Source: Flavobacteriales bacterium (GTDB lineage Bacteria > Bacteroidota > Bacteroidia > NS11-12g > UBA955). Taken from it: 64,000 bases of DNA. Shown here in pieces: positions 1 to 64,000 of this stretch. How positions within the stretch are numbered: position 1 is the first letter of the stretch; each line of letters begins with the position of its first letter. Where the stretch lies: positions 1 through 64,000 of the forward strand of contig CANHQZ010000008.1 in assembly GCA_947463125.1 (NCBI GenBank), written 5' to 3'. A model generated the notes under the pieces. That model worked only from the letters and a program-made list of their open reading frames with translations. It did no database searches and had not been told where the DNA came from. A program made the position numbers and the translations under genes.

Positions 1-671
1 CGGCAAATAGCAAAGACGAAGATGTTACCGTGTATGCGGATGAGGCGAAAACACAGGTGCTGGATACCTTCCACTTCCTGCGTCAGCAAAGAAAAATGGC
101 GGGTGGTATACCGAATATTTGTCTTGCAGATTACATTGCAACACAGGAAAGCGGTATAACCGATTACCTGGGCGGCTTTGCCGTTACAGCCGGACTGGGC
201 GCCGATGAGCTTGCAGCTCGTTACGACAAGGAAAACGACGACTATAAGAGTATCATGGCCAAGGCCCTTGCCGATAGATTGGCTGAAGCTTTCGCTGAAT
301 ACCTGCACCGCGAGGTGCGCACCCACTGGTGGGGCTATGCCAATGCGGAAACCCTGAGCAACGAAGACCTGATTCGCGAGAACTACCGTGGCATACGCCC
401 GGCTCCGGGTTACCCCGCCTGTCCGGAGCACACCGAAAAAACCACCCTTTTCAAACTGCTCAACGCCCCTGAAAACGCAGGCATATCCCTCACGGAAAGC
501 ATGGCCATGATGCCTGCAGCGGCCGTTAGCGGATTTTATTTTGCCCACCCTGAAAGTCAGTATTTCGGACTGGGGAAAATTGGTAAGGACCAGGTGCAGG
601 ATTACGCCAACCGCAAGGGCTGGACATTGCAGGAAGCCGAGCGCTGGCTGGGGCCGGTGCTGGGTTATTAA
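1..671 (+). CDS. metH: Methionine synthase (cobalamin-dependent), C-terminal activation domain; 5' truncated by window edge
   Basis: Reading frame is open from base 3; contains [37 protein letters not shown] and [19 protein letters not shown], typical of the MetH AdoMet-binding domain. Confidence 0.95.
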
Positions 672-674
672 TAC

Positions 675-1799
675 CTATTTAAACGGATTTTTGTACGCCG
701 GGTTGTTAGTGAACACCGTGTCGGTCATGGTGAGCAGAAACGCCTTAAGAGCTGCTTTTTCCTGGGGTTTGAGCAAGCGTTGTTTGGGGCCATGCACTTT
801 AATCTGGGGATTGAGGTTGGGCGAATTGAATTTGATATGATCGCTGTAATGGTCAATCACTTCGTCCAGCGTGGCAAACCGACCGTCGTGCATGTAGGGT
901 GCAGTGAGCCCAACGTTTAGTAAAGAGGGTGTTTTGAATGTACCTATATCGGTACTCTTCCCTGAAATAGCTCCAAACCCTTTGTCTGTGATAACAGCAT
1001 CCAGCCCATTGTTGGCAATACCTCCAAAATTGGGGTTATTGGCCTGGGCAAAAACGCTCCCATGGCAGTGAAAACAGTCGGCACCACCGCGTAAGTCGCC
1101 GGTCACCGGATCTTCATCTACCAGACCATTGAAAAGCTGTAATCCCGTTCTTTCTTCCTGTGTCAGAATGTTGAAATTACCCGGCCACATCTGGGTGAAG
1201 CGTGAGTCTTTGCTCACAATGGTAAGCAGAAACTGCTCCATAGCTAAGGTCAGATTGAACACGTCGGGTTCGCTTCCAAATGCTTTACGAAAAGCTTCCC
1301 TGTATCTGGGAATGGCCGATAAGCGCTTCCGCAGATACGGCAAGGTCATGGCCATTTCGTTGTGGGCCTGTATGGGCTCCAGCACAAGCTCACGCAAGGT
1401 TTTCTGGCGACCGTCCCAAAAGAACACCCTGCTGTACGCCAGATTGAACAACGGCTGGGCATTGCGGTTGGTGGTAAGACCGAAAATACCCTTTGAAAAT
1501 TGTCTGGGTTCTGCAAAAGCATATTCCTGGGAGTGGCATGTGGCACAGGAAATGGTGCTGTCTATTGACAATACAGGATCGTAGAACAGCATTCTGCCCA
1601 GGTAAACGCCCTCTTCCGTAAGGGGATTGTCGGCGGGCAAGGCCGGCATACCGTATTTATCAGGAAATATGCTCTTGGGATTGATATAGGTAATGGAATG
1701 GGGTGTTTTCTCCTCAGGAAGCGACGGATCTTTGCGGCAGGCGTTGAACAATACCGCTGCGGCAATAAGAATACATAGTCCAACAACACCCTTTTTCAT
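675..1799 (-). CDS. Di-haem cytochrome c peroxidase / MauG-MbnH family protein
   Basis: Two CxxCH motifs (CATCHSQEYAFAEP, CFHCH), signal/lipoprotein N-terminus, KTPSLLNVGLTAPYMHDGRF. Confidence 0.93.
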   Translation of the reverse strand: MKKGVVGLCILIAAAVLFNACRKDPSLPEEKTPHSITYINPKSIFPDKYGMPALPADNPLTEEGVYLGRMLFYDPVLSIDSTISCATCHSQEYAFAEPRQFSKGIFGLTTNRNAQPLFNLAYSRVFFWDGRQKTLRELVLEPIQAHNEMAMTLPYLRKRLSAIPRYREAFRKAFGSEPDVFNLTLAMEQFLLTIVSKDSRFTQMWPGNFNILTQEERTGLQLFNGLVDEDPVTGDLRGGADCFHCHGSVFAQANNPNFGGIANNGLDAVITDKGFGAISGKSTDIGTFKTPSLLNVGLTAPYMHDGRFATLDEVIDHYSDHIKFNSPNLNPQIKVHGPKQRLLKPQEKAALKAFLLTMTDTVFTNNPAYKNPFK

Positions 1800-1800
1800 A

Positions 1801-2574
1801 TCAATTCACGCTTTTTACTGAAAATGCATCAGCGGCGTTGCCTATAAGCTTATTCATCAATGAGATATCTTGATTGCCCGTACTGTGAGAAACCGACTTA
1901 TCCTTGAAGTGCAGTTCGGTGGGATTTTTGAAAAATTCATCTGCTTTAAACTCTAAAACTGCGGTCTTGTGGGTTCCAGCCAGTTCGAAATTGTAAGGCA
2001 TGAAAAACGTCTCATTGTACACATTTCCTGCGGTATGGAAGGAGAAACCTTTGATTACCGTAGATGCGGCATTATCCTTGAATTCGCCGTCGAAGGCCTG
2101 AAACACATAACCTCCGGCCCAACCCCAGTGCAGGCCTGTCAGGTTGCCGTTGAGCGGATGACTCGCCGGCCAGATGGTGGGATCACCGTGGTTTACGGCA
2201 GAATCCGGGCCCAGCTGAAACTGAATGCCCTTGTAGGTTCCCGCAGGGGCATCAGGATAGTTGAAAGACAAGCGGCCACTTGCCACATCTACCCACTGAT
2301 AGCCATCGCCCAGCAACACAAGCGAGTTGTCATCTTTCACCAAAGCAAGTTTAGCGAGGATCATCCCCCAGGTGCGAAGCTGTAAAACCTCTCCGTCAGG
2401 CTTGTTATACTGCATTTTACCGGTTACCATGGTGGCACCTTCCCAGGTCGGCAACACCGTAAGGGTAAGTCCTTTTTGCACTTTGGGTTCCTCCTGTTTT
2501 GGCGGATCTTTTTTGCATGACTGCAAACCGAGTGCGAAGCCGAACAGAAGAAGCGTATACAGCGTGTTTTTCAT
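1801..2574 (-). CDS. MbnP-like (copper-binding) lipoprotein
   Basis: Lipobox LQSCKK; GLHWGWAGGYVFQAFDGEF and PAGTYKGIQFQLGPD typical of MbnP family; directly adjacent to MauG-like gene. Start set at MKNTLYTLLLFG. Confidence 0.85.
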   Translation of the reverse strand: MKNTLYTLLLFGFALGLQSCKKDPPKQEEPKVQKGLTLTVLPTWEGATMVTGKMQYNKPDGEVLQLRTWGMILAKLALVKDDNSLVLLGDGYQWVDVASGRLSFNYPDAPAGTYKGIQFQLGPDSAVNHGDPTIWPASHPLNGNLTGLHWGWAGGYVFQAFDGEFKDNAASTVIKGFSFHTAGNVYNETFFMPYNFELAGTHKTAVLEFKADEFFKNPTELHFKDKSVSHSTGNQDISLMNKLIGNAADAFSVKSVN

Positions 2575-2575
2575 C

Positions 2576-4522
2576 TTATAGTTTAACAAAAGTTAGTGTT
2601 GTTTGTTGGTTGTTTCCGGCGATTTTAGCCATATAAGTACCTGCCGCAAGACGGCTAATATCAAATATAGCATTTTTCCCGGGAATATGCAAGAAATCAG
2701 AACCGGTTTCCATGCACTTTTGACCGCCGATATTGAAAATTTCCAGTTTCTCAATCTTCATGTTCAGCGTCACCAGTTCCAGTTTTTCACCTCTAACAGG
2801 ATTTCCCTTGATAACTACCCAGTCTTTGATAGTTCTGTCCTGATTCATGCCGCCAAGCGAAGCTTTGGCAAGCACTTCCACCTCAGGATCAAACAGGGCG
2901 GTATCTGCGGCAAACGGGAGCAGGAAAGAAAAAGTTTGTTCCAGTTTTTCCGGGTAAAGCGTAATCAGGGTATCGCCATTTTTGCCCTGAAACAGGATGG
3001 GCAAAGGGATTTGGAAGAAGGGTACTGAAGGATGAGAGGGTCTTTGCTTAACAGTAACCTGCATGGAAGCCCCTTTTTGCAACCAGTTGATATTCAGATA
3101 AGGGAAACCCTCACCCATGTACCAGCGCAGGAAAAACGTATCCAGATTTTGTCCGGACTCCTGTTCCATGAGTTTTTTCAAATCCTGTGTAGTGGCGAAA
3201 GCATAGGCCCTGGGGGCGTCATTGAGGTATTTTCGGCAGGCCCTGTAAAAAGCCTGATCTCCCACTTTCGCGCGCAGCATGTGCAGCACAAAAGCCGCTT
3301 TGTTGTAGGTAAGGCGCCCGCTAAAAAGGCGGTTTACCTGAACGGTATCTTTGGGAAACACACTGCCATCGTCAACGCCTGTCACTGCATCCCTGATTTC
3401 ACGCATGATGCGCAGGTATTCGCTGCGGGGTTTCAGGTACTTGTAGCTGAGTGCTGTTAAATACGTAGCAAACCCTTCGTTCAGCCACAAATCGCGCCAG
3501 CTGCCACAGGTAACCTTATCACCAAACCACATGTGTGCAACCTCATGAGCCATTAGGTCGAAACTGAAATTGACCATAAAACTCATGGTTTGGTGCTCCA
3601 TACCGCCACCCCAGGTAAACTGGGCATGTCCGTATTTTTCCTTCATAAAAGGATATTCGCCAAACAGGCTGTCAAACAGGCGCAGCATGGGCAAAATGGG
3701 CTCGGCATCGCGCATCAGTTCTGTTTTGCTTTGCGGAAAAACATAATTCTGCACCAGCAGCGAATCAGATCTATTGTGAAACTTAGCGTATTGATTGAAC
3801 TCCTCGTAGTTGGTAATGGCAGTGGCAACGAGATATGTCGCAATGGGATAGCGGTGTTTCCAGTGAAAAATCCGGGTGGTGTCATTGATTTTCCGGTCCT
3901 GCACCAGCATTCCGTTTCCGGCCACCTTGAAATCTGAATGGGTGCTTACAACCATATCCAGGGAATCTATTTTGTCGGACAAGGTTTGCTTGCACGGCCA
4001 CCAGTAATAGGCACCATAAGGCTGACTGAGGGTGTGAACACTTGGACCGGTAGCATGAAAATCATATACATAATAACCCAAGCCGCCACCAAATACAGCC
4101 GGATTTCCCTGGTAGAAAACAGTTATTGAATCGGTTGTGCCGGCTTTCCAGCCGCCCGGTTTATACACGTACAAAATATCCGCATTGCGGGTAAAACGGG
4201 TATTTGTTCCATGATACTTTACGCTGTCGGTTTGCAGAAAGAACTTCATATCAAATCCAATGCTGTCTGCGTCTTTTTCTATGGTAAAATAACTAAATAC
4301 AGAACCTTTGATATACCCGTTTCGCTTGGGATTGACACGAAAACTGAGTCGGTGGTAATGAATATTATATCCGTGGTAAATATTGGGATTAACACGAAAA
4401 CTCAGCCGATTTTGGAGGCGCTGTTTTTCGGCACACAGCAAGGCATCCGGCACAATACCCTGTGCAGATACACAGGCAATACCTGATAACAAAATCAATA
4501 TGCTGCAAACCAAACGATGCAT
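2576..4522 (-). CDS. M1 family zinc aminopeptidase with T9SS type A sorting domain
   Basis: HEVAHMWFGDKVTCGSWRDLWLNEGFATY (HExxH-18-E), C-terminal LEIFNIGGQ...ISRLAAGTYMAKI...LTFVKL sorting domain. Confidence 0.92.
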   Translation of the reverse strand: MHRLVCSILILLSGIACVSAQGIVPDALLCAEKQRLQNRLSFRVNPNIYHGYNIHYHRLSFRVNPKRNGYIKGSVFSYFTIEKDADSIGFDMKFFLQTDSVKYHGTNTRFTRNADILYVYKPGGWKAGTTDSITVFYQGNPAVFGGGLGYYVYDFHATGPSVHTLSQPYGAYYWWPCKQTLSDKIDSLDMVVSTHSDFKVAGNGMLVQDRKINDTTRIFHWKHRYPIATYLVATAITNYEEFNQYAKFHNRSDSLLVQNYVFPQSKTELMRDAEPILPMLRLFDSLFGEYPFMKEKYGHAQFTWGGGMEHQTMSFMVNFSFDLMAHEVAHMWFGDKVTCGSWRDLWLNEGFATYLTALSYKYLKPRSEYLRIMREIRDAVTGVDDGSVFPKDTVQVNRLFSGRLTYNKAAFVLHMLRAKVGDQAFYRACRKYLNDAPRAYAFATTQDLKKLMEQESGQNLDTFFLRWYMGEGFPYLNINWLQKGASMQVTVKQRPSHPSVPFFQIPLPILFQGKNGDTLITLYPEKLEQTFSFLLPFAADTALFDPEVEVLAKASLGGMNQDRTIKDWVVIKGNPVRGEKLELVTLNMKIEKLEIFNIGGQKCMETGSDFLHIPGKNAIFDISRLAAGTYMAKIAGNNQQTTLTFVKL

Positions 4523-4625
4523 TACAATGCAGACAGCAAATTTCGGGATAAAAAGCTCAGGTATTTGTCAGATTTTATTTTATTCGCCGGGAAAGATAAT
4601 CTGGAGTGTACGTTACTTTTGCAAG

Positions 4626-5558
4626 GTGAAGAAATCCTGGTGGCCTGTTTTTATCATTTTCCTGCTTGGCGGAATCTGGGGAAGTTCGTTTATACTTATT
4701 AAAAGAGGTCTTGAGGTTTTTCAGCCGATACAGGTAGCCGGTTTGCGGCAATTTCTGGCAGGTGTGGTTTTGCTCCCGTGGATATTTCAATACAGCCTGG
4801 GCACTTCGCGAAAAGATGCTGAACCGGACGCTGCCACCAGGCTCACATCGGGCGATTATTATTTTTTGTTTATGTCAGGCCTCATCGGTAATGGTATTCC
4901 GGCTTTTCTGTTCAGCTACGCCGGAACCCTCATACCCAGCGGCCTCAGCGGCATTATGAATGCATTTACGCCCATGTTTACCCTCCTGCTGGGCGTAGCT
5001 TTTTTCAAAGACAAATTCACCGGCAACGGCCTGATTGGGGTTATTCTGGGCATTCTGGGTGCCGTTATATTGCTGGCACCGGGATTCATCTTCCACAGCG
5101 GGGCGCAAATAAACGGCCTTGGTGTTATTATGGTTACCTGTGCCGCCATGATGTACGGATACAACATCAATCTTATCAAACATAAACTGAGTCACCTGCC
5201 CGCGATGGTTAAAACAGCCTATCCCTTTTTCTTTATGGGCAGCCTGTATTTGCTGGTACTGATGATGACCGGCATTATGAACCACTGGAATACGGCACCC
5301 GAAAAAGCATGGACAGCGCTGGGCTATCTTACCATACTGGGCGTGGTGGGCAGCGCGCTGAGTATGATTGCATTTAACATTCTCATCAAACACACCACTG
5401 CGCTGGTTGCCAGCACTAACACCTTTATTATTCCTGTGGTGGCTGTGGCCTGGGGTATTGTAGAAAACGAACCCATTACCTGGAATATGATAGTGGGATT
5501 GCTGTTTTCTCTTGCGGGTATTTACCTGATTATCAATAAACCTGCCGCAAAGGCATAA
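4626..5558 (+). CDS. EamA/DMT family transporter
   Basis: GTG start giving VKKSWWPVFIIFLLGGIWGSSFILIKRGLE; about 10 TM segments, two EamA halves. Confidence 0.88.
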   Translation: MKKSWWPVFIIFLLGGIWGSSFILIKRGLEVFQPIQVAGLRQFLAGVVLLPWIFQYSLGTSRKDAEPDAATRLTSGDYYFLFMSGLIGNGIPAFLFSYAGTLIPSGLSGIMNAFTPMFTLLLGVAFFKDKFTGNGLIGVILGILGAVILLAPGFIFHSGAQINGLGVIMVTCAAMMYGYNINLIKHKLSHLPAMVKTAYPFFFMGSLYLLVLMMTGIMNHWNTAPEKAWTALGYLTILGVVGSALSMIAFNILIKHTTALVASTNTFIIPVVAVAWGIVENEPITWNMIVGLLFSLAGIYLIINKPAAKA

Positions 5559-5583
5559 AAAAAGCCCGGATGACCGGGCTTTT
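5557..5583. terminator. Bidirectional intrinsic terminator between convergent EamA and HU genes
   Basis: aaaaaaGCCCGG-atga-CCGGGCttttt hairpin with A and T tracts on both sides. Confidence 0.85.
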
Positions 5584-5601
5584 AATGTCTTCAAGTAAGA
5601 A

Positions 5602-5877
5602 TTACTTGTTTACGGTAGTAGCCAGGGTGGCGCCAGCCTTAAACTTAGCAACTTTCTTAGCTTTGATCTGGATGCTCTTACCAGTCTGGGGGTTGCGACC
5701 GGTGCGGGCAGCACGCTTGCCTACTGAGAAGGTACCGAAACCTACGAGGGTTACGCTGTCACCTTTTTTCAGAGATTTGCTGATGGCGTCGATAGCGGCG
5801 TCAAGAGCTTTGCCTGAGTCAGCCTTGGTCAGTTTTGAACCGGCTGCGATTGCGTCGATGAGTTCTGATTTGTTCAT
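5602..5877 (-). CDS. HU family DNA-binding protein
   Basis: [27 protein letters not shown]...[26 protein letters not shown]. Confidence 0.96.
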
Positions 5878-6079
5878 GATATTTTGTTAATTAAAGGTTG
5901 TGCCGCTAAATAAGACATGAATAACCCATCACAGCAAGTGTTTTGATCATTTTGCATATAGATGTAATCCACATTTTATCCGCATTTCAGGATTTTAACC
6001 CCCTTGAAACCCTTTATCATGGCTGTTTTTTGCTTAAAATCATGGCTGAATTGCCTATAAACACTAACTTTGCATTATA

Positions 6080-7615
6080 ATGGACATCAAACCCGTACTG
6101 AAATCGCTGGGTATAGGCCCGCAACTGGAAAGCGCCTCTACAGGCACACAATGGCTAACAGCGCTGGGCACCGGAACCCGCGACATCATCAGCCCCGTGG
6201 ATGGAAATAAAATCACCACGCTGGTCTATGCAGGCGAAACCGAATACGAAGCAGTGATGAAGCGCGCCGAGACAGCATTTCCGGTTTGGCGTGCCATGCC
6301 GGCTCCCGCCCGCGGCGAAATTGTGAGGCAAATAGGAGAAGCGTTTCGTGAGAATAAGAAAAATCTGGGCGCCCTGGTGAGTTATGAAATGGGAAAAAGC
6401 CTGCAGGAAGGCCTGGGTGAGGTACAGGAGATAATAGATATCTGCGACTTTGCCGTGGGATTGAGCCGTCAGCTGTACGGATTGACCATGCAAAGCGAAA
6501 GACCTGGCCACCGCATGTTTGAACAGTGGCATCCGCTGGGCGTGGTAGGAATTATATCCGCGTTCAACTTTCCGGTAGCCGTATGGAGCTGGAATGCCAT
6601 GCTGGCTGCTGTATGTGGTAACGTATGCATTTGGAAACCCAGTGAGAAAACACCTGCTTCCGCAGCAGCCGTGCAGCATATCATACGTAAAGTTCTCATG
6701 GCCAACCAGTTGCCCGAAGGGATTTTCTGTATTGTACAGGGCGACAAGGAAATTGGGGAAACCATGGCAGCAGACAGGCGCGTGGCACTGGTAAGCGCTA
6801 CAGGCAGCACACGCATGGGCAAGCGCGTAGCTGAAGTGGTGGGAGCCCGCCTGGGCAAAACCCTGTTGGAACTGGGCGGAAACAATGCCATCATCGTGAG
6901 TGAAAAAGCGAATCAGGATCTGGCTCTGCGTGCAGTATTGTTTGGTGCAGTAGGCACGGCCGGACAGCGCTGCACAACCACACGCCGGGTTATTATACAC
7001 AGCTCCATCTACAAAAACTTCGTTGATAAACTGAAAAAAGCCTATGCACAGGTTACCATTGGCAGCCCCTTGCTGGAAACCAACCTAATGGGGCCACTCA
7101 TTGACGAGCATGCCGTAAAAGCCTATACCAGTGCACTTACCCAGCTGGAAAGCGAAGGTGGTAAAATATTGTATGGAGGTAAGATACTCAATGGTTCCGA
7201 GCATGCAAGCGGTTGCTATGTGCAGCCCACACTGGCCGAAGCCCAAAACCATTACCGCATTGTGCAGGAAGAAACGTTTGCGCCCATACTATATGTAATG
7301 TCATATGAGACCCTGGAACAGGCCATCACCATGCAAAACGACGTGAAGCAGGGATTGAGCAGCGCCATATTCACAGAAAGCCTTTCTGAAGCGGAAATGT
7401 TCCTTTCGGCGGCAGGCAGCGATTGCGGCATTGCCAATGTAAACATTGGAACCAGCGGAGCAGAAATTGGCGGAGCTTTTGGCGGTGAGAAAGAAACCGG
7501 CGGCGGACGAGAGAGCGGCAGCGATTCCTGGAAAAGCTACATGCGCAGACAAACCAATACTGTAAATTACAGCGGAAAAATGCCGCTGGCGCAGGGTATT
7601 AAGTTTGATATCTGA
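6080..7615 (+). CDS. Aldehyde dehydrogenase, ALDH7 type (aminoadipate-semialdehyde/piperideine-6-carboxylate dehydrogenase-like)
   Basis: FNFPVAVWSWN, LLELGGNNAIIV, GTAGQRCTTTRR, C-term GGGRESGSDSWKSYMRRQTNTVNYS characteristic of ALDH7. Confidence 0.92.
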   Translation: MDIKPVLKSLGIGPQLESASTGTQWLTALGTGTRDIISPVDGNKITTLVYAGETEYEAVMKRAETAFPVWRAMPAPARGEIVRQIGEAFRENKKNLGALVSYEMGKSLQEGLGEVQEIIDICDFAVGLSRQLYGLTMQSERPGHRMFEQWHPLGVVGIISAFNFPVAVWSWNAMLAAVCGNVCIWKPSEKTPASAAAVQHIIRKVLMANQLPEGIFCIVQGDKEIGETMAADRRVALVSATGSTRMGKRVAEVVGARLGKTLLELGGNNAIIVSEKANQDLALRAVLFGAVGTAGQRCTTTRRVIIHSSIYKNFVDKLKKAYAQVTIGSPLLETNLMGPLIDEHAVKAYTSALTQLESEGGKILYGGKILNGSEHASGCYVQPTLAEAQNHYRIVQEETFAPILYVMSYETLEQAITMQNDVKQGLSSAIFTESLSEAEMFLSAAGSDCGIANVNIGTSGAEIGGAFGGEKETGGGRESGSDSWKSYMRRQTNTVNYSGKMPLAQGIKFDI

Positions 7616-7872
7616 TCGTTTATTGGTTTAATGGTTTATTTGAAAGAGTCGGCTGTATTCGAGAAGCACGGCGCAAAATAGCAAGACCAATACAACTTCT
7701 TCATTTGTTCATTCCTTCATTAAAAACTGTCAACTTTTTCAAGGGATGGGACAGACTATTAAACGATTAAACGAATAAACCATTAACGCCAGTCAAATAC
7801 TGACATGGAGTTACGCAGAGTGACACAGAGTTGCGCAGAGGGTAAAACTGCACTATTAAACCAATAAACGAT
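7615..7872. repeat. Intergenic repeat-rich element with 18-bp inverted termini
   Basis: atcgtttattggtttaat (7615-7632) has its exact reverse complement at 7855-7872; internal attaaacgattaaacgaataaacc and gcagag-type iterations. Confidence 0.6.
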
Positions 7873-7890
7873 TAAACGAAGAACCCACCA

Positions 7891-10464
7891 TCAGAACTGC
7901 TGCCCGATAAAGAAGTGCACCTGTCCGGGTTTTCCGCTCCGCGGTACCTGCCGGTAGTCAAATCCGTAGGCAAAGTCAAGACCAATCAAACCAAACATGG
8001 GCATAAACAAACGCATACCCACACCGGCAGCTCTTTTAAGCTGAAAAGGATTGTACTGACGTACACTGTTCCAGGCATCGCCGGCCTCCAAAAACGCAAG
8101 AGCATAAACAGTGGCCGTTTGTCCTGTGGTGATGGCATAGCGCAGCTCTGTTGTGAATTTATTAAAGATCGGCGCCCCTGCTTCACTGCCGGTGGCTGTG
8201 GCGGATATAGAAAAATTATCATAACCACGCTGTGAAATAATTTCAGCAGCTGCGATGTTGAAACCAAAGATACCGGCGCCACCCAGTTGAAAACGCTCGA
8301 AAAAAGTAGTTCCCATGGCGCGGTTGTAATACCCCAAAAATCCGAACCTGGCCCTGTTCATCAACACCAGTTTCTTGGTGATGGGAGTATACCACTCCAT
8401 ATCCGCCTTCCACTTATAAAATTCAGCCCATTTATATTTCTCCTGCTGGGTCAACTGCGAAACATCCCTGTTACGCAAAAGTGAAAAAGGCGGTGTACCT
8501 TGTGCGCTCAGCGTAAGAGTGCTTCCATTGGTTGGAAAAATGGGATCTGATACCGAACTGCGGGTAAGAATAATCTGCAGTGAGGGGTTGTAACTGGTGC
8601 CGTTGAAACCACCGGGGAATCCATAAAAACCACCGGTCATATTCTGCATCTTATACTCCTGAAAGCTGAAAATGTACTGCAAGTTGAAGAAGTCATCCGG
8701 CCACTTCAAACGCTTGCCCAACATCACGCTCATACCTGTGTTCATGAAATACTGACGTTTAGGATCATTGCGCTGCCTAAAATCGAAGGCATTAATATTT
8801 CTGAAAAGATTAACAGAAAATGAATTCGGCTTTCGTCCACCAAACCAGGGTTCCGTGAAACTGAAATTATATGCCTGAAAATTAGATCCGTTACTTTGTG
8901 CGCGTACAGAAAGCTTCTGACCATCACCTGTAGGCACAGGATTCCAATTTTTTGGGTGCATTATTTGCCTTGTACTGAAGTTATTGAGAGAAATACCGGC
9001 AGTACCTATGAGTGTTGCCCTGCGCGTGAAAGCATTTCCACCCCAGCCACCCGATAATTCAATCTGATCAGATGGTTTTTCAACCAGCTTATAATCAATA
9101 TCCACCGTGCCATCCGCAGGGTTGGGCTTGGGGTTCACATTCAACTGCTGGGGATCAAACAAGCCGATAGCGGCCAAATCGCGCATTGTTCGCTGTATCT
9201 CAGCCCGGGAAAAAATATCTCCCGGTTTGGTTCTGATTTCCCTGAGTATAACCTTGTCCGTGGTTTTGGTATTTCCGGTCCATGAAATTCTTCCTACCTT
9301 GGCCTGTGTTCCCTCATTGATGCGGATTTCAATATCAATGGAATCATTGGAAACACCTGTTTCTACCGGTGTCATCTGAAAAAACAGATAACCATCATCC
9401 ATGTAAAGACTCTGAATATCCAGAACACCTGTTGTGTTTACGGTTCCAAGCCGCTCATCCAGCAGCGTCTGATTGAAGACATCCCCTCTTTTAATACCCA
9501 GAACAGTATCGAGAAAACCTGTGCGGTATTTGGCATTGCCTTTCCAAACAATATTGCGGAAATGGTATTTACTGCCTTCGAACAAATCTACATGAACAAC
9601 AACCCGCTTCGGATTGATAAGTTCTACACTGTCCCTTACGATTCTCGCATCCCTGAAACCTTTGGACAGATATCGGGTAATAATATTCAGTTTTTCTTCC
9701 TCAAACTTGCTCTCAATGTATTTGGAAGAAGCAAAAATATTGATCTTATGGTATCTGCGTTTCAGCTTTTTTATCGACTGGCGCAGCTGTTTATCGGTGA
9801 GTTGTTCATTTCCGTGAAAGGCAAAATCATACACCTTCACTTTTGGACCCTTGTCCACGATGATATCAAAATTTTCAAAGCCGGGCATCGCTTTACCGGT
9901 CTTTTCATCAAAGGCAGGAAGGCGGTTAAACTTCACGGTGGCGTTGTAGTATCCTTTATCGCGGTAATACAGAATAATTTTAGCCCTGGTTTTGTTGATG
10001 AGGTTCGGGGTAATATACATGCCCCTTTTCAGTCCGGCTTCCTCTTTCAGGTTTTTCGCCTGTGAATTGCTCAGGCCGGGAAAACGGTGACCATTGATAC
10101 GTAGCTGCTCCCTGACCACAAAGTTCAGCACGGCATTCTTCACCCCATTGTTGTCGGTGATGCGCGTGTAAACCTGTATATCACTATAATAACTGAGCTT
10201 CCAGAGATTATCGATGGCGTTGGGAATATCGTTTCCTGGAATTTTTATTTTTTGTCCTATACTCAGCCCTGAATACACCACCACCAGTGACTTCTGTATG
10301 GGTTTATTTTCGGCTTCTTCCACCAGTATGTTTTTAATCACAAACTCTTGCGGCTCGGTGAAGTTATAGGCGTACCATTTGTAGAAACGGGAAGTGTCGG
10401 TACTTTGGGCGCACAGGCCACCAAAAACCATAAAGGCTAAAAGAATTAACCAAAACTTTCTCAT
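7891..10464 (-). CDS. bamA: Outer membrane protein assembly factor BamA (Omp85, POTRA + barrel)
   Basis: 857 aa, repeated POTRA-like segments (GDIFSRAEIQRTMRDLAAIGLFDPQQLNVNPKPN..DGTVDIDYKLVEKPSDQIELSGGWGG), C-terminal barrel. Confidence 0.93.
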   Translation of the reverse strand: MRKFWLILLAFMVFGGLCAQSTDTSRFYKWYAYNFTEPQEFVIKNILVEEAENKPIQKSLVVVYSGLSIGQKIKIPGNDIPNAIDNLWKLSYYSDIQVYTRITDNNGVKNAVLNFVVREQLRINGHRFPGLSNSQAKNLKEEAGLKRGMYITPNLINKTRAKIILYYRDKGYYNATVKFNRLPAFDEKTGKAMPGFENFDIIVDKGPKVKVYDFAFHGNEQLTDKQLRQSIKKLKRRYHKINIFASSKYIESKFEEEKLNIITRYLSKGFRDARIVRDSVELINPKRVVVHVDLFEGSKYHFRNIVWKGNAKYRTGFLDTVLGIKRGDVFNQTLLDERLGTVNTTGVLDIQSLYMDDGYLFFQMTPVETGVSNDSIDIEIRINEGTQAKVGRISWTGNTKTTDKVILREIRTKPGDIFSRAEIQRTMRDLAAIGLFDPQQLNVNPKPNPADGTVDIDYKLVEKPSDQIELSGGWGGNAFTRRATLIGTAGISLNNFSTRQIMHPKNWNPVPTGDGQKLSVRAQSNGSNFQAYNFSFTEPWFGGRKPNSFSVNLFRNINAFDFRQRNDPKRQYFMNTGMSVMLGKRLKWPDDFFNLQYIFSFQEYKMQNMTGGFYGFPGGFNGTSYNPSLQIILTRSSVSDPIFPTNGSTLTLSAQGTPPFSLLRNRDVSQLTQQEKYKWAEFYKWKADMEWYTPITKKLVLMNRARFGFLGYYNRAMGTTFFERFQLGGAGIFGFNIAAAEIISQRGYDNFSISATATGSEAGAPIFNKFTTELRYAITTGQTATVYALAFLEAGDAWNSVRQYNPFQLKRAAGVGMRLFMPMFGLIGLDFAYGFDYRQVPRSGKPGQVHFFIGQQF

Positions 10465-11219
10465 ACCACTTGCTTTATTTGATCGCCGGTTTTTCCAAAG
10501 CGCCTTTCCCTGCCCTGATAGTCAAGGATGGCCTTGTAAAAATCTTCGGTAGAAAAATCGGGCCACAATACTCCGGTGAAATGGATTTCGCTGTAGGCTA
10601 TTTCCCAGAGCAAAAAGTTGCTAATACGCTGTTCTCCACTGGTTCTGATGAGTAAATCCGGATTTGGATATCTTGCAGTATTCAGGGCAGCATTCAAATC
10701 AGCCTCTCCAATGGATTCAGGATCCAGCAGTCCGCTCTTTACGTCAGAGGCAATTTTACGCACGGCTTCAATAATATCCCAGCGGCCGCTGTAACTTAAA
10801 GCCAAAATCAGGGTCATGCGTGTATTGCCTTTTGTAGCTTCAACGGTTTCGCTAAGGGTTTTGTTACAGCCCTTAGGCAACTGTTCCACATTTCCTATGG
10901 TTTCCAGGCGAATGCCGTTTTGCATCAGCCGGGGCGTCTCTTTCCTGATGCTGTCTACCAGCAATTCCATGAGTGCGTTTACTTCTGTCTTGGGCCGGTT
11001 CCAGTTTTCTGTAGAAAAGGCATACAGGGTGAGGTACTTAACGCCTAATTCGGCAGCGGTTTCCACTACATTTCTCACCGTATCCACGCCCTGCCTGTGA
11101 CCAAAAATCCTCAGAAAGCCTTGCTTCTTTGCCCAGCGGCCGTTGCCATCCATGATGATAGCCACATGCTCCGGAATCCGGTTCGGATCAATCTGATTCA
11201 AAAGCTCTTTTTCTGCCAC
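10461..11219 (-). CDS. uppS: Isoprenyl transferase (undecaprenyl diphosphate synthase)
   Basis: HVAIIMDGNGRWAKKQG, LTLYAFSTENWNRP, DLLIRTSGEQRISNFLLWEIAYSE; 4-bp overlap with bamA. Confidence 0.97.
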   Translation of the reverse strand: MAEKELLNQIDPNRIPEHVAIIMDGNGRWAKKQGFLRIFGHRQGVDTVRNVVETAAELGVKYLTLYAFSTENWNRPKTEVNALMELLVDSIRKETPRLMQNGIRLETIGNVEQLPKGCNKTLSETVEATKGNTRMTLILALSYSGRWDIIEAVRKIASDVKSGLLDPESIGEADLNAALNTARYPNPDLLIRTSGEQRISNFLLWEIAYSEIHFTGVLWPDFSTEDFYKAILDYQGRERRFGKTGDQIKQVV

Positions 11220-11226
11220 GCTGAAA

Positions 11227-12075
11227 TTACCTGCAAATTAAGGGTGTAAAACGATAAGATGCCGTAAATCCGATGAAATAAAACCAATCGTTGAAATGTT
11301 TGTCACCACGCATGGTACCCGCCGGTGTAAAAGGCTGTCCATTCAGGGTTTGGGCATGGCTATACTGTGCCGAGGCGAGGCCTTGCTTATCGACCATGGT
11401 TTTATAATCGGGATACAATCCGCCCACGTCATCGAGATAATCGGTAAAGGTTTTGCGCCAGCAGCCTTCAACGCCTAAAATCCACACGCCACGGTTGCGT
11501 TTGGGATTCAGCATGGTTTTTAGGCCAAAACCAATGGGTATGGAGGGCTGCAGCCTAGAATAAGGCTTGCTTTGTCCTTCTGTTCTCAGTTTGCGGAGGT
11601 TAATATCTTTGTTCTCCAGACGGGAAGGATCAAACACAAAGAAGCTCAAACCAGAGTAAAAGTATGGTGTCCAGCGCTCATCATTAACGTTGGTACCGAA
11701 GGCCTGGAAGTTAAACTCAAAGGTGCTGCTCAGTTCCCAGATATCAGACTGAAAGGTGAAATTGCGGTTGGAATAGGCCTTTACACCTTCATCAGAGCCA
11801 CTTATTTTCAAATAAGAAAGCTGATTTCTCCAGGAAAAATAACTGCTGAGATTGTACCTGCTAAACAGCATTCCTGAAGGATGAAAATGCTTGAGGAAAG
11901 TGCCGTGTTCCAAATCGCCGTGGTAGTTTGAAACACCCGCTCCGAGCCCCATTTCGAATCTGCCGCTGAAATATTTCTGGCAAAATAAGGAGCTGCTCGC
12001 AAGGCATGCTGCGAAAAAGAATATGATTTTTTTTCTTCCAGCTTTAGAACTGGAAACAAACGGTCTTACCACCAA
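11227..12075 (-). CDS. DUF6089-like outer membrane beta-barrel protein
   Basis: GLGAGVSNYHGDLEHG...GFGLKTMLNPKRNRGVWILGVEGCWRKTFTDYLDDVGGLY; typically precedes uppS-bamA in Bacteroidota. Confidence 0.8.
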   Translation of the reverse strand: MVVRPFVSSSKAGRKKIIFFFAACLASSSLFCQKYFSGRFEMGLGAGVSNYHGDLEHGTFLKHFHPSGMLFSRYNLSSYFSWRNQLSYLKISGSDEGVKAYSNRNFTFQSDIWELSSTFEFNFQAFGTNVNDERWTPYFYSGLSFFVFDPSRLENKDINLRKLRTEGQSKPYSRLQPSIPIGFGLKTMLNPKRNRGVWILGVEGCWRKTFTDYLDDVGGLYPDYKTMVDKQGLASAQYSHAQTLNGQPFTPAGTMRGDKHFNDWFYFIGFTASYRFTPLICR

Positions 12076-12958
12076 CGATTTTTCTTGTAATGGTAAAGTT
12101 TAGAAACATATACCAGTCTTTATTGGCCGAATTTCCACGGCCAAGGCCATTGTCAAAATTCTGATAACCCAGTTCCGGACCCCTGTCTTTCAGGGCTGCA
12201 GCCAGTGCTCCGCTGTTGCCACCCACAATCTGATTATCTACGTAGTCCAGGCTCACATCATCCAGGTAATCGGTGAAAGTTTTGCGAACGCCCAGTTCCA
12301 CACCCCAGGCCCAGATACCGTTAAACTGCTGCTTATAACCCATACCAATCGGAATGCTTATCTGGGTAAGGGCATAACGGCGTCTGTCATTAAATTTGGT
12401 TGTTTCCTGTCCCTCGGTTCCCAGCGGCTGTAATTCTATCCACTGGTTATCGTATTTCTGAAGGTCAGAGCCGTGCAAAGCTTTGCCATTCGGATCGGTA
12501 GGCATGTAATTAAAGAGGGTTTTGGGATTGAACTTAAACACGGCAACCCCACCGAACAGATATGGCGAATGCGGATTGAAAGTTTGGGTTTCACCAAATC
12601 CCCTAAAGTTCCACTCGATAGTTCCTCCAAACTCAACAATATTGCTTTTGAAATTCAGGTTGCGCTGTTTGCGGAATGCATCCACATCCGCATAATTTTT
12701 GTCATCAGCACTGATTTGGCCGAACAGAGCGTTGCCGCGCAGTGTAACCCAGTCCGACAGGTTAAAACGACAAATCAGCCCACCCATGGGATTAAACTCC
12801 TGCACCGCCACCGACTTGGACAAATCGCCCATGTAGTTGGCTGCGCCAAGGGTTACACCAAACTCAATGGGCTTGCCCTTGAATAGCTTTTTCTGGGCCT
12901 GCGCAGGCGCAAGCAACACGAAAAGGGTGCAAAAAGAAATGATTCTGGCTGTTCTCAT
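12044..12958 (-). CDS. DUF6089-like outer membrane beta-barrel protein (tandem paralogue)
   Basis: FGVTLGAANYMGDLSKS..., GMGYKQQFNGIWAWGVELGVRKTFTDYLDDVSLDYVD; aligns with the neighbouring ORF. Confidence 0.82.
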   Translation of the reverse strand: MRTARIISFCTLFVLLAPAQAQKKLFKGKPIEFGVTLGAANYMGDLSKSVAVQEFNPMGGLICRFNLSDWVTLRGNALFGQISADDKNYADVDAFRKQRNLNFKSNIVEFGGTIEWNFRGFGETQTFNPHSPYLFGGVAVFKFNPKTLFNYMPTDPNGKALHGSDLQKYDNQWIELQPLGTEGQETTKFNDRRRYALTQISIPIGMGYKQQFNGIWAWGVELGVRKTFTDYLDDVSLDYVDNQIVGGNSGALAAALKDRGPELGYQNFDNGLGRGNSANKDWYMFLNFTITRKIVGGKTVCFQF

Positions 12959-13028
12959 GACCGCTGTTAAAAGGCAAATATAATACTTGGCAATGATTTA
13001 CCTTGATAACAATAACGAAAAATAGCAA

Positions 13029-13838
13029 TTATTCGTTTGCGGGCGGTGATGGCTTTACCACAAAATACACGCCCATAGTCACAAAATCCCGCAGCCACGG
13101 AATGGACGCGATAATGGCGTTTTGCCTGCGTGGCTTAATACCAAACTTGTATTCATACACCGGATTGAAAAGGTAAAAACGGCGGGCATGTTCCTTAAAA
13201 CACGCTTTTTTGCAGATACGCAAAAACCGGTTGATCGAAATACCGGTAGCGCGGATTTCCTTCATGGTTCTGATACCGGACGCATTCACACCGAACAGCT
13301 TTAGCGCAAGCGGATAGAGAGGACCGGGCAGCAAATGGTACCAGGGCATCCGTGATGCCAGCTTGCCCGGCAGCACCTGCTGATGGCCGCCAAAAGGCAT
13401 GCACCATGGCGGAAATGCAAAGAAGACGCTTCCGCCGGGTGCCAGAAATTTATGAAGTTGGGGCATAAACTTTTCCTGGTTAGGAATATGCTCAATCACA
13501 TCTTTCAATATGACCAGATCAAAGGTGGCTCCGATGTCCTTTTCCACGTCCACATCATAAATATCCTTGTTCAGAAATGCGACTTTACCTGACTGCAATT
13601 CGGGCTGCATAAATTGCCTTGCATATTCAAGCCGGGATTCCTCCAGCTCGATGCCAAAAGCCGTGCAGCCCAGATCGGTAAATGCTTTCAGCACGCCTGC
13701 TTCACCACAGCCGATTTCCAGCACACGCATGCCTTCCCGGAAGACACCATGCTCCTTTAAAAACGGTATCACATGAAATTCGGTAACCTTGCGGGTAAGT
13801 TCAAAATAGCGCGATTTATCACCGTGAAACTCATACAT
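13029..13838 (-). CDS. Class I SAM-dependent methyltransferase
   Basis: VLEIGCGEAGVLKAFTDLGCTAFGIELEE...FDLVILKDVIEHIPNQEKF. Confidence 0.88.
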   Translation of the reverse strand: MYEFHGDKSRYFELTRKVTEFHVIPFLKEHGVFREGMRVLEIGCGEAGVLKAFTDLGCTAFGIELEESRLEYARQFMQPELQSGKVAFLNKDIYDVDVEKDIGATFDLVILKDVIEHIPNQEKFMPQLHKFLAPGGSVFFAFPPWCMPFGGHQQVLPGKLASRMPWYHLLPGPLYPLALKLFGVNASGIRTMKEIRATGISINRFLRICKKACFKEHARRFYLFNPVYEYKFGIKPRRQNAIIASIPWLRDFVTMGVYFVVKPSPPANE

Positions 13839-13953
13839 GCTGCCGCAAAGAAAACCACAAACAACGGATTGGGCAATACATAAGTTTTAGAACAGAAACA
13901 AAGCCTGATTGTCTCATTAAACTTTTTGGCCGAACTTGCGTCTATCTATTTGT

Positions 13954-15240
13954 ATGCGCAAACTAATATTCGCTTTTGTATTGCTATCGTTTACCTTCAA
14001 TGCAAGCGGACAAAACACCTACTATCCGCCCATCAGCCAAACGGCTTTCTGGGACACCCTTTCGCCCAAATCACAAGGCTGGTGCAATGACAGTATCAAC
14101 AGTCTGTATCAATACCTGGCCAAAGAAAACTCCAAAGCATTTATTTTGCTGGTTGACGGTAAAATTGTGCTGGAAAAATATTTCGGCACCTTTACCCAGG
14201 ACAGCATCTGGTATTGGGCGTCGGCAGGAAAAACCCTCACTGCTTTTCTGGTGGGAAAAGCCCGGGATGAGGGCAAACTGGCACTGACCGACAAAACTTC
14301 CGATTACCTTGGCAGCGGCTGGAGCAGCCTAACGCAGGCACAGGAAGATGCCATTACCGTGCGGCATCAGTTCACCATGACCACAGGGCTTGATGACGGC
14401 GTTCCGGATCTTTATTGCACCCTAAAATCCTGCCTGCAGTACAAAGCAGCACCCGGCACCCGCTGGGCTTATCACAACGCACCTTACACCTTGCTGGACA
14501 AAGTGATAGAAACCGCTACAGGTTCCACCATGAATTTATACACCCAGCAATCCTTATCATCCAAAACCGGCATCAATGGTCTATGGTTTAAATCGGGATA
14601 CAACAATGTATTTGCCAGCAAAGCACGCAACTTTGCCCGGTGGGGTTTGCTCGCGCAAAACGGCTTTAAATGGAATGGCGTTCAGCTGATCGATACCGGC
14701 TACGCCAGACAATCGGTGAATACCTCCCAAAACCTAAACCTCAGTTACGGCTACCTATGGTGGCTGAATGGGAAAAAGTCGTTTATGGTGCCCACATTAC
14801 AAACGGTTTTCCCGGGCAGTTTTATTCCCAATGCACCGGCTGATATGTTCGCTGCCATTGGCAGCAAAGGACAGATAGCCAGCATTTCGCCTTCGCGAAA
14901 AATCGTATGGATTCGCATGGGTGAGAACCCAACCGGACAACTTAGCGATGTGCCCTTTTTACTGGCCGATAAAGTTTGGAGGCGCATCAACACCCTTACC
15001 TGCAATAGCACAGCCACACATGACGTACAACCCAAACAAACGGGGATATACCCAAATCCTGCTGCGGACCGCCTGTTTGTTTACAATGCAGGGACCTATC
15101 AGGTGCTGGAATTAACCGGAAAAACACTGCAATCAGGCTATGCGGATAGCCACAATGGCATTGACATCAGCGGTCTGAAGCCCGGAGTTTATCTGTTGAA
15201 CGGACCAAAGGGCTCTTTCCGCTTCGTGAAACAGCCTTAA
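13954..15240 (+). CDS. Serine hydrolase (beta-lactamase/class C-like) with T9SS sorting domain
   Basis: SxxK-like SAGKTLTAFLVGKA, YHNAPYTLLDKVIE; C-terminal GIYPNPAADRLFVYN...ISGLKPGVYLL. Confidence 0.9.
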   Translation: MRKLIFAFVLLSFTFNASGQNTYYPPISQTAFWDTLSPKSQGWCNDSINSLYQYLAKENSKAFILLVDGKIVLEKYFGTFTQDSIWYWASAGKTLTAFLVGKARDEGKLALTDKTSDYLGSGWSSLTQAQEDAITVRHQFTMTTGLDDGVPDLYCTLKSCLQYKAAPGTRWAYHNAPYTLLDKVIETATGSTMNLYTQQSLSSKTGINGLWFKSGYNNVFASKARNFARWGLLAQNGFKWNGVQLIDTGYARQSVNTSQNLNLSYGYLWWLNGKKSFMVPTLQTVFPGSFIPNAPADMFAAIGSKGQIASISPSRKIVWIRMGENPTGQLSDVPFLLADKVWRRINTLTCNSTATHDVQPKQTGIYPNPAADRLFVYNAGTYQVLELTGKTLQSGYADSHNGIDISGLKPGVYLLNGPKGSFRFVKQP

Positions 15241-15977
15241 AGCTTGCTTTTAATGGCCGCTCTCAGCGCATCTGATTCGATGTAGCCGCTTTGCTGCCAT
15301 AGGGATTTGCCGTTTTTGTACAAAAACAGGTAGGGCACATTGTCAAGTGACAGTTCCTTCACCAGGCGTGGATTGTCGTCATAGTTGATTTTTACTACCT
15401 TCAATTTACCTGTATATTCTTTCTCAATTTCAGGTAAATAGGCCATGATTTTCCTGCAGGGAGCGCACCACTTAGCCCAGAAATCTACCAGCACGAGGGT
15501 GTCTTTGATGCCGGTCATCATGGCTTCAAATTCGGCTTTTTTCATGCCTTTCTCTGCGGCTCCTGCAGGGCTCTCCACGGCACGGTTTTCGTAGGTCCAG
15601 CGGCTCATGCCTCCTTCCAAATTATAAACGGCAGGAAATCCCATGTCTTTCAGTATCTCTGCGGCCCTGGCGCTGCGTCCGCCGGCCAGGCAATACACAA
15701 ATACGGGCTGGGTGGTATCCAGCTGCTTGAGGCGATCGCCGAAGGAAGGATCATTCACATCCATATTGATGGCGCCTTGCAGATGTCCGCCGTTAAACTC
15801 TTCATCGGTGCGCACATCCAGCACAATTTTGGCTGGCGTATTTTTCATACTGCTTTCAAAAGCTGCTGTCGTGAGGTTTTCCACCGCTACCGACTTACCC
15901 CCGGTTTTGGCAGGCTGCTGCGAACAGGCACCCACAGCCAGAAAAACAAGGGCCGAGAACATCATTGTTTTCATCAT
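15237..15977 (-). CDS. Rhodanese-like + thioredoxin domain fusion lipoprotein
   Basis: Lipobox VGACS; rhodanese VLDVRTDEEFNGGHLQGAIN..FVYCLAGGRSARA; thioredoxin VLVDFWAKWCAPCRKIMAYLPEIE. Confidence 0.92.
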   Translation of the reverse strand: MMKTMMFSALVFLAVGACSQQPAKTGGKSVAVENLTTAAFESSMKNTPAKIVLDVRTDEEFNGGHLQGAINMDVNDPSFGDRLKQLDTTQPVFVYCLAGGRSARAAEILKDMGFPAVYNLEGGMSRWTYENRAVESPAGAAEKGMKKAEFEAMMTGIKDTLVLVDFWAKWCAPCRKIMAYLPEIEKEYTGKLKVVKINYDDNPRLVKELSLDNVPYLFLYKNGKSLWQQSGYIESDALRAAIKSKL

Positions 15978-16109
15978 GCGGCAAAGTTGCAGCAAATATT
16001 TTGGCCGGAAGGTGATTTAGGTTGCAAAAAAATTTTACTTTTTTTAAAACAATTACAAACCGTGGTGGTTTATTGTGTGGGGTAGATTAAGTTTTCATAG
16101 CAGATAAAG

Positions 16110-16136
16110 TCCGGGCTTGTCCCGGATTTTGTCTTT
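16110..16136. terminator. Putative intrinsic terminator downstream of dut
   Basis: TCCGGG-cttgt-CCCGGA hairpin followed by ttttgtcttttt on + strand; on - strand the trailing T-tract is weak. Confidence 0.45.
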
Positions 16137-16150
16137 TTACAGGGTTCTGT

Positions 16151-16585
16151 TTATTTGCCGCTGCTACCGTATCCGCCTGCACCGCGGGCAGTTTCGGTAA
16201 GTTGTTCGGCCACCATCCATTTCACCGTTTCATGGCGCGCCACCACCATTTGGGCAATACGTTCGCCATTGGCTATTTCAAAAGGCTCCTGACCCAAATT
16301 AATAAGCAGCACCTTGATTTCACCGCGGTAATCCGCATCGATGGTGCCGGGTGAGTTGAGCACGGTAATACCGTGTTTCAGGGCAAGTCCGCTGCGCGGC
16401 CTGATTTGTGCTTCATAACCTTCGGGCAGTTCTACAATCAAGCCGGTAGGAATCAGTTTTCTTTCACCGGGAGCTATAACTATGGGTTCAATAAGGCTGG
16501 CATGCAAATCCATACCCGCGCTGTGGCTGGTTTGGTATTGCGGCAAAGGGTTGCCTGATTCATTGATGATTTTTACGAGCAGCAT
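16151..16585 (-). CDS. dut: dUTP diphosphatase
   Basis: [66 protein letters not shown]. Confidence 0.97.
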
Positions 16586-17987
16586 TCCTGGGAGCCTCTG
16601 CCAGCCATACGGCAAGCAGGTAAGCGGGGATGGTTAGATATGCAATATAGGGAATTATTTCCTGATATACAAGTGACATGTACCCCAGAACGGCCGCAAA
16701 CAGCATAATGCTGACCAATGTCATGCTTTTGTATGGAATGGGATAGTGTCGCTGCCCCCAGAAATAACCCAGCAACACCATGCCACCGTAGGCCGCCAGG
16801 GTGGTCCATGCGCTGCTTACAAAGGAATACTGCGGTATGAAAATGCCGTTCCCAAGCAGGGTAATGGCCGCACCGAACAAGGCAGTGTAGGCACCCAACA
16901 TGGTTTTGTTACTGAGTTTGTACCAGATGCTGAGGTTGTAGTATATACCCAGCAACCAGTTGGCCATCAGCAATACAGGCACAACCTGCATACCGCGAAC
17001 ATCGGCAAAATACATGTGCTTGCGGATGAGCAGTGGCGCCAGCCAAGGCAAACAGGCGATGGTACACACATAAATAAAGCCACATACATACACGAAGATG
17101 GTCATGACCTGCGCATACGTTTGAGGTGCCTTGTCGCTCTCGGCCTGTTTGAAGAAAAAAGGTTCCGCTGCAAAGCGAAATGCCTGCACAAACAAAGTCA
17201 TTACCATACTAAGCTTGTAGAAAGCGCCGTATATACCGGCAGCATAATCGCCCTGGCCGTCGGGTAACATTTGCTTCAGCAAAATGCGGTCGAGGGTTTC
17301 GTTGATCATGCCGGCCAGCCCTACAATCACCATGGGCAAACTGTACACCAGCAATTTTTTGAAAAGGCTAAAATCAAAGCCCCATTTCAGGTTAATCCAC
17401 ACACGGCCCAGCAAAGGCAGGGTTACAAGCGAAGCCACCAGGTTGCTGAGAAAAATGTATTCCAGTAACCGCGAAGGATCGTAAACCGAATTGACCCAGG
17501 TATAACCTTTGGAAAGCAAGAGCGGACAACCCCACAGAAAAAACAGGTTCAGACCCACATTCACGGCAATGTTGATGGAACGCACCAACACAAAGCGCCA
17601 GGGCCTTTCAGTAAACCTGAGCCAGGCAAAGCCCAGCGAGGATAGGGCATCAGCGGCCAGAATGGCTGTGAACCAAATGGCATAATGCGGTTTGGAAGGA
17701 TAGCCTGCCATTTGCATCAGCCCCTCCGAATACAAGTTGCCCAGCAAAATCCACAGAAAGCCTGTAAACAACAGAGCTATTACCGCGGTAGAAAAAACCT
17801 TCTCGGGTTTGTATTCCTCTTTTTTGCGGGCAAAATTGAAGAACCCGGTTTCCAGACCCAAAGCAGCAATGACAGCAATAAAAGAAGCGTAGCTGAACAT
17901 CACATTTACCTGCCCGTATTCATCCACCTTACCAAGGGTGGCTGTATAAAGCGGCACAAGCAGAAAATTCAACAGCCTGCCCACCAT
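16560..17987 (-). CDS. Oligosaccharide flippase family / polysaccharide biosynthesis protein (Wzx-like); N-terminus probably extends upstream
   Basis: Multi-[26 protein letters not shown]; in-frame upstream codons read [20 protein letters not shown]. Confidence 0.88.
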
Positions 17988-18064
17988 GGTTGTTAAACCA
18001 TAGATGGCGGTTTGCGATGCCAGTTTTTTAATGAGCGGATTGATGATGCAAATATTTTTATATT

Positions 18065-18080
18065 ATCGTAATATTACGAT
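18065..18080. promoter_or_regulatory. 16-bp perfect palindrome upstream of flippase gene (candidate operator)
   Basis: atcgtaatattacgat is its own exact reverse complement. Confidence 0.5.
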
Positions 18081-18099
18081 TTAGCTTTACAGTAGGATT

Positions 18100-18573
18100 T
18101 TACAGCCTGTTCTTTAGTATATTAAATGTGCGCTGTACACGGTTATCGTGCAAAATAGTAAGTTGATAATTTCCGGGGACAGAGGAAGCCATGTTTAATG
18201 TGCCTTTACCATTTTTTAGTTTGCCTTTCTGCACCATTTTGCCCGTGGCATCCCGCAATTCATAGCGAAGGTTTCCGGCATTTCCTGCATCAATCTGCAA
18301 AAGATCGGTAGCGGGATTTGGATATACTTTTATTGGATAGCCGTAAACGATCTGCGCTGTACCTGTGGGGGTAACCACATAGGCCTGCTGCACCCCTGCA
18401 CTGCTGCTGCCTCCTGTTCCGTCAGACACGGTAAATGTGGATTGACCCGTCGTGAAAGTGACTACACCCCCGGCACCCGTGGCCGTGCCACCACCCGAAT
18501 TAATGGATTCCTGGGCTGTGAGCAGGTTTGCGAAAATTAAAAACAGCATGATTAAGACTATGCGGTATCTCAT
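18100..18573 (-). CDS. Small T9SS type A sorting domain protein
   Basis: SINSGGGTATGAGGVVTFTTGQ...GVQQAYVV...GYPIKVYPNPATDLLQID...GNYQLTILHDNRVQRTFNILK. Confidence 0.85.
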   Translation of the reverse strand: MRYRIVLIMLFLIFANLLTAQESINSGGGTATGAGGVVTFTTGQSTFTVSDGTGGSSSAGVQQAYVVTPTGTAQIVYGYPIKVYPNPATDLLQIDAGNAGNLRYELRDATGKMVQKGKLKNGKGTLNMASSVPGNYQLTILHDNRVQRTFNILKNRL

Positions 18574-18641
18574 GGTTATTCAAATAAAATGCTTTTTATC
18601 CAAAAACAGAAAATGCGGCGCTATATTGCTTCAGTATTTCC

Positions 18642-19715
18642 ATGAACACATTGTTTTTTCGATGTATTTTGTTGCTGACAGGATGGATGTTTTCAACAGG
18701 TCTGTTCGCATCCGGGCAGAATTTGCGCCTTATTGTGCGGCTGGACGACTGCTATTTGTCCGGCGATCCGAAAACGGAGAGAATAATTCAACTATTCACC
18801 AAATACAAAACACCCATCAATGTCGGTATTATACCTTACAGGAATGAGGATGATACGCTCAATCCGATGTACCTGAATCCATACACGGAAATTTTCGTTC
18901 ACGGCTACAGGCATAAGAAAGAAGGCACCGATGAGTTTTCAGGTCTGTCCTACCAAAAACAATGGGAAAAAATTCAGCGCGGTAAGCTGATGCTGGAATC
19001 GAAAGGCATTTATCCTTGTTGCTTTGCACCGCCCTGGAACAGCTATGATGAGATTACATTAAGTGTGTTGAAAGATGTGGGTTTTTTGGTTATTTCCGGT
19101 AATGAATTTGGTCCTAAAAACAATCTCAGTATAAAATATATACCTTCAACCTGTTATTCAGTTAAAGATGCTTTGCATTTAATTCAAAAAGGTTCCATAT
19201 TTAATGGCATAGTTGTATTGCTGATTCATCCCTATGAGTTTACATCAGAAAATGATTTTTTATTACTTGAAAAACTTATACTGAATATTCGTAATAACAA
19301 AATAAAAAACCTTTATTTTTCGAATCTTACCTCCCTTGATGAAAACATCACCGGTAAAAGACTTGAATACCATCATTACCCACTTTTATATTTATTAAGA
19401 AGTAACAATATGTTGGGTTTTAATAAAAATGTTTATTATGAAATGGGTTTGCTAATATTTATAAATATAATAGAATGGTTTTTGCTGATAGCGGTCATCA
19501 TTTATTTACACCTTAAAAAGCTTCTAAAATTAAAGTATTATCAAACTTTAATTGTTGGTGTTTTATTATTTATATTACTCCTGGTTTCTTATATAAATAA
19601 ATACGATAGTTATCGCTGGGTTTTATTATGTAAAACCGCTGTTATTATCTTTTTTATCTGGCTTAATAACAGGTTAATGCTCAGAAAGCAACTCAAAGAA
19701 GCGCAGGCCAGGTAA
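18642..19715 (+). CDS. DUF2334/polysaccharide-deacetylase-like protein with C-terminal TM helices
   Basis: LIVRLDDCYLSG, IFVHGYRHK, CFAPPWNSYDEIT; hydrophobic C-terminal third. Confidence 0.7.
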   Translation: MNTLFFRCILLLTGWMFSTGLFASGQNLRLIVRLDDCYLSGDPKTERIIQLFTKYKTPINVGIIPYRNEDDTLNPMYLNPYTEIFVHGYRHKKEGTDEFSGLSYQKQWEKIQRGKLMLESKGIYPCCFAPPWNSYDEITLSVLKDVGFLVISGNEFGPKNNLSIKYIPSTCYSVKDALHLIQKGSIFNGIVVLLIHPYEFTSENDFLLLEKLILNIRNNKIKNLYFSNLTSLDENITGKRLEYHHYPLLYLLRSNNMLGFNKNVYYEMGLLIFINIIEWFLLIAVIIYLHLKKLLKLKYYQTLIVGVLLFILLLVSYINKYDSYRWVLLCKTAVIIFFIWLNNRLMLRKQLKEAQAR

Positions 19716-22101
19716 CCGGATCGGTTTCGTGCATCATGGCATACACCTTCATGAATATTTCATCAACACCGGGTTTGCTGAAATAGTCACCATCAGTGCC
19801 ATAGGCCGGCCTGTGGGGCTGCGCGGCGATGGTGAGCGGAGCGCTGTCGAGGTAGCGGTAACCGCCCTGTTTTTCCAGTATCTGCTGCAATATAAACGCC
19901 GATGCACCGCCGGGCACATCTTCATCCAGCACCACCAAACGGTTGGTTTCTTTCAGGCTCTCCACAATCAGGTGGTTCACATCAAAGGGCAGCAAGGTCT
20001 GCACATCGATAATCTCCAAACGAATGCCATGTTCGGCCAGCATATCTGCTGCTTCCAGGGCTATGCGGCAACAGCTGCCGTAGGTTACCAGCGTGGCATG
20101 TTCGCCGTAGCGCAATGTATCCGGACGGCCCAGCGGCACGGTAAACTCGTCCATATTCTGGGGCAGTTTTTCCTTGATACGGTAACCGTTCAGGCATTCC
20201 ACCACCAGGGCGGGTTCGTCGCTTTTCAGCAGGGTATTGTACATGCCTGCAGCCTGGGTCATGTTGCGGGGCACACACACGTGCATGCCGCGCACCGCAT
20301 GGATGATGGTTCCCATGGGGCTTCCGCTGTGCCATATGCCTTCCAGCCTGTGGCCACGGGTACGGATAATCACCGGTGCTTTTTGTCCGCCTTTGGTGCG
20401 GTATTGCAGCGTAGCTATATCATCGCTCATCACTTCCAGCGCATAGAGCAGGTAATCGAGGTACTGTATTTCGGCGATGGGGCGCAGGCCGCGCATGGAA
20501 GCGCCGAGGCCCTCTCCTACTATGCTCCACTCACGGATGCCTTTATCGGTCACGCGAAGTTCGCCGTATTTCTCCTGTAAACCACTGAATCCCTGGTTCA
20601 CATCTCCGATTTTTCCCACGTCTTCGCCGAAGGCAAATACACGCGGATCGCGCTGCATAGCCGCATCGAAGCATGCGCGCACCACCATGTAGCCATCCAC
20701 GGTTTCATCGCTGAATTGGGGCGGCACTTCGGGCACCGAAAGCGCGCTGCCGGGGCCCTGGCTGTGCAGGTGGCTGCTGTAGCGGTTGTGGTTCAGTTCG
20801 GTAAAACGGCTGTAATAATACAGCAGGGGTTGCTTTTGCGCCGCATCCAGAGAAGCGGTGAGGCGCAACGCCTTGTGCAGTGCGTTTCCTATGTCTTTGC
20901 GCAAAGGATCGGATTTGCTTTGCAAACCTGCGCTGATTTCGGCAAACTCGGCGGTGGCAACACCCTGCGCGGCCATGTTGTTTATGATATCGCAAAAACC
21001 GGCCACCTCCGATTTGATGGTGCCCAGAAATGCGTTCCACGCGGCCTTTTGGGCGTCGCGCACGCTTTGCGTGGCTTCTTGTTCAATGGCATCGGCCTCT
21101 TCGGCAGTAGCCAGGTCATTGGCGATAAGCCATTCGCGCATTTTGGCAATACAATCATAATCCTGTTCCCATTCCAGGCGATCTTTGCTTTTGTAGCGCT
21201 CGTGGCTGCCGCTGGTGCTGTGGCCCTGGGGCTGGGTCACTTCGGTAACGTGCACCAGCACGGGGGTGTGCTTTTGGCGGCAAACGTCTGCGGCCTGTTT
21301 ATACACTTTGCAGAGCTCGGCATAATCCCAGCCCTTCACGGTGAATATTTCCATGCCCTGCCCGAATTTGTCGGTCTGGAAGCCGCTGAGCAGGCGTGAT
21401 ATGTTTTCTTTGGCTGTTTGGTATTTGGCAGGCACGGAAATGCCGTAGCCATCGTCCCACACGCTCATCAGCAGGGGCACCTGCATCACGCAGGCGGCGT
21501 TCATGGTTTCCCAGAAGATGCCTTCGCTGGTACTGGCGTTGCCGATGGTGCCAAACGCGATTTCATTGCCTTTCAGCGAAAAATCGGTGTAGGCGTGCAG
21601 GGCGGGGTTTTCGCGGTATAACTTGCTTGCGAGTGCCAATCCCAGCAGGCGCGGCATTTGGCCTGCAGTGGGTGAAATATCGGCGCTGCAGTTGGGGCGA
21701 TCGGTTTGGGGCAGCCAGTTGCCCTGCTCATCGAGCAGGCGGGTGGCAAAGTGCCCGTTCATGCTGCGGCCGCCGCTGGCGGGTTCGCGGTCGGTGTTGG
21801 GGTCGGCGTAGAGCTGGGCAAAGAATTGCTGCACGGTGCTCATGCCGCGGGCAAACATGAAGGTTTGGTCGCGGTAGTAGCCGCTGCGCCAGTCGCCATT
21901 TTGAAACACTTTGGCCATGGCAATCTGTGCCACTTCTTTTCCATCGCCGAAAATGCCGAATTTGGCTTTTCCGGTCAGCACTTCCTTTCGGCCCAGGAGA
22001 CTTGCCTGACGGCTCTCACAGGCCATGCGGAAATCGTGGAGCACCTGTTTGCGAAAGTCTTCCCTTGTTAGGGCTGCGGGGGCGTTGGCAGCATCTTCCA
22101 T
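19693..22101 (-). CDS. Fused alpha/beta E1 component of 2-oxo acid (branched-chain type) dehydrogenase
   Basis: N-half alpha subunit (GDWRSGYYRDQTFMFA, GNASTSEGIFWETMN, TSGSHERYKSKDRLEWE), C-half beta subunit (VFAFGEDVGKIGDVNQGFSGLQEKYG, DVQTLLPFD, DEDVPGGASAFILQ). Confidence 0.93.
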   Translation of the reverse strand: MEDAANAPAALTREDFRKQVLHDFRMACESRQASLLGRKEVLTGKAKFGIFGDGKEVAQIAMAKVFQNGDWRSGYYRDQTFMFARGMSTVQQFFAQLYADPNTDREPASGGRSMNGHFATRLLDEQGNWLPQTDRPNCSADISPTAGQMPRLLGLALASKLYRENPALHAYTDFSLKGNEIAFGTIGNASTSEGIFWETMNAACVMQVPLLMSVWDDGYGISVPAKYQTAKENISRLLSGFQTDKFGQGMEIFTVKGWDYAELCKVYKQAADVCRQKHTPVLVHVTEVTQPQGHSTSGSHERYKSKDRLEWEQDYDCIAKMREWLIANDLATAEEADAIEQEATQSVRDAQKAAWNAFLGTIKSEVAGFCDIINNMAAQGVATAEFAEISAGLQSKSDPLRKDIGNALHKALRLTASLDAAQKQPLLYYYSRFTELNHNRYSSHLHSQGPGSALSVPEVPPQFSDETVDGYMVVRACFDAAMQRDPRVFAFGEDVGKIGDVNQGFSGLQEKYGELRVTDKGIREWSIVGEGLGASMRGLRPIAEIQYLDYLLYALEVMSDDIATLQYRTKGGQKAPVIIRTRGHRLEGIWHSGSPMGTIIHAVRGMHVCVPRNMTQAAGMYNTLLKSDEPALVVECLNGYRIKEKLPQNMDEFTVPLGRPDTLRYGEHATLVTYGSCCRIALEAADMLAEHGIRLEIIDVQTLLPFDVNHLIVESLKETNRLVVLDEDVPGGASAFILQQILEKQGGYRYLDSAPLTIAAQPHRPAYGTDGDYFSKPGVDEIFMKVYAMMHETDPVTWPALL

Positions 22102-22137
22102 TTGTGGTGCAAAAATACGGCTTTTTCTATTACGGGA

Positions 22138-22257
22138 TTACTTCTTGCGGCGCAGCCACCATGCCAGGCCTATTCCCATGATGGCGCCGAAGAGAATGGG
22201 CAGCCAATAGTTGGGTTCACGAGACTGAGTTTGCAGGATGATGGCGGTTAGGGGCAT
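22138..22257 (-). CDS. Small single-TM protein (39 aa), not in the ORF track
   Basis: MPLTAIILQTQSREPNYWLPILFGAIMGIGLAWWLRRKK*; TM helix + positive C-terminal tail, just upstream of the E1 gene on the same strand. Confidence 0.55.
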   Translation of the reverse strand: MPLTAIILQTQSREPNYWLPILFGAIMGIGLAWWLRRKK

Positions 22258-22306
22258 GGTGCAAAGGTAGGGCGGAGCGTATTTAATAGAACAATGCCTT
22301 TTGGGA

Positions 22307-22689
22307 TTATTCTATCCATTCAAACAGGTAATTGTCCTCAAATTCAACATTGAATTTCTGCAACATTTCGTGGTATTCATCGTTTGAATTTTGTTTGGCT
22401 GTGATGTTTCTCCTGGTTGTTAATGTAATTTATGATGGTAACGCATTGGGAATGGGCGTAGGGAAAAGCCCCAAAACCGCTCTGCCATTGAAATTTGCCG
22501 GGTATTCATTTTTTTATTGATCCATTTGGAAGAATTGGCTTTGATGTCTTTCACAATTTCTGACAAGCATTTATCGGGACTCAGGCTGAGCAATATGTGA
22601 ATGTGGTCTGCTACCCCACCGATGGCATATATCTTTTGATTTTTGCCGTTTACCGTACCGCAGATGTATTTATACAATTCGTAAACCAA
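22307..22689 (-). pseudogene. Decayed IS200/RAYT-type (Y1) transposase
   Basis: IYAIGGVADHIHILLSLSPDKCLSEIVKDIKANSSKWINKK in one frame, PGKFQWQSGFGAFPYAHSQCVTIINYINNQEKHH in a second, DEYHEMLQKFNVEFEDNYLFEWIE* in a third; N-terminus missing. Confidence 0.85.
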
Positions 22690-22830
22690 GGAACGGAACC
22701 TACATTTGCAGGTATCATTCTGTTATTTCTGTTCTATTCATCATGGGTATAATAAAAATGCCGGGAGCATTGCAGTTATCAAGGCCTCCGTTTTTTTATG
22801 CATCTTTGCAGGCAATAAAAAGTAGCAGGA

Positions 22831-23475
22831 TTGGAGCCAACATTTCACATAATCGAAAATATTCATTCCGCTAATTTCCGCGCGGCAACAGACATTTACA
22901 TACAGTCCTTTCCTGCCAATGAAAGGCAGCCATTGTCGGTAATTGAACAGCGGGTGAAAGATGGATTATCGCTCATGTTCACCGCAGAACTCGAGAATAA
23001 AACCCTGGCATTTGGATTGCTCTGGCCATTTCAAAACAGCCAATTTATTTTGCTGGATTACCTGGCAGTTGCCCCGGGTAACAGGCAAAGCAATTTGGGC
23101 TCGGCCCTTTTCAGATACATGGCAAAATTGGTAAATGACCAAGGAAAAACCCTGGTTATTGAAACAGAGCATCCTGCTTATGGTGATAACCGGGAAGAAC
23201 GACAGAAACGCCTGGCTTTTTATTTTAAAAATGGCTGTTACCTACTTAAAGATGTTCCTTACATATTGCCACCTTTGGATGGTTCTATGCCCACAGAAAT
23301 GTGCATTATGGTTCATCCGCCTCATGGCCGGCACAATTTCCCCCCTGAGGAAATCAAAGTTCTCATTATACGTTTGTATGAAGAGTTGTACGGAAGGGAT
23401 GAAAATGATGCCATTCTGCAAAATTTTATTCATAAATTGCCGACCGAAATAATCCTCTCAAAAAGCATATCATGA
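22831..23475 (+). CDS. GNAT family N-acetyltransferase
   Basis: ILLDYLAVAPGNRQSNLGSALFRYMAK GNAT motif A-like; TTG start. Confidence 0.8.
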   Translation: MEPTFHIIENIHSANFRAATDIYIQSFPANERQPLSVIEQRVKDGLSLMFTAELENKTLAFGLLWPFQNSQFILLDYLAVAPGNRQSNLGSALFRYMAKLVNDQGKTLVIETEHPAYGDNREERQKRLAFYFKNGCYLLKDVPYILPPLDGSMPTEMCIMVHPPHGRHNFPPEEIKVLIIRLYEELYGRDENDAILQNFIHKLPTEIILSKSIS

Positions 23476-23906
23476 CCACGGTTGAGTTACTGAACTTTAT
23501 TGTCACTTCGCTATCTACACTTTTATCGGCCATAGCTATATTTTTATATATCGTTTTATGGTATAAAGACAAAACACATAGCAATTATGATGTTTTTGAT
23601 GCCACCTATCTTGATATATTAAAAACGGGCATGGACAATCCTGAATTCAGAAATCCAACTTACACCAAAAACTACAAAAATCTAGCGGATAACGAAAGAA
23701 TCCGTTACGAAACCTATGCGTTTATTTGCTGGAATTTTTGTGAAACAATTGTAGATAAGGGCGATAAAAACTTAATGAAAACATGGGGCGTGGTAATTGA
23801 AGCTGAAAACGCGCTTCACCGCACCTGGTTTGACAGTCCGGAAAATAAAAGCAAGTTTAAGGAAGAGTTCATAACCTACATTGCAAACAATTACAAGGCA
23901 GTGTAA
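23472..23906 (+). CDS. Hypothetical membrane-anchored protein
   Basis: N-terminal TM (FIVTSLSTLLSAIAIFLYIVLWY), ATGA overlap with upstream GNAT gene. Confidence 0.7.
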   Translation: MTTVELLNFIVTSLSTLLSAIAIFLYIVLWYKDKTHSNYDVFDATYLDILKTGMDNPEFRNPTYTKNYKNLADNERIRYETYAFICWNFCETIVDKGDKNLMKTWGVVIEAENALHRTWFDSPENKSKFKEEFITYIANNYKAV

Positions 23907-23998
23907 CTGCATTGGCATAGTCCCCAAACGAATTAAATAAACATTGGTTTAATTATTATTGGGTGAATTACAATATCTACAACGCCCAAAGGTGATAC

Positions 23999-26191
23999 CT
24001 AACGTTTATAATTTATATCGTTTCCAATAACTTTTATAAAAACACCAACCACCTTTAAGTTTATAGTTCCTTCATCACGTAAAATAATTGGAGGATAATA
24101 ATTACTTGACCTGGGCAGCAAAGTTATTTCCTCATGTTTCCATCCTTCTTCAGAGACCGTCTTCTTGCTTGTGTATTCTTTAACAGTATAATTTGATCCT
24201 GTATCAGAATCATTAAAATCCGTCATTTCCACCAATACTATTTTACCATTTCTGCTTCCACCGATGTACCGTTCAAATAAACAAACTGAATTATTGGGAA
24301 TAATCTTATTCATGGACTCACCAATGACCTTACAAGCAAAATAATCTTTACCTAAATCAAAATCCTCTGTGAGTTCAATATATTTAGTGCTTTCAACTTG
24401 TTGCAACGAAGAAAATGAACCTGCAGCAATTTTAAGGTCATAATACGGAATTGTGCGTTCAGTGGGAGCATCGACGATACTTATGACAGGAACATCTTTA
24501 ACTTTTGTTTGTAACGGTATAAACTGTGTCAAATAATTTTTTAAATTATCATTCACTGCATAAATAAAGGTACCCTTTATACCTCTGAGTAGGATAGTTT
24601 TATAAATATTGACAATATATTCCTTTAAAATACTCTCGGCTGATATGGTATTTTTACCAGCTTTATCTTTATAACGATCTTTATAAATAATAAACTGGTT
24701 GTTTTCAAAATCATAATCTATTTCAGGCCCTATAATCACACCGGTATAATTTAGATCATATCCCTGAGTGGTATGAATGCAACCAACCTCATTAATGGAA
24801 TTGGGAGAATTTACCCAATCTACTGCCACACTATTCCATTTTAGCTTGACATTACTGATTTCTATATCAAATTTATTTTTATCTTTTTTAGAAACCCACT
24901 CCCACGCATAACCCGCAACAAGCCTTGAAAGTCCTTCTTTATTTTCTTTTTCTGATATTTCATTGACTAAATCATCAATATTATCAAACAATTTTAATTC
25001 AAAATCTATTGCTTTAAAGGGATTTAAATTGTTTGTCTTAGCATCAAATAAATTGTGTATAAAATTGACATAATTAACACCCCCTTTTGATCGAAACTGT
25101 GTTCTCAGAGTTTCAATCCGAGTTGATTTATTTTTTTCGAGAATTATAAACCTTTCCCTCGGAACATCCGATGGTTTTATAGATTGAAACCGATCATAAA
25201 ATATTAAACTTTTTTTTGACTGATGCAGCACCCAATCTAATTCAGTACAGGTAAATTTATCCATGCCGAATTTTTCTGATGTAATATCAAAAGGTTTAAA
25301 ATATGGACCCAAATTAACCCGTTGTCTCAACCTATGACCTTCATCCACAATAATCAAATCATACTTTTTCTTTGCTAAGTCAGATGGTCCTATTACCATG
25401 TCGCCTGACAGTCCCTTTATGTTTTTAAAAACCTTGGAAATGGTTTTACGGAATGATGCCATGGGAATAACCAGCGCCATGTTAAGATTAGAGTACTTCC
25501 TTTTAACCTTTTCAATTAATGTAAAAAGTTCTTCATCCTCATCAAAATCTGATGTGTTAAAATCATCAAGATTGGTCTTTAAAAGTTTAAAAATGAAAAT
25601 AGCGAGAATGGATTTACCTGTTCCGGCACCACCTTGTATAAGACTGGTTTTGGCTTCCTCATCCAAAAGGCAGTTAAGAATCATTTTTAAGCTAGAAATT
25701 TGTTCTTGGGACAACGATTTATATGGAGAATATTTAAAAAGATCTGAATTATCAATATGCTCTAGTGAATGACGTGCGATACCGAGACTTCTTAATTCAT
25801 TCCAGATTTCTTTAAAAATATTCCAGTAAATTTCTTTTTGCTGATAATACCGGTGATTGGTAATGCCCAAATTTGCATTCTGCAAGGTGTAAATTCCATC
25901 AGCAGATATGTATCTGATTAGGTAAGATTCAAGGTCCAGTGCTACAGACTTGTTAAAGAGACTGCTTAAAACTAGATGTACTTTGGTGTTTTTCTGTTTC
26001 TGATGGTTCTTAACATGGGCCTTAAGCCTACTAACAACATCTGTTGTTTCTCCAACATATGCTTCTTGCGATTTTTCATTGTTAAGAAAATAAACTATAG
26101 GCCATGATAAAAATCCTCTATGATTTTCAGTTATTTCAATTTCTGTATTTGAATTGAAATCATATTGAAAAATAGAAAATTCTTTGTCCAT
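23999..26191 (-). CDS. GIY-YIG nuclease / DUF2075-type SF1 helicase / S24 (LexA-UmuD-like) peptidase fusion protein
   Basis: GIY-YIG: PIVYFLNN..AYVGETTDVVSRLKAH..LDLESYLI (about 25862-26104). Helicase: QGGAGTGKS (25610-25633), LIIVDEGHR, LRTQFRS, CIHTTQGYDLNYTGVIIGPE, ILLRGIKGTFIYAV. S24: IAAGSF..FACKVIGESMNKIIPNNSV..GKIVLVE..YTVKEY..ITLLPRSSNYYPPI..VVGVFIKVI (about 24002-24445). Confidence 0.88.
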   Translation of the reverse strand: MDKEFSIFQYDFNSNTEIEITENHRGFLSWPIVYFLNNEKSQEAYVGETTDVVSRLKAHVKNHQKQKNTKVHLVLSSLFNKSVALDLESYLIRYISADGIYTLQNANLGITNHRYYQQKEIYWNIFKEIWNELRSLGIARHSLEHIDNSDLFKYSPYKSLSQEQISSLKMILNCLLDEEAKTSLIQGGAGTGKSILAIFIFKLLKTNLDDFNTSDFDEDEELFTLIEKVKRKYSNLNMALVIPMASFRKTISKVFKNIKGLSGDMVIGPSDLAKKKYDLIIVDEGHRLRQRVNLGPYFKPFDITSEKFGMDKFTCTELDWVLHQSKKSLIFYDRFQSIKPSDVPRERFIILEKNKSTRIETLRTQFRSKGGVNYVNFIHNLFDAKTNNLNPFKAIDFELKLFDNIDDLVNEISEKENKEGLSRLVAGYAWEWVSKKDKNKFDIEISNVKLKWNSVAVDWVNSPNSINEVGCIHTTQGYDLNYTGVIIGPEIDYDFENNQFIIYKDRYKDKAGKNTISAESILKEYIVNIYKTILLRGIKGTFIYAVNDNLKNYLTQFIPLQTKVKDVPVISIVDAPTERTIPYYDLKIAAGSFSSLQQVESTKYIELTEDFDLGKDYFACKVIGESMNKIIPNNSVCLFERYIGGSRNGKIVLVEMTDFNDSDTGSNYTVKEYTSKKTVSEEGWKHEEITLLPRSSNYYPPIILRDEGTINLKVVGVFIKVIGNDINYKR

Positions 26192-26521
26192 TTATAACTC
26201 ATTATATTTTTTTGCTGTTCCTTTTGCTTTTTCAACTGGATACTTCTCACCATTTTTTCTAACTTTTTCTAATACAATATCCTTTACATCAAGATTATAT
26301 TTATCGGCTAACAAAAACGCATAGGCAAAAACATCTGCTAATTCTTCTTTTATTTTTTCAGGATTAGCCTCCCCGGCATTTTTCCAAAGAAACAACTCCA
26401 ATAATTCTCCTGCTTCGACATTAACCGCGAGCGCTAAATCTTTGGGATTATGAAACTGTTCCCAGTCTCTTTCATTTCGAAATTTTATTAATGCCTCAGT
26501 TATTTGTGAAAAATCACTCAT
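26192..26521 (-). CDS. MazG-like nucleotide pyrophosphohydrolase
   Basis: FRNERDWEQFHNPKDLALAVNVEAGELLELFLWKN...KIKEELADVFAYAFLLADKYNLD; stop abuts start of helicase gene. Confidence 0.92.
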   Translation of the reverse strand: MSDFSQITEALIKFRNERDWEQFHNPKDLALAVNVEAGELLELFLWKNAGEANPEKIKEELADVFAYAFLLADKYNLDVKDIVLEKVRKNGEKYPVEKAKGTAKKYNEL

Positions 26522-26696
26522 ACACGCAAAAGTAATGAAGTAGTTGCTATACCTTAGCGAATGTTTCTCTTAAAATAATAAACGATACTTCACTCAGTTA
26601 CACCACATACCCAAAAATTAACTCGGGCTTGGCGAAGGGTTCATGCTTCGGCGGGCTCGGCAGGACAATTTCGGTGGGCAATCGCTCAAAATCAGG

Positions 26697-26741
26697 CTTG
26701 TTGGTCTCGCCCCGCGCAGGCCTTCAGCAAAGACCAACAAG
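26697..26741. repeat. Inverted repeat (11-bp arms)
   Basis: cttgttggtct (26697-26707) / agaccaacaag (26731-26741). Confidence 0.6.
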
Positions 26742-26770
26742 GGGAATCTAAAAGATCACCGGCAACAAAC

Positions 26771-26930
26771 GGTCCCCTCTGGAGAGGGGTAATTGTGAGG
26801 TAATCGAAATCAGTGGCAATGTCTGGGGTGTGTTTTTCTGCATTTACAATCACACGCCCACCGCACACACACCCCAGCGGGTGAGCACCGGCAGCGCGTA
26901 TGGCGCATTTACCCCTCTCAAGAGGGGACC
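26771..26930. repeat. Nested REP/MITE-like palindromic intergenic element
   Basis: ggtcccctctggagaggggt (26771-26790) vs acccctctcaagaggggacc (26911-26930), 19/20 inverted; inner pair ctggggtgtgt (26823-26833) / acacaccccag (26867-26877). Confidence 0.7.
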
Positions 26931-27025
26931 GGTGAAGCGCAAAAGCAATGTATTACAGCGGGTTTATGTTACAATCTGAGATGCACAATGGTGCGTCTTT
27001 ACAGGGGCAGGTTATTCAACACTCC

Positions 27026-28291
27026 TCACAGCATCATCCGCACCGAAGCATAGGCTCCGAAACCGTTCAGCCTGCCGGGCAGTACCAGGCTTTCCAGGCC
27101 TTCCAATCGCAGGTTTGCAAACAAGCCGCCGCGCTGCATGGCTTTCCAGCTCCAGCTGCTCAGCAACCCAATATTCCAGGTATCAAACCCGCCCAACGAT
27201 ACGCAGGGATAAAACCGCAGATTACCCACTCCCAGCCTGGTATTGGGCTGCCAATCCAAGCGGGGCACGTAGCCGGGCAAGTTCCTGTAGCTGAGCGATA
27301 ACCAGCCCAAATGCTTGTGCAGCGCGCCTACACTCACTTCAAACGGCGCAAACAGGGTTTTGCTACTTCGGCTGCTGTCGAGACCAAGCTGCTGTTTTAC
27401 GGTGTCTACGCGGTCGCCAAACCAGTCGCCGCGGAATATTTTGTTGAGGGATGTGGTAGCTGCTTCCAAACGCACCGTGCTGCCGGCCATGCCGGGCAAG
27501 CGGCTGTAGGTGGTGAGCCCGCGGGTGTAATACAATCCTGCATTATCGACATTCAGGCTTATCAACTGCCAGGGACCCTTGGTAAAATCATACATGAGCC
27601 CCGCATTGACAGTAAGGCCAAAACCGCCTGTGGCACGCTGCACACTTCCGCCCCACATTACGTTCACGTTCTGGGCCAGTGTATCGGTAAACACCTGCGC
27701 CCTGAAATCATTCACTGCGCTATAGGATCGCAACCACCCGGGATTGATGCTGCCATTAAGGATTACATTGCCTTTGCCGCTCTTCAGCCTCCGGCCTTTC
27801 TCAAACCCAAAGCCAAATTCCACCACATCCCACTGCACAGCCTTGCGGATGCGGGCATCCAGGGTTTGGCCCATGTAAGCCCCATTGCCTTGAAAAACCA
27901 GGCGGAAGGCATCATCGTTAAAACGAATACCGCCCATCTGGTGGCGACGCACATAGAACTTGTCCGCCACATTCAGTTTCATGGTGGAAGCCAGTCCGCC
28001 ACGCACATTCGCTTTCAGGCGCTCTTCTGTTTCAGCAATGCGGTCCGTGGGAATATAACCGCCCAGCAGAAAACGGCCTGTAATGGCCAGCGGCATGCCC
28101 GGAGAACCGCTTTCGCTGTAGAAAGAAACCCCCAACGTTTTGCGGCGAATGGTAAAAACGGTGTCCCTGGTTGGCAACTGAACGGTCGGAACCACTTCCG
28201 GCGGCCGCATGGCCGTGCTGTCATCGATCTGTGCCTGCAGGGATTGGGCTGCCAATAGCAATCCCATTAAACATTTAAAACTGTGCTTCAT
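27026..28291 (-). CDS. Outer-membrane beta-barrel protein (DUF5723-like)
   Basis: Signal peptide, alternating beta-strand pattern, LGVSFYSESGSPGMPLAITGRFLLGGYIP. Confidence 0.6.
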   Translation of the reverse strand: MKHSFKCLMGLLLAAQSLQAQIDDSTAMRPPEVVPTVQLPTRDTVFTIRRKTLGVSFYSESGSPGMPLAITGRFLLGGYIPTDRIAETEERLKANVRGGLASTMKLNVADKFYVRRHQMGGIRFNDDAFRLVFQGNGAYMGQTLDARIRKAVQWDVVEFGFGFEKGRRLKSGKGNVILNGSINPGWLRSYSAVNDFRAQVFTDTLAQNVNVMWGGSVQRATGGFGLTVNAGLMYDFTKGPWQLISLNVDNAGLYYTRGLTTYSRLPGMAGSTVRLEAATTSLNKIFRGDWFGDRVDTVKQQLGLDSSRSSKTLFAPFEVSVGALHKHLGWLSLSYRNLPGYVPRLDWQPNTRLGVGNLRFYPCVSLGGFDTWNIGLLSSWSWKAMQRGGLFANLRLEGLESLVLPGRLNGFGAYASVRMML

Positions 28292-30305
28292 ATTCGGCTT
28301 GCAGGCTGGTTTTAACTTTCAGTTTGTAGGTATTGTAAATCTTTTGCTGTGTGCCATTGCCTGTCACACGGGCTTTGATGGCCACGGCGTGCGCCTTTCT
28401 TAGCGATTCAATCCGCTCTTTGGGAATGGTAGCCCGCAAAACGGTTCTGGAGGCGACCAGGGGCTCACCGCTAGGGGTGGTTTTTCCCGGCATAATGGTT
28501 CCCGGCGTTAATGTCACATCGCCGAGTGCGTTTCCATACTGATCCAGCAGTGCAAAGTCCATATCCACTTCAAACGGATAATCGTTTTCCACGTCAAAAA
28601 TCACAGTGGCGCTCTTCACGCGTTGCACCTGCGGAAGGCTGGCTGCTTCAATGCCCTGGGTATCGCGCAGGTTCAGTCCGCCTACCGTAAAGCTCACCGG
28701 GGCTTCCAGCCGCAGGTAAATTTCAGCACTGGAGTTATCAAACACAAAGTCTTTCCAGTTGCTCACATTCCCGTTGGGGTTGGTTTCAATATCTATATCG
28801 TAATTGATGTACTGGGGCAAGTTCTCCACAAAGGCTTTGATGTTGGAATTACTGCCGTCCAGCACCACCTGTTTGTCGGTGGTTTGTCCGTAAACAAAGG
28901 GCGCCGGACCGATGAAAACATCGCCGTTCAGGGGTGTGGCACTTAGTTTTACCTTGTTGCCGCTGAAGATGTTTTCGCTCTCCAGCGATTTCACACGCAC
29001 CCGGCCCTCGGCGCCAATGCTGTTTTTCACCAGAACCGATGCTTTGAAATCCTTGAACAGGATATTGCCGTCGGCGCCTTTGAACAGGGCAAACGGAGCT
29101 TTGCCCACTGAGTTATTCAGTGTTTGGCCCATGTAGCCGGTGGCATATTCAGGCAACAGCCCTGTGAGAGCATAATAAATACGCAGGCTGTCATTGAGTG
29201 TTACCTGCACTTTTCGGCCGCTGCTGTCTAAAGACACTATCATGATTTGGTGAAAAGTGTTCACGGTGTCTTTTACCGTAGGGTTTTTGCCGCGGTAATC
29301 GAGGAGATATCCGCTCATATCTACGGTTTCTTCCTTGCGCTCGGTCACACCGGGTTTGGCACCGGGCATTTTTACCACGCGCTCCAGCGGCACGCCATTC
29401 AGGCTGGCCGACGGAATCTTCAGCACCATGGTCATGTTTTCCTGAATGGTCGATTCCACGCGCAGTTTCAGCGAACCTTGCTTCACCTTGAAAAATTTAA
29501 CCTGCGGTCCGCCCATATCCAGCACCAGGGCTTCATCCTGCTCTATTACATTTTGGTTTGGGAAAGCCGCAATGGCGTCGCGGGGTCGGAGGTTGCGCAC
29601 AGTAAGGGTTACTTCCACCCCTTTGGAGGCATCGATCAGCACAGGCCCGTTGCTGGGCTCGGTAATCAGGCGGCGGATAACGCCTTTCAGGCTTTTGCTC
29701 ACGGTTTTGTTGCGCAGGCTGATGCTTTTGGTGGCGCTGCTGCCTTGGTCAATGTTGAGGAAAGAATCTTTGGCCACCACAGATCCGTCCGAAGCATTCT
29801 GCAGTTCGAATACCAGCAGGGTAACCTTTACGGGCAGTTCGTTGTTGATAGAAATATCCAGAAACCCGGAATCCAGCGTGGCGGTTTCGAAGAAGGCCGA
29901 AGCGTCAATATCCACTGGGTTCAGGTTGGTTTGGTTTTGGGCCGGAACGGCAATGGTTTGTCCGTCAAGCAGGCGAAAGGTAGGGTTGATCTGGGCCAGG
30001 GTGATGCGCTGCACAATGCTGCGATCGCTGAGTTTGAGGCGGCGCAGGGTAAAAGCAGTGTTGAGGCTGGTGTCGGGAGCCGTGACGCGCAAGCTGCGGG
30101 CATTGTAAACCAGGTTATCATACACCAGGGTGTAGCTGCTATCGGTAAGGTTATTCACCAGGTAGCGTTTGTCAATATCGTTCAGCGTCATTTCGGTGCT
30201 GAACAGCGGCACAGCCACGTTGTTGTCCCAGCGGGCGGCCTTTCGGCTGCAGGCGCTAAGCACCAAGGCTGTGAGTACTAAGATGTATGCAAGATTTCGC
30301 ACCAT
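28275..30305 (-). CDS. Large putative surface lipoprotein
   Basis: Lipobox ALVLSACSRKA; beta-rich 676 aa; overlaps start of downstream barrel gene by 17 bp. Confidence 0.7.
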   Translation of the reverse strand: MVRNLAYILVLTALVLSACSRKAARWDNNVAVPLFSTEMTLNDIDKRYLVNNLTDSSYTLVYDNLVYNARSLRVTAPDTSLNTAFTLRRLKLSDRSIVQRITLAQINPTFRLLDGQTIAVPAQNQTNLNPVDIDASAFFETATLDSGFLDISINNELPVKVTLLVFELQNASDGSVVAKDSFLNIDQGSSATKSISLRNKTVSKSLKGVIRRLITEPSNGPVLIDASKGVEVTLTVRNLRPRDAIAAFPNQNVIEQDEALVLDMGGPQVKFFKVKQGSLKLRVESTIQENMTMVLKIPSASLNGVPLERVVKMPGAKPGVTERKEETVDMSGYLLDYRGKNPTVKDTVNTFHQIMIVSLDSSGRKVQVTLNDSLRIYYALTGLLPEYATGYMGQTLNNSVGKAPFALFKGADGNILFKDFKASVLVKNSIGAEGRVRVKSLESENIFSGNKVKLSATPLNGDVFIGPAPFVYGQTTDKQVVLDGSNSNIKAFVENLPQYINYDIDIETNPNGNVSNWKDFVFDNSSAEIYLRLEAPVSFTVGGLNLRDTQGIEAASLPQVQRVKSATVIFDVENDYPFEVDMDFALLDQYGNALGDVTLTPGTIMPGKTTPSGEPLVASRTVLRATIPKERIESLRKAHAVAIKARVTGNGTQQKIYNTYKLKVKTSLQAEYEAQF

Positions 30306-30341
30306 ATTGCGAAGATAGGGTTTTACGATAAAAACCGAATA

Positions 30342-30791
30342 TTATCGCTTGAGGTATTGCACAATGTTGACATCAAAAAATGCTAAAGACCCAAATATCA
30401 AGGTGCCCCAGAAGGCAATGCTGATGCTTTGCCAGAGGATAATTTTATGTTTTTCGTGGATGAAGGTGGTGCAGAGCAGGGTTCCAACAGGAATGCTGAG
30501 AATGAGGGGTGTGAGCAGGGCAATCAGGGGTAATCCGCCGTGCAGTCGCAGCCAAACCAGCCTGCGCTTGGTTTTGGTAAACCGCTTTTTGGATTTGATT
30601 AGTTTTTGGAGGTACCCTTCCAGCCAGAACTCACTGTAGGTAAACAAAACCACGCCGAGGAAAGCCCCTGCCGAAGTGAAAAGCCAGCCGTAAAAAGGGT
30701 TGTGAAAACCGGCCACTGCCACCCCCACACCAATCAGGTATTTTACAGTGGACCACAGAAAACTGAGCAGGGCAGCGGTGGTGAAAGACAT
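30342..30791 (-). CDS. Small multi-TM membrane protein
   Basis: Start at MSFTTAALLSFLWSTVKYLIGVGVAVAGF; 4 hydrophobic segments. Confidence 0.65.
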   Translation of the reverse strand: MSFTTAALLSFLWSTVKYLIGVGVAVAGFHNPFYGWLFTSAGAFLGVVLFTYSEFWLEGYLQKLIKSKKRFTKTKRRLVWLRLHGGLPLIALLTPLILSIPVGTLLCTTFIHEKHKIILWQSISIAFWGTLIFGSLAFFDVNIVQYLKR

Positions 30792-30894
30792 TATCGCAAA
30801 TGTATGGTTAAACGTGAACCTTTTGGCTGACGTATTTTGGGGTTCATCGGTGAAAACCGCAATAAAGCCGAAAAAATCCTGCAATTTTGCACCC

Positions 30895-32829
30895 ATGTTG
30901 CGTTTGGCGGTATTGTTTCTGATATCGGTTTCCGGGCTTGGCCTGCATGCCCAGATAATGGGTGGAATGGGCCGCATAGAACGTGAAACGCCGCAGGGCC
31001 GCACAGACAGCCTGCGCAGACCCACAGGCGCCAAAAGCGATCCCGGAATGGCCCGATACACAGACCTCAGCGCAGGCCGCGACTCTTTCACCCGCTGGGA
31101 CAGCACCCTGCCCATGGCGCAGCGCTATGACATTGCCCGGGCAACAGGGCAGCCCATCGTAGATTTGGGGCATTATGCCTCACCCCAAAAAAGCCTGGTG
31201 CTGCAACCCTTTGTTCAGTCGGGACTGCAGTCGGGTTTTAATCCGTACGCTTTCCAAAATGTAAATCCCGAAACATTCTCCTTTTACAGGGCCAAAGTGC
31301 CTTTCACCCGCTTTAGCTACCAGCAGGGCGGCAGCGGTTTTATTGCCCTGCAGGCGCAGCATACACAGAATATCCGCAAAAACTGGAATATCGCGCTGGA
31401 TTACCGCAGTGTGAACAACAAGGAATATTACATCAACAGCAAGCAGGACCACCTGCACCGCGGCACCTCGCTGGGGAGCTATTACACTTCCAAAAATGGA
31501 AAGCTGAAACAGTTCACCATCCTTACCTGGAACCGCGCAAGGCGGCTTGAAAACGGGGGTCTCGAAGATGATTCACTGCTGTTTCAGGACAAAGCCATTA
31601 ACAAGCAGGAACGTTTCAGTATTAATACCCGAGGGGTTTACAGGCCCATACTCAGCGCCGCACAGTCGGTGTATGCAAGCAGGCACCATTTATCAGAATC
31701 GCAGTACAACTTGGGCAAAGGCAAACCTTACCTTTTCCACCGCGCAGACTGGACCCGCACGCTCTACCGATACCTCGACCCCCGCAAAGATACGGGTTTT
31801 TACGGTGCTCAAACCTACCGCAGCACAGACAGCCTGAATGACAGCAGCGTCTGGAACGGGCTAAGCAACCGGCTGGGCCTTGCCCATCACATCAAAACCG
31901 ATCGCATGCAAATGGGCCTTCGGGCCTGGTACAGCTACGAATGGATGAGCTATGGCGCCAAATATTTTTTATCGGGCAAAGATGAAAACGTATCGCAAGG
32001 CCTGCACGCCGATGCCTACGGACAGGGCAAAAGCTGGCTGTGGCAGGCTGAAGTAGCATCGTATCTGAACGGCTACAATAAAGGCGATTATAACCTGGTG
32101 TTGAACGGACAATGGAATCCGTTGAAAAGATGGACCCTTTCCGGACGTTATCAGGCGCAAAAGGCCACCCCGGGGCTGTTTCAACAGCGGTTTTTCAGCA
32201 ACCAGTTTCGTATCAGCAACAGCTGGCCGGCCGTGAAGAGCACTGCCGCTGAACTGGGCATTGCCTACCGCGGGAAGCGCACGAGGATTGAGCTGGCCTA
32301 CATATCCGGCAACACCCAAGGGTTGATATACAACAGCGGCGATGCCTTATTTAGGCGGGCGTCTGAACTTACCTACAGCCAAATCCGCGGTCATATTCAT
32401 TTGCAGGCGGGCAAGCTGCACACCGACCACATTTTCTATCTGCAAAACATCTCAGAGGAAACGGTTTGGTCGGCACCAAGGTTTAGCACTCTAAGTAGCC
32501 TGTATTTGCAGGGATATATGTTCAAAAAGGCGCTGCACGCCCGTTTTGGGGTAGATGTGGCCTGGCAAAGCGAGCACAGCGCCTGGGCTTACAGACCTGA
32601 TTTGGCCACGTTTTATATTCGGAATGCAGGCCGGCCCGGTGGCAATTATCCCGTTGCAGATGTGTTTTTTACCGGTGAAATTAAAACGGTCATCGTAACC
32701 TTCAAAATGGCACACATCAACAATTACCTGGTGAATTACGGCGTTTCCAACGCATTTATGTCAGCGCAGGGTTATGCCATAGAGCCGCAACGCTTTGTGC
32801 TGGGGCTGGTGTGGCGGTTTCATTATTGA
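30895..32829 (+). CDS. Putative porin (Porin_10-like outer-membrane protein)
   Basis: Signal peptide MLRLAVLFLISVSGLGLHAQ; FTRFSYQQGGSGFIALQAQHTQNIRKNWNIALDYRSVNNKEYY; starts after near -7 box caattttg. Confidence 0.8.
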   Translation: MLRLAVLFLISVSGLGLHAQIMGGMGRIERETPQGRTDSLRRPTGAKSDPGMARYTDLSAGRDSFTRWDSTLPMAQRYDIARATGQPIVDLGHYASPQKSLVLQPFVQSGLQSGFNPYAFQNVNPETFSFYRAKVPFTRFSYQQGGSGFIALQAQHTQNIRKNWNIALDYRSVNNKEYYINSKQDHLHRGTSLGSYYTSKNGKLKQFTILTWNRARRLENGGLEDDSLLFQDKAINKQERFSINTRGVYRPILSAAQSVYASRHHLSESQYNLGKGKPYLFHRADWTRTLYRYLDPRKDTGFYGAQTYRSTDSLNDSSVWNGLSNRLGLAHHIKTDRMQMGLRAWYSYEWMSYGAKYFLSGKDENVSQGLHADAYGQGKSWLWQAEVASYLNGYNKGDYNLVLNGQWNPLKRWTLSGRYQAQKATPGLFQQRFFSNQFRISNSWPAVKSTAAELGIAYRGKRTRIELAYISGNTQGLIYNSGDALFRRASELTYSQIRGHIHLQAGKLHTDHIFYLQNISEETVWSAPRFSTLSSLYLQGYMFKKALHARFGVDVAWQSEHSAWAYRPDLATFYIRNAGRPGGNYPVADVFFTGEIKTVIVTFKMAHINNYLVNYGVSNAFMSAQGYAIEPQRFVLGLVWRFHY

Positions 32830-32973
32830 GGATTCTTATTCAAAATACATTTTGGATTGATTGGCCTACTTACATGGGAGTATTTTGGCAAAGCCATTCT
32901 TAAACAAAAGTTGTTTTTAACTATACATTTTGCATAAAGAAGTATTATCTGTAAATTTGGAATAAATAAACAC

Positions 32974-33171
32974 ATGGAAACGGTTGTTATTAATGCAAAA
33001 ACCAAGTCGGAAGCCGCTTTGCTTTTAAGCCTTGCCAAAAAGATGGGCTTAACCGGGAAAACGCTCACACGCAGTCAGGTTGAGGATTGGGAATTTGCAC
33101 AGAAGATTGATAAAGGAATGAAGTCAGAATCAGTAAGCCGCAGCGATGTCATGAAGGCTTTGGGTAAATGA
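32974..33171 (+). CDS. Putative antitoxin of RelE-type TA pair
   Basis: 65 aa, small, ATGA overlap with downstream RelE-like toxin. Confidence 0.75.
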   Translation: METVVINAKTKSEAALLLSLAKKMGLTGKTLTRSQVEDWEFAQKIDKGMKSESVSRSDVMKALGK

Positions 33172-33434
33172 AAACTGCTTTTAAGAAATCCTTTCTAAAG
33201 GAAATTGAAAAACTTAAAAGTAAAAAACTAAAGGAATCTATTGCCGATATTATCAATCAGGTAGAAATATCTTCAAACATTATTGCTGTTAAAAATATTA
33301 AAAAGCTTGCGGGTTATGACTGTTATTACCGCATTAGAATTAGAGATTATCGGATTGGATTAAAGATTGAGGACGAAATTGTTCATTTCGTCATCCTGGA
33401 ACATAGGAAAAACATTTATAAGGTTTTTCCTTAA
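33168..33434 (+). CDS. RelE/ParE family toxin
   Basis: FKKSFLKEIEKL...IKKLAGYDCYYRIRIRDYRIGLKIEDEIVHFVILEHRKNIYKVFP. Confidence 0.9.
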   Translation: MKTAFKKSFLKEIEKLKSKKLKESIADIINQVEISSNIIAVKNIKKLAGYDCYYRIRIRDYRIGLKIEDEIVHFVILEHRKNIYKVFP

Positions 33435-33447
33435 AATATTGATTTTA

Positions 33448-34464
33448 TCACCCCTCCAGCGGCTGCTTTTTCAGCGCCAAAATACTGAAATCGGAGTTTT
33501 CCCTGCGGATGGTGTTGTGCAGGGTTCCCAGCCCGTCGATGGTCAGTACCACTTCATCGCCGTCCTGCAGCCACTGCTCTTTGTAATTGGCATCGTTTAA
33601 CTTGCCTGTTCCGTTCAGTTCCAAGAAGCATCCTGTGCCCACGGTGCCGCTGCCAATCACATCGCCGGGGTGGATATCCACGCCATAAGCGCAACGCTCG
33701 ATAATTTCGGCAAAAGTCCAGTCCATATCGCCCATGTTGCCTTCGCTCACCTGAATCCCATTGACGGTGCAGGTCATACGCAGGTTGTAGTTGGCGCCCG
33801 TGTGTCCGGGTTTGGCCGGAATGCGATAGGGTTCCAGTTCATCAGGAGTAACCAGCCATGGACCAATCACAGTGCTGAAATCCTTTCCCTTGGCAGGTCC
33901 CAGGTTCAAAAGCATTTCTTCCATTTGCAGGCGTCGGGCGCTCATGTCGTTCATAATCATGTAGCCGGCAATGTAGTTGTCTGCTTCAGCGGCTTTGATG
34001 TTGCGTCCTTTTTTACCAATCACAACGGCAGCTTCCAGTTCAAAGTCCAGTTTTTCGAAATGATCGGGCATGCAAAAAATATCGCCGGGGCCCTGAATGG
34101 CCTGGTGGTTGGTGAAATAGAAAATCGGATACATGTCAAACTCCGGAATCATGGGCACTCCACGGTTGCGGCGCGCTGCCGCCACATGCTGGCGAAAAGC
34201 GTATCCGTCTCTGCAGCTGGTGGGATTGGGAACAGGTGCCAGCAAAGCCGAAGGATTGTAAGCAACGGCAACCGATGCATGTTTGCCTTCGGCTATTTCC
34301 TGCTGAATGCTGCGGGCTGCTGCGCTGTTGCTTTCCCAGTCTTTCAAAAAAGTTGCCATGTCTTTGGGCAAAGCCGCACTGATAGCGTTCAGCGAATAGA
34401 CAGCATTGGCGGTATAAAGTCCTACGGATGTTTCACCGTTGTGTGCAAAGGTTACCAATTTCAT
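33448..34464 (-). CDS. Fumarylacetoacetate hydrolase family protein
   Basis: DFELEAAVVIGKKGRNI, YIAGYMIMNDMSARRLQ, DWTFAEIIERCAYGVDIHPGDVIGSGTVGTGCFLELNG. Confidence 0.93.
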   Translation of the reverse strand: MKLVTFAHNGETSVGLYTANAVYSLNAISAALPKDMATFLKDWESNSAAARSIQQEIAEGKHASVAVAYNPSALLAPVPNPTSCRDGYAFRQHVAAARRNRGVPMIPEFDMYPIFYFTNHQAIQGPGDIFCMPDHFEKLDFELEAAVVIGKKGRNIKAAEADNYIAGYMIMNDMSARRLQMEEMLLNLGPAKGKDFSTVIGPWLVTPDELEPYRIPAKPGHTGANYNLRMTCTVNGIQVSEGNMGDMDWTFAEIIERCAYGVDIHPGDVIGSGTVGTGCFLELNGTGKLNDANYKEQWLQDGDEVVLTIDGLGTLHNTIRRENSDFSILALKKQPLEG

Positions 34465-34539
34465 GGTGCAAAAATACGAAATGATTTAGGCTTACATCAT
34501 GGTTAACAAAAGCAAATCTCCTGTTACTTTTGCACTGTC

Positions 34540-35445
34540 ATGATTATCATCACCGGATCCAACGGCCTGCTGGGCCAAAAGCTCACCGATTTATACCTAA
34601 AACACCCGGAAACGGCTTTTGTGGCAACGGGTAAAGGCCCCAACCGCCACCCTGTTAAAAGCGGATATGTCTATGAAGAAGCCGACATTACCGACCATGC
34701 CGGCATGCGGACACTGATAGAAAAATATAAGCCGACAGCGGTGATCAATACCGCCGCCATGACCAATGTGGATGCCTGTGAGTCGGACAAGGAAGGCTGC
34801 GATGCCATGAATATTGGTGCAGTGGAAAATCTTGCCCGATTGTCTGCGGAACTTGGCTTTCGGCTCATCCACCTCAGCACCGATTTTATTTTTGACGGCA
34901 CCCACCCCATGTATACCGAAGAGGAAAAGCCCAACCCGCTCAGCTATTATGGCAGAAGCAAATGGGAGGGAGAAAAAAGGGTGATGCAGTATGCAAAAAA
35001 CTGGGCCATATTGCGCACCGTGCTGGTGTATGGTGTGGTGCAGGACATGAGCCGCAGCAACATTGTTTTATGGGCCTACAACACGCTGAAAAACGGAACT
35101 CCGGCTAAGGTGGTAAACGATCAGTACCGAACACCCACGCTAGCTGAAGATTTAGCCATGGGGTGCTTTCTGGCTGAACAAAAAGAGGCACAGGGCTTGT
35201 ACAATATCGCCGGGCCGGATTATTTCGGTATACATGAGCTGATGGAGCGTGTGGCCCAATATTTTGGTTTTCAGCTGGATAATATTTCATTGGTAAACAG
35301 TGAAACCTTGAATCAGCCCGCCAAAAGACCACCTGTTACAGGACTGGACATCCATAAAGCGATGAAAGAACTTGGCTATACCCCCCACAGCTTTAATGAA
35401 GGTTTATCCATTGTGTCCAAACAAGCCGGCTGGGAAGCCTGCTGA
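34540..35445 (+). CDS. SDR family oxidoreductase, dTDP-4-dehydrorhamnose reductase-like
   Basis: MIIITGSNGLLGQKLTDLYLK, LIHLSTDFIFDG, NPLSYYGRSKWEGE. Confidence 0.88.
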   Translation: MIIITGSNGLLGQKLTDLYLKHPETAFVATGKGPNRHPVKSGYVYEEADITDHAGMRTLIEKYKPTAVINTAAMTNVDACESDKEGCDAMNIGAVENLARLSAELGFRLIHLSTDFIFDGTHPMYTEEEKPNPLSYYGRSKWEGEKRVMQYAKNWAILRTVLVYGVVQDMSRSNIVLWAYNTLKNGTPAKVVNDQYRTPTLAEDLAMGCFLAEQKEAQGLYNIAGPDYFGIHELMERVAQYFGFQLDNISLVNSETLNQPAKRPPVTGLDIHKAMKELGYTPHSFNEGLSIVSKQAGWEAC

Positions 35446-35513
35446 TCTTCGTCATAATAATTAAAACCGGTAATTTATCTTGTAAAAGCGCAAATTGGAC
35501 GTACTTTGCACCC

Positions 35514-36494
35514 ATGTCGACTTTGGATGTTCGAATGGAGGTGATGCAGTCTCTGGAAAAGGAAGTTGTAGGATTTACAGAAAAATACCTGATACCGGTT
35601 GAGCAAATATGGCAACCTGCCGATTTTCTCCCCGATTCCCGCGAGGAGAATTTTATCCCAAAAATTAAGGAACTGAAAGAGGCTGCTATGGAGCTGGATT
35701 ATGATTTCTGGATTGTTCTGATTGGCGACATGATAACCGAAGAAGCGCTTCCAACCTATGAAAGCTGGTTGATGAATGTTCGCGGTGTGGATCAGGAGCA
35801 TGGAAATGCCTGGAGTAACTGGATTCGGCAGTGGAGTGCCGAAGAAAACCGGCACGGTGACTTATTAAACAAATACCTGTATCTGAGCGGGCGGGTGAAC
35901 ATGCGGGAAGTGGAAATCAGCACGCAATACCTCATTCTCGATGGTTTTGACCTGGGTCTGGACAGAGACCCCTATCGCAATTTTGTGTACACCAGTTTTC
36001 AGGAACTGGCCACGCATATTTCGCATAAAAGGGTGGGTGAACTGGCCAGAGAAAAAGGCAATCACCACCTGGAAAAACTTTGCAGAACCATCGCCGGCGA
36101 TGAAATGCGCCACCACCTTGCCTATCGGGAATTTATCAAGAAGATTTTAGAAGTAGATGCTTCGGAAGTGCTGACGGTATTTGCCGATATGATGAAGCGC
36201 AAAATAGCCATGCCTGCCAATTTGCTCAGGCAGTCGGGTCAGGCCGTGGGTGAATCGTTTCAGGCGTTTGCCGATGCGGCCCAGCGATTGGGGGTTTACA
36301 CGGCAGATGATTACATCCAGATATTAAAAACGCTGCTTGCACACTGGAACATAGAAGGTCTTGGCGGACTGAACGAAACCGCAGAAAAGTCCCGTGATTA
36401 CCTTATGGCTCTGCCCGCCAGGCTGGAAAGATTGTCGGAAAGAATGAAAGTCCCAACTGCCTCTGTGCGCTTCAAGTGGGTAGATCCGCTGTAA
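35514..36494 (+). CDS. Acyl-ACP desaturase (soluble di-iron)
   Basis: WSAEENRHGDLLNKYLYLSG and CRTIAGDEMRHHLAYREF (EExxH / ExxRH di-iron motifs). Confidence 0.93.
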   Translation: MSTLDVRMEVMQSLEKEVVGFTEKYLIPVEQIWQPADFLPDSREENFIPKIKELKEAAMELDYDFWIVLIGDMITEEALPTYESWLMNVRGVDQEHGNAWSNWIRQWSAEENRHGDLLNKYLYLSGRVNMREVEISTQYLILDGFDLGLDRDPYRNFVYTSFQELATHISHKRVGELAREKGNHHLEKLCRTIAGDEMRHHLAYREFIKKILEVDASEVLTVFADMMKRKIAMPANLLRQSGQAVGESFQAFADAAQRLGVYTADDYIQILKTLLAHWNIEGLGGLNETAEKSRDYLMALPARLERLSERMKVPTASVRFKWVDPL

Positions 36495-36632
36495 TTATTT
36501 GCCTGATAAAAGAATACATCCGACCAATGACCTGATTGAACGGATTAAGGTTTGTTCTGTCCAATAATTGTTACAGTTCATGGACAAATCCGGTAACGAG
36601 CGCCACAGCCTCGGTATATTTGCCCTCGTTTC

Positions 36633-37493
36633 ATGAAAGGCATCATTCTGGCCGGAGGTTCCGGCACACGTTTACACCCGCTGACATTGGCCATGAGCAA
36701 ACAACTCATGCCCGTGTATGACAAGCCTATGGTGTACTATCCGCTGTCAACCCTGTTGATGGCCGGTATCAGAGAAGTGCTCATAATCTCTACCCCGCAC
36801 GATCTTCCCCATTTTGAAAAATTGCTGGGTGACGGCTCACAACTGGGTTGCCGGTTTGAATACTGCGTTCAGCCCAAACCAGAAGGTCTGGCCCAGGCAT
36901 TTGTTCTGGGAGAAAAATTTATTGGTGATGACAACGTCTGCCTGATTTTGGGCGATAACATCTTCTTCGGTTCAGACCTGATGGAAACCCTGCAGCAATG
37001 CCGTAATCCTCAGGGAGGAATCGTATTTGCGTACCATGTTAGCGATCCTGAGCGATACGGTGTGGTGGAATTTGATGCTGAGATGAATGCTCTTTCCATT
37101 GAAGAAAAACCCGCGGTGCCCAAAAGCAATTTTGCTGTGCCCGGATTGTACTTTTACGATAATGAGGTAGTAGAAATCAGTAAAAACCTGAAGCCATCAC
37201 CCCGCGGCGAACTGGAAATTACAGACGTAAACAGGACATATCTGGCCAACGGACGCCTGAAGGTGCAGGTGCTGAGCCGTGGAACCGCATGGCTGGATAC
37301 AGGAACTTTTGCATCTCTCATGCAGGCAGGACAGTTTGTGCAGGTAATTGAGGAAAGACAAGGCCTCAAAATAGGCTGTATCGAAGAACTTGCCTGGCGC
37401 AATGGATTTATAGACAACGCGCAACTGGAGAAAATTGCCATTCCCTTGCAAAAAAGCGGTTACGGAAATTACTTAATCAATTTGTTAAAGTGA
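36633..37493 (+). CDS. rfbA: Glucose-1-phosphate thymidylyltransferase
   Basis: [46 protein letters not shown]-type N-terminus, [10 protein letters not shown]. Confidence 0.97.
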
Positions 37494-40400
37494 AAAAGCG
37501 GATATTACTAGGTTTTATCATGTTTATGCTGGGTACAGGCACAGCGAGTGCTCAGTTTATGTTTCCCATGATGCCCGGTATGATGCCGGGAATGATGCCC
37601 GGAAATAGCGCTCCGGCAGACACTTCAAAGCCTAAGATTCAAGCGCCCCAAGGCAATCAGCCCGCCCAGCCGGGTGATGATGAAAACGGAGATAATAAGG
37701 ACGGAGATGACACCGACCCGGAAGAAAAAAAGAATGAACTGGAGCTGAAAAAAATGAGCCTGAAAAGCCAGCGCCTGAAACTGGAACAGGAACTCGCCTA
37801 TCTTAAATCCAAAGACCCGGATCTACTTACCACAGAAGAAAAAGAGGTAATTCGTATCCAGACTGAAAACCTCAAAATGATTGCTTTACAGGAACGAGCT
37901 ATCATTGAAGAACAGCAACGGGATATGGATAGATACCGCAACAAGAAAAACTTCCCATCAGCCAGTGTATACGGGCACCAGTTTTTCCGCGACGGTAGTT
38001 TCAAGTTCTTTCAAAAAACCGATGAGATTGCTGTTACCGATAATTATGTACTGGGAACAGGCGATCAGGTGCAGCTGGAAGTGTGGGGATACAGATACTG
38101 GAGTAAAACGTATGTGGTGAGCCAGTCAGGAAGTATTGATATAGAAGGGTATCAGAAGATTTTCGTGAAAGGACTTTCACTGCAGAAAGCGCGTGCGATG
38201 ATAGGATCGAGGCTGGGACTGGGCGGACAGGAATCTTCATTTTCTGTAACCGTTACACGGCCAAGAATGGTGAGTGTGAACATTTTTGGTGAAGTCTTTA
38301 CCCCGGGAACCTACACCGTGCCTGCAACCAACAGTGCATTTAATGTACTGGTAAGTATGGGCGGCCCTACCGACATTGGATCTGTAAGAAACATCTATAT
38401 CAAGCGGGACGGAAAAATCCGTGATTCCTTTGATTTGTATGAGTATTATGCCGATGTAAAACATCAGCGGGATGTGTTCCTCCAAAATAACGACTATATC
38501 ATTGTGGCACCGGTAGCCAATCTGGTAAATATTGGCGGAGCCGTAAGAAGACCCGGAAGGTATGAACTTAAAAACGGCGAAACCATGGCCGATTTGATTC
38601 GGTTTGCGGGCGGGCTTCAGCCCAATGCCTTCCTGAAGGATATCCTGGTGCGCCGCATACGCAACAATGAATATGAAGTGATGTCGCTGAACTATGACAG
38701 CCTTCTGAAAGCAAAAAAGAACTTTGTGATGACCGGCGGTGAATCTGTAGAAATAAAGTTTATTGGGGTTGACAACCAGTATATGGTGCAGATTTCAGGA
38801 GCCGTATCGGTACCGGGACACTACAAAGTCAAAAAAGGCATGCGCATAAGCAGCATGCTGAAAAACGCCAATGGCCTTACTTCAGACGCGTTTACCGAAA
38901 GAGGCTTTCTGGTAAGAACATCCAAATCACTGGAAAAAAAGTACATCAGCTTCAATCCGGCCGAGGCGCTGGCTAAGCCGGGCACATGGGCGGATCTGGA
39001 ACTGGAAGACAGAGATACCATCGTAATTTACAGGCTAACCGACCTGCGTAAGTTCAATGATGTAAAAATATCCGGTTCCGTTCGCAAACCCTTCAAAAAA
39101 CAATTTATAGCCGGGCTGAAACTGGGTGAAATGCTCTTTATGGCGGGTGGATTAACCGATGAAGCCGATGAAAAAAGCGGTTTCATTATGCGCACAGATG
39201 CCAATTTCAACCAGCGTTTGATTCCTTTCAAACCCGAAGATGTAAAGCCTGGTACTGAGTGGTTTGATTTTGAAATCATGCCCAAGGATGAGATTACAGT
39301 GTATTCAAAAACAGACTTCAAACGCAATTACACGTTGTCTGTGACAGGACCTGTAAAAGCAGGCGGCAAATTCCCATTCAGTGAAAACACCCGCGTTACA
39401 GACCTGATTAACCTGGCAGGCGGTATAGAAACGAATACCTTTAAATCCAGAGCCATTGTAGTTCACACAGATTTGGAAACAGGTTACCAGAGCCTGAAAA
39501 CGGTAAATCTGGCTGAGGTGCTTGATAACCCGGACAGCAAGGAGAATTATGTTTTGCAGAAAAACGATGCACTGCAGCTTTTTGACCTCAGCGAGCTGAA
39601 AAACGATTTTGCTGTCTCAATTTATGGCCCAGTAAGACGTGAAGGCGAGTACGTGTATGCAGAAAACATGACCCTGCAAAACCTGATTGACGCTGCAGGC
39701 GGTCTGGAATTCATTACTGCCGGAACCACAGTGGAAGTGGTTCGAAATTTCTTCTTCAAAGATGGCAAATACCAGTTTTTAAACCCACAGGTTTTGAATA
39801 CCACCATCACCAGCAGCCTGAGTTTTGATGACAGGCTGGTAAACATGCAGCTGCAGCCATTTGATAAGGTATTTGTGCGCAAAAATCCCAATTTTGTTCC
39901 ATTAAAACTCGTCTACATCGACGGTGCGATTAACTATCCCGGTTTCTATGCCCTGCAATCTGAAAACGATAAGTTGGCTTCAATCATCAAAAGAGCCGGT
40001 GGATATAAACCCAACGCCAACCCCAACGGAAGCACCTTACGTAGAGCTACGGCTCCCGGTGATACCATCGATATCGTACTGAAAACCCCAAAGGCTATGA
40101 GCGACCGTAAATCACGGTTCAATCACATCATGAAAGACGGGGATCATATTTTCATTCCGTATACCGATAACTTGGTATACCTGACCGGAGATATAAATAA
40201 ACAAACCCCAAATGATATTGGTACATACTATCTTCGGAATAAACGCGCTAAGTTTTATATCAAGTTCTTTGGTGGTGGGTTTACCAACACATCAGACAGG
40301 AAAAAAGTGGTTGTGGTTTATAAAAACGGACGGAGAGCCGCAACCAAAAATTATGTGCTTTTCAAAGTATATCCAAAAGTTAAACCCGGAAGCACCATTG

Positions 40401-40546
40401 TGGTAAACAACCGCTTCAAAACCGAGGAGCCCTATAAGCAGCGCAAACGTTTCAGTGTGGATGGCTTCCTCAACCAAACCATGATGAGGGCAACCACTGT
40501 GCTGTCAGTTCTTGGTATATATCGTCTGGCAATTGGAAGACAATGA
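37490..40546 (+). CDS. SLBB-domain polysaccharide export protein (Wza-like, multi-SLBB)
   Basis: GTG start, signal peptide, [19 protein letters not shown] polysaccharide-export motif; repeated SLBB units ([46 protein letters not shown]...). Confidence 0.9.
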
Positions 40547-41583
40547 ACGTACCGGCAAAACAACCCTTTAATCTTTTCAGTTACCTTAAACTGATTAAGC
40601 CATACTGGCGGAAATTAGTGCGCAGATGGTATGTGCCTGTGACATTAGCTTTGTTGTTAGGATTGTATTCCTGGTATAATGAAAGTGAGAAGTCTCCTTA
40701 CTTCTCAGCCCAGATTACGTACATGCTGGAAGATGAAATCCTAAATGGTTCCACGGTGTCAAATCCACTGATGTCAGCCATTACTGGACAGTCGCCGACG
40801 AATAACAAAGACATCATGAATGACCTGGCTTTTAGCAATTTGCTAATTGAATATACTTTACTCAGAAACATATCAGAAAACGGTAAAAACATACCACTAG
40901 TCAACTATCTGCTTAAGAAACAGGGTGTTGATTCAGCAAATCCCGCATGGTTTGCCTCTGGCTACCAGATTGGCGAAAATCCCTCAAAGGATGAGATGCT
41001 GAGATCATATAGCAACGCTATAAAAAGAACCTTTAAAGCCAGTTCCAGGGAATCCGGATTATTGACCATGTCCTTTTCGTATGCCGATGCATTCTTCTGC
41101 AAGAGATTTCTGGAGCTTCACCTGCATACCATCTCCGATTTTTATATCGACAAGCGCATGGACAGGGCAAATATGATTATTAAGGCTACAATAAGGCGAA
41201 GAGACTCGTTACTTGCAGCACTTCAAGGAAAAGAATTTAGCTCAGCCTCTATACAGGACCAGGGATTTGGCACGGTAATGCGAAGAGCCAGCGTGCCGCA
41301 AACACAGCTGCAGCGTGATATTACCATGTTAAATGCGCAATACGGGGAAAGCCTTGCTGCTCTCAATGCGGCAAAAATGGAGCTGGAAAAGAAACGTCCG
41401 TTTATTGCCGTGGTGGATGATATTCGGTTTCCTTTGGAGGCAACCTATCCTGAACCCTATAAAAAGGGCGCTATCTTCGGTTTTGTTGGCCTGTTTCTGG
41501 GTACAGTACTTGTAGTTGGTTTTCATCTGGCAAAAGAGTTTCTGGTAAAACAGAAACAGGCTTTCCGTAAGATGAATCCCTAG
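40543..41583 (+). CDS. Wzz-like chain-length determinant / polysaccharide co-polymerase
   Basis: N- and C-terminal TM helices (WYVPVTLALLLGLYSWY; GAIFGFVGLFLGTVLVVGFHL), coiled-coil middle, operon with SLBB gene. Confidence 0.75.
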   Translation: MNVPAKQPFNLFSYLKLIKPYWRKLVRRWYVPVTLALLLGLYSWYNESEKSPYFSAQITYMLEDEILNGSTVSNPLMSAITGQSPTNNKDIMNDLAFSNLLIEYTLLRNISENGKNIPLVNYLLKKQGVDSANPAWFASGYQIGENPSKDEMLRSYSNAIKRTFKASSRESGLLTMSFSYADAFFCKRFLELHLHTISDFYIDKRMDRANMIIKATIRRRDSLLAALQGKEFSSASIQDQGFGTVMRRASVPQTQLQRDITMLNAQYGESLAALNAAKMELEKKRPFIAVVDDIRFPLEATYPEPYKKGAIFGFVGLFLGTVLVVGFHLAKEFLVKQKQAFRKMNP

Positions 41584-42878
41584 TTAAGTTCAATTACAAA
41601 ATAGTTCTTTTTGCCCTTTTGCACCAGCAGGTATTTTCCCTGTAACAGGAAACTGTTGTCAATACTGCCGTTGATGTCGGTATATTTTTCCTTGTTGATG
41701 GAAACCGCCTGTGCCTGCATCATCTTGCGCGCTTCGCCTTTACTGGGGAAAATACTTGTGTGCTGTGCCAGTAAATCCAGCACGGGAACACCATCCGACA
41801 ATAAAGTTGACTCTATTGTAAACTTCTCCATCCCTTCCAGGCTACTGCTTAGTGTTTCACTGTCCAACGCCAGCAAATCTTCACGGGTTCCGCCGCCAAA
41901 AAATACATGGGTAGCTTTTATCGCTAATGTAAGATCTTCGGCAGAATGAACCCGCTCAGTCATTTCTTCGGCAAGGGCTTTTTGCAAGGTGCGCATATGC
42001 TCCTGGCCTGTATGTGCGGCTATTACGCTTTCAATTTCACTGCGGCTTTTCAGCGAATAAATCTTCATAAAACGCACGGCATCTTCATCAGCCACATTCA
42101 GCCAAAACTGGTAAAAACGGTAAGGGGATGTTTTCTTTCTGTCGAGCCAAACATTGCCTCCTTCGCTTTTTCCAAACTTGGTACCATCGCTTTTGGTAAT
42201 GAGCGGTGCTGTAATGGCATAGGCCTCACCGCCGGTCTTACGTCTTATAAGCTCAGTGCCGGTGGTGATATTTCCCCACTGATCACTGCCTCCAAGTTGT
42301 AGTTTACACCCTTTCTGGGTAAACAAATGATAGAAATCGTAGCCCTGCACCAGTTGATAGGAAAACTCCGTGAAAGACATGCCTCCGCCTTCAAGTCGGT
42401 TCTTCACGCTGTCTTTTCCCATCATATAATTGACGGTAATGTGCTTGCCCACATCCCTGATGAATTCCAGAAAACCGAATTTGCCAAACCACTCGTAATT
42501 GTTGACCATTTCAGCACGGTTCTCCCCTTTTTCGAAATCCAGAAACTTCATCAATTGCTGTTTCTGGCCGTTCAGGTTATGTTCAATCTGGGCAATATCC
42601 AGCAGTTTTCTTTCATCGCTTTTGCCACTGGGATCTCCAACCATGCCCGTAGCGCCACCCACCAGTGCAATGGGCTTGTGACCCGCTTTCTGGAGAAGTA
42701 TCAGCAAGGTAATAGGCACCAGATTTCCAATATGCAATGAATCAGCAGTCGGGTCAAATCCGCAATAACCGGAAACCTGCTCACTGTTCAGCAATTCCTG
42801 TGTGCCCGGCATGGAGTCGTGCAATAAACCGCGCCAGCGCAGCTCTTCCACAAAATCAAAGTGGGGCCTGAAAGACAT
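41580..42878 (-). CDS. tyrS: Tyrosyl-tRNA synthetase
   Basis: GFDPTADSLHIGNLVPI, GGATGMVGDPSGKS, LGGSDQWGNITTG, KFGKSEGGNVWLD (KFGKS). Confidence 0.98.
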   Translation of the reverse strand: MSFRPHFDFVEELRWRGLLHDSMPGTQELLNSEQVSGYCGFDPTADSLHIGNLVPITLLILLQKAGHKPIALVGGATGMVGDPSGKSDERKLLDIAQIEHNLNGQKQQLMKFLDFEKGENRAEMVNNYEWFGKFGFLEFIRDVGKHITVNYMMGKDSVKNRLEGGGMSFTEFSYQLVQGYDFYHLFTQKGCKLQLGGSDQWGNITTGTELIRRKTGGEAYAITAPLITKSDGTKFGKSEGGNVWLDRKKTSPYRFYQFWLNVADEDAVRFMKIYSLKSRSEIESVIAAHTGQEHMRTLQKALAEEMTERVHSAEDLTLAIKATHVFFGGGTREDLLALDSETLSSSLEGMEKFTIESTLLSDGVPVLDLLAQHTSIFPSKGEARKMMQAQAVSINKEKYTDINGSIDNSFLLQGKYLLVQKGKKNYFVIELN

Positions 42879-42896
42879 GCTGCGAAAATACGATAA

Positions 42897-43325
42897 TTAA
42901 GGCTGAGATTCCTTGATGCGTTTGACCGTGTCTGAAATATACCGTTTCAAATCCTCGGTCTGCTCATCTTCCAGTCCGCTGGTGGCAAAGCTCACCACCT
43001 GACGGCTTTCCTTTATCTGAAAGTTAATTTCGTATACGAGGTAATCCACCCGCAACATAAAATTCCAGGGTATAAAAATATACCGCGAAACAATACTTTG
43101 CCGCCAGGAAATTCCCTTTTCATCCACTTTTACGAAATAATCTCCCCGGAGTCTGAAGTACAGAAAAACGACTACTGAAAGCGCTAATATCAAGGAAATA
43201 AAACCGCCCAAAACACCAAATATGGCATAGTGTATCGACCATACAACAAAGCACAGAAAACCTGCCACAATCATTTGAGGCAATTCCGCCTTGGTCCGGG
43301 GAATACTAATAAATAATGGGTCCAT
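42897..43325 (-). CDS. Hypothetical membrane protein (PH-like)
   Basis: Two TM segments followed by GDYFVKVDEKGISWRQSIVSRYIFIPWNFML. Confidence 0.55.
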   Translation of the reverse strand: MDPLFISIPRTKAELPQMIVAGFLCFVVWSIHYAIFGVLGGFISLILALSVVVFLYFRLRGDYFVKVDEKGISWRQSIVSRYIFIPWNFMLRVDYLVYEINFQIKESRQVVSFATSGLEDEQTEDLKRYISDTVKRIKESQP

Positions 43326-43329
43326 GCCC

Positions 43330-44040
43330 TTAAGGAACGAGCAGTTTGGTTTTCCTTTGGCCGTCGGTTACAATGTAAACGCCGGATTTCAATGCTGCTA
43401 CCGAAATACGCACCCTGTTGGATGTTCTTTCCACCACATCAATTGCTGCTTTTCTACCGGAAAGATCCGTAACGAACCAGTCTGCATTGGAATGGCTGTC
43501 CTCTATATCAACGATATCGTTGGCAGGGTTGGGTGATACACTGAATGATGCTGAAACCGGTTGCCAGACTGAAGCTGTGCTATTAACCACCTCCAGCGTG
43601 TAGGAGCTGATGGAATCATTCTGGGTAGTTGGGGTAAATCCGCCCACTTTGGCAAAGGCACGAACATGAATTTTTAGCGGATAAGAACCGGCTTGTGTTG
43701 CTGTTCCGTAAAAACTGATGCAACGCACGGTATCCCACAAAAACACGCAGCGTGGATGCTGACATTTAAAATTGATTCCCGCAGGAAGTCCATTGATACG
43801 AAGCACCTTGATGGAATCAATTTTCACAGGAACATTTGCCCCCAAAACCTTTGTGAACGTATCTCTGAATGTGAGAACGGATATACCCTGGTTATAGGGA
43901 GTGTTTACTACCGCAGAAGGCAAAACAGCAGGAAGAAATCCTGCTTTTGTAAGGCTTTTGTCCGGAATGCAGGTTTGAGCCGACAGAGAAGCAGCACAGA
44001 TTAAGGCTGTTGCAAAAAAGAAATTTTTAACCATTATCAT
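43330..44040 (-). CDS. T9SS type A sorting domain protein
   Basis: Signal peptide; FSVSPNPANDIVDIEDS...VAALKSGVYIVTDGQRKTKLLVP. Confidence 0.82.
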   Translation of the reverse strand: MIMVKNFFFATALICAASLSAQTCIPDKSLTKAGFLPAVLPSAVVNTPYNQGISVLTFRDTFTKVLGANVPVKIDSIKVLRINGLPAGINFKCQHPRCVFLWDTVRCISFYGTATQAGSYPLKIHVRAFAKVGGFTPTTQNDSISSYTLEVVNSTASVWQPVSASFSVSPNPANDIVDIEDSHSNADWFVTDLSGRKAAIDVVERTSNRVRISVAALKSGVYIVTDGQRKTKLLVP

Positions 44041-44059
44041 TGCAAAGTTGATTGCACGA

Positions 44060-46351
44060 ATGTACACAAAAAATCTTTTTGCCAAATGCCTCTCTTTGAT
44101 TCTTATCTGCTTCAGCTGTATTCAAATAAACGGGCAGGTTATCATTACACTCGCATCGGAAGATGGAACGGCTGTTCAACCGGATTCATTCTACGCATAC
44201 AGCAGCATGGGGTTAATCCGGGCATTTTCTGTAAATGGGAATACCATTTCGGTTGAGAAGGATGTTCGCAGAATTCGCGTAACAGCCAGAAACCACTATC
44301 CTTTCGATTCCATATTTAATGAGGATCAAATGCCGGGCACAAAAATCGTTCTTACCCTCAAGGCAAAGTCCTTATTCATGGATGAGTTTATCATCAGCAC
44401 AGACAAAACGCCTTCAAGACTGAGCCGCAGTTCGGTGAGTGTTTCGGTAATGAAACCCTATCTCATCAACAATAAAATTACGTCGGATATTTCCACGGCA
44501 TTGGAGCAGATGCCGGGAGTTACCATCAGCGACGGGCAGGTCAACATACGCAACGGAAGCGGGTGGAGTTACGGGGCAGGAAGCCGTGTAATGGTCACCT
44601 TGGATGAATTGCCCATGATCAGTCCGGATGCGGGGCAGGTTCAATTTGGTTTTCTGCCCGTTGAAAACCTGGCTTCGGTGGAGGTGGTGAAAAGTGCGGG
44701 CAGCGTGCTGTATGGTTCCAGTGCCCTAAACGGCGTGGTAAACCTGCGCAGTGCCGAACCCGAGAAACAGGCCAACGCAAGGGTTACGGGTTTTACCGGA
44801 TTTTATGATTTTCCGCGCCGCGACAGCCTGCGCTGGAATGCAAGCAGACGCGGTGTGCATGGCACGAATGGCTTTTGGTCTCAAAGGATCGGTAATACAG
44901 GCATTACTGCCCAGTGGAATGCGCTGTACGATCAGGGTTACAGAAGAAATGAATATAACCACAGGGCCAGAGTGGGATTGCGGATAAAACATACTTCCGC
45001 CAAAATACAGGGGCTTAATTATGGCGCCAATACAGGTGTTCAGCAATCCAACAGCGGTTCTTTCCTGCTTTGGGAAAGCTATGCCCGGGGTTACGAAACA
45101 TTTGATTCAGGATTTAATTACAACAAGGGGTTCCGGCTTCACATAGATCCTTTTGCAGAATGGAAGCGAAAAAAAGTCACCCATAAATTTCAATCCAGAT
45201 ACCTGGCGCTGGAGAATGATGCTACTGCCAACAATGCAGGTTCAGACCAAAGCAACGGCAGCAGTATGCTATATGCGGAATACCGCATGAGCAGGGATTT
45301 TCAGCATTTAAGTGTAACACTAGGAGCTGCGGGCATGCTTGCCGAAACTCACTCTCCCCTGTTTGGGGGCAAACAAACTGCTGAAAACCGGGCGGCTTTC
45401 TTTCAGGCCGAATACAAACGGGGAAGGCTGCAGCTTTCCGGAGGAGGACGCTATGAGACGTATGCCATTAATGATGCCGTCTACACCAAACCGGTTTTCA
45501 GGGCGGGAGTGAATTATGCCGCAGGACGGGCCACATTTCTTCGCGCCAGTGCCGGACAGGGTTTCCGCTTCCCGAGTATGGCAGAATTGTTTGTGACCAC
45601 CTCCGTAGGTCCGCTAACGGTGTATTCCAATCCCGGTTTGAGGCCTGAATCGGGCAGTAATGCTGAATTGGGATTAAAACAGGGTTATAAAATTGGCGGT
45701 TTCAAAGGGTTTGCCGATGTGAGCCTGTTTCAAATGACCCTGACCGATATGATGGAGTTTTCCTTTGGAAACTGGGACCCCAATACGGGTATAGGCCTAG
45801 GTTTCAAGAGCATCAACGTGGGTGTTGGGAAAGTGAGCGGTTTTGAATTTGAAACCATGGGCGAAGGCAAGATTGGCAATACACGCTGGCAGTTGCTGGG
45901 TGGTTACACCTACACTCAGCCCCGTGTAATCAATCCCGATTTTATTTATGCAAGAGACAGTGCCGGACTTCAGCTAAACTTTGTAAACACACGCAACGAC
46001 ACCAACAACCTCATGAAATACCGTTTTCAGCATTTGGTCAGGGCAGACATTCAGTGCGGATGGAAGAATCTGGAATTTGGACTCAGCTATCGTTATAACA
46101 GCCGCATGACCAATATTGACGGGGCATTTACCAAAGGCATTCTCGCATTTTTCATTACCGGTATTCAGTCTTCTATGGACCGTCTGGGTTCAGCGCACAT
46201 TTTTGATGCCCGAGTGTCTTATAAGGTGAGTGACCGCTGGAAACTGAATGCACAGGTAACGAACCTTTTCAACCGCGAGTTTGTAGGCCGTCCCTGTGAT
46301 CTGCGTCCGCCCCGCAGCTTTCAGCTGCAAGCCGTGTGGACCCTCCGCTGA
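44060..46351 (+). CDS. TonB-dependent receptor
   Basis: Plug domain (ISTALEQMPGVTISDGQVNIRNGSGWSYGAGSRVMVTLDELPM, SVEVVKSAGSVLYGSSALNGVVNL), C-terminal barrel. Confidence 0.93.
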   Translation: MYTKNLFAKCLSLILICFSCIQINGQVIITLASEDGTAVQPDSFYAYSSMGLIRAFSVNGNTISVEKDVRRIRVTARNHYPFDSIFNEDQMPGTKIVLTLKAKSLFMDEFIISTDKTPSRLSRSSVSVSVMKPYLINNKITSDISTALEQMPGVTISDGQVNIRNGSGWSYGAGSRVMVTLDELPMISPDAGQVQFGFLPVENLASVEVVKSAGSVLYGSSALNGVVNLRSAEPEKQANARVTGFTGFYDFPRRDSLRWNASRRGVHGTNGFWSQRIGNTGITAQWNALYDQGYRRNEYNHRARVGLRIKHTSAKIQGLNYGANTGVQQSNSGSFLLWESYARGYETFDSGFNYNKGFRLHIDPFAEWKRKKVTHKFQSRYLALENDATANNAGSDQSNGSSMLYAEYRMSRDFQHLSVTLGAAGMLAETHSPLFGGKQTAENRAAFFQAEYKRGRLQLSGGGRYETYAINDAVYTKPVFRAGVNYAAGRATFLRASAGQGFRFPSMAELFVTTSVGPLTVYSNPGLRPESGSNAELGLKQGYKIGGFKGFADVSLFQMTLTDMMEFSFGNWDPNTGIGLGFKSINVGVGKVSGFEFETMGEGKIGNTRWQLLGGYTYTQPRVINPDFIYARDSAGLQLNFVNTRNDTNNLMKYRFQHLVRADIQCGWKNLEFGLSYRYNSRMTNIDGAFTKGILAFFITGIQSSMDRLGSAHIFDARVSYKVSDRWKLNAQVTNLFNREFVGRPCDLRPPRSFQLQAVWTLR

Positions 46352-46427
46352 GCAAAGCTTCCTGTTATATTTTTAAAAGCTCCCAAAAAGCGGTAATTTT
46401 GCGGCACCAAATTTAAAATCTGAAACA

Positions 46428-47438
46428 ATGAGTACCGTAAAAGTAGCCATCAATGGCTTTGGCCGCATCGGCCGACTGGTTTTCCGCGAAATTTATAACA
46501 TGCAGGGCATCGATGTGGTTGCTATCAACGACCTCACCAGCCCGCAGGTACTGGCACATTTGCTGAAATATGACAGCGCCCAGGGCCGTTTTAACGCAAC
46601 GGTTTCTCATACCGAAAATAGCATCATCGTAAATGGTGAAGAAGTGAAAATCTATGCCCAGAAAGATCCGGCCCAGATTCCATGGGGTGCACATGGCGTG
46701 GATGTGGTAATCGAAAGTACCGGTTTCTTTACGGACAAGGCCAAAGCAGAAGCCCATATTACTGCAGGCGCCAAGCGTGTGGTAATTTCAGCTCCTGCCA
46801 CCGGCGATCTGAAAACCGTTGTTTACAACGTAAACCACCATATTCTGGATGGCAGCGAAACCATCATCAGCGGTGCCAGTTGTACCACCAACTGCCTGGC
46901 TCCCATGGCCAAGGTACTGAATGACAATTTCACCATTCTGGCCGGCAGTATGACCACCATTCATGCCTACACCAACGATCAGAATACCCTGGATGCACCG
47001 CACCCCAAAGGTGATTTGCGCCGTGCCAGGGCTGCTGCGCAGAATATAGTGCCCAACAGCACCGGTGCTGCCAAAGCTATCGGTCTTGTATTGCCCGAAC
47101 TGGCCGGCAAACTGGATGGCGGCGCACAGCGTGTTCCCACCATTACCGGTTCTGTAACCGAACTTACCGTTATCTGCGCAAAGAAAACCAGCGCTGCCGA
47201 AATCAACGCTGCGATGAAGGCGGCTGCCAACGATAGCTTTGGCTACACTGAGGAAGAGCTGGTGAGCACCGATATCATTGGCATATCCTATGGTTCATTG
47301 TTTGATGCTACGCAAACCAAAGTGGTAACTGTGGGCGACAGCCAACTGATCAAAGTGGTGAGCTGGTACGACAACGAAATGAGCTATGTGAGCCAGCTGG
47401 TGCGCACAGTTAAACATTTCGCCGGACTGATTTCTTAA
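46428..47438 (+). CDS. gap: Type I glyceraldehyde-3-phosphate dehydrogenase
   Basis: [54 protein letters not shown]. Confidence 0.98.
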
Positions 47439-47456
47439 GTTCAATTAAATTATATT

Positions 47457-47484
47457 CAAAACCCCGGGTGTCCGGGGTTTTTTT
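47457..47484 (+). terminator. Intrinsic terminator after gap
   Basis: aaaACCCCGG-gtgt-CCGGGGTtttttt. Confidence 0.88.
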
Positions 47485-47512
47485 ATGGATTAACCCCCAC
47501 ATTTGTAAATCA

Positions 47513-47758
47513 ATGAAAAAGCTATTATCCGATACAATTTCGCCCGGCCGCTACCGCCACTACAAAGGCAAGGAATACGAGGTGCTGGCGATGGCGCTTC
47601 ACAGCGAAACACTGGAAAGCTTGGTCGTGTATAAACCTTTATACGAAACTCCCGAGGTTCCGCCCGGAACACTTTGGGTGAGGCCTGCAGCCATGTTTTT
47701 GGAAACGGTGGAGACAGAGCAGGGAATTGTACAGCGATTTACCCCCGTCCCTGCCTAG
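47513..47758 (+). CDS. DUF1653 domain protein
   Basis: GRYRHYKGKEYEVLAMALHSETLESLVVYKPLYE...LWVRPAAMFLETV. Confidence 0.9.
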   Translation: MKKLLSDTISPGRYRHYKGKEYEVLAMALHSETLESLVVYKPLYETPEVPPGTLWVRPAAMFLETVETEQGIVQRFTPVPA

Positions 47759-50700
47759 TCCCTTTTCACCCAAACAGCCTTGGCTTTTCCAGAAGCAAAC
47801 TGCAGTTCCACGATGTAGATTCCCGCAGCCAGCGAGCCCATGGTGTAAGGACCTGAACCTGTTTCCATTTTAACAGTTTTACCCGACAAATCCCGCAGCA
47901 CCATGGTTTTGACCGGTTCTTTGGCCGAAACCATCAGTCTGTCATTGCCCGGATTGGGGTACAGCACAAATTCGATTTGCGGATTCGTACTGACTGCATT
48001 GTAAACCACCCTGAAATGGGAGCGCAATGTGTCGTTTTCGGGGAAAAGATCTGTGAAGCGCTCCAGCACTGCATCGGCGCGGAAGCTGCCCGCAATCACA
48101 AATGGAAACACTCTGGCAGAGCTGGCAGTCAATGTCGTTCCCTTGCGCAGGTTGATAAAAACTCCGGTATCCGTGAAAATGGCTGTTCCACTACTGCTGT
48201 CCAGTACACGAAAAATGGCCTTGCCACTGTAAGCGGTGGTGTCTTCACCCGCCTGTACCAGTTTTGCCTTCAGCCTTGCATTGCCGGTGGTATTGAATAA
48301 AAGCTGCCCCTGCAAAGGCATTTCGAAGGCAACCCAGGCTACATCGTGCCGCCTGACGCCGCGTATAGTGCTTATAAGGGTGTCATTAAACGGATTCTGA
48401 TCATCCTTACTGCTGATTCTGACGCGCAGGGTAAAAACTCCGGAGTCGGGAAGGGTAAGGTCTTTTAAAACCACTCTTTTTTCTATTTTGGCCAAGTGTA
48501 AGGTATCAAGACGGAATGCCTGACTCACGATATTGTTGTTTTTACCCAATACCTCAACTTCCGTGCGCACAGGGCCTAAAGCCTGTTTTGCGTTAGAACC
48601 GAGCGTGGCATGCACCTCGAAAAAAGTTTCCCTGGCATATACTCTCTGATTTGTGAGCGGCGCATCAATGCTAAGCACACCGGCATCCTTACCCACCACC
48701 ACCGTGAATGTGGCAAGCGCTGTATCGTTTTTACGGTTCACATCCGATGCGTAATTGGTGTAAGCAATTACATTATACGTACCGGCATTGATGGGATTCA
48801 ATGTTTTAAACATATTAAAATCCAGCGCCTGACCGGTATCCAGGGTTGTTGTCTTGATATCCTGATAAACCCGCTTGCCACCAAACCACACCTGACAAAC
48901 AAACGGCACCATATCGGCATTCTTTACAAAACCCAGGTTGGCAATTCTCATCACCGGAGCGAAGGGACCGGTTCCTATGAGCAGTGTATCTTTACCAGTG
49001 GGATATTTCACTGAAACAGTGCCGTAGTCATAGGGCATTCCTACAAAAAAATCCTGCACAAAACTGTCATTTGCACGCACATAATCCTGCGCAAAATAGG
49101 CCTTGAAAACAGCCCTGTATATTCCACGTTTTTGGGGAGTAAATGCGCGAGGCATACTTACGGCATAACCGTCTTTACCTCCCAGCGGATAAACAAAGGT
49201 ATCGTGGAACACCGTTGGAGTGTACGCTGAACTAATCCGCACCGTAAGCCGTGTGTCACTGATGCCGAGAACCCCGTCATTGTATACCCGTGGCCTCAGC
49301 AAAATGGGCTTTGCAACAGAATAAAACACATTTTTGGCAGGCGATAAAACACTGTCAATTCCCAAATCGTATGCCTTTATAACAAACACATTCAGCTTCT
49401 GGGTATCATTAGGGAGAAACTTATCTCCCGGCATTTCTGTAGTAAATGTAAACGATAGCTTTCCCGTATCAAGGCAACGGTAGGTAGGCCATGTAACAAT
49501 TCTGCTCTGAAATTTGGGCAGACTTAAGTTTGCGGTTCGGTTATAAATGATATTCGTGCCTTTTCGAATAAGGCATCTTGCAACAAAAGAAACCGTATTG
49601 TCATATCCCAGATTCTGAATGGTAGCCGTGGGCATAACAGTATCCTTAAAATAATCGTATACGGCGTTCCTGAAAGGATCAAAAACCGAAGAAACCATCA
49701 CATCCTTTTTTACACCTACATAAAACCTTCGGGTTACCGTGTCGTTATCCCTGATCAAATCCCCCTTGGCCGAAACAATAATCCGCATCCGGTGCTCGCC
49801 AAAATCAAGCGGATAGAACTTTTTGGGGAAAGTATAGGTTCTGCGTCTTCCGGCAGACATCGTATCTTTCACTGATTCATTGTAGACTATTTTGCCAAAA
49901 TAATCAATCACACAGCGCACAGTGAAGCTATCCTTCAGATTCCTGGCACCTATGTTGCCAATGGTACCTCTCGGAGCCATGGTATCCATGGTATACCTGT
50001 CAATGCTGTCCGAAGGAAAATCTGCCGATACGGCTACCATATCCGTATCACCCTGCAGGCGCGGTTCAATCATAAACTTGAAAGGAGCATTTGGAGCGAA
50101 ATCAACCCAGTTCGTATCGCCTGTGGGAGTGGCGTAAAAAAAAGTGTTGGGCCGAACGGGATTTTCGTCCTGGTATCCAAAGGCGACATTGGCTGTACCC
50201 ATTTGCCTCACCCCAACATAAAAAGTTCCGTTTACCGAAACCGGAGTTGGCAGATCTAATATGTAATTTCCTGCTACTGTAGTTAAGAGATTGCTTTGAT
50301 AGAGGAGTTTGCCGGGACGGCCAAGTCTGCCGCTATTATCCCAAATCCCCAGCCTAAAGGAACGCCCGGCAACCGCAAATGCAACTGTAATCTGGTTGAT
50401 AGCCTTGCTGTTATTGGAAAAAAAGCGGGCTACAAAATCGCCTGTTGCGTTGTTAAAACCAATGCCTCCGGGGCCGGGTGGCTGCGTAACATCACGGTAA
50501 CTGTATATGTTCTCATTATTTAGACGGTAGCTTCGGGCGGTATTGTTCACGGTATTGTTATCTACTGTTACGGCAAAAACCGTATCCAGCCCTTTTTTGG
50601 AAGGCGACAGGCTTGGCAGATTGATAAATGCCTGATTGCCTCTGCCCAGGGAAAACAACATGCTGTCCAGGCCGTTGTTCGTGACTTTCAGATACGTCCT

Positions 50701-51465
50701 GATTTTTGTACCTGTCAGATTCTTCTTGCCTACATTGCGCACCAGAAGCTTTACGCTGTCCGGATTTCCCAGCGGAACCGGAAGTTTGCCAAGGGTATAC
50801 AATTTTATGGCAGCCGCATCAAAATCGATACGGGGATAATTGAAAATTACCGTAGGGTGGTATTCCGAAGAGGTTCCCAAACTATCCGCCAATGGCCATC
50901 CGGTAAAGCTCTTGGTCTGGTTGGCCATGTACCCGGGAACAGAAGTTGCACCCTCAAAATACCAGTTCACCAGACCCGGCTGAACAACGCTTTGGGTGTA
51001 TTCAACCAAAACAACCAGGTTGGTGCCCTTGGTAGAATCAAACATGAACTTTTGCAATAAAAACGGAAACCGGTAAAACCCGTCATTTGACCCAAGATCA
51101 AAAGCCGGCACGGCATTGTACACAAGGGTGGCAGAGGATGTTTCAGCAGAAAATGAAATTTTACCGGCACCAAAATCGCTGCGCGTGGTGTTTTTTAACC
51201 AGATTTTAAACTGTGTTCCGGTACCAATAGGCGCACCGCTGCTGCGCATAAACTCCATATTCTCAATGGTATCGGCGTGTTTTAAATTTCCGAGAACAGA
51301 TGCCGGAAAAATGTAGGCAAAACGGCAGCCATGGCTGGCAGCGGTCGTGGAAATTACCATAGGACCTGCAGTCGTTCCCAGAAAATCACCCTCCCCTATT
51401 TGCACATATTGAGACAAGAGCGGACTGCATAATAAACCTATAATAGCGGCAAGCGTTTTCCTCAT
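47755..51465 (-). CDS. Large T9SS-secreted protein with multiple CARDB-like repeats and type A sorting domain
   Basis: Signal peptide; repeated segments each ending in ...NDT..F.V; C-terminal FVLYPNPGNDRLMVSAKEP..LRDLSGKTV..GSLAAGIYIVELQFASGKAKAVWVKRD. Confidence 0.85.
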   Translation of the reverse strand: MRKTLAAIIGLLCSPLLSQYVQIGEGDFLGTTAGPMVISTTAASHGCRFAYIFPASVLGNLKHADTIENMEFMRSSGAPIGTGTQFKIWLKNTTRSDFGAGKISFSAETSSATLVYNAVPAFDLGSNDGFYRFPFLLQKFMFDSTKGTNLVVLVEYTQSVVQPGLVNWYFEGATSVPGYMANQTKSFTGWPLADSLGTSSEYHPTVIFNYPRIDFDAAAIKLYTLGKLPVPLGNPDSVKLLVRNVGKKNLTGTKIRTYLKVTNNGLDSMLFSLGRGNQAFINLPSLSPSKKGLDTVFAVTVDNNTVNNTARSYRLNNENIYSYRDVTQPPGPGGIGFNNATGDFVARFFSNNSKAINQITVAFAVAGRSFRLGIWDNSGRLGRPGKLLYQSNLLTTVAGNYILDLPTPVSVNGTFYVGVRQMGTANVAFGYQDENPVRPNTFFYATPTGDTNWVDFAPNAPFKFMIEPRLQGDTDMVAVSADFPSDSIDRYTMDTMAPRGTIGNIGARNLKDSFTVRCVIDYFGKIVYNESVKDTMSAGRRRTYTFPKKFYPLDFGEHRMRIIVSAKGDLIRDNDTVTRRFYVGVKKDVMVSSVFDPFRNAVYDYFKDTVMPTATIQNLGYDNTVSFVARCLIRKGTNIIYNRTANLSLPKFQSRIVTWPTYRCLDTGKLSFTFTTEMPGDKFLPNDTQKLNVFVIKAYDLGIDSVLSPAKNVFYSVAKPILLRPRVYNDGVLGISDTRLTVRISSAYTPTVFHDTFVYPLGGKDGYAVSMPRAFTPQKRGIYRAVFKAYFAQDYVRANDSFVQDFFVGMPYDYGTVSVKYPTGKDTLLIGTGPFAPVMRIANLGFVKNADMVPFVCQVWFGGKRVYQDIKTTTLDTGQALDFNMFKTLNPINAGTYNVIAYTNYASDVNRKNDTALATFTVVVGKDAGVLSIDAPLTNQRVYARETFFEVHATLGSNAKQALGPVRTEVEVLGKNNNIVSQAFRLDTLHLAKIEKRVVLKDLTLPDSGVFTLRVRISSKDDQNPFNDTLISTIRGVRRHDVAWVAFEMPLQGQLLFNTTGNARLKAKLVQAGEDTTAYSGKAIFRVLDSSSGTAIFTDTGVFINLRKGTTLTASSARVFPFVIAGSFRADAVLERFTDLFPENDTLRSHFRVVYNAVSTNPQIEFVLYPNPGNDRLMVSAKEPVKTMVLRDLSGKTVKMETGSGPYTMGSLAAGIYIVELQFASGKAKAVWVKRD

Positions 51466-51581
51466 AGAACAAATATACCGCCTTGACCTTAAATTTTATA
51501 GAAGCTCTTAACGATAATGGTCTAAAAATGACAATAAATATCGCCATATCCCACATGAAAAATACTCCGTAACTTCGCAAC

Positions 51582-52397
51582 GTGACCCGCGAAGAACTGG
51601 TATACCAAATCTTTTCCAAACACAGTTACCTGTGCACCGGCCTTGATACGGAAATGGGGAAATTGCCTTCGCATCTGCCCAAAAACGGCGATGCCATGGT
51701 GGAGTTTAACCGTCAGGTTATCAATGCTACATTGCCTTACAGCGTGGCATATAAAATCAATACGGCTTTTTATGAGCAATACGGAGCCCGCGGCTGGGAA
51801 TGGATGGAGCAAACCCTTGATTATTTGCCATCATCCGTTTTTCGCATTGCCGACGCCAAGCGCGGCGATATCGGAAACACCAGCACCATGTATGCCAGGG
51901 CATTTTTTGAAACCCTGAATTTTGATGCCGTTACCGTAGCTCCTTACATGGGGGAAGACAGCCTGCGGCCCTTTCTGGAGTTCAAGGACAAATGGATCAT
52001 TTGTCTAGCATTGACCAGCAACCCCGGCCATGCCGATTTTCAAATGAACGAATATGAAGGCAAAAAGCTGTATGAACGTGTAATAGAGACGGTTTGCAAG
52101 TGGGGAAACCCCGACAACCTGATGTTTGTGGTAGGAGCTACCCGCGCCGATTATGTCGCAGACATCCGCAAGATTATTCCCGATCATTTTCTGCTGGTGC
52201 CCGGTGTGGGTGCACAGGGCGGAAGTTTGGCCGATATCAGCCATGCGGGACTGAACCAAGATGCGGGATTGCTGGTAAACAGTTCCCGGGGTATTTTGTA
52301 CGCCTCCTCCGGCGAAGATTTTGCCGAAGCCGCCGCCACCGAAGCCCGAAAACTTCAGGCTGAAATGGCAGAACACCTCATCAACCTGAAACATTGA
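51582..52397 (+). CDS. pyrF: Orotidine 5'-phosphate decarboxylase (type 2)
   Basis: YLCTGLDTEMGKLP, VFRIADAKRGDIGNTSTMYARAFF, FLLVPGVGAQGG; GTG start. Confidence 0.96.
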   Translation: MTREELVYQIFSKHSYLCTGLDTEMGKLPSHLPKNGDAMVEFNRQVINATLPYSVAYKINTAFYEQYGARGWEWMEQTLDYLPSSVFRIADAKRGDIGNTSTMYARAFFETLNFDAVTVAPYMGEDSLRPFLEFKDKWIICLALTSNPGHADFQMNEYEGKKLYERVIETVCKWGNPDNLMFVVGATRADYVADIRKIIPDHFLLVPGVGAQGGSLADISHAGLNQDAGLLVNSSRGILYASSGEDFAEAAATEARKLQAEMAEHLINLKH

Positions 52398-52398
52398 T

Positions 52399-53340
52399 AT
52401 GGAAAACCGCATTACCCGGCTTCTGGGCATAGAATTTCCCATTATACAGGGTGGAATGATCTGGTGCAGCGGCTGGGAACTGGCCTCAGCGGTGAGCAAT
52501 GCAGGAGGCTTGGGTCTGATTGGCAGCGGCAGTATGTATCCCGATGTACTGCGCCACCATATTCGTCAGTGCAAAGCCCATACAGTTAAACCTTTCGGGG
52601 TGAACGTGCCTCTGTTGTATCCCAACATTGAAGAGCACATGAATATTATTGCCGAAGAAGGCGTGAAAATTGTATTTACAAGCGCAGGAAACCCCGCCAC
52701 CTGGACCCCATGGCTCAAAGAGCGCGGCATTACCGTGGTGCACGTGGTGGCCAATACAAAATTTGCCAAAAAATGCGAAGCCGTGGGAGTGGATGCCATT
52801 GTAGCCGAAGGATTTGAGGCCGGCGGGCACAACGGGCGGGAAGAAACCACAACCCTTTGTTTGATTCCCATGGTGCGCGAGGTTTGCAGCCTGCCGCTGA
52901 TTGCCGCAGGTGGCATCAGCACAGGAAAAGCTATGGCCGCCGCATTTTGCCTGGGTGCAGAAGCTGTTCAGGTGGGAAGTCGTTTTGCGGCAAGCGAAGA
53001 AAGTTCCGCACACGCAAGTTTCAAACAGGCAATCCTGCATGCCGGAGACGGCGATACCCAGCTTACACTGAAAGAACTCACCCCGGTTCGTTTGCTAAAA
53101 AACAAGTTTTACAAAGATGTAATGGAAGCCTATAACAAAGATGCCTCTGCCGAAGAACTGGCTGCCCTGCTGGGCCGCGGAAGGGCTAAAAAAGGCATGT
53201 TTGAGGGCGATATGGATGAAGGAGAACTGGAGATTGGGCAGGTAAGCGCATTTATTCATCAGATTAAGCCGGCGGGTGATATTGTGCGGGAAATGATGGA
53301 GGAATACAGACAAACCCGCAGCAATTTGCCTGCTTTGTAA
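52399..53340 (+). CDS. Nitronate monooxygenase family (NPD-like) flavoprotein
   Basis: FPIIQGGMIWCSGWELASAVSNAGGLGLIGSGSM, DAIVAEGFEAGGHNGREETTT, LGAEAVQVGSRFAASEES. Confidence 0.92.
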   Translation: MENRITRLLGIEFPIIQGGMIWCSGWELASAVSNAGGLGLIGSGSMYPDVLRHHIRQCKAHTVKPFGVNVPLLYPNIEEHMNIIAEEGVKIVFTSAGNPATWTPWLKERGITVVHVVANTKFAKKCEAVGVDAIVAEGFEAGGHNGREETTTLCLIPMVREVCSLPLIAAGGISTGKAMAAAFCLGAEAVQVGSRFAASEESSAHASFKQAILHAGDGDTQLTLKELTPVRLLKNKFYKDVMEAYNKDASAEELAALLGRGRAKKGMFEGDMDEGELEIGQVSAFIHQIKPAGDIVREMMEEYRQTRSNLPAL

Positions 53341-53364
53341 CCCATTTTCTGTATTTTCGCACAC

Positions 53365-54660
53365 ATGCAGTGGATTTCTCAAATCCTTTTTGCCCTTTGC
53401 CTAGGAGCCGGTATCTGGTTTTTTGCAGGCAGGGTGCGTTTTATACGCCGAAACATCCTTTTGGGAAAAGACGTAGACCTCTCAGACAATCCGGCAGCAC
53501 GCTGGAAACAAATGTTCTGGGTGGCCATGGGACAGAGCAAAATGGCCAAACGCCCGGTTGCTTTTGTTTTTCACCTGTTTGTGTATCTGGGCTTTGTGCT
53601 CATCAACATAGAAGTGCTGGAAATCTTGCTGGATGGGCTTTTGGGCACCCACCGCCTGTTTTCCTTTATGGGCGGACTGTACAATGCGGCCATCGGTTTT
53701 TTTGAAATTCTCGCTTTGCTGGTGCTGGTGGCCTGTGTGGTTTTCCTCGCCCGCCGTTTTGTGGTGAAAGTGCCACGCCTGAATGCGCCTGAACTCAAAG
53801 GCTGGCCGGTAAAGGACGCGACTACCATTCTCATTGTGGAAATTGTATTGATGGCTGCCCTGCTGAAAATGAACGCAGCAGACCAGATTTTACAGGCCCG
53901 TGGTGCGGAACATTATACACAGGCAGGAAGCTTTCCGGTGAGCCAGTACCTGGTTCCTATGATGGATGGCTTCAGCACGGATTTTTTGGTAATTGCTGAA
54001 CGCGGCGCCTGGTGGTTCCATTTTATCGGTATTCTGTTGTTTTTGAACTATGTGCCTTACAGCAAACACTGGCATATTATCATGAGTTTCCCGAATGTGT
54101 ATTACACGCCGCTGAAACCCAAAGGGGCTTTCGCCAATATGGAAAGCGTCACCACCGAGGTAAAACTGATGATGGACCCTTCTGCCACTCCGCCCGAAGG
54201 CTATGAGCCGCCCGCCGGATTCGGTGCCCGGGATGTGCAGGATTTGACCTGGAAAAACCTGATGGACGCTTACACCTGCACGGAATGCGGTCGCTGCAGC
54301 AGCGTTTGTCCCGCTAACCTTACCGGTAAAAAACTCAGTCCGCGCAAAATCATGATGGATACCCGCGACCGCCTGGAAGAAGTGGGTCGCAACCTGGATG
54401 CGGGCACTACCGATGATAAAGACCTGCACAGCTATATTTCGGCCGAAGAACTTTGGGCCTGCACCACCTGCAACGCCTGCGCAGAGGCCTGTCCGGTGAA
54501 TATAAACCCGGTGGACATTATTGTGCAGATGCGCCAATATCAGGTGATGGAAAAGAGTGCCGCACCCGCCGAACTGAACAACATGTTTACCAACCTGGAA
54601 AACAACGGCGCTCCTTGGCAGATGAGCCAAATGGACAAGGCTAACTGGACCCAAAGCTGA
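53365..54660 (+). CDS. Membrane (Fe-S)-binding protein, heterodisulfide-reductase-like (two 4Fe-4S motifs)
   Basis: [18 protein letters not shown] and [18 protein letters not shown]-terminal multi-TM. Confidence 0.92.
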
Positions 54661-55238
54661 TGGAAAATTATACCGCACACCCTACTGCCGTAATTGATGA
54701 CGGTTGCCAGATTGGCAAGGGCACACGCATTTGGCATTTTTCGCATATTATGCCGGGCTGTGTGATTGGCGAGAACTGCAACATCGGTCAGAATGTGGTG
54801 ATCAGTCCGGAAGTGGTGCTGGGCAACAATGTGAAGATTCAGAACAATGTTAGTATTTACACCGGTGTTACCTGCGATGATGATGTGTTTCTGGGCCCTA
54901 GTTGTGTGTTTACCAATGTAACCAACCCACGCAGCGCGGTAAACCGCCGCGGACAATACGCCAAAACCCATGTGGGGAAAGGCGCCAGCATTGGTGCCAA
55001 TGCCACCATTGTTTGCGGGCACGACATAGGAAAGTTTGCCTTTATCGGTGCCGGTGCGGTGGTAACCAAAAATGTACCCGATTACGCCCTGCTGGTGGGC
55101 AATCCCGCCCGGCAAACCGGCTGGATGAGCGAATACGGCCACAAGCTGCAGTTTGATGCGCAGGGTCATGCGGTTTGTCCCGAGAGCGAACAAACCTATC
55201 AACTGGAAAATGGTGTTGTAAGCCGTACCGACGCATGA
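54660..55238 (+). CDS. Left-handed beta-helix (hexapeptide) acyltransferase, WlbB-like
   Basis: [53 protein letters not shown]. Confidence 0.92.
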
Positions 55239-56239
55239 AAAATATCTTGGTAACCGGCGGACTCGGATTCATTGGCTCTCACACTGTGGTAAGCCTGCAA
55301 GAAGCAGGGTTTAACCCCGTGATTCTCGATAACCTCAGCAATACCCGCGAAACTGTGCTGGACGGCCTCGAAAAGCTCATGGGGCGCAGGCCTGTGTTTT
55401 TCAAGGGCGATGTAAATGATGCCGGTATTTATGACAGAATCGTATCTGAAACCGGCGAAATAGCGGCAGTCATTCATTTTGCGGCTTTCAAGGCGGTGGG
55501 TGAAAGCGTGGAACAGCCATTAAAGTATTACCACAATAATGTGCAGGGGCTGATTACATTGCTCACTGCCATGCAAAAACATGGTATCAACAACATCGTG
55601 TTCAGCAGCAGCTGCACCGTATACGGTGAGCCTGACCAAATACCTGTAAACGAAGATTCGCCCATTAAACCTGCGGCCTCGCCGTATGGCGCTACCAAGC
55701 AGATGGGCGAAATCATTTTGCGTGATTGTGCCTGGCTGAACACACAATGCCTGCGGTATTTTAATCCCATTGGTGCGCATCCTACAGGTTTGATTGGCGA
55801 ACTGCCACTGGGTGTGCCCAGCAATTTAATTCCCTATCTCACGCAATCTGTGGCGGGTTTAAGGCCGGCATTGACCGTGCATGGCGGTGATTATTCCACA
55901 ACGGACGGAACCTGCATTCGGGATTACATTCATGTGTGCGATTTAGCTGATGCCCATGTGGCAGCGCTGAACAGGCTTTTGGGTAAGAGTCAAACCTCAA
56001 CATTTGAGGTGTTTAACATAGGTACCGGTGACGGAAGCTCCGTTTTACAAGTGCTGAATGCCTTTGAAGCGGCAACCGGCAAAAAAGCTGACTATCAGAT
56101 TGGGCCGCGCAGACCGGGTGACGTAGTGGCAGTCTGGGCCGATGCCACGCGTGCTGAAAAAGTATTGGGCTGGAAAGCCAAAAGAGGCCTGCCCGAAATG
56201 CTGCGCGATGCCTGGAACTGGCAGACCCGGCAGGTGTAA
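55235..56239 (+). CDS. galE: UDP-glucose 4-epimerase
   Basis: [54 protein letters not shown]. Confidence 0.96.
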
Positions 56240-56292
56240 AAGCGTCCATTTTTCAGGATTCCTAAAGGAATAATTCCGGTGGCTTGTCAACA

Positions 56293-56420
56293 CTATCCAC
56301 ATTAAGTTCGGGTTTTGCATTGTGAATAATGTCCGATTTTCAATGCTTTTCGGAGGTTCAAGCCTTTTTACAAGCGTTTATTTTGTGAATTAAAAAACTT
56401 TTTCCACATTTTTATCAACA
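56293..56420. promoter_or_regulatory. Cluster of four near-consensus DnaA-box-like 9-mers
   Basis: CTATCCACA 56293-56301; TGTGAATAA 56321-56329; TTTTCCACA 56400-56408; TTATCAACA 56412-56420; each 8/9 to TTATCCACA or its complement. Confidence 0.35.
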
Positions 56421-56426
56421 GAAAAC

Positions 56427-56445
56427 ATACCGGTTGGTATATTTG
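56427..56445 (+). promoter_or_regulatory. Candidate TetR operator (ATACC-ggtt-GGTAT) overlapping a TAnnTTTG -7 box
   Basis: ATACC/GGTAT arms at 56427-56440; TATATTTG at 56438-56445, just upstream of the TetR start 56455. Confidence 0.55.
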
Positions 56446-56454
56446 TAGCCCGAT

Positions 56455-57096
56455 ATGACAAAAATCACTCGAGAAAAGATTCTTAACCGTTGTTTTGAAG
56501 CCATCTGTGAAGGTGGTTTCATTAACCTTCGCACCGATAAGGAAATCAAGCGCCTGCGCATCACTAAAGGAGCGTTTTACCATTATTTCCCTGGAAAACT
56601 TGATTTAGGCTACGCTGTCATCGATGAGATTATCATGCCCATGTACATGGAGCGCTGGGCAACGCTTGAAGAGAAAACACGTGGTGTTTCTGTAGCCTTG
56701 AATGACATCATTGAAAACATCAAAACCGGCAGCACAGATTTGTCCGTGAAACGTGGCGACGTATTAGCCAACCTAATGGTGGAAATGAGCAACGAAGACG
56801 AAACTTTCCGTCTAAAGCTGGAAGAAGTGCTGGAAGCGCAGGTTAAAATCATTCAGCGCGCCATTCTCAATGGAAAGGCAGCCGGTGAGATGAAACCCCA
56901 GATTGATGCCCGCAGCATGGCTTATAGTTTGATAGGTCAGTTGCAGGGCTGCTATGCAGTAGCCAAAACCCGCAACAGCCGCGATGTATTTACCCTGATG
57001 ATGAACGCGATGCAGCGTCAGCTAAAAGAAGTTTTATTTGTAAGTGCAGCCACCGAACCTTCAGGAGGAACGGCATTTCAGCGCATGACCGCCTAA
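56455..57096 (+). CDS. TetR/AcrR family transcriptional regulator
   Basis: TREKILNRCFEAICEGGFINLRTDKEIKRLRITKGAFYHYFPGKLDLGYAVID. Confidence 0.92.
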   Translation: MTKITREKILNRCFEAICEGGFINLRTDKEIKRLRITKGAFYHYFPGKLDLGYAVIDEIIMPMYMERWATLEEKTRGVSVALNDIIENIKTGSTDLSVKRGDVLANLMVEMSNEDETFRLKLEEVLEAQVKIIQRAILNGKAAGEMKPQIDARSMAYSLIGQLQGCYAVAKTRNSRDVFTLMMNAMQRQLKEVLFVSAATEPSGGTAFQRMTA

Positions 57097-57137
57097 TCGG
57101 AAAGTTCAGGCAGCGTAAGAAGTTAATTTTTTTTGGA

Positions 57138-57293
57138 TTATACCCAATCCATGGCCATTACCAACCCGCCAAAGAAGGTAGGCAAGCCCAGCCAAAAGCC
57201 CTGAGGAAGGAAAATGGTCAGCAAAATCAGGGCCACTGCAGATACTGCAGTAACTGCCCAGTACAATCCGGTTTTGCGCTTAGCGTCTGTCAT
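57138..57293 (-). CDS. Small two-TM protein (51 aa), not in ORF track
   Basis: MTDAKRKTGLYWAVTAVSAVALILLTIFLPQGFWLGLPTFFGGLVMAMDWV*. Confidence 0.65.
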   Translation of the reverse strand: MTDAKRKTGLYWAVTAVSAVALILLTIFLPQGFWLGLPTFFGGLVMAMDWV

Positions 57294-57379
57294 AACACAG
57301 CAAAGTTACAAATTCAAATTCACAGTCACAAATGCTTAGGTTTGCAACAGGTCCGCTTACAGTCTTTCCAACCTGCCTA

Positions 57380-57460
57380 ATGATGGGCGGTAAGAAGAAA
57401 AAGTGCTGTAAAAAATACAAAACAGCCAAGCGTTGCAAGGATTGTCCGAAAAAGAGATAA
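57380..57460 (+). CDS. Tiny Lys/Cys-rich protein (26 aa; alternative start 57332 gives 42 aa)
   Basis: MMGGKKKKCCKKYKTAKRCKDCPKKR*. Confidence 0.4.
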   Translation: MMGGKKKKCCKKYKTAKRCKDCPKKR

Positions 57461-57515
57461 GGAACAGATTAAACCTTTTACCCCCAACAACATCTAATCT
57501 CTAAACACCCTGGCT

Positions 57516-58703
57516 ATGAAACGAAATACCCTTCTTATTATCCTATCCCTTTCAGCTGCTGTTATCATCGTGGTTTCTTCCTGCCGCAAAACCCCTTCAA
57601 CAGATGACAAAAAACCCACGGCTGTTGAAAGCACGTTTAAGGGAAAAATTGACATCCATAATCCTCTGAACTATGCAACCCAGTTCATTCCGGGTTACAT
57701 CACCAAATCCAATGGCATGTCCAATCCCATCAGCGACAAGGGCGCCACACTGGGCAGGGTGTTGTTTTATGACAAACAACTTTCGGTTAACAATACCATT
57801 TCCTGCGGTAGCTGCCACCGGCAGGAATTTGCCTTTAGCGACACTGCAGTAGCCAGTGCAGGGGTGAACGGAAAAACGGGCAGACACAGCATGCGGCTCA
57901 TCAATGCCCGTTTTGGCCAGGAAGTGAAGTTCTTTTGGGATGAGCGCGCCAATACACTCGAGGAACAGACCACCCAACCCATTCAGGATCACGCCGAAAT
58001 GGGGTACAGCGGACAAAACGGAGACCCCGGAATAGCCGATCTGATTGCCAAAATGAAAAGTATCGGATATTACAGGGAACTCTTTACATGGGTATACGGC
58101 AGCGAAGAAATTACCGAACAAAAAATACAATTGGCACTGGCACAGTTTATTCGCAGCATAGTTTCCTTCGACAGCAAATACGATGCAGGTCGTAGTCTGG
58201 TAGCCAATGATGGTGCACCTTTCCCAAATTTTACCGCGCAGGAAAACAATGGAAAAAACTTATTTCTGGCCCCACCCACATTTGACCCTATGGGCGTGCG
58301 CACCGGCGGTGGTTTAGGCTGCGGCGGTTGTCACCGTGCACCTGAATTTGATATCGACCCCAACAGCCGCAGCAACGGTATTGGCGGGAGTATCAATGGC
58401 GGTCCAGATTTTACGGTAACAAGATCCCCCTCACTCAGAGACCTTATCAATTCAAAAGGAAATATCAACGGCCCTATGATGCATACAGGCATTATCAAAG
58501 ATTTGCAAGCTTCCGTTGGTCACTACGGAAATCTGATAAATGCTGCCATCAATAATCCAAACCTGGATCCCAGGCTAAAACCGGGCGGAAGAGGCCAGCA
58601 GCTAAACCTCAACGCAACTGAAGTGAATGCCGTTATCGCTTTCCTGAAAACCCTTTCCGGTACAGATGTATATACCAATGAAAAGTGGAGCAATCCGTTC
58701 TAA
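57516..58703 (+). CDS. Di-haem cytochrome c peroxidase family lipoprotein
   Basis: CGSCHRQEFAFSD and CGGCHRAPEF; lipobox VVSSC. Confidence 0.93.
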   Translation: MKRNTLLIILSLSAAVIIVVSSCRKTPSTDDKKPTAVESTFKGKIDIHNPLNYATQFIPGYITKSNGMSNPISDKGATLGRVLFYDKQLSVNNTISCGSCHRQEFAFSDTAVASAGVNGKTGRHSMRLINARFGQEVKFFWDERANTLEEQTTQPIQDHAEMGYSGQNGDPGIADLIAKMKSIGYYRELFTWVYGSEEITEQKIQLALAQFIRSIVSFDSKYDAGRSLVANDGAPFPNFTAQENNGKNLFLAPPTFDPMGVRTGGGLGCGGCHRAPEFDIDPNSRSNGIGGSINGGPDFTVTRSPSLRDLINSKGNINGPMMHTGIIKDLQASVGHYGNLINAAINNPNLDPRLKPGGRGQQLNLNATEVNAVIAFLKTLSGTDVYTNEKWSNPF

Positions 58704-58878
58704 TGGGGTGTAATACACCTTATAAAACTTACCCGGAACAATAGTTTATTCCGGTGATTTAAGAAATATTTTAGTCCGCGGACTCATAAAATCGAAGCAA
58801 CTCGGTTAGGGTAGTTTATACATTTAATTCCTAAATTCGTTTTGACGGTATGCTTCTCGTCAACAAAACCACAACCAA

Positions 58879-59595
58879 ATGAATAAACCCCAATCTCTCA
58901 ACATAGATAACTATTTAACCCCGCACTACATTCACCGCAGCAACTGGCTGAGAGCGGCGGTGCTGGGCGCGAATGACGGGATTATTTCCATTTCCAGCCT
59001 GGCCATCGGTGTGGCTTCCGCAGGAACAGAAAGAGATCCCATTTTGCTGGCCACGGTGGCCGGTCTGGTGGCCGGAGCTTTGTCCATGGCAGCGGGCGAA
59101 TACGTTTCGGTAAGTTCCCAAACCGATGTAGAGAAAGCCGATATCGAAAGGGAAAAACGGGAACTGGAAGAAATGCCGGAGGCAGAAATGCAGATTCTGG
59201 CGCAGATATATGAAAAACGTGGACTTTCGAGTGAAACAGCCCAACAAGTTGCCAAAGAACTTACAGAGGCAGATGCGCTGGGAGCACACATGCGCGATGA
59301 ACTGGGCCTTAATGAGGTGAGCCAGGCCAAGCCCATTCAGGCAGCCTTGGCCTCGGGACTGGCATTCTCTGCAGGCGGAATTTTACCGCTGCTGGTAACC
59401 TTTCTGGCGCCCGTAAAAGGCATGGAATATTTCCTGTATGGATTTACCATTGTTTCGCTGATTGTACTGGGCACAGTTTCAGCTAAAGCCGGAGGCTCAA
59501 GCGTGGCAAAAGCCATCGCCAGAATCGTTATCTGGGGAACGCTGGCCATGGGAATTTCGGGGCTGGTGGGGTATTTGTTTGGGGTGAATGTGTAA
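58879..59595 (+). CDS. VIT1/CCC1 family iron/manganese transporter
   Basis: WLRAAVLGANDGIISISSLAIGVASAG, GALSMAAGEYVSVSSQTDVEKADI. Confidence 0.95.
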   Translation: MNKPQSLNIDNYLTPHYIHRSNWLRAAVLGANDGIISISSLAIGVASAGTERDPILLATVAGLVAGALSMAAGEYVSVSSQTDVEKADIEREKRELEEMPEAEMQILAQIYEKRGLSSETAQQVAKELTEADALGAHMRDELGLNEVSQAKPIQAALASGLAFSAGGILPLLVTFLAPVKGMEYFLYGFTIVSLIVLGTVSAKAGGSSVAKAIARIVIWGTLAMGISGLVGYLFGVNV

Positions 59596-59661
59596 GTTAA
59601 TCACCCGGCATACTCATTTGGATGAAAGATTGTATTATTGAATAATTAAAAATAAACAAAT

Positions 59662-60759
59662 ATGAAAAGGCTAAAATTTACCCGGGATGAGGGCAGTGCT
59701 TTTTATAAGGAATTAACAGAAAATATAGAAAAATATTTTACAGAAAAAGGAATTGAAAAAACAGGCAATTCCACTATGCTTTTTAAAATATTTCTCTATT
59801 TTGGTCTGGATATTTTATTCTATATTTTGATGATGAAAAGCTCCACCCCGGCGGAGTTTTATGCTTATTATCTTCTGATGGGCCTGTCTGTATTGCTCAC
59901 CGCTTTCAACATCTCACACGATGCTGCACACGGGGTGGCCGTAAAAAGCAAGTTCTGGAATAAGGTACTGTTTTCACTCAGCTTCAACTTGCAAGGTAAC
60001 AATGCCTATGTATGGGGTAAAAACCATAACGAATCGCACCACTTATACACCAATATTGAAGGCAGTGATATTGATGTACTGAACAATCCGCTGTTTAGAA
60101 TGACTGCAACCCAGCCCGCAAAATGGTTTCACCGCTATCAGTATATATATGCGCCTGTGCTGTATTTGTTTTATTCACTAAACTGGTTTTTTATGCGCGA
60201 CACCCTCATGCTATTCAATTACAGCAGCCGCACCATCAGCATAAAAATTCCATTGAATGAAATTATTAAACTGATTTTTTTTAAATTTTTTTATATCGCC
60301 TATATGATTGTTTTACCCGCTATATTGTTGCCTTTTGGCTGGGGTGTGGTTTTGTGGGCATTTTTGCTGAATCATTTCATGGTTTCAATTATTTTTATTG
60401 GTGTTTTGGGTGTTTCTCATCTATCCGATTATGTAGCGCATCCTACACCCGATGAGAACCGTAAATTGTCAATGAGCTGGCCAAAACTACAAATGTGCAC
60501 ATCGGTGGATTACAATCCTGCAAGCGTGTTTTTTAACTGGACACTGGGTGGTTTTAATGCACATGCGCTTCACCATTTACTGCCTAATATTTCGCACGTA
60601 CATTACCTCGATATTCTACCCATTTTCAGGGATACGGCTAAAAAACACGGAATAAAATACATGGAAATGCCTTATGCTGCCTCACTGGCATCACATTTTC
60701 GTTTTTTGAAACAGATGGGCGCTGAAACAAATTATTCTCCAAAACCCTATGAGGGATAA
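59662..60759 (+). CDS. Membrane fatty acid desaturase
   Basis: His boxes HDAAHG, HNESHH, HALHHLLPN; multi-TM. Confidence 0.92.
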   Translation: MKRLKFTRDEGSAFYKELTENIEKYFTEKGIEKTGNSTMLFKIFLYFGLDILFYILMMKSSTPAEFYAYYLLMGLSVLLTAFNISHDAAHGVAVKSKFWNKVLFSLSFNLQGNNAYVWGKNHNESHHLYTNIEGSDIDVLNNPLFRMTATQPAKWFHRYQYIYAPVLYLFYSLNWFFMRDTLMLFNYSSRTISIKIPLNEIIKLIFFKFFYIAYMIVLPAILLPFGWGVVLWAFLLNHFMVSIIFIGVLGVSHLSDYVAHPTPDENRKLSMSWPKLQMCTSVDYNPASVFFNWTLGGFNAHALHHLLPNISHVHYLDILPIFRDTAKKHGIKYMEMPYAASLASHFRFLKQMGAETNYSPKPYEG

Positions 60760-61810
60760 ACACATTCAAATACCCGCAGATGCTGAGCTTCTGAAATTAC
60801 TGAACCGCAAGGTTGGTGAGGAACTTAATTTGGGTAAAAACCGGGTACAAATTCTGCTTTGGATAAAATTTATTTTTTATTTCGGCACATCGGTTTTTTT
60901 GTACTATTCATTATACCACATAACTAACCCGGTTTATTTTATACTTTGTTTTATTGCCTACGGTTTTATTTCCTTATTATTTGCCTTCAATTTTGCGCAT
61001 GATTTTTCACACAATGCCATTTTTAAAAGCAAGTGGCTTAACAATCTGTCCTATTCCATCATCTATACTTTAAAAGGGGCTCATGCCGAGGCATGGAAAA
61101 AAAGGCATATTCATTCACACCATTACGCACCCAATGTGGAGGCATATGATTCTGATTTAAAAATTGCAAAATTTATCCGAGTTACGCCCGGCAGTGAACA
61201 AAAATGGTATCACCGTTTTCAGCATATTTATGCGCCTTTTGCATACACCACCTATTCCCTTTTCTGGGTATTTATAAAGGATTTTATCATATTATATTCT
61301 GATGATGAGTTCACAGAAAAAGAAGAAAAAGGATTTACGTATCACCTCTCTTTTTGGATACAAAAATTAGTATATATATGTTATTTGCTGGTTTTTCCTG
61401 TTTTGTTTTCTGCAATGAACTGGCCTTGGGTAATTGCAGGATTTTTATGCATGCATCTGGCTCAGTCCCTGTTTTTGTTGTTTACTTTTTTTATGACGCA
61501 CCATGTAGAATCCACCGCCTATCCCACCACCGATGAACAGGGTTACATCAACACATCCTGGGTATTGAATCAGATTCGCAGCTCCAACGACATGCACCCG
61601 TTCAGCCCCATTGCCAATTTTATTTTAGGCGGATTTAACAACCATATTGCACACCATTTATTTCCACACTATCATCACATATACTATCCGACAATCAATA
61701 AAATTATTTACCGCGTTTTGCGCGAACACAACATAGAACCAAACCAAACCAGCTACTGGGGCGGAATTGTTTCGCATTTGCGCCTGCTAAGGCACATGGG
61801 CGGTGATTGA
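60749..61810 (+). CDS. Membrane fatty acid desaturase (tandem paralogue)
   Basis: His boxes HDFSHN, HIHSHH, HIAHHLFPH; 11-bp overlap with preceding gene. Confidence 0.92.
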   Translation: MRDKHIQIPADAELLKLLNRKVGEELNLGKNRVQILLWIKFIFYFGTSVFLYYSLYHITNPVYFILCFIAYGFISLLFAFNFAHDFSHNAIFKSKWLNNLSYSIIYTLKGAHAEAWKKRHIHSHHYAPNVEAYDSDLKIAKFIRVTPGSEQKWYHRFQHIYAPFAYTTYSLFWVFIKDFIILYSDDEFTEKEEKGFTYHLSFWIQKLVYICYLLVFPVLFSAMNWPWVIAGFLCMHLAQSLFLLFTFFMTHHVESTAYPTTDEQGYINTSWVLNQIRSSNDMHPFSPIANFILGGFNNHIAHHLFPHYHHIYYPTINKIIYRVLREHNIEPNQTSYWGGIVSHLRLLRHMGGD

Positions 61811-61822
61811 GCTATGCTTTTG

Positions 61823-61942
61823 CTACCTTTTTAGCACCTTAAATGCCATATTCCTTCCATGCCCCTGCATGATGGCGAGGTTAATCCATCTGAGGGCGAA
61901 TTTTTCCAGCAGTTCTACTGTATCGAATTGGCCAATATTCAT
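61823..61942 (-). CDS. Small hypothetical ORF (39 aa), not in ORF track
   Basis: MNIGQFDTVELLEKFALRWINLAIMQGHGRNMAFKVLKR*. Confidence 0.35.
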   Translation of the reverse strand: MNIGQFDTVELLEKFALRWINLAIMQGHGRNMAFKVLKR

Positions 61943-62030
61943 ACAAAATAAACTCTTGCTGTTGCCTGAAAATCCATAAGACCATTAAACCTGAATAGGA
62001 CTATCACATCTAATTCAGTAACATTGTAAC

Positions 62031-62888
62031 GTGAAACACCTGATTATTGGCTTATTCCTATTGTTCGGCGCTACTGCCGCATGCAAGAAAAAACATCACC
62101 ATACCGACCCCGTCATCAACGACAGCGCCTATCAAATTACCAAAACCATTATTGGCGACAGCCTTTCCGTGGAGGTGGTGATAGACAAACCCAAAGGCAC
62201 TTCCTTTGACGTGCTGATGGTGTTTCACGGCACCGTAAGCTATGACAGTTTGATATTGGATGCTGCCTATAATACCCTTGACGGCTTCAAACTCATACTG
62301 GACCGCAAGGACATGATGATCGTGAGTGTGGCCTACCCTGAAGAGAATTTGCTGTTTGGCGACAATGTAAAACATGCCGAAGCCGCGTTGCTCTGGGTTA
62401 AAAACAAAGCCGCTGCAGAACTGGGTATTCAAATAAAAAAAGTTTTTCTCGCAGGCCATTCGCAGGGCGGCTATGTGGTCACCCGCTTGAATACGATGCA
62501 CGAAACCAATGGTGTCATTGCCAATGCTCCTGGTCCGCTGAACCTGGTATTTCGCTGCCAGCTGGAGGAAGAAGGAAAAATTGCTGCCGGTGCGGTCTGC
62601 AATCTGCTGAAAACCAAATACGGCACCACCACCGTCAATCCGGCTGCCTACCAGGCGCGATCATTGCTGAAATTCACCACCGGATTTAAATCGGATATTC
62701 TGTTTGTGCAGGGGCTGGATGACACGCCCATTCAAATGACTTCATGGCCATTGTTTAAGCAAAAAGTAACAGAATGCACCGACTGCAAACAAGTGAAGGT
62801 GCATGAGGTTGCCGGTTTTGGGCATCAGTCGCTGTTTGAAAACGCGGGTGCCAAGGCGGAATTTAATAAATTTATCGCGGAGCGGTAA
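62031..62888 (+). CDS. Alpha/beta hydrolase-like lipoprotein (serine esterase)
   Basis: GTG start, lipobox TAACKK; VFLAGHSQGGYVVTRLN (GHSQG nucleophile elbow), C-term EVAGFGHQSLFEN. Confidence 0.82.
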   Translation: MKHLIIGLFLLFGATAACKKKHHHTDPVINDSAYQITKTIIGDSLSVEVVIDKPKGTSFDVLMVFHGTVSYDSLILDAAYNTLDGFKLILDRKDMMIVSVAYPEENLLFGDNVKHAEAALLWVKNKAAAELGIQIKKVFLAGHSQGGYVVTRLNTMHETNGVIANAPGPLNLVFRCQLEEEGKIAAGAVCNLLKTKYGTTTVNPAAYQARSLLKFTTGFKSDILFVQGLDDTPIQMTSWPLFKQKVTECTDCKQVKVHEVAGFGHQSLFENAGAKAEFNKFIAER

Positions 62889-63009
62889 CATTCCTTACAG
62901 CACAAATACGCCATTCCAAACCAAGGATTTACTGCCATTTTCGGAGGCTGTTTCCTCCGTTATAGCCACAAAATACGCACCGTTAAAATTTCACTAACTT
63001 TGCAGTTCT

Positions 63010-64000
63010 ATGTCAGGCCTGCAGCTATACAACACCTTCGCACGTAAAACAGAAACATTTACCCCGATTCACAAACAGCATGTAGGCCTGTATGTGTGTG
63101 GTCCTACCGTGTATGGCCCCCCGCACATGGGACATGTACGTGGTCCGGTGGTTTTTGATGTATTGCGCCGCTACCTGGAGTTTCTGGGCTACAAAGTTCG
63201 TCACGTGCGCAACATCACCGATGTGGGCCACCTGGTAGGCGATGGTGATGAAGGTGAAGATAAACTGAGCAAACAGGCCCGGCTGGAACAAACCGAGCCC
63301 ATGGAGATAGCACAGGCCTATACCGTGGCCTACAATGAAATGTGCCGGATCATGAATGTGCTGCCGCCCAACATAGAACCCCGTGCCAGCGGCCATATCA
63401 TTGAGCAGATCGAAATGATTCAGTCCATCATACAGGCCGGACTTGCCTATGAAGTCAACGGCAGCGTGTATTTTGATGTGCTGGCATACGCAAAAAGCAA
63501 CGATTACGGCAAGCTCAGCGGACGCATTCTGGAAGATTTGATTGCGGGAGCAGGCAATGAAGCGCGGGAACTCGAGGGACAGGAAGAAAAGCGAAACCCA
63601 AACGATTTCGCCCTTTGGAAAAAAGCCGCACCCGAACATATCATGCAGTGGAGCAGCCCCTGGGGTAAAGGATATCCCGGCTGGCACATCGAATGTTCAG
63701 CCATGAGCCGAAAATACCTGGGAGATGTATTTGATATTCACGGTGGTGGCATGGACCTGCTTTTCCCGCACCATGAAAGCGAAATCGCGCAGAGCACGGC
63801 CTGCACAGGCCATAACCCTGCAAGGTTTTGGGTGCACCACAACATGATTACCATTAATGGGCAAAAAATGGCCAAAAGCCTGAACAACGGCATCCTCGCC
63901 GATGAATTGTTCACCGGCAAGCATCCCCTGCTGGCCCAGGCCTACAGCCCCATGACCATTCGCTTTTTTATTCTGCAGGCACACTACCGCGGCACTCTCG
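63010..64000 (+). CDS. cysS: Cysteinyl-tRNA synthetase; 3' truncated by window end
   Basis: [84 protein letters not shown]. Confidence 0.97.

Follow-up and report, generated by a model that had tools for sequence, protein, structure and literature searches.

A predicted LexA/CI/UmuD-type self-cleaving tail on a MazG-partnered nuclease-helicase and on unrelated ATP-dependent restriction enzymes

The window analysed here, the whole 64,000-nucleotide stretch of Flavobacteriales DNA, carries on its minus strand a gene for a 730-residue protein (P0001) whose start is abutted, directly upstream, by a gene for a MazG-like protein (P0002). The features of this locus are as follows.

23999..26191, minus strand: P0001, a GIY-YIG + Schlafen-group-3 helicase + Peptidase_S24 protein, ORF of 730 aa (Pfam)
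25913..26098, minus strand: GIY-YIG nuclease domain, residues 32-93 (Pfam, conservation)
24554..25645, minus strand: SLFN-g3 (former DUF2075) helicase domain, residues 183-546 (Pfam, conservation)
24455..24526, minus strand: variable flexible linker, about residues 556-579 (alignment gaps, low pLDDT)
24041..24448, minus strand: Peptidase_S24 (LexA/CI/UmuD-type) domain, residues 582-717 (Pfam, AlphaFold2, Foldseek)
24419..24424, minus strand: predicted scissile bond Ala590-Gly591 (sequence, tail conservation)
24314..24316, minus strand: codon of Ser626, predicted catalytic (sequence, conservation in tails)
24179..24181, minus strand: codon of Lys671, predicted catalytic (sequence, conservation in tails)
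26192..26521, minus strand: P0002, MazG-like nucleotide pyrophosphohydrolase, 109 aa (PF12643, 75.5 bits)

Pfam searches with P0001 returned GIY-YIG (PF01541; 29.1 bits, cut-off 22.6), SLFN-g3_helicase (PF09848; 202 bits, nearly the entire model covered) and Peptidase_S24 (PF00717; 31.9 bits, cut-off 23.3, E 1.2e-7). Residues Y34, Y45, G47, R55, H59 and E88 of the nuclease part are unchanged across 23 aligned proteins, and the sequence of this part has the marks of a GIY-YIG nuclease, namely the Y-x-G motif with the predicted catalytic Arg and Glu. The helicase part is likewise assigned by sequence to Schlafen group 3, as it matches PF09848 and has Walker A (GxAGTGK) and Walker B (DExH) motifs that are invariant in the family alignment. 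In the full-length AlphaFold2 model (pLDDT 80.0, pTM 0.64) the nuclease and helicase were mostly well predicted, and the low-confidence loops were linker residues 564-568 (pLDDT < 50) and the segment of the scissile bond, residues 589-598. The linker ahead of the tail is gapped in the family alignment; an 800-residue GIY-YIG-SLFN-S24 protein at L041 (6112-8514) has about 80 additional residues at this point. Two further genes of this architecture, at L035 and L150, are each split into two ORFs and are possibly pseudogenes.

The MazG-like gene is a conserved operon partner, a MazG gene being found upstream of nearly all GIY-YIG relatives. The P0001/MazG region has a GC content of 32.5%, against approximately 45-50% across most of the window. 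In one genome of the same genus (G535, L208) the MazG-helicase operon is absent from the place equivalent to 26.2-28.3 kb of the window, and in another (G735, L209, 5-1836) a MazG 79% identical to P0002 is followed by a different SLFN-type helicase (27% identity, cut by the contig end). This pattern fits a site at which the MazG-partnered motor gene is exchanged. Neither of the Bacteroidota SOS motifs CTAA-N5-TTAG and GGA-N5-TCC was found upstream of the operon, and SOS control of the operon itself was rejected on this ground. A phage or plasmid origin was also rejected, since viral contigs held no relative of the whole of P0001, no near plasmid match was found, and the phage and plasmid homologues were partial only. 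PADLOC 2.0.0 matched no known anti-phage defence system over most of P0001; its matches were weak and partial, such as that of PDC-S14 to the GIY-YIG part at 32 bits. A short ORF at 22420-22689 on the minus strand of the window resembles, by sight only, a fragment of an IS200/REP-type transposase.

A prior sequence-only reading of this DNA had recognised a LexA/UmuD-type autoprotease signature at the C-terminus of the helicase and had proposed self-cleavage between A590 and G591 by a S626/K671 dyad. The signature was confirmed by the above-threshold PF00717 match and by the predicted fold; the residue numbers agree exactly with the P0001 translation, and the distance from Ala-Gly to Ser, put at about 35 residues, was measured as 36. 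PDB sequence searches gave no match for the whole of P0001 and a weak match to LexA alone for a tail profile (E 0.034), so a fold search was needed. The tail was modelled on its own with AlphaFold2 from an 18-row tail alignment (pLDDT 80.7, pTM 0.78), and the best Foldseek matches of this model were LexA (3k2z), the lambda CI-RecA complex (8gmu), LexA-DNA (3jsp) and UmuD (8gmt/1umu), each with a probability of 1.00. The tail can therefore be assigned, from sequence and model, to Peptidase S24, with a predicted beta fold, a Ser-Lys dyad and an Ala-Gly approximately 35 residues ahead of the Ser. Ser626 and Lys671 are 45 residues apart, which is near the spacing in lambda CI; the corresponding spacing in LexA and UmuD, 37, is shorter.

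Among the Bacteroidota genomes searched, 32 of 395 from the class and 18 of 396 from the phylum have the tail. It is carried by at least five cores: GIY-YIG/SLFN, PD-(D/E)XK/SLFN, PLDc-helicase-DUF3427, type I HsdR and type III Res. Proteins of approximately 1,120-1,155 aa combining PLDc, an SF2 helicase, DUF3427 and S24 are encoded at L043-L047, L132, L136, L141, L145 and L147-L149, where L043, L046, L132 and L141 were assigned by Pfam and the others by length and NUDIX partner. A NUDIX hydrolase gene lies directly upstream, mostly overlapping, in 11 of these 12 cases; the upstream gene of the twelfth, L136, was not recognised by the NUDIX motif used. Two unrelated NTP pyrophosphohydrolases are hence seen as partners, MazG with GIY-YIG-SLFN and NUDIX with the SauUSI-like PLDc-DUF3427-S24 proteins. 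Type I HsdR proteins (HSDR_N + SWI2_SNF2 by Pfam) end in an S24 tail at L049, L050 and L053, with HsdS and/or HsdM genes adjoining at L049 and L050, an AAA ATPase gene at all three loci and an HNH gene at L050. An AAA_15/21 ATPase (with HNH in L050) stands between HsdS and the S24-tailed HsdR at L050 2069-4022 and L049 10255-11487, an arrangement inside the type I loci that we take to be Septu-like. At L054, a ResIII core with the tail lies beside a type III Mod gene. The remaining core comes from the Halomonas plasmid NZ_CP040452.1 (L100, 5968-8438), where a PD-(D/E)XK-like domain, assigned by sight, is joined to SLFN-g3 and the S24 tail is read in a different, overlapping frame. The frame break may be a natural frameshift, a sequencing error or a two-protein arrangement.

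In a phylogenetic tree of S24 domains without canonical LexA sequences, the 48 aligned tails, that of the window included, form a single clade (SH-aLRT 99) that stands apart from UmuD and from Bacteroidota SOS regulators and has phage CI-type repressors as its nearest neighbours. The match to LexA proposed element by element was thereby refined: the order of elements, the dyad and the Ala-Gly stand, and the tree places the tail beside the CI-type repressors, with which the tails have GESMN-IPN in common. Such an ancestry would suit a tail that mimics CI, so that prophage induction, or a phage anti-repressor that sets off CI cleavage, also triggers the motor, either against the induced phage or to kill the cell. 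We consider this improbable, as ancestry alone does not make the phage the signal, damage-triggered alleviation of restriction (set out below) is served by the same ancestry, and no associated prophage was seen.

The tails of HsdR and Res cluster together in the tree, as do most PLDc tails. The tail of L141, however, falls inside the GIY-YIG set in spite of its PLDc-DUF3427 core. In the congeners L032 and L033 the cores are near-identical (dS 0.04) and the tails differ sharply (dS 0.29), chiefly within residues 561-680; judged from these sequences, this is a mosaic exchange of the tail. The L141 swap and the L032/L033 mosaic indicate that the tail moves as a module. What the alignments and tree describe is one mobile, predicted autoprotease module of ATP-dependent restriction enzymes, found on at least five motor/nuclease cores.

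Conservation of the tail is strongest at the residues expected to act in cleavage. The first reading had named two checks that can be made by computation, a predicted S24 fold, which was obtained, and conservation of the serine and the lysine in relatives. These two residues are present in 48 of 48 aligned tails, as is the predicted P1 Ala, and the P1' Gly is present in 46 of 48. The two tails with another P1' residue are those of L003 (AVAS) and L054 (AVAT), with Ser and Thr respectively, and their cleavage rates may differ. Where measurable, pairwise dN/dS of the tails was 0.05-0.18, which denotes purifying selection and hence a domain that is maintained and working. A chance motif is ruled out by the predicted fold, the invariance among the 48 tails and the purifying selection. 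The S24 domains of LexA, CI and UmuD dimerise, and GIY-YIG or HsdR nucleases could gain from pairing, so that the tail might serve purely for dimerisation or as a scaffold with cleavage of no physiological importance; this we hold to be very improbable, because a pure scaffold has no need of the Ser, the Lys, the P1 Ala or the P1' Gly.

The residue at P2 is also biased. Ala-Ala occupies P2-P1 in 45 of the 48 tails (the exceptions have Val in L003 and L054 and Thr in L035), although these tails come from one clade and the 48 counts are not independent. Among 27 distinct other S24 proteins, taken from phages and from the same class, P2-P1-P1' reads Ala-Ala-Gly in 7; in most of the remainder P2 is Q, S, P, K, R or another residue, and in the UmuD group of this set AA is never found at P2-P1. 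The predicted new C-terminus across the tails is mostly ..(I/V/A)AA. The N-terminal fragment of LexA ends in ..VAA and is a ClpXP substrate, and phage CI-type repressors are a class cleaved with RecA*. The difference between the tails and other S24 proteins is suggestive with respect to an exposed degradation signal.

The host genome encodes RecA and ClpX. The MazG-partnered GIY-YIG nuclease-helicase probably restricts foreign DNA, and the following course of events may be proposed for its control. Upon damage to the host DNA, RecA-ssDNA filaments would favour the cleavable state of the tail, and Ser626 and Lys671 would then cut the A590-G591 bond, leaving the motor with a new C-terminus, ...KIAA. 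This Ala-Ala end could be read as a ClpXP signal in the manner of the LexA N-terminal fragment, and loss of the S24 domain, which is presumably dimerising, would disable the enzyme further, so that the net result would be self-inactivation on damage. We consider this built-in form of restriction alleviation, with RecA*-stimulated cleavage, a ClpXP fate and an inactivated motor, to have an even chance of being correct. We advance with rather less assurance the broader view that the single mobile tail on at least five unrelated motors is a common RecA* damage switch exposing an Ala-Ala ClpXP degron, common to type I, type III and SauUSI-like type IV enzymes and to the new MazG-GIY-YIG-Schlafen system.

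A precedent for the outcome is EcoKI, where ClpXP destroys HsdR after DNA damage, proteolytic control of other modification-dependent systems is given by the authors as undetermined, and the alleviation is reported as not being an SOS function (PMC11109961). An SOS-triggered tail would thus reach that end by another route. The non-SOS character of EcoKI alleviation and the want of a Bacteroidota SOS box at the operon count against damage-triggered inactivation.

The main rival to inactivation is activation in the manner of UmuD, in which the intact tail keeps the nuclease-helicase inactive and self-cleavage on phage infection or damage frees an active motor-nuclease. A natural relative at L040 ends at about residue 561, with no tail remnant found downstream of the gene, and plasmid-borne homologues from Paenibacillus, Enterococcus and Lactobacillus align to P0001 only up to about residue 560. 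The predicted product, residues 1-590, resembles such tail-less relatives and could be functional; their existence means that cleavage could leave a stable, active enzyme, which counts against inactivation. UmuD/UmuD' itself is an S24 precedent for activation, and proteolytic activation of defence nucleases is also documented (PMC12799240). On the other side, specific inhibitory docking is unlikely for each of at least five unrelated cores joined by a variable linker to one tail family, type I and type III enzymes are needed immediately on DNA entry, and the UmuD homologues of the same class lack the Ala-Ala at P2-P1. We therefore regard activation as unlikely, though less so than the CI mimic.

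Inhibition of one particular core is disfavoured, since the tail family occurs on cores that are alike only as ATP-driven nucleases. This distribution argues for an effect independent of the core; cleavage might, for example, remove a dimerisation domain or expose a degradation signal. The variable linker, the unrelated cores and the tail swaps (L141, L032/L033) are better accommodated by a generic degron or release than by core-specific docking. The earlier proposal, that a self-cleaving tail on a nuclease-helicase implies regulated activation or inactivation, is supported by sequence and models as the best reading, and is sharpened by the finding that type I, type III and SauUSI-like restriction enzymes have the tail in common.

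A host with damaged or newly unmethylated DNA is put at risk by its own restriction enzymes, and proteolytic restraint of systems beyond EcoKI and EcoA is stated to be an open matter in the same account (PMC11109961). A swappable tail suggests a built-in way to switch dangerous restriction enzymes off (or on) upon DNA damage. If this is true, the tail would be a general post-translational restriction switch that couples the enzymes directly to the SOS signal, and defence motors would join repressors and polymerase subunits as proteins subject to S24 autoproteolysis. S24 autoproteases, Schlafen-group-3 helicases, SauUSI and the type I and III motors are each known; with respect to the open-access literature, what appears new is their combination through a common, putatively self-cleaving tail. 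No description of S24 fusions to HsdR, helicase, DUF2075 or DUF3427 was found in that literature, and an earlier mention elsewhere is possible.

The P0001 tail is similar to LexA, lambda CI and UmuD in its predicted fold, Ser-Lys dyad, Ala-Gly 36 residues before the Ser and order of elements. It differs in its position, at the C-terminus of a nuclease-helicase and without an HTH DNA-binding domain; by Pfam, the N-terminal winged helix of LexA (PF01726) is absent and GIY-YIG and helicase domains are there instead. UmuD is a short S24 protein that stands alone and works with UmuC, whereas P0001 is a 730-aa fusion with a MazG partner and is separate in the tree. SauUSI, a modification-dependent restriction enzyme with PLDc-helicase-DUF3427 architecture, has the same core as L043-L047, L132, L136, L141 and others, but these relatives have in addition an S24 tail at the C-terminus and a NUDIX gene upstream, neither of which is mentioned for SauUSI in the passages found on it (PMC3874153). 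L049, L050 and L053 likewise have the core of type I HsdR, and L054 that of type III Res, with the S24 tail as an extra. For EcoKI, HsdR is described as being controlled through degradation by ClpXP, and no S24-type tail is mentioned (PMC11109961); the proposed outcome, a motor destroyed after damage, is the same, but here the trigger would be autoproteolysis encoded in the motor itself. In the bacterial nuclease-protease pairs of Hachiman and AVAST (Science 2025), a trypsin-like protease switches on a pro-nuclease that is a protein apart, and there too a protease module has been acquired repeatedly by unrelated immune systems (PMC12799240). The protease of those pairs cuts in trans, whereas the S24 tail described here would be expected to act in cis, on the chain that carries it.
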